DNA of 39,202 nt. It comes from a virus. Numbering within the stretch: position 1 is the stretch's first letter; the number at the start of each line of letters is the position of its first letter. The stretch covers positions 1 to 39,202 of the IMG/VR virus record IMGVR_UViG_3300032242_000655; one strand, 5' to 3'. The position numbers were made by a program, and so were the translations under genes. The notes under the pieces are model-generated. The model was not told the origin of the DNA, ran no database searches, and was given only the letters and a program-made list of their open reading frames with translations. Below, piece by piece: positions 1-39,202 of the stretch.

Positions 1-40
1 CCCTAATTCAACCAATTACCAACCACATGAGGTAAATACC

Positions 41-544
41 GTGGAAAATATGGAAATCGAAACTAAATCGGCCCCTGTAACACGCGGAATTCGTGAAGCT
101 AACCTTCGTGCGGAACAGATTCGCTCTCGTTCGCGCAATGAAGATTTGGATGCAACTGTTTATGACAAGTTTTACATTGATCCACGCGATATCCCGGATG
201 GATGGGACTACAATTGGAAGCGTTATGAAACTATGGGCATGAAAGATGGCTCGTATGAAGTTGAATTGGCGCAGACTGGCTGGGAAGCAGTCGATTCATC
301 ACGTCATCCATCAATGATGCCTGCCAATCATAAGGGCCCAATCATCCGCGAAGGCATGATTTTGATGGAACGCCCAGCGGAAATCTCTAATCGCGCCAAG
401 TTCTTGGAATTGCAGGAAGCCCGCCGCGTTGTAAATGAAAAAGAACGCGCATTGGGCATGGCTCCTAGCGGCACTTTCGAGCGCGACCAGCGTCGTCAGG
501 TCGTTAAGAAAGAATATATTCCAATGGAAATTCCTAAAGGTTGA
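41..544 (+). CDS. Conserved phage protein upstream of the capsid genes
   Basis: A 167-residue soluble, charged protein. No catalytic motif, signal peptide or membrane segment is visible. The start chosen is GTG at 41, because GAGG at 29-32 lies 8 bases upstream. The ATG at 50 is in frame but 17 bases from that site. The frame stays open to base 1, so a longer gene truncated by the window edge cannot be excluded. It sits just before the decoration and capsid genes, where short-tailed phages often keep scaffold or head-assembly proteins. Proteins of this general type (acidic-basic mix, a DPxxxPDGW-like segment near residues 47-55, ERDQRRQ near the C-terminus) recur in environmental phages at this position. 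The precise role is unknown; a head-assembly role is inference from position. Confidence 0.85.
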   Translation: MENMEIETKSAPVTRGIREANLRAEQIRSRSRNEDLDATVYDKFYIDPRDIPDGWDYNWKRYETMGMKDGSYEVELAQTGWEAVDSSRHPSMMPANHKGPIIREGMILMERPAEISNRAKFLELQEARRVVNEKERALGMAPSGTFERDQRRQVVKKEYIPMEIPKG

Positions 545-576
545 GATTAATGTAATTTTTTCCTTTAACACCCTTG

Positions 577-608
577 CGCGATAAATATTCATCATGGTAT
601 TTATCGCG
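577..608 (+). terminator. 11-bp hairpin between head genes
   Basis: Bases 577-587 are a perfect inverted repeat of 598-608 (CGCGATAAATA / TATTTATCGCG) with a 10-base loop. It is the only strong structure in the 158-base gap 545-702. The run of T after the second arm is poor, so it may be a weak terminator, an RNA-processing site or an mRNA-stabilising stem ahead of the highly expressed decoration and capsid genes. A second, smaller inverted repeat (GATCTTA at 649-655, TAAGATC at 676-682) follows. Confidence 0.5.
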
Positions 609-702
609 TATTCACTTCCGTTACGCGCCGTAGCGGGCTTTTCTGACTGATCTTAATGTGACGCGCTGTCAAAAGTAAGATCATTCCAGACAGGAGCTAC
701 CT

Positions 703-1311
703 ATGGCGAACACATCTGCGCCCAATGGTTTCCAACTTGCTGGCTTCCTCGACGGGCGTGAAGGTTCTCTGGGCCAATCGCAGTGGTTGATTGCTAGTGG
801 TGATTCTAACTACTACATGACGGGCGATCCCGTCTCCCTCTCGGGCGGTTACTTGACTGCCGCAACTGTCGGTGCAAACCAGATTCTTGGTGTTTTCATC
901 GGTTGTGAATACTACTCCTCCGCAGTAAACCGCGTTATCTGGTCGCCATATTGGCCCGGTAGCACGACTGTTCCTTCGGGCACTGTCATTACTGCATGGG
1001 TTATCACTGATCCACAGGCTACGTTTAAAGTGCAGTCGAGCGGTTCGTCCGCTGTAGTGCAGGCAAACGTCGGCAAGAACATTGACTGGGCTGGTCTCAC
1101 GACTTCGCCAACCTCCGCACAGCAGTTTAGCGGTCAGTCGATTGCGTACGCCAATCAGGCGAACATCAGTGCTTCGACTAACTATGCATTCCGCATCCTC
1201 AATCTGATTACCCAGCCTCCGGGCGCGAACGGTACGGACACTACTACTCCGTACAACTACATCACTGTAGCGTTCAACAATCAGACCTTCCGCACCACCG
1301 CTGGCCTGTAA
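703..1311 (+). CDS. Probable capsid decoration / head-stabilisation protein
   Basis: A 202-residue protein rich in Ser, Thr, Gly, Ala and Asn, with the alternating pattern of an all-beta virion protein. There is no signal peptide or membrane helix. The ATG at 703 is preceded by AGGAG at 692-696 with good spacing. It lies directly before the major capsid gene, 13 bases apart, and shares its transcript. This is the usual place for a decoration or cement protein that binds the outside of the expanded HK97-type shell. The role is inferred from position, size and composition; no diagnostic motif was recognised. Low-complexity runs near the C-terminus (TDTTTPYNY) suggest an exposed loop. Confidence 0.75.
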   Translation: MANTSAPNGFQLAGFLDGREGSLGQSQWLIASGDSNYYMTGDPVSLSGGYLTAATVGANQILGVFIGCEYYSSAVNRVIWSPYWPGSTTVPSGTVITAWVITDPQATFKVQSSGSSAVVQANVGKNIDWAGLTTSPTSAQQFSGQSIAYANQANISASTNYAFRILNLITQPPGANGTDTTTPYNYITVAFNNQTFRTTAGL

Positions 1312-1324
1312 GGAGTAATACACA

Positions 1325-2239
1325 ATGGCTATTAATCTTAGTCAGATTCGTGACCTTCTCCTCCCCGGTCTCCGTGGCGTTGAAGGCAAGTACACCCAGA
1401 TTCCAAGCCAGTACGACAAGGTGTTCGAAATCACCAAGTCGAACATGGCTTTGGAACGCACCGCAGAAATGCGCTACCTCGGCCTCGCCGCTTTGAAGAC
1501 TGAAGGTGGTAACACCCAGTTTGATAACGCCGCTGGCGAACGTTATGTCTACAATCAGGAACATAACGAAATCGCTCTCGGTTACGCGATCACCCGTAAG
1601 GCTATCGACGATAACCTGTACAAAGCGCAGTTCAAGCCAACCAACCTCGGCCTTGTGGAATCCTTCCATCAGACTAAGGAAATCTACGCCGCTAACGTTC
1701 TGAACACGGCTACGACCTACAATGCTGCAATCGGCGGTGACGGTGTTGCTCTCTGCTCCACCTCGCATCCTATTGACGGCACTACCATTGCCAACAAGCC
1801 AACCGTTGACGTTGACCTCAACGAATCGACTCTGTTGAACGGCATGGTTTCAATCCGTCAGAACTTCCGTGATATCGCTGGCATCAAAATCTTCGCTCGC
1901 GGTCGTAAATTGATTGTTCCTCCTTCACTGGAGCCAGTCGCGATCCGCCTGACGAAGACCCAGTTGCGTCCCGGTACAGCAGACAACGATGTGAACGCTA
2001 TCCTCATGACCGCTGGCGGCTTGCCAGAAGGTTACATGGTCATGGACTTCTTGACTTCCAACTACGCTTGGTTCCTCCTGACCAACGTTAAGGGTCTGGT
2101 GTACATGGAACGCGTCCCCTTCGAAATGGATATGCAGGTGGACTTCACGACAGACAACCTGTTGGTGAAGGGCTACGAGCGTTATTCGGTCGGCTACTAC
2201 AACTGGCGTTCGATCTACGGTTCATTCCCCACCTCGTAA
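1325..2239 (+). CDS. Probable major capsid protein (HK97-fold)
   Basis: A 304-residue protein whose length, position and sequence pattern fit a phage major head subunit, the shell-forming protein. It starts MAINLSQIRDLLLPGLRGV. It has the typical early stretch in which a subunit loop (residues ~35-80) precedes a charged helix-like region (IALGYAITRKAIDDN, ~88-102), then long beta-rich segments such as GRKLIVPPSLEPVA (~193-206). The sequence recalls the gpT-like major head subunit group. AAGGAG ends 9 bases before the ATG at 1325. No N-terminal scaffold or protease extension is fused to it, and no separate prohead protease is visible in the window. Codon use is biased to C-ending codons compared with the later fibre genes, as expected for the most abundant virion protein. 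Confidence 0.82.
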   Translation: MAINLSQIRDLLLPGLRGVEGKYTQIPSQYDKVFEITKSNMALERTAEMRYLGLAALKTEGGNTQFDNAAGERYVYNQEHNEIALGYAITRKAIDDNLYKAQFKPTNLGLVESFHQTKEIYAANVLNTATTYNAAIGGDGVALCSTSHPIDGTTIANKPTVDVDLNESTLLNGMVSIRQNFRDIAGIKIFARGRKLIVPPSLEPVAIRLTKTQLRPGTADNDVNAILMTAGGLPEGYMVMDFLTSNYAWFLLTNVKGLVYMERVPFEMDMQVDFTTDNLLVKGYERYSVGYYNWRSIYGSFPTS

Positions 2240-2254
2240 GATTGGAGACAGCAA

Positions 2255-3388
2255 ATGTCTATTTCAGCTAACTCCGGTCCTTACATTTCGTTCGGGCAGA
2301 ACACTATCGGCCTCGTAACGGATTATAACCCCGATCTCGGCCCGTCGCTCTTCTGGGGCGGCGTGGGCCGGATTGACCCACGTCCAAACTTCAACTACAT
2401 CCCGGGTCAGAACTTTGGGGCGTTTACTGCGGGTTTTGCAACATCTGATGCAATGACCATCAATTACGCTCCTTACGCGTTGGGTAATGCTGCAATCGCA
2501 GCAGCCGCAAACGTTGTAAGCGGTACTGCAATGACCCTCGTGTCCACCAATTCCACCTCCACTGGTGTTTCGGTTGGTGCTTCTTGCACTAACTACAACA
2601 CCGGAGTGGCTGTAACTGGTCTTCTGATGGTCGATGGCTTTGCGTCCTTCACGGGCGTGATTGCCAGCAGCGTTCTGACGGTTTCGTCCCTCACGGGCAC
2701 GATTTCCATTGGTATGACTGTTAGTGGTACTGGTGTTAACACTGGTACAACCATTGTGAACCAGCTTACTGGTCCTGCTGGTGGTGCTGGCACTTATACC
2801 GTGCAGGGTGATGATACTGCGTCTTCGACTACTATGACGGCGCAGGCTACTGGCACAACCGCTCTTGCCCAGCCATTCGGTCAGTCGAATACCATTTCTT
2901 TGTGGAATCCGCAGGCTATGGTTTCTCGTGCAGTGAGCGTCACTGGTTCCGCATCGGCTACGGGCGGCAACATTACTATCAGTGGCTACGACATTTATGG
3001 CGTACCAATGTCGGAAGTGATTGCTGCTCCTGCAAGTGCGACAACTGTCAACGGAAAGAAAGCGTTTAAGTATATCTCGTCGGTTGTCCCGGCGTTTACT
3101 GACGCGCACAACTACTCCATTGGCACCACCGACATCTACGGTTTCCCACTTCGTTCTGATAACTTTGGCGATGTAGCGATTAACTACAATGCCACTGGTA
3201 TCACTGCAAATACGGGTTATACCGCTGCTGTCACAACCAGTCCTGCTACTACTAGCACAGGTGACGTTCGCGGCACTTATGCATTGCAGTCGGCTGCTGA
3301 CGCTTCCAAACGTTTGGTTGTCCGCCAGTTTATCACTCCAGCCAATATTGGTTCCATTGCGGGCCTGTTTGGCGTTACCCAAGCATAA
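2255..3388 (+). CDS. Virion structural protein with inserted Gly/Thr beta module
   Basis: A 377-residue protein starting at ATG 2255 with GGAGAC upstream. Residues ~1-125 and ~200-377 look like one beta-rich virion protein (SLWNPQAMVSRAVSVTG..., SGYDIYGVPMSEVI). Between them lies a roughly 65-residue block (~130-198) of the pattern SGTGVNTGTTI ... GGAGTYTV ... ASSTTMTA. That block is a widespread phage module that appears inserted in unrelated structural proteins, so it is probably an added surface domain. The gene follows the capsid gene by 15 bases, consistent with a minor head or decoration protein. The function is unknown. Confidence 0.78.
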   Translation: MSISANSGPYISFGQNTIGLVTDYNPDLGPSLFWGGVGRIDPRPNFNYIPGQNFGAFTAGFATSDAMTINYAPYALGNAAIAAAANVVSGTAMTLVSTNSTSTGVSVGASCTNYNTGVAVTGLLMVDGFASFTGVIASSVLTVSSLTGTISIGMTVSGTGVNTGTTIVNQLTGPAGGAGTYTVQGDDTASSTTMTAQATGTTALAQPFGQSNTISLWNPQAMVSRAVSVTGSASATGGNITISGYDIYGVPMSEVIAAPASATTVNGKKAFKYISSVVPAFTDAHNYSIGTTDIYGFPLRSDNFGDVAINYNATGITANTGYTAAVTTSPATTSTGDVRGTYALQSAADASKRLVVRQFITPANIGSIAGLFGVTQA

Positions 3389-3402
3389 TGAGGACATGAC
3401 CC

Positions 3403-3798
3403 ATGAAGGCTCATAAATCACACGGCATGCACCACGAACATCATGGTCATCATGAGCATGACATTCATGCGCATGTCAAAAAGCACTCGATGAAGCATCA
3501 CCGCAAGGCCCACAAGCGTGGCGGTAAAGTGTCGGAAGGTCATGAAGTCCATGACGAAACCCCACACGATATCTACGCTGGTGCAAACTCTAACGTTGTC
3601 AAAGAAGCCGCTCACAAGAAGCGTGGCGGCGCACTGAAGCACAAGCATCTGGAAGCACATGGTCACCATGCCAAACACCGTCTGGATCGTCCTGCTCGTA
3701 AGCATGGCGGTAAAGTCGGTTCTGACATGAGCCCATTCTCTTCGGCACACGCTGTTAAGACCCCTGCGGGTCGCGACGTGGGTCCGGGGGAGTCCTGA
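3403..3798 (+). CDS. Histidine/lysine-rich small basic protein
   Basis: A 131-residue protein containing 27 histidines, 15 of them in the first 37 residues, together with many lysines and arginines. Three short segments resemble one another: KRGGKV (~38-43), KRGGAL (~73-78) and KHGGKV (~100-105). There is no membrane helix. The start is ATG 3403 after GAGGAC at 3391. The composition suggests binding to nucleic acid or metal ions, and position after capsid genes suggests a virion or packaging role; both are inference. The related GG-centred motif recurs in the large internal proteins downstream. The family is unknown to me, although similar His-rich proteins occur in other environmental phages. 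Confidence 0.8.
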   Translation: MKAHKSHGMHHEHHGHHEHDIHAHVKKHSMKHHRKAHKRGGKVSEGHEVHDETPHDIYAGANSNVVKEAAHKKRGGALKHKHLEAHGHHAKHRLDRPARKHGGKVGSDMSPFSSAHAVKTPAGRDVGPGES

Positions 3799-3827
3799 GC
3801 CGTCCACACCACGAAAGTGGGGGCGGC
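3799..3827 (+). promoter_or_regulatory. Hairpin filling the stop-to-start gap
   Basis: The TGA stop of the His-rich gene ends at 3798 and the GTG of the next gene begins at 3828. The 29 bases between them fold entirely. The outer stem pairs 3799-3805 with 3821-3827 (seven pairs, one G-T). A three-base bulge follows. The inner stem pairs 3809-3812 with 3817-3820 around a GAAA tetraloop. The G-rich segment available as a ribosome-binding site lies in the stem, so translation of the next gene may depend on ribosomes arriving from upstream. Confidence 0.5.
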
Positions 3828-4004
3828 GTGAAGTGGATACAGGGCGCGATTAAGCACCCGGGTGCCCTTCATAAACAGCTTCACGTTCCGGCGGGGGAGA
3901 AAATCCCCGCCAAGAAGCTAGAGAAAGCGGCGCATAGCGACAACCCCTTGCTTGCGAAACGTGCCAATCTAGCCAAAACGTTGAAGAAGATGCACCATTC
4001 TTAA
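3828..4004 (+). CDS. Small basic phage protein (58 aa, GTG start)
   Basis: A 58-residue, lysine-rich protein read from GTG 3828 (initiation as Met) to TAA 4002-4004. It begins MKWIQGAIKHPGALHKQL and contains GEKIPAKKLEKAAH and LLAKRANLAKTLKKM, a pattern of short amphipathic basic helices. I recognise this as a recurrent small hypothetical protein of tailed phages, but no function is established to my knowledge. It is the last gene before a strong terminator. The start is the first in-frame initiation codon after a G-rich stretch at 3819-3823. The alternative ATG at 3990 would leave only four codons. Confidence 0.75.
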   Translation: MKWIQGAIKHPGALHKQLHVPAGEKIPAKKLEKAAHSDNPLLAKRANLAKTLKKMHHS

Positions 4005-4006
4005 AA

Positions 4007-4030
4007 GGGGGGCTAACGCCCCCCTTTTTT
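4007..4030 (+). terminator. Strong rho-independent terminator
   Basis: The stem GGGGGGC (4007-4013) pairs perfectly with GCCCCCC (4018-4024) around a TAAC loop, and six T follow (4025-4030). Four A precede the stem, so it could act in both directions. It closes the head-gene block three bases after the stop of the 58-aa gene. Confidence 0.93.
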
Positions 4031-4045
4031 CATTTGGAGAGACGG

Positions 4046-4294
4046 ATGTCCACACCAGCTTGGCAACGATCAGAAGGCAAGAGTCCGTCCGGCGGGTTGA
4101 ACGCTAAAGGGCGCGAATCCTACCATCACGAAACTGGCGGTACTCTTAAAGCACCGACCAAAGACACGCATAACTCACGGCATCATTCATTTTGTAGCCG
4201 GATGGAAGGTATGCGGTCTAAATTGACCAATCACAAAAACGCTCATGATCCGGATAGCCGGATTAACAAAGCATTGCGCAAGTGGGGCTGCTAA
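4046..4294 (+). CDS. DUF6321-like small basic protein
   Basis: An 82-residue basic protein. The segments SPSGGLNAKGRESY (~13-26), GGTLKAP, SFCSRMEGM and the C-terminal DPDSRINKALRKWGC match my memory of the DUF6321 family, found in phages and some bacteria and without known function. The ATG at 4046 is preferred because GGAG at 4036-4039 precedes it by six bases. A TTG at 4034 lies in frame but has no site. Its mRNA begins just after the terminator, so read-through or an unseen promoter must express it. Its stop overlaps the ATG of the next gene (TAATG). Confidence 0.82.
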   Translation: MSTPAWQRSEGKSPSGGLNAKGRESYHHETGGTLKAPTKDTHNSRHHSFCSRMEGMRSKLTNHKNAHDPDSRINKALRKWGC

Positions 4295-4458
4295 TGGAAA
4301 AGAAACCATTTTGGGAACATCCGCAGGAAAAAGATGCCCATCACAAGCATTTAAGTGCTAAACAGAAATCGACCGCAAAAGCGCATGCACGTGCCGCTGG
4401 CAGACCCTACCCAAATCTGGTAGACAATGCGGCTGTTGCGCGGAAAAAAGGTAAATAA
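4294..4458 (+). CDS. Small basic phage protein (54 aa)
   Basis: A 54-residue, Lys/His-rich protein starting MEKKPFWEHPQEKDAHHKH. Its C-terminal half (AKAHARAAGRPYPNLVDN, then ARKKGK) is a pattern I have seen in many phage small hypotheticals. The ATG at 4294 overlaps the preceding stop codon, so it is probably translated by coupling. It ends one base before the ATG of the following structural gene. It forms a run of small basic proteins with its neighbours. Its function is unknown; a virion-DNA or head-completion role is inference from position. Confidence 0.75.
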   Translation: MEKKPFWEHPQEKDAHHKHLSAKQKSTAKAHARAAGRPYPNLVDNAAVARKKGK

Positions 4459-4459
4459 A

Positions 4460-5254
4460 ATGCCAGATTATTCATATGTCACGCAAGAATCTATTACGCG
4501 TAATGGCCTTCTTGAACCATTTGATCTTCAAGTTGCTCGTGGGCAAATTACCGGACATTCGGAACAAAATATTTTTGGGTATGGCACAACTCCTGCCACC
4601 GCAAATTTGTTTCGTACCGTTTGGGAAAATATGTCTACAACGGAATATGTTTTCCCCAGCTCCGCTGTTACGATGCAGCTAGTAAGTGACAACGCTGGTG
4701 ACACCGCAACCATTACGGTTGTAGGTCTTGATGCTAGCTATAACGTTATTACGGAAAATCTTGTGTTGAATGGGACAACAAACGTTCCAACAACCAAACA
4801 ATATTTCCGCATTAACCAAATGTTTGTTTCCGTAGGAAGTGTGACAAACCCCACTGGTGTTATTACTCTTAAAAATAGCTCCGTGACGTACGCGCAAATC
4901 AATACGGGCGTATTCAACGGCACGACATCTAGCCTTGGCGCAACTCAAATGGCGGTGTTTACTGTTCCTGCCAATTACACGTTTTATGGGCATAGGTACG
5001 GGGCTTACTCGTCATTTAATGGTAACAGTGCTAACTATACAACCTACCGTGCTATTACCAACTCATCTGCGGGCGTTCAAAAACTTATTGTTCAAACCCC
5101 GTATAACACAAATTATGAAGTCCTGCGCGTCTACCCGTTCCCGTATCCGGAAAAAACTGACCTTCGTTTTCAAGTTGCACCAAGCGCGGCGACTGCTGCT
5201 GTCGTAAGTGTCAATATTGGTGGCGTTCTCATTAAAAATGATGGCAATCTTTAA
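4460..5254 (+). CDS. Virion structural protein
   Basis: A 264-residue beta-rich protein. The start ATG 4460 is chosen because AAGGT at 4448-4452 precedes it. Longer in-frame starts would run into the 54-aa gene. The opening (YVTQESITRNGLLEPFDLQV, GQITGHSEQNIFGYG) and the repeated Thr/Asn-rich strands are typical of a family of virion proteins seen in marine and freshwater short-tailed phages. No enzyme motif is visible. Its place between head and adaptor genes suggests a capsid fibre, head vertex or proximal tail component. The exact role is not determined. Confidence 0.75.
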   Translation: MPDYSYVTQESITRNGLLEPFDLQVARGQITGHSEQNIFGYGTTPATANLFRTVWENMSTTEYVFPSSAVTMQLVSDNAGDTATITVVGLDASYNVITENLVLNGTTNVPTTKQYFRINQMFVSVGSVTNPTGVITLKNSSVTYAQINTGVFNGTTSSLGATQMAVFTVPANYTFYGHRYGAYSSFNGNSANYTTYRAITNSSAGVQKLIVQTPYNTNYEVLRVYPFPYPEKTDLRFQVAPSAATAAVVSVNIGGVLIKNDGNL

Positions 5255-5264
5255 GGATTAGTTA

Positions 5265-5957
5265 ATGGCTACTTCGGGTACATACAATTTTAACCCGTCG
5301 TTAGGGGAATTGGTACTCAACGCCTTTGCGCGTTGCGGTGTGCGTCGTACTGCGTTGTTGCAAGAGCATATGCAAGATGCCCGCATGGAAACTAATTTGA
5401 TGCTTTCAAACTGGTCCAATCGCGGTGTAAATCTGTGGGAAGTGGACGTTCAAACGGTTGTTTTGTCTCAAGGCATCACGACTTACAACGTCCCGTCCAA
5501 CACCATTATGATATTGGACGCGTATATCTCGACTGGTTCGGGTCAAAGCCAGTTTGATCGCGTAATCATGCCAATTTCGCGTTCAGAGTACAGCCAAACC
5601 CCAAACAAAAACCAGCAAGCCCCGCCCACGGTGTTTTGGTTTGATCGTCTGATTAACCCAACGGTAACTCTGTGGCCTGTCCCTGATCAGGACAACCAGT
5701 ACACGCTGCGGTATTACCGCGTTAAACAGATTCAAGACGCGAACTACGATAACGGGCAAACTGTGGACATTCCATATCGCTGGTTTGATGCGTTTTCATC
5801 AGGATTGGCGGCTCGTTTGGCGGCAATCTACGCGCCTGATCGTGTGCAGATATTGGGGACTAATGCAGAATCCGCGTATATGATTGCGGCAACGCAGGAT
5901 ACCGAAAACGTTCCGATTTACCTGACCCCGGGGTTGTCCGGTTACTTTAGGATGTAA
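5265..5957 (+). CDS. Head-tail adaptor-like protein (P22 gp4-type position)
   Basis: A 230-residue protein. It has an N-terminal helical part (SLGELVLNAFARCGVRR, then MQDARMETNLMLSNWSNRG, residues ~10-55), a central beta part (GITTYNVPSN, LINPTVTLWPVPD) and a helical end (YRWFDAFSSGLAARLAAIY, ~167-185). This arrangement fits adaptor or tail-accessory proteins, which sit under the portal and join the tail, as P22 gp4 does. GGATTAG upstream of ATG 5265 is a modest ribosome site. A second protein with similar architecture is encoded at 15625. The assignment is based on fold-like pattern, not on a catalytic motif. Confidence 0.72.
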   Translation: MATSGTYNFNPSLGELVLNAFARCGVRRTALLQEHMQDARMETNLMLSNWSNRGVNLWEVDVQTVVLSQGITTYNVPSNTIMILDAYISTGSGQSQFDRVIMPISRSEYSQTPNKNQQAPPTVFWFDRLINPTVTLWPVPDQDNQYTLRYYRVKQIQDANYDNGQTVDIPYRWFDAFSSGLAARLAAIYAPDRVQILGTNAESAYMIAATQDTENVPIYLTPGLSGYFRM

Positions 5958-5959
5958 AA

Positions 5960-6700
5960 ATGTCCTATCGGTTTCATGGCCGTGCGAATGTAGACCCTAG
6001 TAACCCACGGGCATTTGGTCGATGCGACCGCTGTGGGTTTATCTACAATCAGAGTAGCCTTCGCTTCCAGTTTGATTTTCGCGGCCCGCAGTTGCAAAAC
6101 TTGCGGTTTTTGGTGTGCGAAACATGCTACGATACACCGCAGGCTCAGTTAAAACCTATCATAGTAACGCAAGACCCCACACCAATTATCAATGCGCGTC
6201 CGGAAGATTACAATTACGCGAACGCCAGCTATCTGGCGGCAACTGAACCGACAACAACATACCAACTGACGGGTATACCAGTCGATAATAGCATCGATTT
6301 GATTACCGAAGACGGGATAAACATTGTTACGCAGCCGACTGGTGTCCCCGTAGGGTTAAATCCGAACGCTGTTATGCCGTTGCAGGGAACCACAAAGTAT
6401 GACGTTGTCCTTCCCGTTATTTCCATTACCGCAAACGGGACAACAATTATCACTGTGACATGCAGCAGTGTGCATGGGCTATCGACGAATTCGCAAGTGT
6501 CGGTTGAAGATTTGACGAATAACAAAGCTAGCGGGTTTTATTCCGTTACAGTTACGACCGCTACTGCATTTACCTACACCGTTGCATCGCCTATAGTGGC
6601 TGGAAGTTTGATTAACGGTAATACGCGTGTGGCGACCGCTAACGTTGGTTTGCCGACAGGGTTTACACAGATACCACAAGTCGGGGCTTTAAATGGCTAA
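5960..6700 (+). CDS. Cys4 (zinc-ribbon-like) virion-region protein
   Basis: A 246-residue protein. The N-terminal part has CDRC (Cys22, Cys25) and CETC (Cys53, Cys56), a spacing that would bind one zinc ion. The linker PIINARPEDY (~75-84) follows. The C-terminal half (HGLSTNSQVSVED ... FYSVTVTTATAFTYTV, ~170-215) resembles small beta domains common in phage fibre and tail proteins. It starts two bases after the adaptor gene, and its last 8 bases overlap the start of the first fibre gene. A link between the tail tube and the fibres is plausible but not shown. Some phages annotate relatives only as structural. Confidence 0.75.
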   Translation: MSYRFHGRANVDPSNPRAFGRCDRCGFIYNQSSLRFQFDFRGPQLQNLRFLVCETCYDTPQAQLKPIIVTQDPTPIINARPEDYNYANASYLAATEPTTTYQLTGIPVDNSIDLITEDGINIVTQPTGVPVGLNPNAVMPLQGTTKYDVVLPVISITANGTTIITVTCSSVHGLSTNSQVSVEDLTNNKASGFYSVTVTTATAFTYTVASPIVAGSLINGNTRVATANVGLPTGFTQIPQVGALNG

Positions 6701-9686
6701 CATCTCAATTACCAACCTCCCCGCCGCAACGTCCGTTTCCGGTACTGACTCTGTTCCTATCGTTCAGACAAGCACGAGCGTCCGCGCAACTTTGTCGCAG
6801 ATTGCGGCTTACACGCAGTCTATATACCCGGCCCCCGGCGTTACATCCATTGCGACATCTGCTCCCATTACTGGCGGAACTATTACGTCCACGGGAACTA
6901 TTGGTCTTAGCACTGGTGGCGTGACCAATACGTATTTGGGGACAATGCCAACCCTGACTCTTAAAGGGAACAACACAGGCGGTACTGCGTCTCCTTCGGA
7001 TTTGAGTGTCTCCGCAGTTATGACGATGCTTGGTGCCGCTCCATTGGCTTCGCCAACTTTTACGGGAACTCCGTTGGCCCCGACGCCATCGACTTCGGAT
7101 AGCTCTACCAAGATTGCGACAACCGCGTTTGTAAAGGCACAGGGTTATGGAACGGGTTCTGTCACGTCTGTTACGGCTGGTAGTGGCCTATCGGGCGGCA
7201 CAATTACGACAACTGGGACAATTTCATTACCGACTACGGGCGTAACTGCTGCATCATATGGGTCATCGTCCGCGGTTCCCACGTTTACCGTTGATACGTA
7301 TGGTCGTATTACAGCCGCAAGCAACACAAACATTTCCACGTCAGCTATCGGGGCTGTTCCGACATCTAGAACCATCGCGACATCCGGTGGACTGTCTGGT
7401 GGCGGAGATTTGACCACCGACAGGTCTTTCGTTATTACCCCAATTGCGAATAACACGCTGCTGGGTAATACGACTGGTTCTACCGCCAGCCCTGTATCTA
7501 CGACCCTAAGCAGCCTTATGGATGCAACACTGGGCAACCAGCAGGGTGATGTTGTCTATCGTACGGGTTCTATATGGACCACACTGGTCCCCGGGACTGC
7601 TGGTCAAGTTCTTTCAACTGGTGGTGTCGGCTCTAACCCATACTGGCAATCTGTTGCGGGTACGGGTACGGTTTTGAGTGTTGGAGCGGGAACTGGTCTT
7701 TCCAGCAGCACCACTAACCCAATTACGACTTCCGGCACATTGAGCATCGCAAGTACGACTGTTTCCGCTGGATCATACGGCTCTTCATCTTCCGTCGCAA
7801 CATTTACGGTTAATGCGCAGGGTCAGTTGACTGCCGCCGCTAGCACCCCAATCAATGCTATCGCTTTGACGACTGGCACGATTAGCACCGCTCCAAGCAA
7901 TGGCACCGACATTGCAAACAAAGATTACGTTGATAGCGTTGCGCAGGGTTTGAATTTCCACGCTGCCTGTAACTACGCGACAACGACAAGTAACAACTAT
8001 ACCGTTACGTATAACAACGGCACGTCTGGTGTAGGCGCAACGCTGACGAATGCGGGTGCGCTTGCAGCATTTAGTGTTGACGGCGTAACAATGACCAGTG
8101 GAAACATTGGCAACCGAATCTTAATTAAAAACCAAACCAATGGCGCGTATAACGGGGTCTACACGCTTACCACTGTCGGTAGCGGTTCGGTTGCATGGGT
8201 TTTGACTCGCGCAACAGATTACGACAGCAGTGGCTCCGGCACAAACGAAATTGATGCTGGCGACTTTATGTATGTGTTGTCCGGCAATACGTTAGCAAAC
8301 ACGTCATGGGTGCAGCAAACAACGTTGCCTATCACTGTTGGAACAACCGCGCTGGTGTTTTTGCAGTTTGGTGCGCAAATTTCTTATACTGCTGGCACGG
8401 GCCTTACCCTCGCGTCAAACCAGTTTAGCATTACCAATACGGCGGTGACCGCCAACAGCTACGGCTCCGCATCAACCGTCCCAACGTACACCGTAAACGC
8501 GCAGGGGCAGCTTACAGCGGCGTCTAATACCTCGATTGCTATTGATACGGCGGCAATCACATCCGGCACCCTTGGGGTCGCACGTGGCGGCACGGGTGCA
8601 GCTACACTGACTGCTAACGGTGTCCTGTACGGGAACGGAACAAGCGCGATTGGCGCAACCGCCGTTGGTACGACTGGTCAGGTTCTTATCGGGAACACTG
8701 GTGCTGCCCCGTCTTGGTCCAACCTGTCTTCCAATGCCGTAACATCCATTACGTTTGGGTCTACGGGCCTTACGCCTTCTTCCGCTTCTAACGGGGCGAT
8801 TACTGTTGCTGGTACGCTTGTTGCGGCAAGTGGTGGTACGGGACAATCGACCTACACGGTCGGCGATCTACTGTATGCTTCCGGAACGACGACGCTTTCC
8901 AAATTGGCGGATGTCGCGACTGGTTCGGTGCTTGTATCTGGCGGCATTGGTGTTGCTCCTGCTTATTCCGCCACCCCGACTCTGACATCCGTTACAGCGG
9001 GAACATTGACTTCCAGCGGGAACGTTGCGTTCACTGGCACGGGCAACCGCATCACTGGTGACTTCACCAATGCGACTTATGCAAACCGTGTGATGTTCCA
9101 AAACAGTGTTTTAAATGCTCGCACAAATATATCTGCTTTACCAAATGGAATAAACCCTAACGCTGGTGTAGATTTATATAATTCATCCTCTGATCCAGCA
9201 AATGCTTCTTTATTTCGAATTGCAATTACAAACGCTGAATATCAGCTTGAAGGAACAAAATTAGGAACTGGCACATATCTGCCTTTGACCATGTACACTG
9301 GCGGGTCAGAGCGTCTGCGTATTGATACGTCTGGCAACGTAGGGATTGGGACCGCTTCTGCTGCCGTTAAATTTGCTGTTTCATCCACGGATTCGATACT
9401 CATCCCGGTTGGAACCACAGCACAGCGTCCAACGGGCGCAACTGGTTACTTGCGTTTCAACAGCGACACAACATCGTTCGAAGGGTATAACGGAACGGCA
9501 TGGGGTTCAATTGGTGGCGGTGCAACTGGCGGTGGCACAGATGCAATTTTCTATCTGAACGGGCAGACAGTCACCACCAACTACAGTATACCTTCCGGTC
9601 AGAATGCTGGTACGTTTGGCCCGATTTCCGTTAACAGTGGCGCAACCGTTACCATCCCATCTGGTTCGACTTGGTCTATTGTGTAA
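6693..9686 (+). CDS. Long tail fibre protein with internal repeats
   Basis: A 997-residue, Ser/Thr/Gly-rich fibre. Visible parts include an N-terminal segment with repeats of SGGTITTTGTI type. The segment APLASPTFTGTPLAP near residues 112-130 is characteristic of phage tail-fibre repeats. A module near 409-560 begins KDYVDSVAQGLNFHAACNY. Three copies of a SYGSSSxVxTFTVxxQGQLTAA module are present, at DNA ~7252-7320, ~7765-7850 and ~8455-8530. One LRIDTSGNVGIGT unit occurs near residue 875, and a short Gly-rich end follows. Such proteins form trimeric fibres that bind host surface sugars. It starts at ATG 6693, inside the end of the preceding gene. Bases ~9110-9300 are AT-richer than the rest, which hints at a domain acquired separately. 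Confidence 0.85.
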   Translation: MANISITNLPAATSVSGTDSVPIVQTSTSVRATLSQIAAYTQSIYPAPGVTSIATSAPITGGTITSTGTIGLSTGGVTNTYLGTMPTLTLKGNNTGGTASPSDLSVSAVMTMLGAAPLASPTFTGTPLAPTPSTSDSSTKIATTAFVKAQGYGTGSVTSVTAGSGLSGGTITTTGTISLPTTGVTAASYGSSSAVPTFTVDTYGRITAASNTNISTSAIGAVPTSRTIATSGGLSGGGDLTTDRSFVITPIANNTLLGNTTGSTASPVSTTLSSLMDATLGNQQGDVVYRTGSIWTTLVPGTAGQVLSTGGVGSNPYWQSVAGTGTVLSVGAGTGLSSSTTNPITTSGTLSIASTTVSAGSYGSSSSVATFTVNAQGQLTAAASTPINAIALTTGTISTAPSNGTDIANKDYVDSVAQGLNFHAACNYATTTSNNYTVTYNNGTSGVGATLTNAGALAAFSVDGVTMTSGNIGNRILIKNQTNGAYNGVYTLTTVGSGSVAWVLTRATDYDSSGSGTNEIDAGDFMYVLSGNTLANTSWVQQTTLPITVGTTALVFLQFGAQISYTAGTGLTLASNQFSITNTAVTANSYGSASTVPTYTVNAQGQLTAASNTSIAIDTAAITSGTLGVARGGTGAATLTANGVLYGNGTSAIGATAVGTTGQVLIGNTGAAPSWSNLSSNAVTSITFGSTGLTPSSASNGAITVAGTLVAASGGTGQSTYTVGDLLYASGTTTLSKLADVATGSVLVSGGIGVAPAYSATPTLTSVTAGTLTSSGNVAFTGTGNRITGDFTNATYANRVMFQNSVLNARTNISALPNGINPNAGVDLYNSSSDPANASLFRIAITNAEYQLEGTKLGTGTYLPLTMYTGGSERLRIDTSGNVGIGTASAAVKFAVSSTDSILIPVGTTAQRPTGATGYLRFNSDTTSFEGYNGTAWGSIGGGATGGGTDAIFYLNGQTVTTNYSIPSGQNAGTFGPISVNSGATVTIPSGSTWSIV

Positions 9687-9702
9687 AATGGAGGGCATGA
9701 AA

Positions 9703-10194
9703 ATGGATATGAACACCCTCATCACTTCCAGCCTTTGCCTTTCCGAAGGTCGCATTGTTCGGGTAACAAATGGCAAAGAACCATCTTGGGTTGACCATTC
9801 AAATGGTTATAAATTTTGTTCGGTAAAAAACACCACAATTTATTTCCATAGGGCAATGTGGGTTTTGCATTTTGGCCCAATTCAACCCGGCATGGAAATC
9901 GACCATATTGACAACAATCCCACAAACAATGTTTTGGCGAATTTGCGTTTGTGCGGCAGAAGCGAGAACAATCAGAACACTAAAATTCGCAAAGACAATA
10001 CGTCTGGCACAAAAGGTGTTTTTTGGGACAACAGTTCAAAATCTTGGCGAGTTTCTGTTTGGAAAAACAAGAAAAAGCACGATGGTGGGCGTTTCCAATC
10101 ATTGGATGATGCAAAGCAAGCCGCTTATGATATAAGAGCAAATGCTCATGGCGTGTTTGCAAATCATGGATTTTGCCAGAAGGAATCTGCATAA
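9703..10194 (+). CDS. HNH homing endonuclease with C-terminal AP2 domain
   Basis: A 163-residue protein. The HNH-type core lies at residues ~55-88: FHRAMWVLHFG, then MEIDHIDNNPTNN with Asp67-His68, then LANLRLCGRSENNQN. Residues ~99-147 (SGTKGVFWDNSSKSWRVSV ... DDAKQAAYD) match an AP2-like DNA-binding domain. The HNH-AP2 pair is typical of free-standing phage homing endonucleases, which nick or cut an allele lacking the gene and so spread it. ATG 9703 is preferred because GGAGGG at 9690-9695 precedes it by seven bases; ATGs at 9688 and 9697 are alternatives. The gene sits between two fibre genes and is AT-richer than they are, consistent with recent arrival. The catalytic His/Asn set appears intact. 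Confidence 0.88.
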   Translation: MDMNTLITSSLCLSEGRIVRVTNGKEPSWVDHSNGYKFCSVKNTTIYFHRAMWVLHFGPIQPGMEIDHIDNNPTNNVLANLRLCGRSENNQNTKIRKDNTSGTKGVFWDNSSKSWRVSVWKNKKKHDGGRFQSLDDAKQAAYDIRANAHGVFANHGFCQKESA

Positions 10195-11624
10195 TGCCTA
10201 TCAAATTAAACGGTTCCACATCCGGTTATAGCCAAATGCAAGCCGCTGCGGTGGCGGGGAACAATACCCTGACCCTGCCAACAACAACGGGCAACTTGCT
10301 TGCGGACAACGGTTCTGGTGCATTGACAATCCAGACAGTTAATTCCGGCACAAGCAATGCCCTTACGTTGCAGTCGAACAACACGACCGCACTGACAATT
10401 GACACATCGCAAAATGTGGGGATTGGGACATCTTCGCCAGCAGGCAATTCAATTACAAACTACCGCGCTTCTGGTTACACAGAAGTTCGTACTGCAAGCG
10501 GGGCGAATAGTACTTCTATAGGACAAGATGCTTCGGCTGGCTACATAGGCACTAATACAAATTTGCCTTTGATTTCAATTACCAATGGAACCGAACGTAT
10601 GCGTATCGATTCCTCCGGTAACGTAGGGATTGGGACGGCTTCTCCTTCTTTTAAATTAGACGTGCAAGGAACAATTGCAGGCAATTTTGTTCAGCAATTG
10701 TATAACTCATCAACAGGAGCTGGTGCCCAAACTCTTTATCTCGCAAAAAGTTCTGGCGGTTCTGGCGTGCAATTTGGTCAAACGCAATCGTCACTTGCTG
10801 GATTTGTCAATGTTCTTGACTCTGCGCCATTGATTTTTTTAACATCCGGCACCGAACGTGCGCGTATCGACTCCAGTGGCAACGTAGCAATTGGCGTTAG
10901 TAGCACCACAAGGAAACTAGACGTTTATACCAGCGCATCTTCGTCATCAAATAACACAATTAGGGTTTGGGGTTATCAAGCTGCTTTTGAAGTTTTGAAC
11001 CAAGGTTCTACGCAAAATTGGTACTTTGGCGTTCAAGATGCAAGCAGCAACAAACTTTATATTGGGCGCGGGTCTAATGCAGCACAAGGCATATCTCCTT
11101 CTATAGCCATTGATACAAGTGACAATGTGTTAGTGGGGACGACAAGTGTCATCAATGGATCAAATGCAATATTGCAAGTGCTTAATGTCAATGGCGGTCG
11201 CCCAGGTGTCAATGTCGGCAACAGTGTAGGATCATCTGCAACCAACTGTATTATTTTTACTAATTCAAACGGAACTGTAGGGTCAATCGTAACAAGCGGT
11301 AGCGCGACTGGTTATAACACCTCATCCGATTATCGCTTGAAAGAAAACATTACATTAATGACGGCTGGTCTTGAAAAAATCAGTGCATTAAAACCCGTCA
11401 TTTACGATTGGATCAGCGACAAGACTAAAGGCGAAGGTTTTATCGCACATGAATTGCAAGCCGTTATTCCTCTTGCCGTAACTGGTGAAAAAGATGCAGT
11501 TAATGAGGACGGCAGCATCAAACCCCAAGGCGTAGACTACAGCAAAATTGTCGTCCATCTCGTTGCTGCCATTAAAGAACTATCCGCAGAAGTCGAAGCC
11601 CTTAAAGCCAAGGTTGGAGCATAA
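10194..11624 (+). CDS. Tail fibre with C-terminal S74 intramolecular chaperone
   Basis: A 476-residue fibre protein. The start ATG 10194 (MPIKLNGSTSG) overlaps the endonuclease stop codon, with AAGGAA at 10180-10185 upstream. The middle carries several xIDSSGNVGIGT-type repeats. The last ~99 residues form an endosialidase-type (peptidase S74) chaperone: SDYRLKEN with Ser378 and Lys383, then GEGFIAHELQAVIP (~413-426), then a helical end (IKELSAEVEALKAK). In this family the domain trimerises the fibre and then cuts itself off just before the conserved serine. Both key residues are present, so self-cleavage is likely. It is one of three S74-type segments in the window. Confidence 0.88.
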   Translation: MPIKLNGSTSGYSQMQAAAVAGNNTLTLPTTTGNLLADNGSGALTIQTVNSGTSNALTLQSNNTTALTIDTSQNVGIGTSSPAGNSITNYRASGYTEVRTASGANSTSIGQDASAGYIGTNTNLPLISITNGTERMRIDSSGNVGIGTASPSFKLDVQGTIAGNFVQQLYNSSTGAGAQTLYLAKSSGGSGVQFGQTQSSLAGFVNVLDSAPLIFLTSGTERARIDSSGNVAIGVSSTTRKLDVYTSASSSSNNTIRVWGYQAAFEVLNQGSTQNWYFGVQDASSNKLYIGRGSNAAQGISPSIAIDTSDNVLVGTTSVINGSNAILQVLNVNGGRPGVNVGNSVGSSATNCIIFTNSNGTVGSIVTSGSATGYNTSSDYRLKENITLMTAGLEKISALKPVIYDWISDKTKGEGFIAHELQAVIPLAVTGEKDAVNEDGSIKPQGVDYSKIVVHLVAAIKELSAEVEALKAKVGA

Positions 11625-11626
11625 CC

Positions 11627-12859
11627 ATGAGCGGCACAATCCAAGCATCGGTCGTTAAAGACTCCGCTTCATCCACCAGCAACCTTACATTGGATTCCAG
11701 CGGCAACGTAACGGTTGGCAATAACTTGACTGTAACTGGTTCAACCACAGTAGCAGCAACGACTATTGGCAATCTGACCTATACAGGAACGTTGACAGGT
11801 TCCACTGGCATTTTGAATATTGGCTCAGGTCAAATTTATAAAGATGCGTCCGGCAACGTCGGAATTGGTACGACTGTTCCAGTCAACTCTCTTTCTGTCG
11901 GTGGGAATGGCATAACTTTATTGCCTTCTTATGCAACGTATCTTGCCAACTCTTATTATGGCGGAAGCCCAACAGCATGGCGGTACGTTGCAAATGGCGT
12001 TGCTTGGGGCATCGGCAACAACTTTGGCGGCGTAACCAATGGCGTTACAATTGGTGTTACCTCCGTCAATGCGGGTGGGGCAGGAGCCGCACTAACATGG
12101 AACCCTGCGTTTAACATAGACACTTCCGGCAACGTAAGTGTTGGTGTTGCAAGTGCTACGGAAAAACTGACTGTCGGTGATGGGTTTGTTTCGTCCAGAA
12201 TGTCCTCTGGCAACATGGCTCGGTTTAATCTTGTCAACACTAACAGAAGTTGGTCCATTTCAAACTATGGCACCCAATTTTCTCCTAATGGTGCATTTGT
12301 AATCGCAGACGAAACAGCAGGGACTCCCCGTCTAACCATTGACACCAGCGGCATTGTCACAGGCACTGCTGGTAACTTGATGCTGGTGCAGCGTTCCGCG
12401 CTCTCATTAACCACTCAAACCGCCCCAGAGTTTACAAGCATACCGTCTTGGGTAAAGCGCATAACGGTAATGTTTAGTGTTGTGTCTACAAATGGCGCAA
12501 ATAACATTACAATTCAAATTGGCACAGGAGGAGCCGCTACAATAACTGGGTACACCGCGCAAACTACAGGAATTTCACAATCAGTAGGATCGTCTATTGC
12601 ATCTACTGTTGGGTTTCCTTCTTATTCAAACGCCGCCGCTTATGCTTGGTCTGGCATTGTAACAATTTCCAATATTTCAGGAAATATTTGGGTAGCTTCC
12701 GGCGTACTTGGCAATACAAACACAAACATTCTTTCATCTCAAATTTCTGGAGCTGTAACATTATCTGGCGCGTTGGATTATCTTCGCCTTATCAGCAGTG
12801 CTACAGGCTCACCATCTGACCAATTTGACGCTGGCACAATCAACATCCAATACGAGTAA
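11627..12859 (+). CDS. Tail fibre protein with IDTSGNV repeats
   Basis: A 410-residue Ser/Thr/Asn-rich protein. Residues ~15-240 contain repeated SGNVxxG units (TLDSSGNVTVG, YKDASGNVGIGT, NIDTSGNVSVG). A C-terminal domain of ~140 residues begins around MLVQRSALSLTTQ (~250) and is rich in predicted strands, probably a receptor-binding or fibre-tip domain. There is no S74 end. The ATG at 11627 follows the previous stop by two bases, with GGTTGGAG upstream, so the fibre genes are one operon. Specific ligands cannot be read from the sequence. Confidence 0.8.
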   Translation: MSGTIQASVVKDSASSTSNLTLDSSGNVTVGNNLTVTGSTTVAATTIGNLTYTGTLTGSTGILNIGSGQIYKDASGNVGIGTTVPVNSLSVGGNGITLLPSYATYLANSYYGGSPTAWRYVANGVAWGIGNNFGGVTNGVTIGVTSVNAGGAGAALTWNPAFNIDTSGNVSVGVASATEKLTVGDGFVSSRMSSGNMARFNLVNTNRSWSISNYGTQFSPNGAFVIADETAGTPRLTIDTSGIVTGTAGNLMLVQRSALSLTTQTAPEFTSIPSWVKRITVMFSVVSTNGANNITIQIGTGGAATITGYTAQTTGISQSVGSSIASTVGFPSYSNAAAYAWSGIVTISNISGNIWVASGVLGNTNTNILSSQISGAVTLSGALDYLRLISSATGSPSDQFDAGTINIQYE

Positions 12860-12868
12860 GAGGGTAAC

Positions 12869-14434
12869 ATGACCGTCACAATCAACGGAACGACAGGCAT
12901 AGCGGTCCCCCTTGGCTCGGCTGGCGCACCGGGCGTTGTCAACACCACCAGTGCAACCACGGGTTTGTATAACCCGACTAGCACAACGCTTGGGCTTGCT
13001 ACCAACGGCACAAATGCGGTGACCATTGACGCATCGCAGAATGTGGGGATTGGAACAAGTTCGCCCGCAACCAAATTAAATGTATATACAGGGTCCGCCA
13101 CAAACACATTTTTGCGGGCCAATAATACTGTCGGGACTATTGATTTCGGTGTGCTATCTACCGGTGAATCATACGGCGGCTACGCAACAGGAACTGTCTA
13201 CTACGGTACTTCTGGGGCTTCCCCTGCTTTGTTTTATACATCCGGCTCCGAACGTATGCGGATTGACTCCAGCGGCAACGTAGGGATTGGCACATCATCA
13301 CCCACCCAGAAACTGGATGTCACGGGTGGTGCTAACGTGTCTGGCACGGTTGTCATGGGGTCATCATTCCTCCGCAACCGCATCATCAATGGGAACATGG
13401 TGATTGATCAACGCAATTCTGGGGCGAGTGTTGCAACAACTACTTTAGCTTCTGGACCCATATATGGCATTGACAGGTGGGCTGCTAACGGTAGTCAAAA
13501 CAGCAAATTTACAATGCAACAAAATGCGGGGTCCGTTACGCCAGCAGTTGGTTACACCAATTATCTTGGTGTTACAAGTTCATCGGCTTACACCGTGTTA
13601 ACTGGAGATTATTTTAATATTACTCAAAGGATTGAAGGGTATAACTTTTCTGATTTAGCATGGGGAACAGCAAACGCAAAAACTGTAACATTGTCTTTTC
13701 AAGTGTATTCTTCGTTGACGGGTACATTTGGTGGGGCTTTAGGGAATAGTGCTGGTTCGCGTTCCTATCCTTTTAGCTATTCTATCCCATCTGCAAATAC
13801 TTGGACATCAATTTCAGTTACCATTCCGGGCGATACAACAGGCTCTTGGTTGACTGGAACCAACTTGGCTGTTCAAATTGCGTTTGGTCTTGGTGTGGGC
13901 ACAACTTATAGCGGTACGGCAGGGGCTTGGGCAGCAGCAAACTATGTATCGACTACTGGAGCCGTATCCGTGGTCGGCACATCCGGTGCAACATTCTACA
14001 TCACAGGCGTACAGCTTGAAGTAGGCTCCGTTGCCACGCCATTTGAACGGCAGATATACAGCACTCAATTGGCGCAGTGTCAGCGGTACGCTTTTAAGAT
14101 GACAAGTGGCAACGGAACTTATTGTTATTTCCCTGCGTTTGGTGCAGCAGATACTACCACAACTGCACAGTTCGTTCAGCAATTTCCTGTTCCTATGCGG
14201 TCTTCTACGGCGTTGACCCTTACAACAACTGGAACCGTTGCCAATTACTCTCTTTATGTTGCTGGGGCTATTAAAGCACTTACAGTTGCACCTACTTTGG
14301 GGGCTGTAAATTCAACTTGTGAGTCGGCCCAATTTACCACAACAGTTGCCTCTGGGTTAACGGCTGGACAAGCCTGCCAACTTATAGGTACAACTGCCGC
14401 AACCCCATACTTGCTTTTTGTCTCGGAGCTATGA
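12869..14434 (+). CDS. Tail fibre / receptor-binding protein
   Basis: A 521-residue protein. The N-terminal third has fibre repeats (TIDASQNVGIGTSSPA, RIDSSGNVGIGTSSPT). From about residue 165 a different domain begins (FLRNRIINGNMVIDQRNSG), followed by a beta-sandwich-like region (YGIDRWAANGSQNSK, FYITGVQLEVGSVATPFE). That pattern is common in phage fibres and resembles carbohydrate-binding modules. GAGGG precedes ATG 12869. Its stop overlaps the start of the small ORF after it. Two DNA stretches (~13031-13065 and ~13260-13300) are near-copies of stretches in the 10194 gene, which could allow recombination between fibres. Confidence 0.82.
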   Translation: MTVTINGTTGIAVPLGSAGAPGVVNTTSATTGLYNPTSTTLGLATNGTNAVTIDASQNVGIGTSSPATKLNVYTGSATNTFLRANNTVGTIDFGVLSTGESYGGYATGTVYYGTSGASPALFYTSGSERMRIDSSGNVGIGTSSPTQKLDVTGGANVSGTVVMGSSFLRNRIINGNMVIDQRNSGASVATTTLASGPIYGIDRWAANGSQNSKFTMQQNAGSVTPAVGYTNYLGVTSSSAYTVLTGDYFNITQRIEGYNFSDLAWGTANAKTVTLSFQVYSSLTGTFGGALGNSAGSRSYPFSYSIPSANTWTSISVTIPGDTTGSWLTGTNLAVQIAFGLGVGTTYSGTAGAWAAANYVSTTGAVSVVGTSGATFYITGVQLEVGSVATPFERQIYSTQLAQCQRYAFKMTSGNGTYCYFPAFGAADTTTTAQFVQQFPVPMRSSTALTLTTTGTVANYSLYVAGAIKALTVAPTLGAVNSTCESAQFTTTVASGLTAGQACQLIGTTAATPYLLFVSEL

Positions 14435-14436
14435 TC

Positions 14437-14502
14437 ATGATCAACCTTTCCCTAACCATTGAACAAGTAAACGCAATTTTCGCAACAGGAGCAAAACAAT
14501 GA
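14437..14502 (+). CDS. Very short ORF: truncated copy of the 14847 gene
   Basis: A 21-residue reading frame, MINLSLTIEQVNAIFATGAK plus Gln, that aligns with the first ~20 residues of the 56-aa protein at 14847 (MKIELSLTVEQINLILNALG). GGAG at 14425-14428 precedes ATG 14437 by 8 bases. An earlier in-frame ATG is at 14431. Its stop overlaps the ATG of the next gene (ATGA), and the next gene's GGAG lies inside it, so it may work as a coupling leader. It could equally be a decaying duplicate. Confidence 0.5.
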   Translation: MINLSLTIEQVNAIFATGAKQ

Positions 14503-14831
14503 CCATCACATATACTTGGCAAATTTTGCAGATGGAATGCTACCCTAACTACAATGAACAGACAGACGTTGTGTTCACCGTCCATTGGGTACTGAATGGC
14601 ACTGATGGCAATGGTCATTCTGGCTCGGTCTATGGCACGGTTAACGTGACATACGCCGCTGGCACACCGTTTACGCCTTACGCAAGCCTCACCGAAGAAC
14701 AGGTACAGGGTTGGGTTGTCGAATCTCTTGGGGCCGAACAAGTTACCGCCTATGAGGCCAACATTGACAACCAGATTGAACAACAGGTATCACCTACAGT
14801 TGTAAATCTCCCGCCACCGTGGGCGGCTTAA
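14499..14831 (+). CDS. DUF7936-like small phage protein, copy 1
   Basis: A 110-residue protein starting MTITYTWQILQMECYPN. The C-terminal half FTPYASLTEEQVQGWVVE ... then a hydrophilic end and NLPPPWAA matches a small family common near phage fibre genes, which I recall as DUF7936. It shares layout with the 110-residue protein at 15263: same length, a TYxW/DYIW start, a F(T/I)PxxxxxxxxxxxWV core and a Pro-rich end. The two are therefore diverged paralogues. No motif indicates a function. Position suggests a fibre-assembly chaperone or small virion part, as inference only. Confidence 0.75.
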   Translation: MTITYTWQILQMECYPNYNEQTDVVFTVHWVLNGTDGNGHSGSVYGTVNVTYAAGTPFTPYASLTEEQVQGWVVESLGAEQVTAYEANIDNQIEQQVSPTVVNLPPPWAA

Positions 14832-14846
14832 CTTAAAGGAAAACCA

Positions 14847-15017
14847 ATGAAAATCGAACTTTCCCTAACTGTTGAACAAATCAATTTGATCCTTAACGCG
14901 TTGGGCCAACGCCCATATGTGGAAGTCATGGATTTGGTAGAACGCATCAAATTGGATGCCCAAAAACAGTTGTCTTCTCCCCCGGTGGATGTGACGCCGC
15001 AAATTATCGAGGAATAA
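14847..15017 (+). CDS. Small phage protein (56 aa)
   Basis: A 56-residue protein, MKIELSLTVEQINLILNALG then QRPYVEVMDLVERIKLDAQK and a Pro-rich acidic tail. This short helical pattern (ExLTVEQxNxILxALG...PYxEVxxLxxxIK) is a recurrent hypothetical in tailed phages. AAAGGA at 14835-14840 precedes ATG 14847. It ends one base before the ATG at 15019. The 21-residue ORF at 14437 is a shortened paralogue. Function unknown. Confidence 0.75.
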   Translation: MKIELSLTVEQINLILNALGQRPYVEVMDLVERIKLDAQKQLSSPPVDVTPQIIEE

Positions 15018-15018
15018 C

Positions 15019-15252
15019 ATGGATTGGCAGCATGTCATTGATTTAGCGGGTGGTGCGATGCTAGCCATGTTAGGCTGGTTTTGCCGCCAACTGTGGGATG
15101 CCGTTACGGAACTTCGTCGGGACGTTCATGCATTGGAGATTAGTCTTCCAATCTATTACGTCCGTAAGGACGAGTTTGCGGATAGCATGAAAGAGATCAA
15201 GGCCATGCTGGAGAAGATTTTTGACAAACTTGACGGGAAAGCCGACAAGTAA
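15019..15252 (+). CDS. Small membrane-anchored coiled-coil protein
   Basis: A 77-residue protein. Residues ~7-24 (IDLAGGAMLAMLGWFCRQLW) form one likely membrane-crossing segment. A charged helical part follows (ELRRDVHALEISLP, then YVRKDEFADSMKEIKAMLEK). This layout (short N-terminal anchor plus cytoplasmic or periplasmic coiled coil) is widespread among small phage membrane proteins and resembles holin-accessory proteins. The ATG at 15019 directly follows the preceding stop. It is well separated from the lysis cassette at 29154, so a lysis role is possible but not supported by context. Confidence 0.72.
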   Translation: MDWQHVIDLAGGAMLAMLGWFCRQLWDAVTELRRDVHALEISLPIYYVRKDEFADSMKEIKAMLEKIFDKLDGKADK

Positions 15253-15262
15253 GGGGTAACCA

Positions 15263-15595
15263 ATGGCTATCGATTACATTTGGGGGTTTTCCAACATCAA
15301 ATCTGCCCCGGATTTTGAAAATCTCCCGAATGTCATTCTTTCGGTTAACTGGTCGTTGACTGCGCAAGATGGCCCGTTGATTGCGTCTATGTCTGGCATA
15401 TCCGTGTTTGACCCGCCTACATCACAGGACTTTATTCCGTTTGATCAAGTAGACCCCGCCATTATGGAGCAATGGGTTATTGCAACAATTGGGGCGGATC
15501 AAGTCCAAACATACAAAGATTTGCTTGCCGCCAGAATATACGCGCAACGAAATCCTATCAATACGGCACTACCGCCAGCCTTTAAAATAGGGTAA
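15263..15595 (+). CDS. DUF7936-like small phage protein, copy 2
   Basis: A 110-residue protein starting MAIDYIWGFSNIKSAPD, with the core FIPFDQVDPAIMEQWVIATI (~54-73) and the end NTALPPAFKIG. It is the diverged partner of the protein at 14499. AAGGGG precedes ATG 15263. Together with 14437-15017 it forms a duplicated arrangement in which a short helical protein precedes a DUF7936-like protein. Divergence between the copies is high, so the duplication is old or the copies arrived separately. Confidence 0.75.
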   Translation: MAIDYIWGFSNIKSAPDFENLPNVILSVNWSLTAQDGPLIASMSGISVFDPPTSQDFIPFDQVDPAIMEQWVIATIGADQVQTYKDLLAARIYAQRNPINTALPPAFKIG

Positions 15596-15624
15596 ATTGG
15601 GTAAACTTAACCGGAAGTAACGCC

Positions 15625-16326
15625 ATGTCGCTAACGTATACCACATTTGTATCTTCTTTAGCGAACGAAATGGCTGTTTCGCAGACGGACCCCAATTTTG
15701 TGTTGATGTTGCCGAACTTCATTGATTACACGGAATTGCGTATCCAGCGCGATCTTGATCTTCTAAACACTGTTACGTCTGATGCTACAACAGTTTTGAC
15801 CAGCGGTTCTCGCACGTACACTGCGCCGACAGCGTTTGTCGTGATCCAACAGTTGAACGTTATAACGCCCGTTTCCGCGTCGGTTTCCACGGGTACGAAG
15901 AATGCGTTGACCCCCGTTACAAAAGAATTTCTCGATACGATGTACGGTAACGCAACCATACAGGCGTTGCCGCAGTATTTTGCAATGGTAGACAATTGGA
16001 CTATGTCATTGGGGCCAGTGCCTGATCAGGCTTACCCCGTAGAGGTTGTCGGCACCCAACGCGCTATACCGCTGTCTGCCTCTAACGCGTCAAACTATTT
16101 GTCCACGTATCTTCCGGACTTGTATTTGGCGGCTGCAATGGTTTCCGCTTCCGGCTGGATGCGTAACTACGGCTCCCAAGCGGACACTCCGCAGATGGCG
16201 CAGTCGTGGGAAAACCAGTACGAGACGCTCCTTAAATCCGCAACCGTTGAAGAATTCCGTAAGAAGTTCCAGTCCGCTGCTTGGTCTTCTATGTCGCCCA
16301 CGGTTATCGCAACTCCTACGAGGTAA
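15625..16326 (+). CDS. Head-tail adaptor-like protein (SU10 adaptor type)
   Basis: A 233-residue protein starting MSLTYTTFVSSLANEMAVSQ. It has helical N-terminal parts (LMLPNFIDYTELRIQRDLDL, ~27-46), a central beta region, SLGPVPDQAYPVEVVG (~129-144) and a helical end with SWENQYETLLKSATVEEFRK (~196-215). The pattern agrees with adaptor proteins of the SU10-like group, which form the ring between portal and tail nozzle. GGAAG precedes ATG 15625 by seven bases. The nozzle-like gene follows three bases later. Together with the 5265 protein, it gives two adaptor-like genes. Confidence 0.75.
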   Translation: MSLTYTTFVSSLANEMAVSQTDPNFVLMLPNFIDYTELRIQRDLDLLNTVTSDATTVLTSGSRTYTAPTAFVVIQQLNVITPVSASVSTGTKNALTPVTKEFLDTMYGNATIQALPQYFAMVDNWTMSLGPVPDQAYPVEVVGTQRAIPLSASNASNYLSTYLPDLYLAAAMVSASGWMRNYGSQADTPQMAQSWENQYETLLKSATVEEFRKKFQSAAWSSMSPTVIATPTR

Positions 16327-16329
16327 CAA

Positions 16330-18345
16330 ATGGGGTTTAGCGAAATCAAAATTAAACCGGGCGTCAACGTTGAGTTTACACCAACGCTGAACACTGCTGC
16401 CATTTCGTCTAGCAATCTAATTAGATTCCGGTATGGACTGCCGGAAAAGCTAGGTGGCTGGACAAAATACTTCGCGGGCCAAATGCCTTCGACTGTCCGG
16501 TGCTTAAATTCGTGGGAAGATTTGAATACAAACCTGTATTTGGGCATTGGTATGACGAGCAATCTTGCGTACCTGACAAACGGAAACTATCAAGAAATTA
16601 CACCGCAAACGCAAACAGCGGACGTAGCGGTCAACCTTGATACGATATCCGGCTCCAACGTTGTTACGATCCATGATGCGGGCCGCAACGCCAGCATTTA
16701 TGATACGGTCTATGTCCAAACCCCGATTTCTATTGGCGGGATTGTTATAAAAGGTCTGTACCAAGTTTACGCATCCGGCGGTGCCAGTGCGTATCAAATT
16801 CTTGCGGCATCCAATGCAACATCTACCGTTACGACGGGTGGGGCCGTTCCGCTTTTTAACACCACCAACGCATCCCCTGTTGTCACCGTCACACTTGCAA
16901 ACCACGGGTTCCAAGTGGGCGACCGCGCAACGTTTCTTGTTTCAACAACTGTCGGCGGGACAACAATTTATGGGGAATATTCGGTTCAAACCGTCCCCAC
17001 CACAAGCACGTTTACCATCAATGTGTTCCACCAAGCGTCATCAACCACTTCCGGTTATATGAACGGCGGGAATGCGCGTTACCTGTATTACATTGGGCAG
17101 GGTCCGGCTCTCCCCGGCGTTGGGTATGGCATTCAGGGCTACGGGGTTGGCGGGTATGGCACGGGGAACCCTCCTGTAGCCCACACAGGAACGCCTATAA
17201 CCCAATTGGATTGGTCGTTGGACAACTGGGGCCAAAACCTTATTGCCTGCCCTCTCAACGGCCCTATTTACAATTGGTCCCCCGAAAGCGGGTTGTTGAA
17301 CGCAACGATCATTCCTACTGCACCCCCCGTAAACACGGGGATGTTTATCGCGATGCCTCAACGGCAGATTATTGCGTATGGTTCAACATTCACGGGCGTC
17401 CAAGACCCGCTACTCATTCGTTGGTGTGACGTGTCTGATTACGCCGTTTGGAATGCCACTTCGCAAAACCAAGCGGGCTCATATCGCATTCCAACAGGCT
17501 CCCGCATCGTTGGGGCTATGCAGGCACCGCAACAGGGGCTTATTTGGACTGACTTGGACGTGTGGTCCATGCAGTACATCCAACCGCCATTGGTGTACGG
17601 GTTTACAAAGATTTCGTCTGGTTGCGGGTTGATTGCTCAAAAGGCGGTTGCATCGTTGGGTCCAAACGTTTTCTGGATGTCGCAAAAACAGTTTTTCATG
17701 ATGTCCAGCAACGGGATCACGGCTATCCAGTGTACCGTATGGGATGCGTTGTACCAAAACCTTGATTTGAACTATGTGTACAAGATTCGCGCTGCCGCTA
17801 ACGCACAGTTCAACGAAATCGCATGGTATTACCCATCGTTGGCTGGCGGCGGTGAAATTGACTCATACGTCAAATACAACACGCAAGATCAAGTTTGGGA
17901 TTATGGTTCGCTTGCCCGCACGGCATGGGTAGACCAGTCGGTTCTTGGCCCTCCTATCGGGTCTGGGTCTGATCGTTTCCTGTACCAGCACGAAACATCG
18001 CCCGACGCTGCTGGCGTGGCTATGAATTCTACGTTTACGACTGGTTACGCCTCCCTTTCACAAGGGGAAGATTTTACGTTTATTGATTACATTATCCCCG
18101 ATATGAAGTGGGGGTATTTTAACCAAACGCAGACGGCAAGCATCCAGATTACGCTGTACGTAACAAATTACCCGGGGGACGCCCCAACCGTTTACGGGCC
18201 GTATACCGTTACGCAGGCATCTGAATATATCAACACCCGATTCCGTGGGCGACAGGTCGCTATTAAAGTCCAATCTAGCGATCTCGGGTCTTGGTGGAGG
18301 CTTGGTAATATTCGGTACAGATACGCAGTTGACGGGAGGCGTTAA
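16330..18345 (+). CDS. Tail nozzle / tail tubular protein B-like
   Basis: A 671-residue all-beta protein directly downstream of the adaptor. It opens MGFSEIKIKPGVNVEFTPTL and has a Gly-rich turn-laden stretch (~250-275, YGIQGYGVGGYGTGN). A propeller-like part follows with repeats of Trp-rich strands (PIYNWSPESG, VWSMQYIQPP, NVFWMSQKQFF). It ends in a jelly-roll-like tail (GRQVAIKVQSSDLGSWWRLG). Size, order and pattern fit the nozzle protein that closes the short tail (functionally like T7 gp12 or P22 gp10). The role is inferred from the gene order as well as the sequence. Its stop overlaps the next ATG. Confidence 0.75.
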   Translation: MGFSEIKIKPGVNVEFTPTLNTAAISSSNLIRFRYGLPEKLGGWTKYFAGQMPSTVRCLNSWEDLNTNLYLGIGMTSNLAYLTNGNYQEITPQTQTADVAVNLDTISGSNVVTIHDAGRNASIYDTVYVQTPISIGGIVIKGLYQVYASGGASAYQILAASNATSTVTTGGAVPLFNTTNASPVVTVTLANHGFQVGDRATFLVSTTVGGTTIYGEYSVQTVPTTSTFTINVFHQASSTTSGYMNGGNARYLYYIGQGPALPGVGYGIQGYGVGGYGTGNPPVAHTGTPITQLDWSLDNWGQNLIACPLNGPIYNWSPESGLLNATIIPTAPPVNTGMFIAMPQRQIIAYGSTFTGVQDPLLIRWCDVSDYAVWNATSQNQAGSYRIPTGSRIVGAMQAPQQGLIWTDLDVWSMQYIQPPLVYGFTKISSGCGLIAQKAVASLGPNVFWMSQKQFFMMSSNGITAIQCTVWDALYQNLDLNYVYKIRAAANAQFNEIAWYYPSLAGGGEIDSYVKYNTQDQVWDYGSLARTAWVDQSVLGPPIGSGSDRFLYQHETSPDAAGVAMNSTFTTGYASLSQGEDFTFIDYIIPDMKWGYFNQTQTASIQITLYVTNYPGDAPTVYGPYTVTQASEYINTRFRGRQVAIKVQSSDLGSWWRLGNIRYRYAVDGRR

Positions 18346-18701
18346 TGGCAAACCTTGATGATATTTTTGCAACCGCTAAAAACATTGTTACTGCGTTTAA
18401 TAGTTTTACGCAGTCTAACATTCAATTGAGTGGTAATAGTAACACAACCAATACGCTGCTTGGCGGGACAACTACTGTTGTTAAGAACGGTGGAGGTCGC
18501 ATTGTAACGTTAAGCGTTATAGCCCCGGGTTCAACAACTGGGTCAATATACGACACAAACGCCGCAAATTTGGTGGCGTCAACCAACATACAGGCGGTTA
18601 TACCTAACTCGACGGGCCTTTATCCAACCAATATGGTGTTTACGAAAGGTATTGTCGTAACGACTGGGACTGGTCAAACAGTGTCAATAACGTATTCGTA
18701 A
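18345..18701 (+). CDS. Small beta-rich virion protein
   Basis: A 118-residue protein. The last ~70 residues follow a pattern common in phage structural hypotheticals: a GGGRIVTLSVIAPG strand, GSIYD, then a strand pair ending TGTGQTVSITYS. ATG 18345 overlaps the nozzle stop, with a strong GGGAGG at 18334-18339. It is probably a small tail or fibre-associated subunit. No further function can be read. Confidence 0.75.
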   Translation: MANLDDIFATAKNIVTAFNSFTQSNIQLSGNSNTTNTLLGGTTTVVKNGGGRIVTLSVIAPGSTTGSIYDTNAANLVASTNIQAVIPNSTGLYPTNMVFTKGIVVTTGTGQTVSITYS

Positions 18702-18706
18702 GTGTC

Positions 18707-18735
18707 TTGGGCAATTACAAAACCTGTAGTATAAA
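18707..18735 (+). promoter_or_regulatory. Candidate sigma70-type promoter
   Basis: TTGGGC (18707-18712), a 17-base spacer, then TATAAA (18730-18735) lie in the 61-base gap between the small virion gene and the internal-protein genes. This gap is one of the few in the late region wide enough for a promoter. The -35 matches consensus at only three of six bases, so support is moderate. Confidence 0.4.
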
Positions 18736-18762
18736 GAAGACATGTAAACCGGAGTTTGAGTG

Positions 18763-20040
18763 ATGGCGGATGATACAAATTACCTGATGCGGCTGCAAGA
18801 TTTTTTGACGCATGTATTGCAGTCAAATAGTCCGTCCAAATCTCCTATGCAGCCCCAGCCAAGCGGGAAACAACAGACCTCCGACACGTCTGGGAATGGT
18901 ACACATTCCAGCACTTGGGGTGATCCTGCTACCGGATTGTTTCAACCAACTGTGACCGCATCCGGCATTACACCCGCGAACACTGCTTCTGCCATGCAGA
19001 ATGAAGTGGACCGTATTCGCAAAATGCCAACGGGCCCAATTAATCGCAACGCTCCGACTACAACGGGCCGAGTATCCGCTCCCGCCCAAACCCAGCCGCA
19101 AACTCCTCAAAGCCCAAACATGTTCTATTATGACCCCGGTGATGGTGGCCCTATGCGGACCTTGGGCCGTTCGCTCCCGAATGGCATGTCGGTTGGACAA
19201 CAGCAGGGTGGCGGTTACATTTCCGCTGTTCCAATCCCACAACCAACAACTGGCATGCAAAAGTTTTTCCAAGCGGATTATTCTGGGCAAAATCCTGTTG
19301 CGAAACCACAAGCCAATGTTCCAATGCCCCCGCAGCGTCCCGCTAACTTGGGCCAGCCAACGCCGCAGATGCGAACAGAAGCCCCGAAGAATATGGATTA
19401 CGGTGACCGCACTCCGCCTCTCGCCAGACAGCAGCAGGCTACGGCCCCTATTGAAGATAAGGGTTTTCGCGACTCAGCCTTGGCAAGAAACCAAGAATTT
19501 TCCAATATGGGTTTAAGCGGCGATAAAGCGGGCGGCAGAATCAATCATGCCCACAAAATTGCCAAGGAAAAGGCAACCCCATGCCATAGCGGGATCATCA
19601 ACATGGCTGTCGGCGGTCGCACCGACCACATTCCAATGAACGTGCTTGAAGGTTCGTATGTCCTTCCTGCTGACATTGTGTCGGGTCTGGGTGAAGGCAA
19701 TACGCTGGCTGGATCGAAGATTTTGGATAACATGTTCCATTCTTCGCCATACGCAACCAAAACTCCGGATTTCAAGGCTAACCCCAAGTTTCCATCCCCC
19801 GCTCCAATGGTCAACCAGCCCAAAGCGCAAGCAATGGGTGGGCGTTCCATGAGCCCCAAAAGTAAACCTGTCCCAATTATTGCGGCTGGCGGTGAATACG
19901 TTGTTCATCCGGAAACCGTTACACAGCTTGGAAAAGGTGATATGAATGCGGGACACGAGTATCTTGACAACTTCGTCAAGTATGTTCGTGCGCATACTGC
20001 CAAAACGTTGCAGAACCTTCCCGGTCCTCGGAAAGACTAA
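18763..20040 (+). CDS. Pro/Gln-rich virion-region protein with GG motifs
   Basis: A 425-residue protein. The N-terminal ~220 residues are low-complexity (Pro, Gln, Ser, Thr) and probably disordered. The C-terminal part holds two related segments: GGRTDHIPMNVLEGSYVLPA (~284-303), then DIVSGLGEGNTLAG, and IIAAGGEYVVHPETVTQLGK (~371-390), then GDMNAGHEYLDNFV. They look like an internal duplication. ATG 18763 is preferred, since GGAG at 18751-18754 precedes it by 8 bases; GTG 18760 is an alternative. It sits before the GNAT gene and the two big internal proteins. Similar proteins occur in environmental phages without known function. Confidence 0.78.
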   Translation: MADDTNYLMRLQDFLTHVLQSNSPSKSPMQPQPSGKQQTSDTSGNGTHSSTWGDPATGLFQPTVTASGITPANTASAMQNEVDRIRKMPTGPINRNAPTTTGRVSAPAQTQPQTPQSPNMFYYDPGDGGPMRTLGRSLPNGMSVGQQQGGGYISAVPIPQPTTGMQKFFQADYSGQNPVAKPQANVPMPPQRPANLGQPTPQMRTEAPKNMDYGDRTPPLARQQQATAPIEDKGFRDSALARNQEFSNMGLSGDKAGGRINHAHKIAKEKATPCHSGIINMAVGGRTDHIPMNVLEGSYVLPADIVSGLGEGNTLAGSKILDNMFHSSPYATKTPDFKANPKFPSPAPMVNQPKAQAMGGRSMSPKSKPVPIIAAGGEYVVHPETVTQLGKGDMNAGHEYLDNFVKYVRAHTAKTLQNLPGPRKD

Positions 20041-20054
20041 AGGAGTCAATCTTA

Positions 20055-20516
20055 ATGGAATACGACGTTCAGCTAGCCCAGCCACACATGGCGGAAGAAA
20101 TAACTGACGTTTTGCTTGAGGGTCGCGATGAGGGGTTCGTATTCCCCCCTGATCGGGAGATTGTGCTTGAGTTTGTAAAAAGCATTATGAACAAAAACGG
20201 CGGGTTGCTTGGCGTTATTGTCGGTGACAGCGGGATAGAGGGCGTCATTGGCGTCAAACTGGATAAATTTTGGTTTGCGGACCAATGGTATCTTGTTGAC
20301 TTGTTCACGTTTGTTCATCCGGAATTTCGGCGGTCAACACGTGCGAAGTGCCTGCTTGCATTTGCCAAGAAATGCGCAAAAGAAATGAATCTGCCGCTTC
20401 TCATGGGCATCATGTCCAATATCCGTACGGAAGCGAAGTCTCGGTTGTACGAGCGTCAGTTTGACCGTGCCGGGAACTACTTTGTTTACAATAAAGAAAG
20501 CGTTGGAGTTGTGTAA
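20055..20516 (+). CDS. GNAT-family acetyltransferase
   Basis: A 153-residue protein with the GNAT layout. An N-terminal strand and helix pair is followed by central strands (LLGVIVGDSGIEGVIGVKL, ~49-67). DLFTFVHPEFRRSTRAKCLL (~81-100) follows, with the strand and the basic acetyl-CoA phosphate-binding loop and helix. The C-terminal strand LPLLMGIM precedes a SRLYERQFDRAG helix. Such enzymes move an acetyl group from acetyl-CoA to an amine on a protein or small molecule. AAAGGAG precedes ATG 20055. It is embedded among virion genes, so its substrate may be a virion or host protein; this is inference. Confidence 0.82.
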   Translation: MEYDVQLAQPHMAEEITDVLLEGRDEGFVFPPDREIVLEFVKSIMNKNGGLLGVIVGDSGIEGVIGVKLDKFWFADQWYLVDLFTFVHPEFRRSTRAKCLLAFAKKCAKEMNLPLLMGIMSNIRTEAKSRLYERQFDRAGNYFVYNKESVGVV

Positions 20517-23500
20517 TGGGTGGCGGCAGCGGTTCACAATCATCTACATCGACGTATAGTCCACCGCCCGAAGTAGCGGCAGCGTATAAACAGCTATTGA
20601 GCAATTCTCAACCGTTGTTTACGGCTCCATACCAGCCGTACACCGCTGGTAAAGCCGAAACTGCGCAAAGCACGGTTCCCCTTACTGTTGCCCCACAGAC
20701 CCCCAACCAAGTGGCGGCTGGACAGAATATCGCGTCTTTAGCGGGCTATTACCAGCCCTACGCTAACGCAGCTACCGACCTTATTCAGCAGGGCTCGCAA
20801 CCTATCCAGTTGCAGCAGTTTAACAACCAATCTGTTGGACAGTACATGTCCCCATTCATGCAGAATGTTATGGGTTCGACTGTCGCGAACATTAACGAAA
20901 CCAACGCGCAACAGCAGCAACAGGTGTTGGGTAACGCTATAGCCAAAGGTGCGTATGGCGGGGACCGTTCTGGTATTGCGCAGTCTGAATTGGCTCGTCA
21001 ACAGAACCTCGCGAACAATGCGACTCTCGCGAACATTGCGAACACGGGGTACAATTCCGCGCTGGGTCAGTTTAACCAAATGAACCAGCAGGGTTTGCAA
21101 TCCCAATTAGCTAGCGGGCAGTTGGCGCAGTCTGGCGCGTCTGCATTGGGCAATTTGGGCACTATGGGTCAGAATGCTGCCTTGCAGCAGGCACAGGCTC
21201 AATATGGCGTTGGGGGCGGTCAGCAACAGCAGAGGCAGGCGGAACTGTCTACCGCTTACCAGAATTATTTGAACCAGATTGCGTATCCTTACCAACAGGC
21301 GCAGTTTGAGGGTGGTCTTATATCCGGTGTTGCATCCGGCATGGGCGGCACAAATTCATCTACTGCTACTCCAGCGCAGCCCGGTGGCTTAAACCAAGTC
21401 ATTGGTGGGCTTGGTGCGCTTGGGTCGTTGGGGAGCTTGTTTGGTGGTAGTGGCGGTGCTGCTGGTGCTGGCGGGTTTGGCGGCATGATGAGCGGGATTG
21501 GCACTGGTATTGGCAGCGCGATGGGTGGGATTGGGGAAGGATTGGGCGCAGTTATGTCTGCTATTCCTTTCATTTCCGATGAGCGTGCAAAAGAAAATAT
21601 TCATCCGGTAGGCAAAACTTTCGACGGGCAGAATATTTACAAATTTAACTACAAAGGCGACCGCGCTACTCAGATTGGTTTGATGGCGCAAGAGGTTGAG
21701 CATCACCACCCTGCCGCTGTTGGCGAATGGCATGGTTTGAAGACCGTCAACTATGACGAAGCGACAAAAGGCGCGGAACACCGTGGGCACTTTGCGCAAG
21801 GCGGCGATGTGCAACAGCAGCAAGGTTTGCTGGGCGTCAGCCCAATTGCTGGCATGACTGCATCTTCGTATTTGCCTACGGGTCCGATGGCAATGGCTAA
21901 CCCCAAAATGCCGCAGACTCCTGCACCAGCGGGTAAGAATCCCAATGATATTTCAAAAGATCAGTTGTCGGATGCCGTAAAGGGTATCCGTACTTTGATG
22001 GGTAAGCCTGACCCAACTTCTAAACCCGACGCTAAAGCAACAACTGCGGGCGTTGCTTCTGCCGCTGCTGCGAATACTCCGCCTGCTGGCGTGGCTCCAA
22101 CACCACCAGTCGAACCTATTACCCCCATTCAACAGGATGCTTTTGGTGGGCGTATTCATCATTATGGTGCGGGCGGCGTTGCGGACACTGCGCCGGATAC
22201 CAACATTACGGCTACATCTGCACACCATTCCCCTTCTTTTGACGCGTTAAAAAGTTCTCAACAGCGTTACACGCAGTCTTTGCCTAACGCTGGCGTTGTT
22301 CCCACTCCAAGCACATCTTCTGGCGCGGCCCCAATCGGTGGCGCACCCGTTGACTCCCATGCTCAGGCTTTAAAAAACCCCGGCTTGGCATACAGCAATT
22401 ACAATTCTTTGGCGAACAGCGGTAAAGCCTCTCTTGCCGACCTTCAAAGCGCATACGATTTGTATATGCACTCGCATGCTACGCCAGAAGAAATTACCCA
22501 AGTTCAAATGGGGTCAGGCACTACAGCGAAACCCGCTGTTTCCGAACCCGATTCCGGCGGCGGTTCTTCTTATGAGCCCGGTGGCGGTGGTGGAAGTAAT
22601 GCTGCTGGCGGTCGAATTCACGCGCATCATTTCGGTGCGGGTGGGGGCATTTTAAATTATTCTGGGTTACCCACCAAAAAAAGTGTGGAAGAGGGGGCGC
22701 AAAGTGTTATCGGGTCCGGCGCAAGTTATGATCCCACACTGGCGTCCATCGCATCGCAAGATTATTTGCCCGAACAGGCCGCTCGTGGCGGCGTGATTGG
22801 TCGCGAACACCACGCTGGTCCGGATGATACAAACGGTCAGAGCAACGTTGTTGGCAACGGTCCATCACCCGACGAGGTTATTGCACAGGCTCTACCGCGC
22901 ATTAAACAATTGGAAAGCGGCGGGAAGAATATCCCCAACGCAAGTGGGTCTGCCGCTTATGGCCCATACCAGTTTATGCCCGGCACTTTTGCGGGAACCG
23001 CACAGCGGCACCCCGAGGCCGGGGTTGATCCAAACGATTACAAAAATGCCGAGGCGCAAGAAAAGATTGCGCAGTACCATGCCAAAGACCTTTCGGAAGC
23101 GTACAAAAAAGCAAATCTTCCGTTTGACAACAACGCATTGCGCATGGGTTGGGCATTTGGCGAACAGGGTGGCCCCGCATTTATGAAAGGTGCAGCCGCT
23201 GATCCGAATGCACCATCGACAAGTCTTGCTGGTCAAGCCGCTATTAAAGCCAACCCATCATGGTTCTTTAACCCAGATGGCTCGACCAAAACTGCGGCCC
23301 AGACAATTTCGTTCCTTACGGGCGGCATGAATGGCCCAGCACCTCGCGCATCTGCCTCTGAAGGGCAGTCGCAGGGGCAGGAACAGCGTGGACAAGGCCC
23401 AATGCAGCTTAACCAGACACCTACCAAAGAAGGGTTGTCTGGCATGCTCGGAATTTCTATGACGGATAACCAGCGTCTGGCGGCGTTTAATGCGTTTGCT

Positions 23501-24667
23501 CGTATGGCTGGAACCCCGGGTAAATTTGGTATGGGTCTAGCTGCTGCTGCCGATACGTATTCCAAAACCCTTATGGAAGCGAACAAACAGCAGCGCGAAG
23601 GTTACACGGCTGAAAGCGAAGCGAAACTGCGTGGCGAACAGACCACATCGCAGCGCGTCAAGCAGGAAGGCATGACTACGCAAGTGCGTAAAACCGACCC
23701 CGTCACTGGCGCAGTTACCATCGAAAACCAGATTATTCCTCCCGGCCAGTCAGGAACATTTGCTGGGCAGGGTCAGGCTGGTGCGCCAGCAGGGGGCCAA
23801 GCGGCTCCCAACAATGCTCCTTCGGCTCCGTCCGCTCCGCAATCTGCAAAAGAAATTAACTTGCTTGGCCCCGTCCAGTCCGGCGAGGATGGCGCATCAA
23901 AGTTTGATACCTTGCAAAAACTTGCGGACGAGGCACTTAAAACCAACGCAGCGACACCCGCAGAAGCTCAAAAAATGTATCTTAGCAAAAGTGCTGAATT
24001 GTATGACAATCAAAAAGCGGCAAACGCATCACGCCCAGATTTGAAATCCGCCATTCAATCGGTTTCGGAAATGGGTGGAGGTGGCCTCACGGGTGCTGGC
24101 CCGGCTGCAAATTACCGTACAGCAGTTGCAAATTACATTAACTTGGGGTTGCGCAGTTTTGGTGTTGAAGGTGGCATTAGCGAACGTGATATTGCCAACA
24201 AACAGATTCTTGATAAGCTCGCGACCATTCAAGCTAACCAAGGTCAAGGCAGTAACGCTGCCCGTTGGTTGGAAGGCGTTAAAAACGCATACCCTAGTAC
24301 CGAAATGACCGAACAGGCCGCAAAAAACTTGACCGCATCATTGATGGTTACCAATACCATGCATAACGATATGGGTAACTTCGCAAACGAGTACGGCAAG
24401 AGAACTTACAATACGGGGTACAACGTTTCCCAAGCGTTCAACCAAGTCAATCCTGCTAATCTGTACACGCAGGCGAAGGATGACATTGCTCGGTTGATGA
24501 TTGAAAAGAATGGCATGATCCCCACCAAGGATGGCCGCTCGGTTCGTGGCAACCCTGTCTCCGCACTCGCTATGGGCGTCATGACTCCCGAACAGTTTAA
24601 CGATTACGCGCAACGCAATGGTTCAAAAATTGCAAATCTGTCTCGGTTCGTAACTGGCGGGGAATAA
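20516..24667 (+). CDS. Giant internal virion protein: S74-like segment and lytic transglycosylase
   Basis: A 1383-residue protein. Residues ~1-270 are Gln/Asn-rich and helical. ~280-345 is a Gly/Ala-rich hydrophobic stretch that could insert into a membrane. ISDERAKENIHPVGKTFDGQ (353-372) begins an S74-type segment with Ser354 and Lys359, continuing through GLMAQEVEHHHPAAV to ~415. ~420-780 is low-complexity with several GG-R-I/V motifs. ~785-930 is a soluble lytic transglycosylase-type domain (IKQLESGGKN with likely catalytic Glu800, then AAYGPYQFMPGTF). A long helical C-terminus follows. Ejected proteins of short-tailed phages often carry such a wall-cutting domain. ATG 20516 overlaps the GNAT stop. 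Confidence 0.85.
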   Translation: MGGGSGSQSSTSTYSPPPEVAAAYKQLLSNSQPLFTAPYQPYTAGKAETAQSTVPLTVAPQTPNQVAAGQNIASLAGYYQPYANAATDLIQQGSQPIQLQQFNNQSVGQYMSPFMQNVMGSTVANINETNAQQQQQVLGNAIAKGAYGGDRSGIAQSELARQQNLANNATLANIANTGYNSALGQFNQMNQQGLQSQLASGQLAQSGASALGNLGTMGQNAALQQAQAQYGVGGGQQQQRQAELSTAYQNYLNQIAYPYQQAQFEGGLISGVASGMGGTNSSTATPAQPGGLNQVIGGLGALGSLGSLFGGSGGAAGAGGFGGMMSGIGTGIGSAMGGIGEGLGAVMSAIPFISDERAKENIHPVGKTFDGQNIYKFNYKGDRATQIGLMAQEVEHHHPAAVGEWHGLKTVNYDEATKGAEHRGHFAQGGDVQQQQGLLGVSPIAGMTASSYLPTGPMAMANPKMPQTPAPAGKNPNDISKDQLSDAVKGIRTLMGKPDPTSKPDAKATTAGVASAAAANTPPAGVAPTPPVEPITPIQQDAFGGRIHHYGAGGVADTAPDTNITATSAHHSPSFDALKSSQQRYTQSLPNAGVVPTPSTSSGAAPIGGAPVDSHAQALKNPGLAYSNYNSLANSGKASLADLQSAYDLYMHSHATPEEITQVQMGSGTTAKPAVSEPDSGGGSSYEPGGGGGSNAAGGRIHAHHFGAGGGILNYSGLPTKKSVEEGAQSVIGSGASYDPTLASIASQDYLPEQAARGGVIGREHHAGPDDTNGQSNVVGNGPSPDEVIAQALPRIKQLESGGKNIPNASGSAAYGPYQFMPGTFAGTAQRHPEAGVDPNDYKNAEAQEKIAQYHAKDLSEAYKKANLPFDNNALRMGWAFGEQGGPAFMKGAAADPNAPSTSLAGQAAIKANPSWFFNPDGSTKTAAQTISFLTGGMNGPAPRASASEGQSQGQEQRGQGPMQLNQTPTKEGLSGMLGISMTDNQRLAAFNAFARMAGTPGKFGMGLAAAADTYSKTLMEANKQQREGYTAESEAKLRGEQTTSQRVKQEGMTTQVRKTDPVTGAVTIENQIIPPGQSGTFAGQGQAGAPAGGQAAPNNAPSAPSAPQSAKEINLLGPVQSGEDGASKFDTLQKLADEALKTNAATPAEAQKMYLSKSAELYDNQKAANASRPDLKSAIQSVSEMGGGGLTGAGPAANYRTAVANYINLGLRSFGVEGGISERDIANKQILDKLATIQANQGQGSNAARWLEGVKNAYPSTEMTEQAAKNLTASLMVTNTMHNDMGNFANEYGKRTYNTGYNVSQAFNQVNPANLYTQAKDDIARLMIEKNGMIPTKDGRSVRGNPVSALAMGVMTPEQFNDYAQRNGSKIANLSRFVTGGE

Positions 24668-24668
24668 C

Positions 24669-27485
24669 ATGGCTAACCAATTTGATCCCGACGCAGTTTT
24701 TGGTAAGCCAACAACTTCTCAGCCGCAAGGTGATGGGCAAGGGGCTCCCGCTGGAAAATCGTCGGGAACCATTGATCCTGATGCTATATTTGGCAAACCC
24801 GGACAATCCGCTCCGGGATCAGGCAAGCCATCTTCTTCCGAGGACCAAGAATACGAATCTAAAGTTTTGTCTTTGATGCCAAAAGCGCGTGAGTTTATTG
24901 ACAAGTCAAGTGATCCAACAGTGCGTGGGGCTTCGGGAGCTTTTGTCGAAGGTTTAAGTAAACCGTTAGAATGGGTTGGTGGGAAAACTGCAATTCGTGG
25001 CGCAATGGCTGCATTCGGCGCGGGCGAAGGCAAAAATTTTTCCGAGCGGTATAGGCAATTGAAAGCGGAAGATGAAGCCGTTAATCGTGCGTATGAAGAA
25101 AAACATGCGCTTGCAAAAGGTGCGGGGGAACTTACTGGCGTCGTCGGGACAACTTTGCTTGCCCCGGGCCTGTCGGTTGCTGCTCCTGTAGAAGCTGCTG
25201 CCGTAGCGCGTGGGATTGGTCCTACAGCCGCTAAAGTGGCTGGCATGGGCGCAGAAGGTGCTGCATTTGGCGCGGGAACCGCCGCTGGCGAACAGGCATT
25301 TGGCACCAAAACTGAACACGACGAGCCGGGCATTATAAATTCCGCGCTGGTTGGCGGTGCAGGCGGTGCTGGTCTTGGCCTTATCGGTAAAGGTGTATCA
25401 TCCGCGTATAGCAACTATGCTCCAGAATGGATTAAAGGCGCACTTAGCAAAGACTATCAGACCAAAACATTCTCTCAAAAATGGTTGCAAGACATTGAAA
25501 ACGGTTCCGCAAAAATGGATTTGGCGGAATATAAAAAAGCCATCGAGAACGGTCAGCCTGTTAGTTTGCTAGATGTTGGCGGGGATGCCACCCAAGAGTG
25601 GCTTCGTAGGTCTTTTAAAGGCCGTGCGCAAGCACTGGATGAATTCCAAGTAAAGGCGTCGCAACGGCTTGAAGGCGAAGGCGAACGGTTCGATGCATTC
25701 CTGCAAAAGTATGCGGGAACTGATGGCACAATCAACCAAGATCAGATTCGACAAGCGGCAAAAGACTACGCCGAAAAGATCAATGACGCGAATTACCAAC
25801 GTGCTGCATGGCGACCCGAAAACGGTAAGGGGTCATGGAAAGACAGTTGGATGACTCATTTTGACGATCCCGATGTTGCGGGCGCGTTTGGTGATGCCGT
25901 TTCTACAATGAAACGTAAATACGGCGACGATTTTGTTAGCCCGCTATCTTCTGCGGGGGAAGCCTCCATTGATAGCCTTCTTGGCAAGGGGTTAGACAAA
26001 AAAGCCATCCAGCATTTGAAAAACGCGGGCATTGAAACCGTTGGCGATATAGCGGGCAAAACGGAAGCGGAATTGTTAGATGCAATTGCTGTTTCTGCAA
26101 AATCTGATAGCCATCAAGCGCAAACTGCCGCAAAACGGCAAACGCAAAAACTTGTCGATTCCGTCATGTCCGCCACGAAGGGCATTGATTCCGAGGCGGC
26201 AGTAATCAATCCAGAACACGTCAACGTGGAGTTTTTAGACCGCTGGCAACGCGCATTAAATTATCGTGCCGAATCGCTTGCTAAAAACCGTCCAGAGCTA
26301 AACATGGACTTTGCCAAACGTTTGCAAGAATTGCGCGGTGACATTATCGGGTCGTTAAAAAACCCAAAAAGTTCGTTGTATAATGAGGCCTTTGAAGCTG
26401 CTCACACGCAGGCGGCACAGTTCCATCGCGAAAACGATGCCTTCTCGGCGGGGCAAGAGCTTTTGCGGAAACTTGCAAACGGGGAAAAAGCATCTGAAAT
26501 TGCAAACACTACCGCCAATATGACCCAGCAGGAAAAAGAATTTTTTACCAAGGGCATTTTGGGTCAAATGGTAGAACAGGGTTTGCAAGGCGGGAGCGAT
26601 GGGCGCGGCATTAAATACCAAACGCTTAAAAATTGGTTGTCAAATCCGCACGTCAACACTGCTATGAACAATACGTTGGGCGAAGCTCAATTTACAAATC
26701 TTCGAGCCTACCTCAAGGCAGAAGTGGCAATGGGTGATGCCGCGAGAATTGCGAATTCATATGGGAAAACCAATACGGATTATCGTGGGTTTCTTCCATA
26801 CATGCTTTTTGGCGGCGCAGAACACTATTTGACATCTCTTGGCGGGTTTGTATCCCCGTTTACTCTCGCTGCTTATCAGGCGGCGGATTATTACGCGGGG
26901 CGAAAGTTTGCAACATCCCTTGCCGAAAAAATGATGACGCAAGACCCCAAAATGGTTGAACAGGCAATTGATTCAATTCAAAAAAACCCAAAGATGGCTT
27001 CGTATTTTTCGCAAGTGTTAGGAAAGGCGTTGCCTTCAATGGTCGGGGCTATGTCCGGTAGCCCGCCCGTTCAGCATCATGCTGCTGGTGGCCCTGTACA
27101 AAAATACGCGTTTGGCGGTTCTGCCAATTCAATGCGTATGGTAAACAAATCCGTTCACATGCCAAAACCGGGCGATGAAGATTTTGTTGGCCCAACAATG
27201 ACCAATTCGTCATATGACCCGAATAGGTCCGGCGTGTTTGACAAATTGAACATGTTTGGTGAGCGGAACATTCATTGGACCCCTGACCTTGGAAACGCGT
27301 CATCTCGCGGGTATAAGGTTGATAAAACTGGTCGCACGATGCGGTCTACTGGCGGTCGTATCCCCGAAGCGGACAAACTGTTCAAGCAGGCGAAGAAGTA
27401 CGTAGATAGTCATACTAAAGGCCTCCTAAATGTCCCCGATGATGCTATTGTTAAAGCACTTCGTGTCGCGCAGAAAAAGGTGTGA
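24669..27485 (+). CDS. Large internal / DNA-ejection protein
   Basis: A 938-residue protein starting one base after the previous stop. Two N-terminal decapeptides nearly repeat (FDPDAVFGKP at 5-14, IDPDAIFGKP at 35-44). Ala/Gly-rich hydrophobic segments (~145-245) could cross a membrane. A long, mainly helical body follows. The C-terminal end again has GG motifs (HAAGGPVQKYAFGGS near 804-818, STGGRIPEADKLFKQAKKY near 892-910). Position after the transglycosylase-bearing protein, size and helix content fit an ejection protein, like gp15/gp16 of T7-like phages, which are expelled into the cell before DNA. No enzyme motif is seen. Confidence 0.78.
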   Translation: MANQFDPDAVFGKPTTSQPQGDGQGAPAGKSSGTIDPDAIFGKPGQSAPGSGKPSSSEDQEYESKVLSLMPKAREFIDKSSDPTVRGASGAFVEGLSKPLEWVGGKTAIRGAMAAFGAGEGKNFSERYRQLKAEDEAVNRAYEEKHALAKGAGELTGVVGTTLLAPGLSVAAPVEAAAVARGIGPTAAKVAGMGAEGAAFGAGTAAGEQAFGTKTEHDEPGIINSALVGGAGGAGLGLIGKGVSSAYSNYAPEWIKGALSKDYQTKTFSQKWLQDIENGSAKMDLAEYKKAIENGQPVSLLDVGGDATQEWLRRSFKGRAQALDEFQVKASQRLEGEGERFDAFLQKYAGTDGTINQDQIRQAAKDYAEKINDANYQRAAWRPENGKGSWKDSWMTHFDDPDVAGAFGDAVSTMKRKYGDDFVSPLSSAGEASIDSLLGKGLDKKAIQHLKNAGIETVGDIAGKTEAELLDAIAVSAKSDSHQAQTAAKRQTQKLVDSVMSATKGIDSEAAVINPEHVNVEFLDRWQRALNYRAESLAKNRPELNMDFAKRLQELRGDIIGSLKNPKSSLYNEAFEAAHTQAAQFHRENDAFSAGQELLRKLANGEKASEIANTTANMTQQEKEFFTKGILGQMVEQGLQGGSDGRGIKYQTLKNWLSNPHVNTAMNNTLGEAQFTNLRAYLKAEVAMGDAARIANSYGKTNTDYRGFLPYMLFGGAEHYLTSLGGFVSPFTLAAYQAADYYAGRKFATSLAEKMMTQDPKMVEQAIDSIQKNPKMASYFSQVLGKALPSMVGAMSGSPPVQHHAAGGPVQKYAFGGSANSMRMVNKSVHMPKPGDEDFVGPTMTNSSYDPNRSGVFDKLNMFGERNIHWTPDLGNASSRGYKVDKTGRTMRSTGGRIPEADKLFKQAKKYVDSHTKGLLNVPDDAIVKALRVAQKKV

Positions 27486-27487
27486 TC

Positions 27488-28342
27488 ATGGTTTCTCAGT
27501 ATAGCCCTAACAAAAATTTGGAGTTGCCGGGCAATGGCGACGCTGTTGATAGATGGAACGAGCCCGCTAACTCTGACTTTACTGTCATCGATAAAGCGTT
27601 TGGCGGCACCCAAACCTACACTTTGAGCAGTTCAAACGTTACCGTAACCACGTCGGAAAGCCAGAACCTTCGCCTTTACTTGCAGGGAACCTTGACGGCA
27701 AATGTTAACATCCTGCTTCCGGCTGTCGGCGGTATGTGGATCGTTGATAACCAGACAACTGGTAGTTTTACGGTGACCGTGAAAACCGTTGCGGGTGGCA
27801 GTACGGGCGTGGCTGTCACGCAGGGTGTGCGTTCGTTCATTACGGCAAATGGGACCAACGTCTACTTTGCTGATGACCGTGTGACCCCATACACATCCCC
27901 GCAGGATTTGACCACGACATCCACCACCGTTCGCTTTAACAGTATCGGTATTGGGACTGCCGCATCCGGAACAACGGGTGAGATTCGCGCTACTGGCAAC
28001 ATCACTGCCTTCTATTCGGATCGTCGTTTGAAGAAAGACATCCAGCCCATCGATGGTGCGTTGGAAATGCTGGAAAGCATCCGTGGCGTTCGTTACGTCC
28101 AGAACGAAATTGCGGCTGCGATGGGTTACAATGACCCGTCAGTGCAAGTCGGTGTAATCGCGCAGGAAGTACAGGCTGTGTTGCCGGAGGCCGTGACTGC
28201 CGCCCCGTTTGACATTGGAATGGATGGTCAAAGCATGAGCGGGGAAAACTACTTAACCGTTCGCTATGATCGGATTATCCCCCTCCTTATTCAAGCGGTG
28301 AAGGAGCTGTCGGACGAAGTTGCGGCTTTAAAAGCGAGGTAA
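27488..28342 (+). CDS. Tail fibre/spike protein with C-terminal S74 chaperone
   Basis: A 284-residue protein. Residues ~1-165 are a short beta-rich stem (DRWNEPANSDFTVIDKAFGG, GGMWIVDNQTTGSFTVTVK). The last ~108 residues are an S74-type chaperone: YSDRRLKKDI with Ser177 and Lys182, then GVIAQEVQAVLPEAV and the closing helix (LLIQAVKELSDEVAALK). Self-cleavage before Ser177 would leave a ~176-residue trimeric stem. ATG 27488 is preferred because AAAAAGG precedes it by seven bases; GTG 27482 is in frame and overlaps the upstream stop. It is one of two short fibre genes here. Confidence 0.85.
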   Translation: MVSQYSPNKNLELPGNGDAVDRWNEPANSDFTVIDKAFGGTQTYTLSSSNVTVTTSESQNLRLYLQGTLTANVNILLPAVGGMWIVDNQTTGSFTVTVKTVAGGSTGVAVTQGVRSFITANGTNVYFADDRVTPYTSPQDLTTTSTTVRFNSIGIGTAASGTTGEIRATGNITAFYSDRRLKKDIQPIDGALEMLESIRGVRYVQNEIAAAMGYNDPSVQVGVIAQEVQAVLPEAVTAAPFDIGMDGQSMSGENYLTVRYDRIIPLLIQAVKELSDEVAALKAR

Positions 28343-28345
28343 CCG

Positions 28346-29152
28346 ATGGCAACCCCTGTAAGCGGCGCAATCAGTTTTGCGGACATCCAAACTGCTTTTG
28401 GGTTTGGGTACAATATGGCTAACTACCAGTATAGCCGTTGGTATCAACCAGCATCGCTTATCTATGGGAATTTCTCCGCTACCCAAATCAGTTTTTCTGA
28501 CTTTTATAACAAACAAGCGAATGATCCTGCGGGTAATGGAAGCGTGACTTATTCGTCCGCTAGCACAAATTCTTTTACTGTCCCATTGTTCCGCAACACA
28601 CTGACTGTGGATATTTGGGGTGCGGGCGGTGGCGGAGGCGGTTACGCCAAAGATTATGTTTATGGGGGGACTGGCAATCCTTCATACGTTACTTTTTCCA
28701 ATTCCCTTTCAGCAATTGCTTATGGCGGGACGGGCGGGCAGGATGCCGCAACGGATAGGTATGCGGGCGGGCTTGTATACGGGGACAACGGCGTAGGCGG
28801 AACCGCTTCTGGCAATGTTCTATCAACGACTGGTAACGCTGGGTACAGCCTCGGGGTTGGTGCCGGGGCTCCTAGTGGCGGGGGAGATGTTGCCCCCGGG
28901 TTTAGGCAAACCCCTGCTCCTAACGGCTCGGCTCCCGGCGGGGGCGGTGCTGGGTTCTATTATGATACGGGCGGTAAGTTTCCCGCTGTCGCTGGCGGTG
29001 CTGGCAGTGGTGGCCGCGCCAAATCTACGTGGGCTTCCGCCGCGTTGCCAACAGGCACAACCGCAACGGTAGTAGTTGGTGGTGGCGGCGCACCCGGAAA
29101 TTTCTATGGTGGATACGGGGCTGACGGCAAAATTACAATCTCGTGGAGTTAA
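28346..29152 (+). CDS. Glycine-rich tail fibre adhesin
   Basis: A 268-residue protein. The N-terminal ~55 residues (SGAISFADIQTAFG, SFSDFYNKQA) resemble a fibre-attachment segment. From ~76, FTVPLFRNTLTVDIWGAGG leads into long Gly-rich runs (~90-240) with many GG and GGG clusters, typical of poly-glycine type II receptor-binding domains at fibre tips, such as gp38-like adhesins. The GAGG at 28336-28339 precedes ATG 28346. It follows the S74 fibre gene by three bases; the pair may form a shaft and its tip. The exposed glycine-rich loops would determine receptor choice. Confidence 0.82.
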   Translation: MATPVSGAISFADIQTAFGFGYNMANYQYSRWYQPASLIYGNFSATQISFSDFYNKQANDPAGNGSVTYSSASTNSFTVPLFRNTLTVDIWGAGGGGGGYAKDYVYGGTGNPSYVTFSNSLSAIAYGGTGGQDAATDRYAGGLVYGDNGVGGTASGNVLSTTGNAGYSLGVGAGAPSGGGDVAPGFRQTPAPNGSAPGGGGAGFYYDTGGKFPAVAGGAGSGGRAKSTWASAALPTGTTATVVVGGGGAPGNFYGGYGADGKITISWS

Positions 29153-29153
29153 C

Positions 29154-29624
29154 ATGGACCCGTTAACAATCCTTGCGGCAGCACAGGCGGCATATGCTGG
29201 CATCCAAGCTGGCATTGCGGCTGGTAAAGAAATTCAAGGCATGGCGGCTGACCTGTCCGAACTGTGGGGTAATCTTGCGAAACTAACGCAGATTGCGGCG
29301 GAGCCCCCGCATAAAACGTTCTTTAATGATAAGAGCGCGGAACAGATTGCTATCGAACGATATGCCGCCAAAGCCGAGGCGCATGATCTGGCATTGAAAG
29401 CCCGCAACCTATTTATCGGGGCGTATGGACTTGCCGCATGGGATCAGGTCCAACGGGAAGTGATCAACATCCGTAAAGAGATCGAGCGGAAGAAGTGGGA
29501 AGAAGAGCGCGAACATGCCGCCAAAATGGAAGAACTGCGCGAAGCTGGCGTAGTGACATTTATTGTTTTGTTGCTGTTAGGTATAATGCTGGCGGTCGGG
29601 ATTATATTTTTAGGGGTTAAATGA
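29154..29624 (+). CDS. Helical protein with C-terminal membrane anchor
   Basis: A 156-residue protein. Its N-terminal part is Ala-rich and amphipathic (LTILAAAQAAYAGIQAGIAA). The middle is charged and helical (VINIRKEIERKKWEEEREHA). The C-terminal ~20 residues (TFIVLLLLGIMLAVGIIFLG) are a clear membrane segment. ATG 29154 is chosen because TGGAG precedes it; longer in-frame starts would overlap the fibre gene. It heads the lysis cassette, and its stop overlaps the next start (ATGA). A holin-accessory or spanin-like role is suggested by position only. Confidence 0.75.
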   Translation: MDPLTILAAAQAAYAGIQAGIAAGKEIQGMAADLSELWGNLAKLTQIAAEPPHKTFFNDKSAEQIAIERYAAKAEAHDLALKARNLFIGAYGLAAWDQVQREVINIRKEIERKKWEEEREHAAKMEELREAGVVTFIVLLLLGIMLAVGIIFLGVK

Positions 29625-29908
29625 CAATGGATGAAAAAGGTCATTTTGATCTTTCAAAGATCATGAGCATGATGTTTCCGGTACTGGTTGCCGCTATAGG
29701 TTGGCTGGTCAGTGGCATCAACGGCCTTCACATGGACGTGCAAGATATCAAAGGTAAAATGCCCTTGTTAATTACACCGCAAGGCGTTCCCACAGATAGC
29801 CCGTTAAGTGCGGAAGCCCGTTATAAACTGCGGGACGAAATTTATAGGGATATCAACGACATGAAAGTTCGCATTCGCCTTTTGGAAGCAAAATTAGGGG
29901 ATAAGTGA
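29621..29908 (+). CDS. Small membrane protein of the lysis cassette
   Basis: A 95-residue protein. Residues ~14-36 (IMSMMFPVLVAAIGWLVSGI) span the membrane once. A coiled-coil-like hydrophilic part follows (YRDINDMKVRIRLLEAKLGD). It may start at ATG 29621, which overlaps the previous stop, or at ATG 29627, which has better spacing from AGGGG at 29612-29616. Layout resembles the 15019 protein (anchor then charged helix). In lysis cassettes such proteins can be holins, antiholins or the inner-membrane spanin; none can be chosen from sequence alone. Confidence 0.75.
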   Translation: MTMDEKGHFDLSKIMSMMFPVLVAAIGWLVSGINGLHMDVQDIKGKMPLLITPQGVPTDSPLSAEARYKLRDEIYRDINDMKVRIRLLEAKLGDK

Positions 29909-30405
29909 TGGACCTTGGTATATTTGGAAAGTTGATCGAAAATGTTGCACCGACTATCGCTACCGCTCTTGGCGGTCCTGTTGCTGGCATGGCCGTCAAG
30001 GCTCTATCCAACGCACTCTTGGGGCATAGTGACGGATCAGAAGATGACATTAGAACTGCACTCGCTACTGCAACGCCCGACCAAATCGCTGCAATCCGCA
30101 AGGTAGATGCCGATTTCAAAGTCCAAATGAAAAGTCTGGACATTGATCTGGTCAAGATTGCGGCTAGCGACCGTGCATCTGCTCGTGAAATGGCAATAGG
30201 AACTCATTCCTTTACACCATCCGTCATGTCCTATGTGATCGTCGTCTGCTGGGCGGTCATCCAGTACTTCCTGTTTACCCACGTCATCGAAGCAAGCATG
30301 CGGGAATTGATTGCGCGTGTGCTTGGTACGTTGGACGGTGCTTTGATGCTCGTCCTGTCATTCTGGTTTGGTAGTAGCAACCCCCCAATGGGAGATAAGA
30401 GATGA
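29908..30405 (+). CDS. Holin (3-TM, gene-transfer-agent type)
   Basis: A 165-residue protein. APTIATALGGPVAGMAVKAL near 14-33 is a hydrophobic start. A charged stretch then contains ATPDQIAAIRKVDADFKVQM and IDLVKIAASDRASAREMA. Two strong membrane helices follow near ~108-126 (VIVVCWAVIQYFLF) and ~138-156 (LMLVLSFWFGSSN). This order matches the three-TM holin family known from Rhodobacter gene-transfer agents and alphaproteobacterial phages. The holin would open the inner membrane and free the endolysin that follows. ATG 29908 overlaps the preceding stop (TGATG). Confidence 0.85.
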   Translation: MDLGIFGKLIENVAPTIATALGGPVAGMAVKALSNALLGHSDGSEDDIRTALATATPDQIAAIRKVDADFKVQMKSLDIDLVKIAASDRASAREMAIGTHSFTPSVMSYVIVVCWAVIQYFLFTHVIEASMRELIARVLGTLDGALMLVLSFWFGSSNPPMGDKR

Positions 30406-30995
30406 ATTTTGTAGGTTCCGCGAAGAAAGCCACCGAGGAAGATTTCCAAGCGGCTGCGGACTCATTAAAGGTGCCTGTAGCGGCTTTTAAGGCTGTCACG
30501 GCTGTAGAGGCCGCTGGATCAGGATTTGACGCTGACGGGCGTCCTAAAGCCCTTTTTGAGCGTCATATATTTTATCGGGAACTGCGCACCCAGCTAGACC
30601 TACAGCAATTGGCTATGGACGAGAAATTGGCGTACCCCAAATGGGGTCAACTTCCCTATCCAAAAGGTTCGGATGCGGTTTATGCGGAGATCGAACGCGC
30701 TTGCAAGATCGATGAAGATGCCGCCCTGTGTTCCGTATCGTGGGGTTTGGGCCAGATTATGGGCATGAACTGGGTCATGGTCGGTTGTGAATCGGTAAAG
30801 CAGATGGTTGAACAGGCAATGGAATCAGAGGGGAACCAACTGATCCACATGGCCAAGTTTATCAAGGCGGCAAAATTGGATGTTCCCCTTGCGAGGCTCG
30901 ATTGGGCAGCTTTCGCTAAGGGTTATAACGGGCCGGGATATGCAGCTAATCAATACGATGTGAAACTCGCGAATCACTACGCATCTTATGCTTGA
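30402..30995 (+). CDS. Endolysin: N-acetylmuramidase
   Basis: A 197-residue protein with the N-acetylmuramidase (DUF3380-type) pattern: AVEAAGSGFDADGRPKALFE (~34-53) containing the likely catalytic Glu36 and the conserved FERH, then SWGLGQIMGMNW (~108-119) and the end FAKGYNGPGY (~168-177). It would cut the sugar chain of peptidoglycan at the end of infection. There is no signal peptide or membrane segment, so it depends on the holin just upstream, whose stop it overlaps by four bases. GAGATAAGAG precedes ATG 30402. A terminator follows. Confidence 0.9.
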   Translation: MNFVGSAKKATEEDFQAAADSLKVPVAAFKAVTAVEAAGSGFDADGRPKALFERHIFYRELRTQLDLQQLAMDEKLAYPKWGQLPYPKGSDAVYAEIERACKIDEDAALCSVSWGLGQIMGMNWVMVGCESVKQMVEQAMESEGNQLIHMAKFIKAAKLDVPLARLDWAAFAKGYNGPGYAANQYDVKLANHYASYA

Positions 30996-31034
30996 CAGAA
31001 TACGATGTCCCACATACGTTGGAGGTCTTCCTCC

Positions 31035-31346
31035 CTAGAACTCAGGCGGGCTTCGGTCCGCCTCTTTTTTTATCTCCAGTTTGACCCGATAGCGTGTTTT
31101 GGAACGCTTCTTCAAACGGCGATAAGTCCCATCAAGGTACACAGGCTCCGTCTCCAGCCAATCAATGCTTTTGAGCCGCTTGATGCACTCGTAGATCGAT
31201 GACTTGGGGAGTGACATCATCTCCGCCAGATCAGCAATATCCGCATCGAATGGTTCAGACCCATGCGTGTCAAGCATACGTAGGATCAAGATTTGGTCAC
31301 GTGGCGTGATGGCCCTAGCCCAAACGATAGTCTGAATAAGGTTCAT
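31035..31346 (-). CDS. Winged-helix DNA-binding protein
   Basis: A 103-residue protein. TPRDQILILRMLDTHG (~14-29), DADIADLAEMMSLPKSSIYE (~34-53) and CIKRLKSIDWLETEP form a winged helix-turn-helix with a basic C-terminal tail. It is likely a transcriptional regulator, possibly of the late or early switch; the target is unknown. ATG 31346 overlaps the preceding gene's stop (ATGA). An earlier in-frame GTG at 31361 is less likely. Its 3' end runs through the terminator stem of the opposite strand. Confidence 0.8.
   Translation of the reverse strand: MNLIQTIVWARAITPRDQILILRMLDTHGSEPFDADIADLAEMMSLPKSSIYECIKRLKSIDWLETEPVYLDGTYRRLKKRSKTRYRVKLEIKKEADRSPPEF
31044..31071 (+). terminator. Rho-independent terminator with UUCG loop
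   Basis: The stem AGGCGGGC (31044-31051) pairs with GTCCGCCT (31056-31063), one G-T pair, around a TTCG loop. It is followed by C and seven T (31065-31071). It ends the late rightward transcript after the endolysin. The last codons of the convergent gene on the other strand pass through it. A second small inverted repeat (GGAGG 31021-31025 / CCTCC 31030-31034) sits just before it. Confidence 0.92.
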
Positions 31347-31579
31347 GGTAATTTTACCCACCAGTTTTCCGGTACGGGGATGCTCTCCCTGCCAAGTGTC
31401 GGGTTTGCCTGCGCACGGATGTCGTAGTTAGGGAATGTCCACATTTCTCCGGTTTCGCGAATAGCACAAACCCAGAACAAGTGGTGATCTTCGCTGTAGT
31501 CCAACAGGAAATGCGCGTTTGCTGGCCCTTTGGGGGTCAGGACGGGCATAGATGGGTCAATCCGGTGTATCAGTGCCAT
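31343..31579 (-). CDS. Conserved small phage protein
   Basis: A 78-residue protein. The segments PVLTPKGPANAHFLLDYSED (~12-31), HLFWVCAIRETGEMWTFPN (~33-51) and ENWWVKLP recur in phage genomes as a hypothetical. Its pattern of alternating strands suggests a compact beta fold. It may start at ATG 31579, overlapping the previous gene by 23 bases, or at a second ATG at residue 11. No catalytic residues stand out. It is part of a close-packed leftward operon. Confidence 0.75.
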   Translation of the reverse strand: MALIHRIDPSMPVLTPKGPANAHFLLDYSEDHHLFWVCAIRETGEMWTFPNYDIRAQANPTLGRESIPVPENWWVKLP

Positions 31580-31745
31580 TGGGGTCTTCCTCTACGGGTC
31601 CACTATATTGCTTTTCTATCAAGCATGCTTCTTTTAGGGCGTGAACGAACCCTATTTTGGCAAGGAGGATCAGTTCTTCTCGGTCGCATTCTATCATAAC
31701 TCGCGCTCCCCCGTCCGGTAATTCATAAATCTCCAGAACTTCCAT
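31557..31745 (-). CDS. Small hypothetical protein (62 aa)
   Basis: A 62-residue acidic protein beginning MEVLEIYELPDGGARVMIEC with a helical middle (ELILLAKIGFVHALKEACLI). GAGGAG precedes ATG 31745 by six bases, the best site of three in-frame starts (31790, 31763 and 31745). The tail is low-complexity and overlaps the next gene's start. I do not recognise the family. Confidence 0.68.
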   Translation of the reverse strand: MEVLEIYELPDGGARVMIECDREELILLAKIGFVHALKEACLIEKQYSGPVEEDPNGTDTPD

Positions 31746-31759
31746 CGTTCGCTCCTCGG

Positions 31760-31951
31760 TCATTTGGGCGGCTCCGGTAATGGCATCCAATAATCAAAAC
31801 TTTCCCATGTAGGCCCATTCATTTCTTCGCAATACAACCCAATCCAAACATCTGCATTTGGATCATAATAGGCCACGGAAACACGTTCTCCATCCCAAAT
31901 TAAAATGTCAGTGTCGTCCATTGGAGCCGTCTCAAATGGTTTCCATTTCAT
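31760..31951 (-). CDS. DUF551-like small protein
   Basis: A 63-residue protein. W-x-P-F-E-T-A-P near residues 3-10, a DILIWDGERVSVAYYD strand pair and the end WMPLPEPP match the DUF551 pattern, widespread in phages and prophages and without known biochemical function. It starts at ATG 31951, inside the final codons of the HNH gene. Trp and Tyr content is high, as usual in this family. Confidence 0.8.
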   Translation of the reverse strand: MKWKPFETAPMDDTDILIWDGERVSVAYYDPNADVWIGLYCEEMNGPTWESFDYWMPLPEPPK

Positions 31952-32298
31952 TTTTCATTCCTCAATACGACTGAACCGTCCATCTTGCGTTTGTATTTTG
32001 ACTGCCTTCCAAACGGCAACGGTGATTTTGATACTCGAACTCCGATATGACGTGCTTCACGCCTTTTCGCTTTAGCGATGTTGCCCACATCTTCCGTCGT
32101 TTTGACGCGATGGCATTTGATGTGCGCTGGAACCCAATTGCTTTCGTCGTCCGCTCCGCCCATAGCAAAAGGGATAATATGTTCCACCTCCCACGCTTCA
32201 CCGACATTGATTTTCCCCCCACATATGTGACACGCCCCGCCGTGGGCCGCGAATAACGCGACCCTCTTTTTGGCGGATATTGTTTTACGACTTACCAC
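31948..32298 (-). CDS. HNH endonuclease
   Basis: A 116-residue protein with an HNH core: CHICGGKINVGEAWEVEHII (23-42), with Cys23/Cys26 and His40, then SNWVPAHIKCHRVKT containing Asn54, Cys62 and His63. The four metal-binding residues and HNH catalytic set appear complete. It would cleave DNA. In many phages an HNH protein assists terminase, but this copy lies in the leftward accessory operon, so a different job (mobility, or host or rival DNA cutting) is possible. A basic C-terminal tail follows. The start at 32298 overlaps the upstream gene's end. Confidence 0.86.
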   Translation of the reverse strand: MVSRKTISAKKRVALFAAHGGACHICGGKINVGEAWEVEHIIPFAMGGADDESNWVPAHIKCHRVKTTEDVGNIAKAKRREARHIGVRVSKSPLPFGRQSKYKRKMDGSVVLRNEK

Positions 32299-32561
32299 GG
32301 GATTTCATCGTCCATGATTGGCTTGGACTGTTGCCGTTGGGCTTCGTATTCGGGTTTTGCAGTACTTTTAGGCGGCTGGGCGACATCGCCAATATATCCG
32401 GAATAAAATGGCAAACCATTTTTTGATACTTTATCCCACATTAAAAGATCATGTTTAACGCCCCCTTTTACAATTGTCCCTTTGTAATGCGGAGTTTTTT
32501 CAGATTTTAATTTTTCGTTCTTAAACAAAACGAAACTACCTTCTTTTGGTGCAAAACTCAT
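32292..32561 (-). CDS. Small protein with SSB-like acidic tail
   Basis: An 89-residue protein. The N-terminal two-thirds (PKEGSFVLFKNEKLKSEKTP, YKGTIVKGGVKHDLLMWDKV) are predicted short strands and basic loops. It ends MDDEIPW, which resembles the conserved acidic tip of single-stranded DNA-binding proteins. ATG 32561 is preferred because GGAG precedes it and the upstream gene's stop overlaps it (ATGA). It is adjacent to ERF and exonuclease genes, so a DNA-recombination accessory role is suggested but not proved. The first ~60 residues are too short for a full OB fold. Confidence 0.75.
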   Translation of the reverse strand: MSFAPKEGSFVLFKNEKLKSEKTPHYKGTIVKGGVKHDLLMWDKVSKNGLPFYSGYIGDVAQPPKSTAKPEYEAQRQQSKPIMDDEIPW

Positions 32562-33010
32562 GGTTTTCTCCATACATCTTCAAAATTGAGGCCTAGCATT
32601 TGTTCGACTTCTTCAATCAGTTCTTTTTTATTCATGCCTTTGATAACATCCGACACGATTAAATCCAATGATGCGTCAAAGAACTGGCGGAATTCTGTCT
32701 GGTCCATCGCCGCAAAGCCCGTAGACTTCGCGACCCACCATATTTTGTCATCGTGAAATCGAACCTCTTCGACATACCCTAACCGAATCTTCAACCACAA
32801 AAGCAATTGATCCGGCTTGTTGTATTCCTCGTGGTTCTCCGCGACCTTCTTCAAAATGCCCCAGAAGAATCGGTGGTGCCGACTGCTCCTGTCGCGTTTC
32901 AGCTTTACCGTGTACGCGGTCCCTTCGCGCAAATCGTGTAGGAGATTTTCATCCACTGGTGACGAGGGGATCAATGCCGACCCCCTCCGGATGACTGTTA
33001 TCTCCTGCAT
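32558..33010 (-). CDS. DUF1367-like recombination-region protein
   Basis: A 150-residue protein. SALIPSSPVDENLLHDLREG (11-30), a basic segment RDRSSRHHRFFWGILKKVAE (~39-58), and the late segment AAMDQTEFRQFF with a helical end match the DUF1367 pattern, seen in lambdoid and other phage recombination regions. Its place right after the ERF annealing protein supports a DNA role. ATG 33010 overlaps the ERF stop (TAATG). The family has no established activity. Confidence 0.8.
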   Translation of the reverse strand: MQEITVIRRGSALIPSSPVDENLLHDLREGTAYTVKLKRDRSSRHHRFFWGILKKVAENHEEYNKPDQLLLWLKIRLGYVEEVRFHDDKIWWVAKSTGFAAMDQTEFRQFFDASLDLIVSDVIKGMNKKELIEEVEQMLGLNFEDVWRKP

Positions 33011-33666
33011 TATTTGACTTCCGCAAGCCTATCAAAAAACACCTTTTTGACGAATTCGCGATCCGCTGGAAGGAGACTATCTTTCCGCTCCGTGTTAATC
33101 GCGTTCCACTTTTCCAACGCCTTTTTGTCGTAAAGGTTGTTGATCTCGTGGCCAAGAGTGCCAGCAAGCTGTTTGCTTTCCTCGGGGGTCAGGCCAATCT
33201 TCGCCATCTGCTTTTCCGTGGCTTTCGCTACAGCTTTCTGTGCGACAGACTGCGCATTGTTTGGCTTGGCGTCCCCGTGAGTGGCAACGTTGCCATCATC
33301 GTCATCTTCGCCAGCAATACCCACCAGTGCGAACAGGGCATACCGCCGTGCGTAGGTCAGGGCGGAACCCATCTCCTGCGCTTTCGCTAACTTCGTGACT
33401 GGATACGTGCCTTCGATCCACTGACCCGTTACATGTAACAGGCGGGTATGGAGGATGACACGGTCTTCGCCAGCGGACGTAAGCTGGATGAATGACAGAC
33501 CTTGTTCTGACAGGCCTTTACGGACCACGTCAAGCGCATCCGCCAAGTCAACGTACGTGCTATTGAAGAACGGGTTTGTCTTGTTCTTCGGTGGGTTTTT
33601 GAATGTCGATTGGAAGGATGCAAGTGCCGTAGCAAGTGCATCCAAATCTCCGCTGGAAGTAATCAT
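33010..33666 (-). CDS. erf: ERF-family single-strand annealing protein
   Basis: A 218-residue protein. NPFFNSTYVDLADALDVVRK (~32-51), QEMGSALTYARRYALFALVG (~100-119) and the acidic GEDDDDGN following are hallmarks of the ERF recombinase family. ERF proteins coat single-stranded DNA ends and anneal them to complementary strands, repairing or circularising phage DNA. The partner exonuclease is encoded directly upstream. AAGGAGAG precedes ATG 33666, which overlaps the exonuclease stop. The symbol follows the family name. Confidence 0.9.
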   Translation of the reverse strand: MITSSGDLDALATALASFQSTFKNPPKNKTNPFFNSTYVDLADALDVVRKGLSEQGLSFIQLTSAGEDRVILHTRLLHVTGQWIEGTYPVTKLAKAQEMGSALTYARRYALFALVGIAGEDDDDGNVATHGDAKPNNAQSVAQKAVAKATEKQMAKIGLTPEESKQLAGTLGHEINNLYDKKALEKWNAINTERKDSLLPADREFVKKVFFDRLAEVK

Positions 33667-34451
33667 TCTTTCTCTCCTTTCATGCGCAGTGAACCGCGCT
33701 TATCTCGTTTAAATGAAACACCATGACCGAATGCTTCGATTACATCCGGCTCAATCAATTGCTTAATTGCCGCAACAGAACGGTCGTACACCCGCTTGTA
33801 GGAAGTCATCTCGCCAATTTCTGCGGCAAGATAGGCCCATTCGTTGTTCCCAGTCATATCGACACGGCGAGTAGGGTCTACAGGCGCACTGGCGGTCGTA
33901 ACGAACGGGGCGTAGTCACCCTGCACGGATGCCCAAAAGTTCTCCGCAGCACCCTGCACAATTGAACCGTACATATCGTCGTAAGGAACATCATACCGCT
34001 CCCACTTCAAAGTTCCGTAAAATACGGATAATACGGAATTTCGGACCCCGCACACATTCATGTTGTGATGCAACTGCGGCATGTAGCGTTCGACAATGTC
34101 CTCGTCCTTCGAGAAGGCGGAAACATGCTTTGCTTCGAACACCGTCTGCCCGTCATCGGTCAACCCGTCCAACGTGCAAGTCAGGTAAGATATGTCCGGA
34201 TGTACACGTTCATCCCCCATGTTTGTGACCATACGGCCCGTCTCTTCTTGGAACCATTGGACGTTAAACGGCTCCGTAAAAGACCCCATGCGGACAGGCA
34301 AGACGCGAGACAAATCTTCCGATTCTACGTCCCCGCGCTTCTGTTTCCACAGTTTGGAAATTTTCTCTTCATTACCCGACATAATGATGTTCATGTCAGA
34401 ACCGCCAATAGAATATCGACGTTTGCGTATCTGTTCTGGTGTCAAAGACAT
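33663..34451 (-). CDS. YqaJ-type exonuclease (lambda Exo-like)
   Basis: A 262-residue protein with the PD-(D/E)XK nuclease layout of the YqaJ/lambda-exonuclease group. IGGSD near 15-19, GSFTEPFNVQWF (56-67) with Glu60, LTCTLDGLTDDGQTVFEAK (90-108) with Asp95, Glu106 and Lys108, and YMPQLHHNM with a conserved Gln are visible. It would degrade one strand at DNA ends and hand the other to ERF. AAAAAAGGAG precedes ATG 34451. An inverted copy of the upstream 8-base repeat overlaps the start codon. A putative promoter lies upstream. Confidence 0.88.
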   Translation of the reverse strand: MSLTPEQIRKRRYSIGGSDMNIIMSGNEEKISKLWKQKRGDVESEDLSRVLPVRMGSFTEPFNVQWFQEETGRMVTNMGDERVHPDISYLTCTLDGLTDDGQTVFEAKHVSAFSKDEDIVERYMPQLHHNMNVCGVRNSVLSVFYGTLKWERYDVPYDDMYGSIVQGAAENFWASVQGDYAPFVTTASAPVDPTRRVDMTGNNEWAYLAAEIGEMTSYKRVYDRSVAAIKQLIEPDVIEAFGHGVSFKRDKRGSLRMKGEKE

Positions 34452-34468
34452 TGTTTTGCTCCTTTTTT

Positions 34469-34484
34469 AACAATGTAACAATGT
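34469..34484 (+). repeat. Tandem 8-bp repeat at the promoter (candidate operator)
   Basis: AACAATGT occurs twice in direct tandem (34469-34476 and 34477-34484). An inverted copy (ACATTGTT) lies at 34448-34455 over the start codon of the exonuclease. The tandem pair overlaps the -10 region and probable start point of the promoter. Such spacing is typical of repressor sites, but the binding protein is not identified. Confidence 0.55.
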
Positions 34485-34511
34485 TTTAGATCAAGTCGAT
34501 TAGTGTGTCAA
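34483..34511 (-). promoter_or_regulatory. Leftward promoter for the recombination genes
   Basis: On the minus strand, TTGACA (34506-34511) is followed by a 17-base spacer and TAAAAC (34483-34488). The -35 is a perfect consensus match; the -10 is weaker. It reads toward the exonuclease gene (start 34451) from the gap after the 48-aa gene. An internal promoter would let recombination genes be expressed independently of the first half of the operon. Confidence 0.65.
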
Positions 34512-34514
34512 CTT

Positions 34515-34661
34515 TTATTTTAATGGGTGGGGAGTTTGTGTAGCACTTGGTGCTACAGGCTGGCTCCCCTGCCGGATGACAACCGTGCAGTTTGTCAACG
34601 CCAAAAGAAGGGCGATGTATGCGGCGACAATCATAGCGGCTTCCCATTTTGGTAATGTCAT
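34515..34661 (-). CDS. Small membrane protein (48 aa)
   Basis: A 48-residue protein, MTLPKWEAAMIVAAYIALLL then ALTNCTVVIRQG and a Pro/Thr-rich end. The N-terminal ~20 residues after WEAA form one membrane segment or uncleaved signal. A cysteine after ALTN could be a lipid-attachment site, but Asn at -1 is unusual for that. The ATG 34661 overlaps the stop of the DUF6378-like gene (ATGA), which supports the reading. Function unknown. Confidence 0.65.
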   Translation of the reverse strand: MTLPKWEAAMIVAAYIALLLALTNCTVVIRQGSQPVAPSATQTPHPLK

Positions 34662-34999
34662 TTCACTGGGTCTTCTTTCATTTGTCTTGTCAATTCCGCC
34701 TCAATGGTAGCGGCGACTACGTCATCGAAATCTGACGTGTGTGGGGCCGCAAACTGCGCGGCAAAGGCGGTATACGCCGTAAGATCAATCCAACTGTCCT
34801 GATGGTCACGGTTATGCGCTAAACGGGCCATTTTCACTGCCATCATAACAACGGCAATGTCAAACGCCGTAAACTTCTTATCAAGCAATGAGCTGGCAAT
34901 CGTAGCCGCCCGTATGAAATTGGGTCGGATTTCTCCATACTGGTTACCGCGCTGTTGGATGGTCGTAAGTGCGGAAGATAATACATCAATGCTGTTCAT
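34658..34999 (-). CDS. DUF6378-like protein
   Basis: A 113-residue protein. RGNQYGEIRPNFIRAATIAS (~17-36) followed by DIAVVMMAVKMARLAHN, then DHQDSWIDLTAYTAFA, fit the DUF6378 pattern (short helical phage proteins) from memory. The region with a helix containing His-Asn and DSWID looks like a MazG/HD-like helical bundle, but no confirmed activity is known. GGAG precedes ATG 34999 by seven bases, which is preferred over the ATG at 35032. It ends overlapping the small membrane gene. Confidence 0.78.
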   Translation of the reverse strand: MNSIDVLSSALTTIQQRGNQYGEIRPNFIRAATIASSLLDKKFTAFDIAVVMMAVKMARLAHNRDHQDSWIDLTAYTAFAAQFAAPHTSDFDDVVAATIEAELTRQMKEDPVK

Positions 35000-35223
35000 A
35001 GTACTGCTCCTGTTTCGATGTCTTTTAACCAACGTTTAAATTCGCCTTGGATGTTCTTTACTGTACGAGTGTCGCTTGGGCTTGCGCTCGATACAAACAT
35101 CCTTTCGTTACCCATTTTTTTCGCGTAGTATTTGACGTGCCGTTTTGATTTAACGACTACAACGTCACATTGGTGGTCTTGCAAAAAGCCTGTTATTTCC
35201 CGAATTAGTTTGTTTGTACTCAT
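34996..35223 (-). CDS. HicA-like small protein
   Basis: A 75-residue protein starting MSTNKLIREITGFLQ. The core KSKRHVKYYAKKMGNERMFV contains a His in the place used by HicA-type toxins (double-stranded-RNA-binding-like fold). It continues SSASPSDTRTVKNIQGEFK. HicA toxins cut mRNA, and relatives in phages often lack a nearby antitoxin. No HicB-like gene is adjacent. GGAG precedes ATG 35223. The first ~20 codons overlap the end of the GcrA-like gene in another frame, and its stop overlaps the next ATG. Confidence 0.65.
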   Translation of the reverse strand: MSTNKLIREITGFLQDHQCDVVVVKSKRHVKYYAKKMGNERMFVSSASPSDTRTVKNIQGEFKRWLKDIETGAVL

Positions 35224-35650
35224 TCGTATTCTCCTTCTTGTACGTGTAATACAATTTGTAATGGTCCTCACACCACGCGCACCCCGCTTTCATTACATTT
35301 AACCCGCAATATTGCGTATAAATGCCGTCCGCATCCCCAAATATGGCGTGACAGTACTTGTCGCTCATTTCCATAAAAGTTTTGGTCGGTTTTAATTTCG
35401 GTTTGCCTTCCGCTACCGAAATGGGAACGATTGACGTTTCAATTTTTCCCTTTTTCGTTCGAGCGGTTGGCCCAGCCACACCACCCCGCTTCCGAGCCAA
35501 ATTCAACCCTTGGCGGGAAAAGTAACCAATGACCGCACTCTTACTGCGACCTATGGCCCGCCCTATCTCCAATGCCGTATGGCCTTTTTCTACCATATCA
35601 CGGGCGGTTTTAAGCTCATGTACGGTCCAATGTTTAATGATTACCCCCAT
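35165..35650 (-). CDS. GcrA-like cell-cycle regulator
   Basis: A 161-residue protein. The N-terminal WTVHELKTARDMVEKGHTAL (8-27), EIGRAIGRSKSAVIGYFSRQ (28-47) and GL form the GcrA-type helix-turn-helix. Residues ~95-130 hold a Cys/His cluster (YCHAIFGD, YCGLNVMKAGCAWCEDHY) also typical of this family. In Caulobacter GcrA works with RNA polymerase on methylated promoters; phage copies may redirect host transcription or bind methylated phage DNA. GAGGGG precedes ATG 35650. The C-terminal ~20 codons overlap the next gene. Confidence 0.85.
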   Translation of the reverse strand: MGVIIKHWTVHELKTARDMVEKGHTALEIGRAIGRSKSAVIGYFSRQGLNLARKRGGVAGPTARTKKGKIETSIVPISVAEGKPKLKPTKTFMEMSDKYCHAIFGDADGIYTQYCGLNVMKAGCAWCEDHYKLYYTYKKENTNEYKQTNSGNNRLFARPPM

Positions 35651-35910
35651 CAGTCCATCCCCTCTTGCGCCCTATCCCATTCGTCGCGGCCCTGATCAGT
35701 TTCCCAATACTTTTCTTCCCATTCGTTTGCCTCAAACCGCGCTTTCCTGACTTCTCCCCACAAACGCTTTGTTTCGTCTTCCAACGCCAAAATAAGATGC
35801 AATTGGTCGCTCATTTGCGTCCGAACCGCCTCGATCTCTTCCCAAGCCTCCCGATGAAGCGGGTCGCCCAAAAGCGAGTGCGATGATTTCAGTTTATCAA
35901 CGATATCCAT
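35650..35910 (-). CDS. Small coiled-coil protein
   Basis: An 86-residue, strongly charged protein with a long predicted coiled coil (residues ~22-75: WEEIEAVRTQMSDQLHLI, then EDETKRLWGEVRKARFEAN). AAGGAG precedes ATG 35910. Its stop overlaps the GcrA-like start. No family was recognised. Coiled coil and location suggest a partner or regulator protein, without evidence for which. Confidence 0.72.
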   Translation of the reverse strand: MDIVDKLKSSHSLLGDPLHREAWEEIEAVRTQMSDQLHLILALEDETKRLWGEVRKARFEANEWEEKYWETDQGRDEWDRAQEGMD

Positions 35911-36026
35911 TGTGTTTTCTCCTTACACATTGATATTCGGGAAAGTTTATCAAGCACCATAAACATGCCGAACAGCATGCCGACGCAGACAACTGACCAA
36001 ACCAAACTTTCAAGAAATCGAATCAT
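35889..36026 (-). CDS. Small membrane protein (45 aa)
   Basis: A 45-residue protein, MIRFLESLVWSVVCVGMLFG then MFMVLDKLSRISMCKEKTQW and a short tail. Residues ~5-26 are one membrane helix. ATG 36026 overlaps the stop of the Tat-signal gene (ATGA), and its own end overlaps the coiled-coil gene's start by 22 bases, as elsewhere in this operon. Function unknown; superinfection exclusion proteins are often of this size, but that is only a guess. Confidence 0.6.
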   Translation of the reverse strand: MIRFLESLVWSVVCVGMLFGMFMVLDKLSRISMCKEKTQWISLIN

Positions 36027-36517
36027 TTTGATTCCGCTTTCAATTCATCTATTTTTTGAAACGCAGCCAATTCCCAATCTTCGTATCGCAATTGCGGCGC
36101 AGTTTTTCTTTCTTTTATGTATGTCGTTCCATCACAAACCCCATAACTAGCAAGAGATTCAGCCGAAACAATCATTGGCATATGGCTTCTGCGGCAGAAT
36201 ACCGCCAACGGCCTACCGATTTCGCGGTTAAACGAAGAGAACACTTCCGCATTGGAAATGTATGGGTTCGTCTCGGGGTTCTTGTCGGTATACTCGTAAC
36301 TTGTGATGCTCGCGACATCATCAAACCATGCGAACCGCGAAACAAAAGCCGCCCCCATTGGTTCGTTAATTTCCTTGACGAATGTCTCACCATTCAGCCA
36401 TACGCCACTGACGTACGCAAACGGCTTTGAGAAGGCCTTCACGGGCATTAGAAGGCCCGGAGTACGAATAACGATTGGGGCCGCTACAAGCCCTTTAATA
36501 AACGATCTACGATCCAT
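36023..36517 (-). CDS. Exported protein with twin-arginine (Tat) signal
   Basis: A 164-residue protein. The start MDRRSFIKGLVAAPIVIRTP has a clear Tat-type motif (RRSFIK) and a hydrophobic stretch, so it is probably exported folded across the inner membrane. The rest has aromatic-rich strands (YVSGVWLNGETFVKEIN) and no enzyme motif I can name. ATG 36517 is preferred over 36520, for spacing from GAGGAG. It is the first gene of the leftward operon. Similar proteins with the same signal are frequent in alphaproteobacterial phages. Role unknown. Confidence 0.8.
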   Translation of the reverse strand: MDRRSFIKGLVAAPIVIRTPGLLMPVKAFSKPFAYVSGVWLNGETFVKEINEPMGAAFVSRFAWFDDVASITSYEYTDKNPETNPYISNAEVFSSFNREIGRPLAVFCRRSHMPMIVSAESLASYGVCDGTTYIKERKTAPQLRYEDWELAAFQKIDELKAESK

Positions 36518-36538
36518 CATCTTTCTCCTCTTTTGTGA

Positions 36539-36567
36539 TTGACATCAAACCATACTCAACATATAGT
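36539..36567 (+). promoter_or_regulatory. Rightward early promoter
   Basis: TTGACA (36539-36544), exactly 17 bases, then TATAGT (36562-36567). The -35 is perfect and the -10 matches five of six. It reads to the Cro-like gene at 36601, whose site AAAGGAA precedes its ATG. Confidence 0.85.
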
Positions 36568-36573
36568 TGTCAA
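36544..36573 (-). promoter_or_regulatory. Leftward early promoter (back-to-back)
   Basis: On the minus strand, TTGACA lies at 36568-36573, with an 18-base spacer to TTTGAT (36544-36549). The two -35 boxes form an inverted repeat around the AT-rich centre, so the two promoters overlap and could not easily fire together. The centre also has CAAC-ATATA-GTTG symmetry, a possible repressor site. Confidence 0.6.
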
Positions 36574-36600
36574 GCGTTAGTTTAAAGGAATAATAACAAA

Positions 36601-36873
36601 ATGACACACAAAGTTGCCACACGCGTCATCAACAAACTTGGTGGTGTTCGCGCTGTATCGTTGATGCTGGGTTTGTCGCCGCAAGCGATCTACCGTTGGA
36701 CATGGCCGAAGGAAAACTTCGGTGGTGGTGGGTTGATTCCTCATCGCCGCCAGTTAGAACTTATGGTTGCCGCACGTCAGCGTGGCATTGAACTAACCCC
36801 TGATGACTTTTTCCCAAGGATGCCCAATGCCTCCGAGATACCGAGTGTCACCGAAGAAAGACCGCACGATTAA
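36601..36873 (+). CDS. Cro-like helix-turn-helix regulator
   Basis: A 90-residue protein. Residues ~7-38 (VINKLGGVRAVSLMLGLSPQ, then AIYRWTWPKE) are a Cro/YdaS-type helix-turn-helix. It starts 34 bases after the -10 box, so it is the first rightward gene. Its product probably binds the sites between the divergent promoters. AAAGGAA precedes ATG 36601. The following gene starts inside its last 47 bases. Confidence 0.82.
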   Translation: MTHKVATRVINKLGGVRAVSLMLGLSPQAIYRWTWPKENFGGGGLIPHRRQLELMVAARQRGIELTPDDFFPRMPNASEIPSVTEERPHD

Positions 36874-37225
36874 TGGTATCGTTTTTGATAGCAAAACAGA
36901 AGCATTGCGGTATGTCGAACTGGGTCTGTTGCAAAAAGCGAAAGAAATCCATCACTTAGAACTTCAACCGAAGTTCAAGGTGTACATCGATCTGCAACTG
37001 TACTGCACGTACACCGCCGACTTCCGTTATTTCGATGACAGGATTGGCGAGTGGGTGATCGAAGACGTTAAAAGTCGCGGGACTATGATGGACACGGCGT
37101 TCAAACTTCGCAAGAAGGCGGCTGAACTGTACCACAAGGTTACGATTACATTATACGTTGACGGAAAATCGTTGACAAAAAAGATTCGCCGCCCTAGGGT
37201 AAAAAAGATAGCACCCCCGGAATGA
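36827..37225 (+). CDS. DUF1064-like nuclease-type protein
   Basis: A 132-residue protein. FDSKTEALRYVELGLLQKAK (20-39) with Glu25, YTADFRYFDDRIGEWVIEDV (62-81) with Asp65, then Lys82, follow the acidic/Lys pattern of DUF1064, which is related to T7 endonuclease I-type or PD-(D/E)XK folds. It probably acts on branched or other DNA during replication. AAGGA at 36816-36820 precedes ATG 36827. The end of the gene contains a hairpin whose loop holds the stop codon. Confidence 0.82.
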   Translation: MPPRYRVSPKKDRTINGIVFDSKTEALRYVELGLLQKAKEIHHLELQPKFKVYIDLQLYCTYTADFRYFDDRIGEWVIEDVKSRGTMMDTAFKLRKKAAELYHKVTITLYVDGKSLTKKIRRPRVKKIAPPE

Positions 37226-37236
37226 ACCGGAGGTGC
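37211..37236 (+). other. Hairpin over the DUF1064 stop codon
   Basis: GCACCCCCGG (37211-37220) pairs with CCGGAGGTGC (37227-37236), nine of ten pairs. The six-base loop AATGAA contains the TGA stop. No T-run follows, so it is more likely an RNA stability or attenuation element than a terminator. The rest of the gap to 37351 shows nothing else. Confidence 0.5.
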
Positions 37237-37351
37237 TTAATGGATTTACGGGGTTAGCCGCCCCTAATTCCTGATACGGTCGGAGAAATATCGGAACTGG
37301 TCCTGTTATAGGTCATCCGTATTCTCCCAGTCAAGGCTATTGGAGAGTACA

Positions 37352-38293
37352 ATGTCGCATAAGGCCACTTCATGGGCATGGTCCCAAAAATCAATCTCAT
37401 ACATGTCAAAGCTCGTGCTTCTCGCACTTGCGGATCGTTTTAACGCCGACACGGGCGATTGCTTCCCTTCTATACGTAGATTGGAAACGGATTGCTGTAT
37501 GTCGCGTAGCAGTATCTTACGGTCGGTTGACGAGCTGGAGAAGGCGGGTTTGATTACCGCCGTCGAACGCCGTGACAAGATTGGCCGGAACAAATCCAAT
37601 CAGTATCAATTGCACATCGACAATCATTCACCAGAAGTGAACGATGGGAAAAATGGGGGTGTCCAACAGGAACCCCTAGGGTGTCCAATAGACACGGGGG
37701 AGGGTGTCTATCAGACACCCAAACCTGTAATAGATAACCATACATTAACTACGTTAATGAAAGACGATAATCCGCCTGTAGTCAACGATGGTGCAAAGTT
37801 TTGGGATGAAGCTGTCGGCTCCCTTCTTGTGTTGGGGCTGGTGGAATCTACCGCACGTCAGTTCACTGGGCGGTGCCTTAAATGGGCGAAGGGTGACCAG
37901 CAGCGCGTCCTCGATGCGTTCACGGCGGCTCTGAATGCTGGACCCCGCGATCCCATCCCGTACATTTCGAAGATACTTTCGAAACCAATTTCCAATCTCG
38001 AAAAGAAAAGGAACGATTTTAATGAAGCAGTAGCGGAATTGATGTCACGACCGTCACCAGATGGAGCATGGAACAACTATGGAAAATGGACACCAGAGCC
38101 AGTTGATGACCCCAATGGAACTCGCGAGCAAGATAGCGAGTGCGTATACGTTGACCCTTTTGCCGAACCCGACGCAGTACATGAAGTTGGTGGAGGAAGT
38201 GTTGGTAACGTACGACCAAAAGGTAATCCAAAAACTGGCGGACCCAAGGGCGGGTATCTTGGCGAAATGCAAATACCCTCCCTCGATATCTGA
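37352..38293 (+). CDS. Winged-helix replication initiation protein
   Basis: A 313-residue protein. The N-terminal part (SYMSKLVLLALADRFNADTG, then SIRRLETDCCMSRSSILRSV, ELEKAGLITAVERRD) is a helix-turn-helix_36-type winged helix, typical of phage replication initiators. The middle (WDEAVGSLLVLG, AKGDQQRVLDAFTAALNAGP, IPYISKILSK) fits the C-terminal helicase-loading region of such proteins. GGAG at 37342-37345 precedes ATG 37352. After ~residue 255 the reading becomes Gly/Pro-rich, and an out-of-frame ORF with a better coding pattern overlaps, so the authentic C-terminus is uncertain. Confidence 0.8.
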   Translation: MSHKATSWAWSQKSISYMSKLVLLALADRFNADTGDCFPSIRRLETDCCMSRSSILRSVDELEKAGLITAVERRDKIGRNKSNQYQLHIDNHSPEVNDGKNGGVQQEPLGCPIDTGEGVYQTPKPVIDNHTLTTLMKDDNPPVVNDGAKFWDEAVGSLLVLGLVESTARQFTGRCLKWAKGDQQRVLDAFTAALNAGPRDPIPYISKILSKPISNLEKKRNDFNEAVAELMSRPSPDGAWNNYGKWTPEPVDDPNGTREQDSECVYVDPFAEPDAVHEVGGGSVGNVRPKGNPKTGGPKGGYLGEMQIPSLDI

Positions 38294-38348
38294 AATTGTC
38301 GAAATGGCGAATTCTATCAACAAACCAAGGAGTAAGAACTTTGTTTAA
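38106..38348 (+). CDS. Overlapping loader-like small protein
   Basis: An 80-residue frame, MTPMELASKIASAYTLTLLP (1-20), then helices and ILAKCKYPPSISEIVEMANS. The PPSISEI segment and helical layout resemble helicase-loader or replisome-organiser domains. It overlaps the replication gene out of frame by ~190 bases. The stop overlaps the next TTG start by 8 bases, which supports it. An upstream in-frame ATG at 38079 is also possible. Ribosome-binding support is weak. It may instead be reached by a frameshift from the replication gene. Confidence 0.55.
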   Translation: MTPMELASKIASAYTLTLLPNPTQYMKLVEEVLVTYDQKVIQKLADPRAGILAKCKYPPSISEIVEMANSINKPRSKNFV

Positions 38349-38946
38349 CGAATCATCGAACATCGATAAGTACCGTAGCAGCGTCAGCGAAGTGACTGCG
38401 GCAAAACCCCGCAAGATCGTAGAATGGTCAAAGAACAAGGAAAACAAATTGAAAAGGTTGTTCCTTGTCGAAAAGAAATCCATTCACTCCATCGCCCGCA
38501 TGCTTGGCGGTCGTGAATATGAAATCGCGGAAGCACTGGAACGTTTCGGCTTTGTAAAAGAGCCAATCCAGTTGGCCCCCAAGGTTTACTCGAACCACAC
38601 CGCGAAAAAGAAAGAAGAGTATGTTCCCAAGTGGGCTCGTGAAGATGTTTCTCCTGCGGAACCTGTCCAGATCGTTTCTGTGCCACCAGTGCGCGAAGAA
38701 ACGTCTGACCCTCGCATTGACGCGCTTGAACGTTTGATGGAACAGCGGGATCATTATTTCGCGTTGGGCCAGTTGCTTGCGGGTAATGACACTTCGAAAA
38801 TGACAACGAAAGAAAAAGTGAAACACGATATTGATTGCGCAAAAGCGCAGGAGATGTATGTGTGGTTCTCGACTAGTTACGAAGTGTCGTTGAAACAGTT
38901 GGCGGCACAATCAATCGAGGCCGCAAAATGGACTGGCAACGTTTAA
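38341..38946 (+). CDS. Helical DNA-binding-type protein (TTG start)
   Basis: A 201-residue protein. Segment EWSKNKENKLKRLFLVEKKS, then SIARMLGGREYEIAEALERF (~38-76), is a helix-turn-helix resembling the GcrA-like/SANT type. A charged linker and a C-terminal helical part follow. TTG 38341 is chosen because AAGGAG at 38329-38334 precedes it by eight bases; the in-frame ATG at 38296 lies inside the preceding gene. A role in early gene control or replication is inferred. Confidence 0.78.
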   Translation: MFNESSNIDKYRSSVSEVTAAKPRKIVEWSKNKENKLKRLFLVEKKSIHSIARMLGGREYEIAEALERFGFVKEPIQLAPKVYSNHTAKKKEEYVPKWAREDVSPAEPVQIVSVPPVREETSDPRIDALERLMEQRDHYFALGQLLAGNDTSKMTTKEKVKHDIDCAKAQEMYVWFSTSYEVSLKQLAAQSIEAAKWTGNV

Positions 38947-39092
38947 AAGACTTTGCAGAACGCGTGGGGATTTCAATATCCCTACGCATCTTCTTTTTCG
39001 GGTATTTCCTGTTTGCCGCATGTGCCGCAGTGTTTATGCCGTTAAGCACCGCACGGGTTGTTAAGGACGAGGCTAAACAATGGAAACTGTGA
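38928..39092 (+). CDS. Small membrane protein (54 aa)
   Basis: A 54-residue protein, MDWQRLKDFAERVGISISLR, then a hydrophobic run (IFFFGYFLFAACAAVFMPL, 21-39) and a charged tail. One membrane helix. GAGG at 38917-38920 precedes ATG 38928 by seven bases. Its start lies inside the preceding gene's last codons. Function unknown. Confidence 0.7.
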   Translation: MDWQRLKDFAERVGISISLRIFFFGYFLFAACAAVFMPLSTARVVKDEAKQWKL

Positions 39093-39202
39093 AAACCCCG
39101 CTCGAAGCCTACTTGGACCGCGCAACTGAAATGATTGAAAAATTGGAGAAGTGGGGTGGCCCCGAAAATATGTATCTGGTGGACATCCTGCGCATGGGGC
39201 GG
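39080..39202 (+). CDS. Partial gene at the right edge
   Basis: Only the first 41 codons are seen (METVKTPLEAYLDRATEMIE, then KLEKWGGPENMYLVDIL). GAGG at 39069-39072 precedes ATG 39080 by seven bases. The helical start is hydrophilic. No family can be assigned from this fragment. Confidence 0.7.
   Translation, partial: METVKTPLEAYLDRATEMIEKLEKWGGPENMYLVDILRMGR

Follow-up and report, generated by a model that had tools for sequence, protein, structure and literature searches.

S74 (ICA) domains are known from fibers, where they are C-terminal trimer chaperones, and from MyRF. Phage examples include the tail spike and fiber domains of endoNF (3GW6), a long tail fiber (6F45) and a neck appendage protein (3GUD). 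Among the phage ejection proteins, which are known as hexamers or octamers and not as trimers, T7 gp16 (internal virion protein D) carries a transglycosylase-like domain, and to our knowledge it has no S74 module. In MyRF, a trimeric eukaryotic membrane transcription factor, the S74/ICA domain is internal and self-cleaving (PMC8326128, PMC3742443); the cleavage frees the N-terminal part and the domain stays on the C-terminal part (PMC8326128). The C-terminal helix (α-4) is the main driver of MyRF trimerization, and cleavage takes place in trimers only (PMC8326128). Our literature search found no paper in which S74 was connected with ejection proteins or internal virion proteins. Here, we describe an S74-type segment in the middle of a 1,383-amino-acid (aa) ejection protein, P0001, encoded in a 39,202-nucleotide stretch of viral DNA (IMG/VR record IMGVR_UViG_3300032242_000655, positions 1 to 39,202), the whole of which we call the window.

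RESULTS

Domain organization of P0001

Peptidase_S74 (PF13884) was the sole Pfam domain found in P0001, matching residues 354 to 402 (positions 21575 to 21721, no stops) with 32.4 bits and an E value of 1.1e-7, where the curated Pfam cutoff is 22 bits. The S-D-x-x-x-K dyad corresponds to Ser354, whose codon begins at 21575, and Lys359. The match bears out the initial annotation, which had reported both residues in a segment internal to the protein, with about 960 residues and a transglycosylase domain after it. The latter was recovered as a transglycosylase-like domain by the PHROG search (Table 1) and by tblastn, which matched internal virion protein D in T7-like Aeromonas phages; a Pfam search of residues ~799 to 933 gave no transglycosylase match. 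This wall-cutting domain is exchanged among close relatives, with approximately 21 to 24% identity versus 77 to 93% in the N-terminal domain (relatives L003 and L004), and in relative L031 an SLT domain takes its place.

The N-terminal domain is a homologue of podoviral DNA-ejection proteins, and its profile found no match among PDB sequences. Residues 84 to 420 match phrog_6121 and cover its 392-position profile up to position 391; thus, the S74 segment is the protein end in that family. In a model of residues 1 to 425 the overall pTM was 0.33, too low to support a fold search, and the S74 domain was still separate and well predicted behind a very-low-confidence linker. The part before the module had been described as membrane type, which our data do not support: the hydropathy scan upstream of Ser354 found no transmembrane segment, the maximum 19-residue Kyte-Doolittle mean in the sampled windows being 1.35 and under transmembrane hydropathy, and in most relatives this place is taken by a Thr/Gly-rich linker. 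All parts of P0001 are under purifying selection in dN/dS comparisons with relative L001, and the value for the linker at residues 421 to 794 is above those of the domains. Motifs of the GGRIHHYGAGG and GGPVQKYAFGG types recur in virion-protein linkers, at residues 544 and 698 of P0001, at residue 807 of P0003 and in most relatives. Pfam and PHROG searches gave no informative family match for P0003.

Table 1. Features of the P0001 locus, in window coordinates
Feature	Position	Strand	Basis
GNAT-like gene directly 5' of P0001 gene	20055..20516	+	Weak Acetyltransf_7 match, under cutoff
P0001, 1,383-aa ejection protein, best read as fused	20516..24667	+	Single stop-free ORF; GGAG 7 bases 5' of ATG
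N-terminal DNA-ejection-protein domain, residues 4-310, predicted largely α-helical	20525..21445	+	PHROG 4287 "DNA ejection protein," E 1.3e-21; long helices in low-confidence model
Gly/Ala-rich linker, residues 256-338, predicted disordered, not transmembrane	21281..21529	+	pLDDT <50 nearly throughout; hydropathy under transmembrane level
Predicted scissile bond, Ile353/Ser354	21572..21577	+	Analogy with MyRF P586/S587; P1 preference in modules
Mini-S74 domain, residues 354-420	21575..21775	+	PF13884, 32.4 bits; AlphaFold2 core pLDDT block means 93-97
Lys359 of Ser-Lys dyad	21590..21592	+	Ser, Asp and Lys of SDxxxK invariant, 147/147 distinct modules
Low-complexity linker with GGRIH..GG motifs, residues 421-794	21776..22897	+	Sequence; dN/dS 0.12 versus L001
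Transglycosylase-like domain, residues ~799-933	22910..23314	+	PHROG 4067, E 6.1e-9; internal virion protein D of T7-like phages
C-terminal part, residues 936-1383	23321..24664	+	PHROG search: weak match to unknown family only, E 0.015
P0003, 938 aa, 3' of P0001 gene; candidate third internal virion protein	24669..27485	+	Position only

A small S74 variant by sequence

A profile built from 90 modules matched the sequences of solved S74 domains, namely, the MyRF ICA domain (7DC3; E value of 1.4e-4) and the S16-type long tail fiber (6F45; E value of 3e-4). The AlphaFold2 model of the module, made with the 90-module alignment, has a confident core that shows the strands an S74 cutting ring should have; a short helix and a strand lead through a turn into two strands, a helix, two further strands and a fading helix. 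It aligned with predicted phage ICA-domain proteins with TM scores of up to 0.81, and predicted viral proteins of 1,329 to 1,487 aa named "intramolecular chaperone auto-processing domain containing protein" fit it well. A Foldseek search of the model against the PDB returned no solved S74 structure (best E value, 0.37). The designed protein ThreeFoil, which appeared as a PDB profile match of the module, was set aside because the matches were short and repetitive.

The module shares with the spike and fiber domains the PF13884 family, the SDxxxK dyad, an aromatic "I-Y-x-[FY]-x-Y" strand and a "G-[LFV]-x-A-Q-[ED]-V" helix region. However, it has 67 residues versus approximately 100 or more, a DGQ turn replaces the helix between the first two strands, and it is carried by a DNA-ejection protein rather than a fiber and is not C-terminal in the window. 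The long C-terminal trimerizing helix, a feature of the studied S74 members that lies outside the Pfam model, is absent from the module, where we found a short low-confidence helix only; natural C termini of modules (e.g., "...VNYGEAV") end directly after the last strand. No β-helical stalk was found 5' of the module, where the linker is predicted to be disordered. Because the trimer helix is missing, we file the module by its sequence as a mini-S74 variant, not as an established trimeric chaperone. Two more S74 domains in the same genome (28016 to 28198 and 11325 to 11480) are canonical and C-terminal on tail-fiber-like proteins.

With MyRF, P0001 shares the position of the domain inside a long protein and the spacing of the dyad (S587/K592 in MyRF), whereas the coiled-coil helix and β-helical stalk of MyRF are both missing in the module. 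The internal placement, which had been regarded as a departure from the usual use of the fold, thus has an established precedent in MyRF (PMC8326128, PMC3742443), and more than 90 related phage ORFs also have the module inside.

Conservation of the Ser-Lys dyad

Among module hits scoring at least 60 bits, S-D-x-x-x-K was kept in 191/191 (147 distinct), including 21 second copies within the same ORF. The peptide patterns used to find the modules (YKG- and AQEV-type stretches and parts of the N-terminal domain) excluded the Ser and Lys, so the dyad was not selected for by the search. In an alignment of 119 sequences and 69 columns, the only invariant positions were S, D, K and one each of G, A and P. 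Modules that lack the dyad were seen in L184 and L199 only; they score lower and have also lost the domain start and the second half. Both are eroded remnants in ejection ORFs of 2,488 and 2,297 aa, respectively.

The segment had the lowest dN/dS of all parts of P0001 in both comparisons made (0.042 versus L001 and 0.017 versus L002). The S74 match is above chance and under selection. The residue before the Ser (P1) is Phe in 75 of the 147 modules and Phe, Leu, Met or Ile in 114. In a canonical S74 control the dyad was kept in 17/17 domains, a small sample that contains a few mini-like hits and sets no loss rate. Given the strict dyad conservation in relatives, S74 activity is plausible, and the invariance, the erosion pattern, the low dN/dS and the P1 preference favor retained catalysis.

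Two-gene and fused states in relatives

In named phages, among them cultured podoviruses such as phiGT1 and phiM5, the module forms the C terminus of a protein of 303 to 468 aa: EPV2, Bradyrhizobium ppBeUSDA76-2, Sulfitobacter NYA-2014a and phiGT1, Sinorhizobium phiM5, Pseudomonas PAE2, Ochrobactrum OH, Rhizobium RHph_N2 and Microcystis Mwe-JY13. The stop of the ejection gene touches or nearly touches the next start in such two-gene phages, and in several of them the next gene is annotated as a peptidoglycan hydrolase, endolysin or internal virion protein. The PHROG 4287 and 6121 proteins (phiM5 Sm_phiM5_27, phiGT1_17, EPV2 gp27 and Ochrobactrum phage OH p40) belong to this homologous ejection family and have the same mini-S74. 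PHROG 4287 in phiM5 covers both the ejection domain and the C-terminal S74, GenBank notes for phiGT1 record a C-terminal S74 match, and the phiM5 homologues, alone among those found, are annotated as "detected in phage particle proteome."

Gene order is common to the window and its relatives: a tail or stabilization gene, a GNAT-like gene, the ejection gene and a wall hydrolase or internal virion protein gene. Several two-gene phages have the GNAT/acyltransferase gene just before the S74 ejection gene, and in some relatives it is missing or unlabeled. What differs is the boundary after the module, where the next gene is separate in the two-gene phages and fused in the window. The hydrolase-like domain of P0001 is related to that of T7 gp16 but follows another kind of ejection domain in the same chain.

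Across all complete ORFs of the loci fetched, the module was at most 13 aa from the ORF end in 20, and in 14 of these the next gene started -3 to +4 bases from the stop. In 93 others, some with two copies, it was internal with at least 242 residues after it. Since modules sit either at the ORF end or deep inside and none sits between, the most fitting reading of the window protein is that an ejection protein ending in a mini-S74 has been fused to the ejection protein that follows. MW202675 is a fused example in GenBank. Proteins of 142 to 291 aa that end in a mini-S74, some without a large gene directly after them, were seen in Rhodobacter-type and other genome contigs (L117, L118 and L120 to L122) and are possibly another use of the module.

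Gain, loss and duplication of the module

Of the complete ORFs that have the N-terminal domain, 106 are distinct and nearly all of these are long; 73 carry one module, 17 carry two and 16 carry none. In the module-less group, made up of L004 and 15 other relatives, nearly all still have one long ORF, and the ejection domain leads through a short Gly-rich stretch into a linker of the GGR..Y..GG type. No S74 domain was found in the whole 45-kb record of L004. The window protein and L004 are sisters in the maximum-likelihood tree (support, 100/99), and the next branch, L125, is also without a module. Absence of the module needs 7 changes on this tree, at least 6 of them forced by supported branches. 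For this tree the bootstrap had not fully converged, near-identical relatives that bear S74 (L001 to L003, for example) were thinned out, and L184 and L199 were scored as having one module. The module has been gained and lost repeatedly across the relatives.

Both dyads are intact in the two-module ORFs L038, L039, L040, L043 to L045, L047 to L049, L052, L054, L059, L063, L065, L087, L089, L099, L103, L104, L106, L108, L109 and L183. The stretches before the second copies are Ala/Gly-rich or mildly hydrophobic, and second copies are less alike (median identity, 0.55) than first copies (0.70).

DISCUSSION

We propose that a 67-residue S74 cassette, which in its native setting ends a podoviral DNA-ejection protein, came to lie in the middle of P0001 through fusion with the next gene, which would encode a wall-hydrolyzing ejection protein. 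The cassette is predicted to form a small independent domain carried by a flexible linker, and the chain would be cut most likely between Ile353 and Ser354, with Ser354 as the nucleophile and Lys359 as the base. We infer that cutting would probably take place once the oligomer has assembled, either before the protein enters the head or as it does so. The N-terminal ejection protein would be released, and the cassette would remain at the N terminus of the hydrolase part. We hold this account, cutting included, to be more likely than not, weighing the strong evidence from the dyad against the real obstacle that the trimer parts are missing. The absence of the C-terminal trimer helix and the stalk, together with the module-less close relatives, counts against cleavage as an essential step, and cutting would rather be an aid to maturation. 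The hexameric or octameric state of known ejection proteins and the Foldseek search, which returned no solved S74 structure, also weigh against the account. Since close relatives without the module keep one ORF, separating the halves by the module is not required for the family. The suggestion that the module exists to split the two halves is further weakened by its retention at the C terminus in two-gene phages.

The same retention, where the halves need no separating, is what would be expected if the module were a noncutting folding or docking domain, its S74 fold and peptide-gripping ring holding ejection subunits or loading the procapsid while the long protein stays intact. The missing trimerizing helix and stalk and the long single ORFs without a module as natural relatives also fit such a domain. 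However, pure docking leaves unexplained why Ser and Lys are invariant in 147/147 modules when most positions vary, and why dyad loss coincides with erosion of the whole module; we regard a noncutting role as possible and clearly less likely than self-cleavage. An inert passenger of the gene fusion, drifting to loss, could account for the 7 changes in the tree and for the two remnants in L184 and L199, but it is disfavored by how strongly purifying selection acts on the segment in the window lineage, by the invariant dyad and by the high-confidence fold, and we consider it improbable. Finally, two products could arise without self-cleavage if the C-terminal half were made separately from an internal start, much as the two-gene relatives make their halves separately. 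Only two internal start candidates have a ribosome-binding-like site, in both cases a weak AGGA: the one at residue 347 has a spacing of 12 and the one at residue 1053 a spacing of 4. Neither is just after the module, and we hold this route to be the least probable of all.

Returning to self-cleavage, a broader and more doubtful extension is that the ejection ORFs of the relatives are self-processing polyproteins, in which zero to two mini-S74 modules would act as exchangeable separators. Two or three ejection proteins would then be released from a single ORF without the trimeric coiled coil on which studied S74 proteins depend.

The finding also bears on annotation: ejection genes of phiM5 and of Bradyrhizobium and Ochrobactrum phages are labeled as tail fiber or tailspike genes, apparently owing to the S74 domain. 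A mini-S74 without the trimer helix but with a strictly kept dyad, present in zero to two copies on ejection proteins, raises the question of whether S74 cutting needs trimers. It also raises the question of whether self-cleavage matures phage ejection proteins; in P22, a host protease carries out the maturation of gp7 (PMC8402733), so such a self-contained route would be new.
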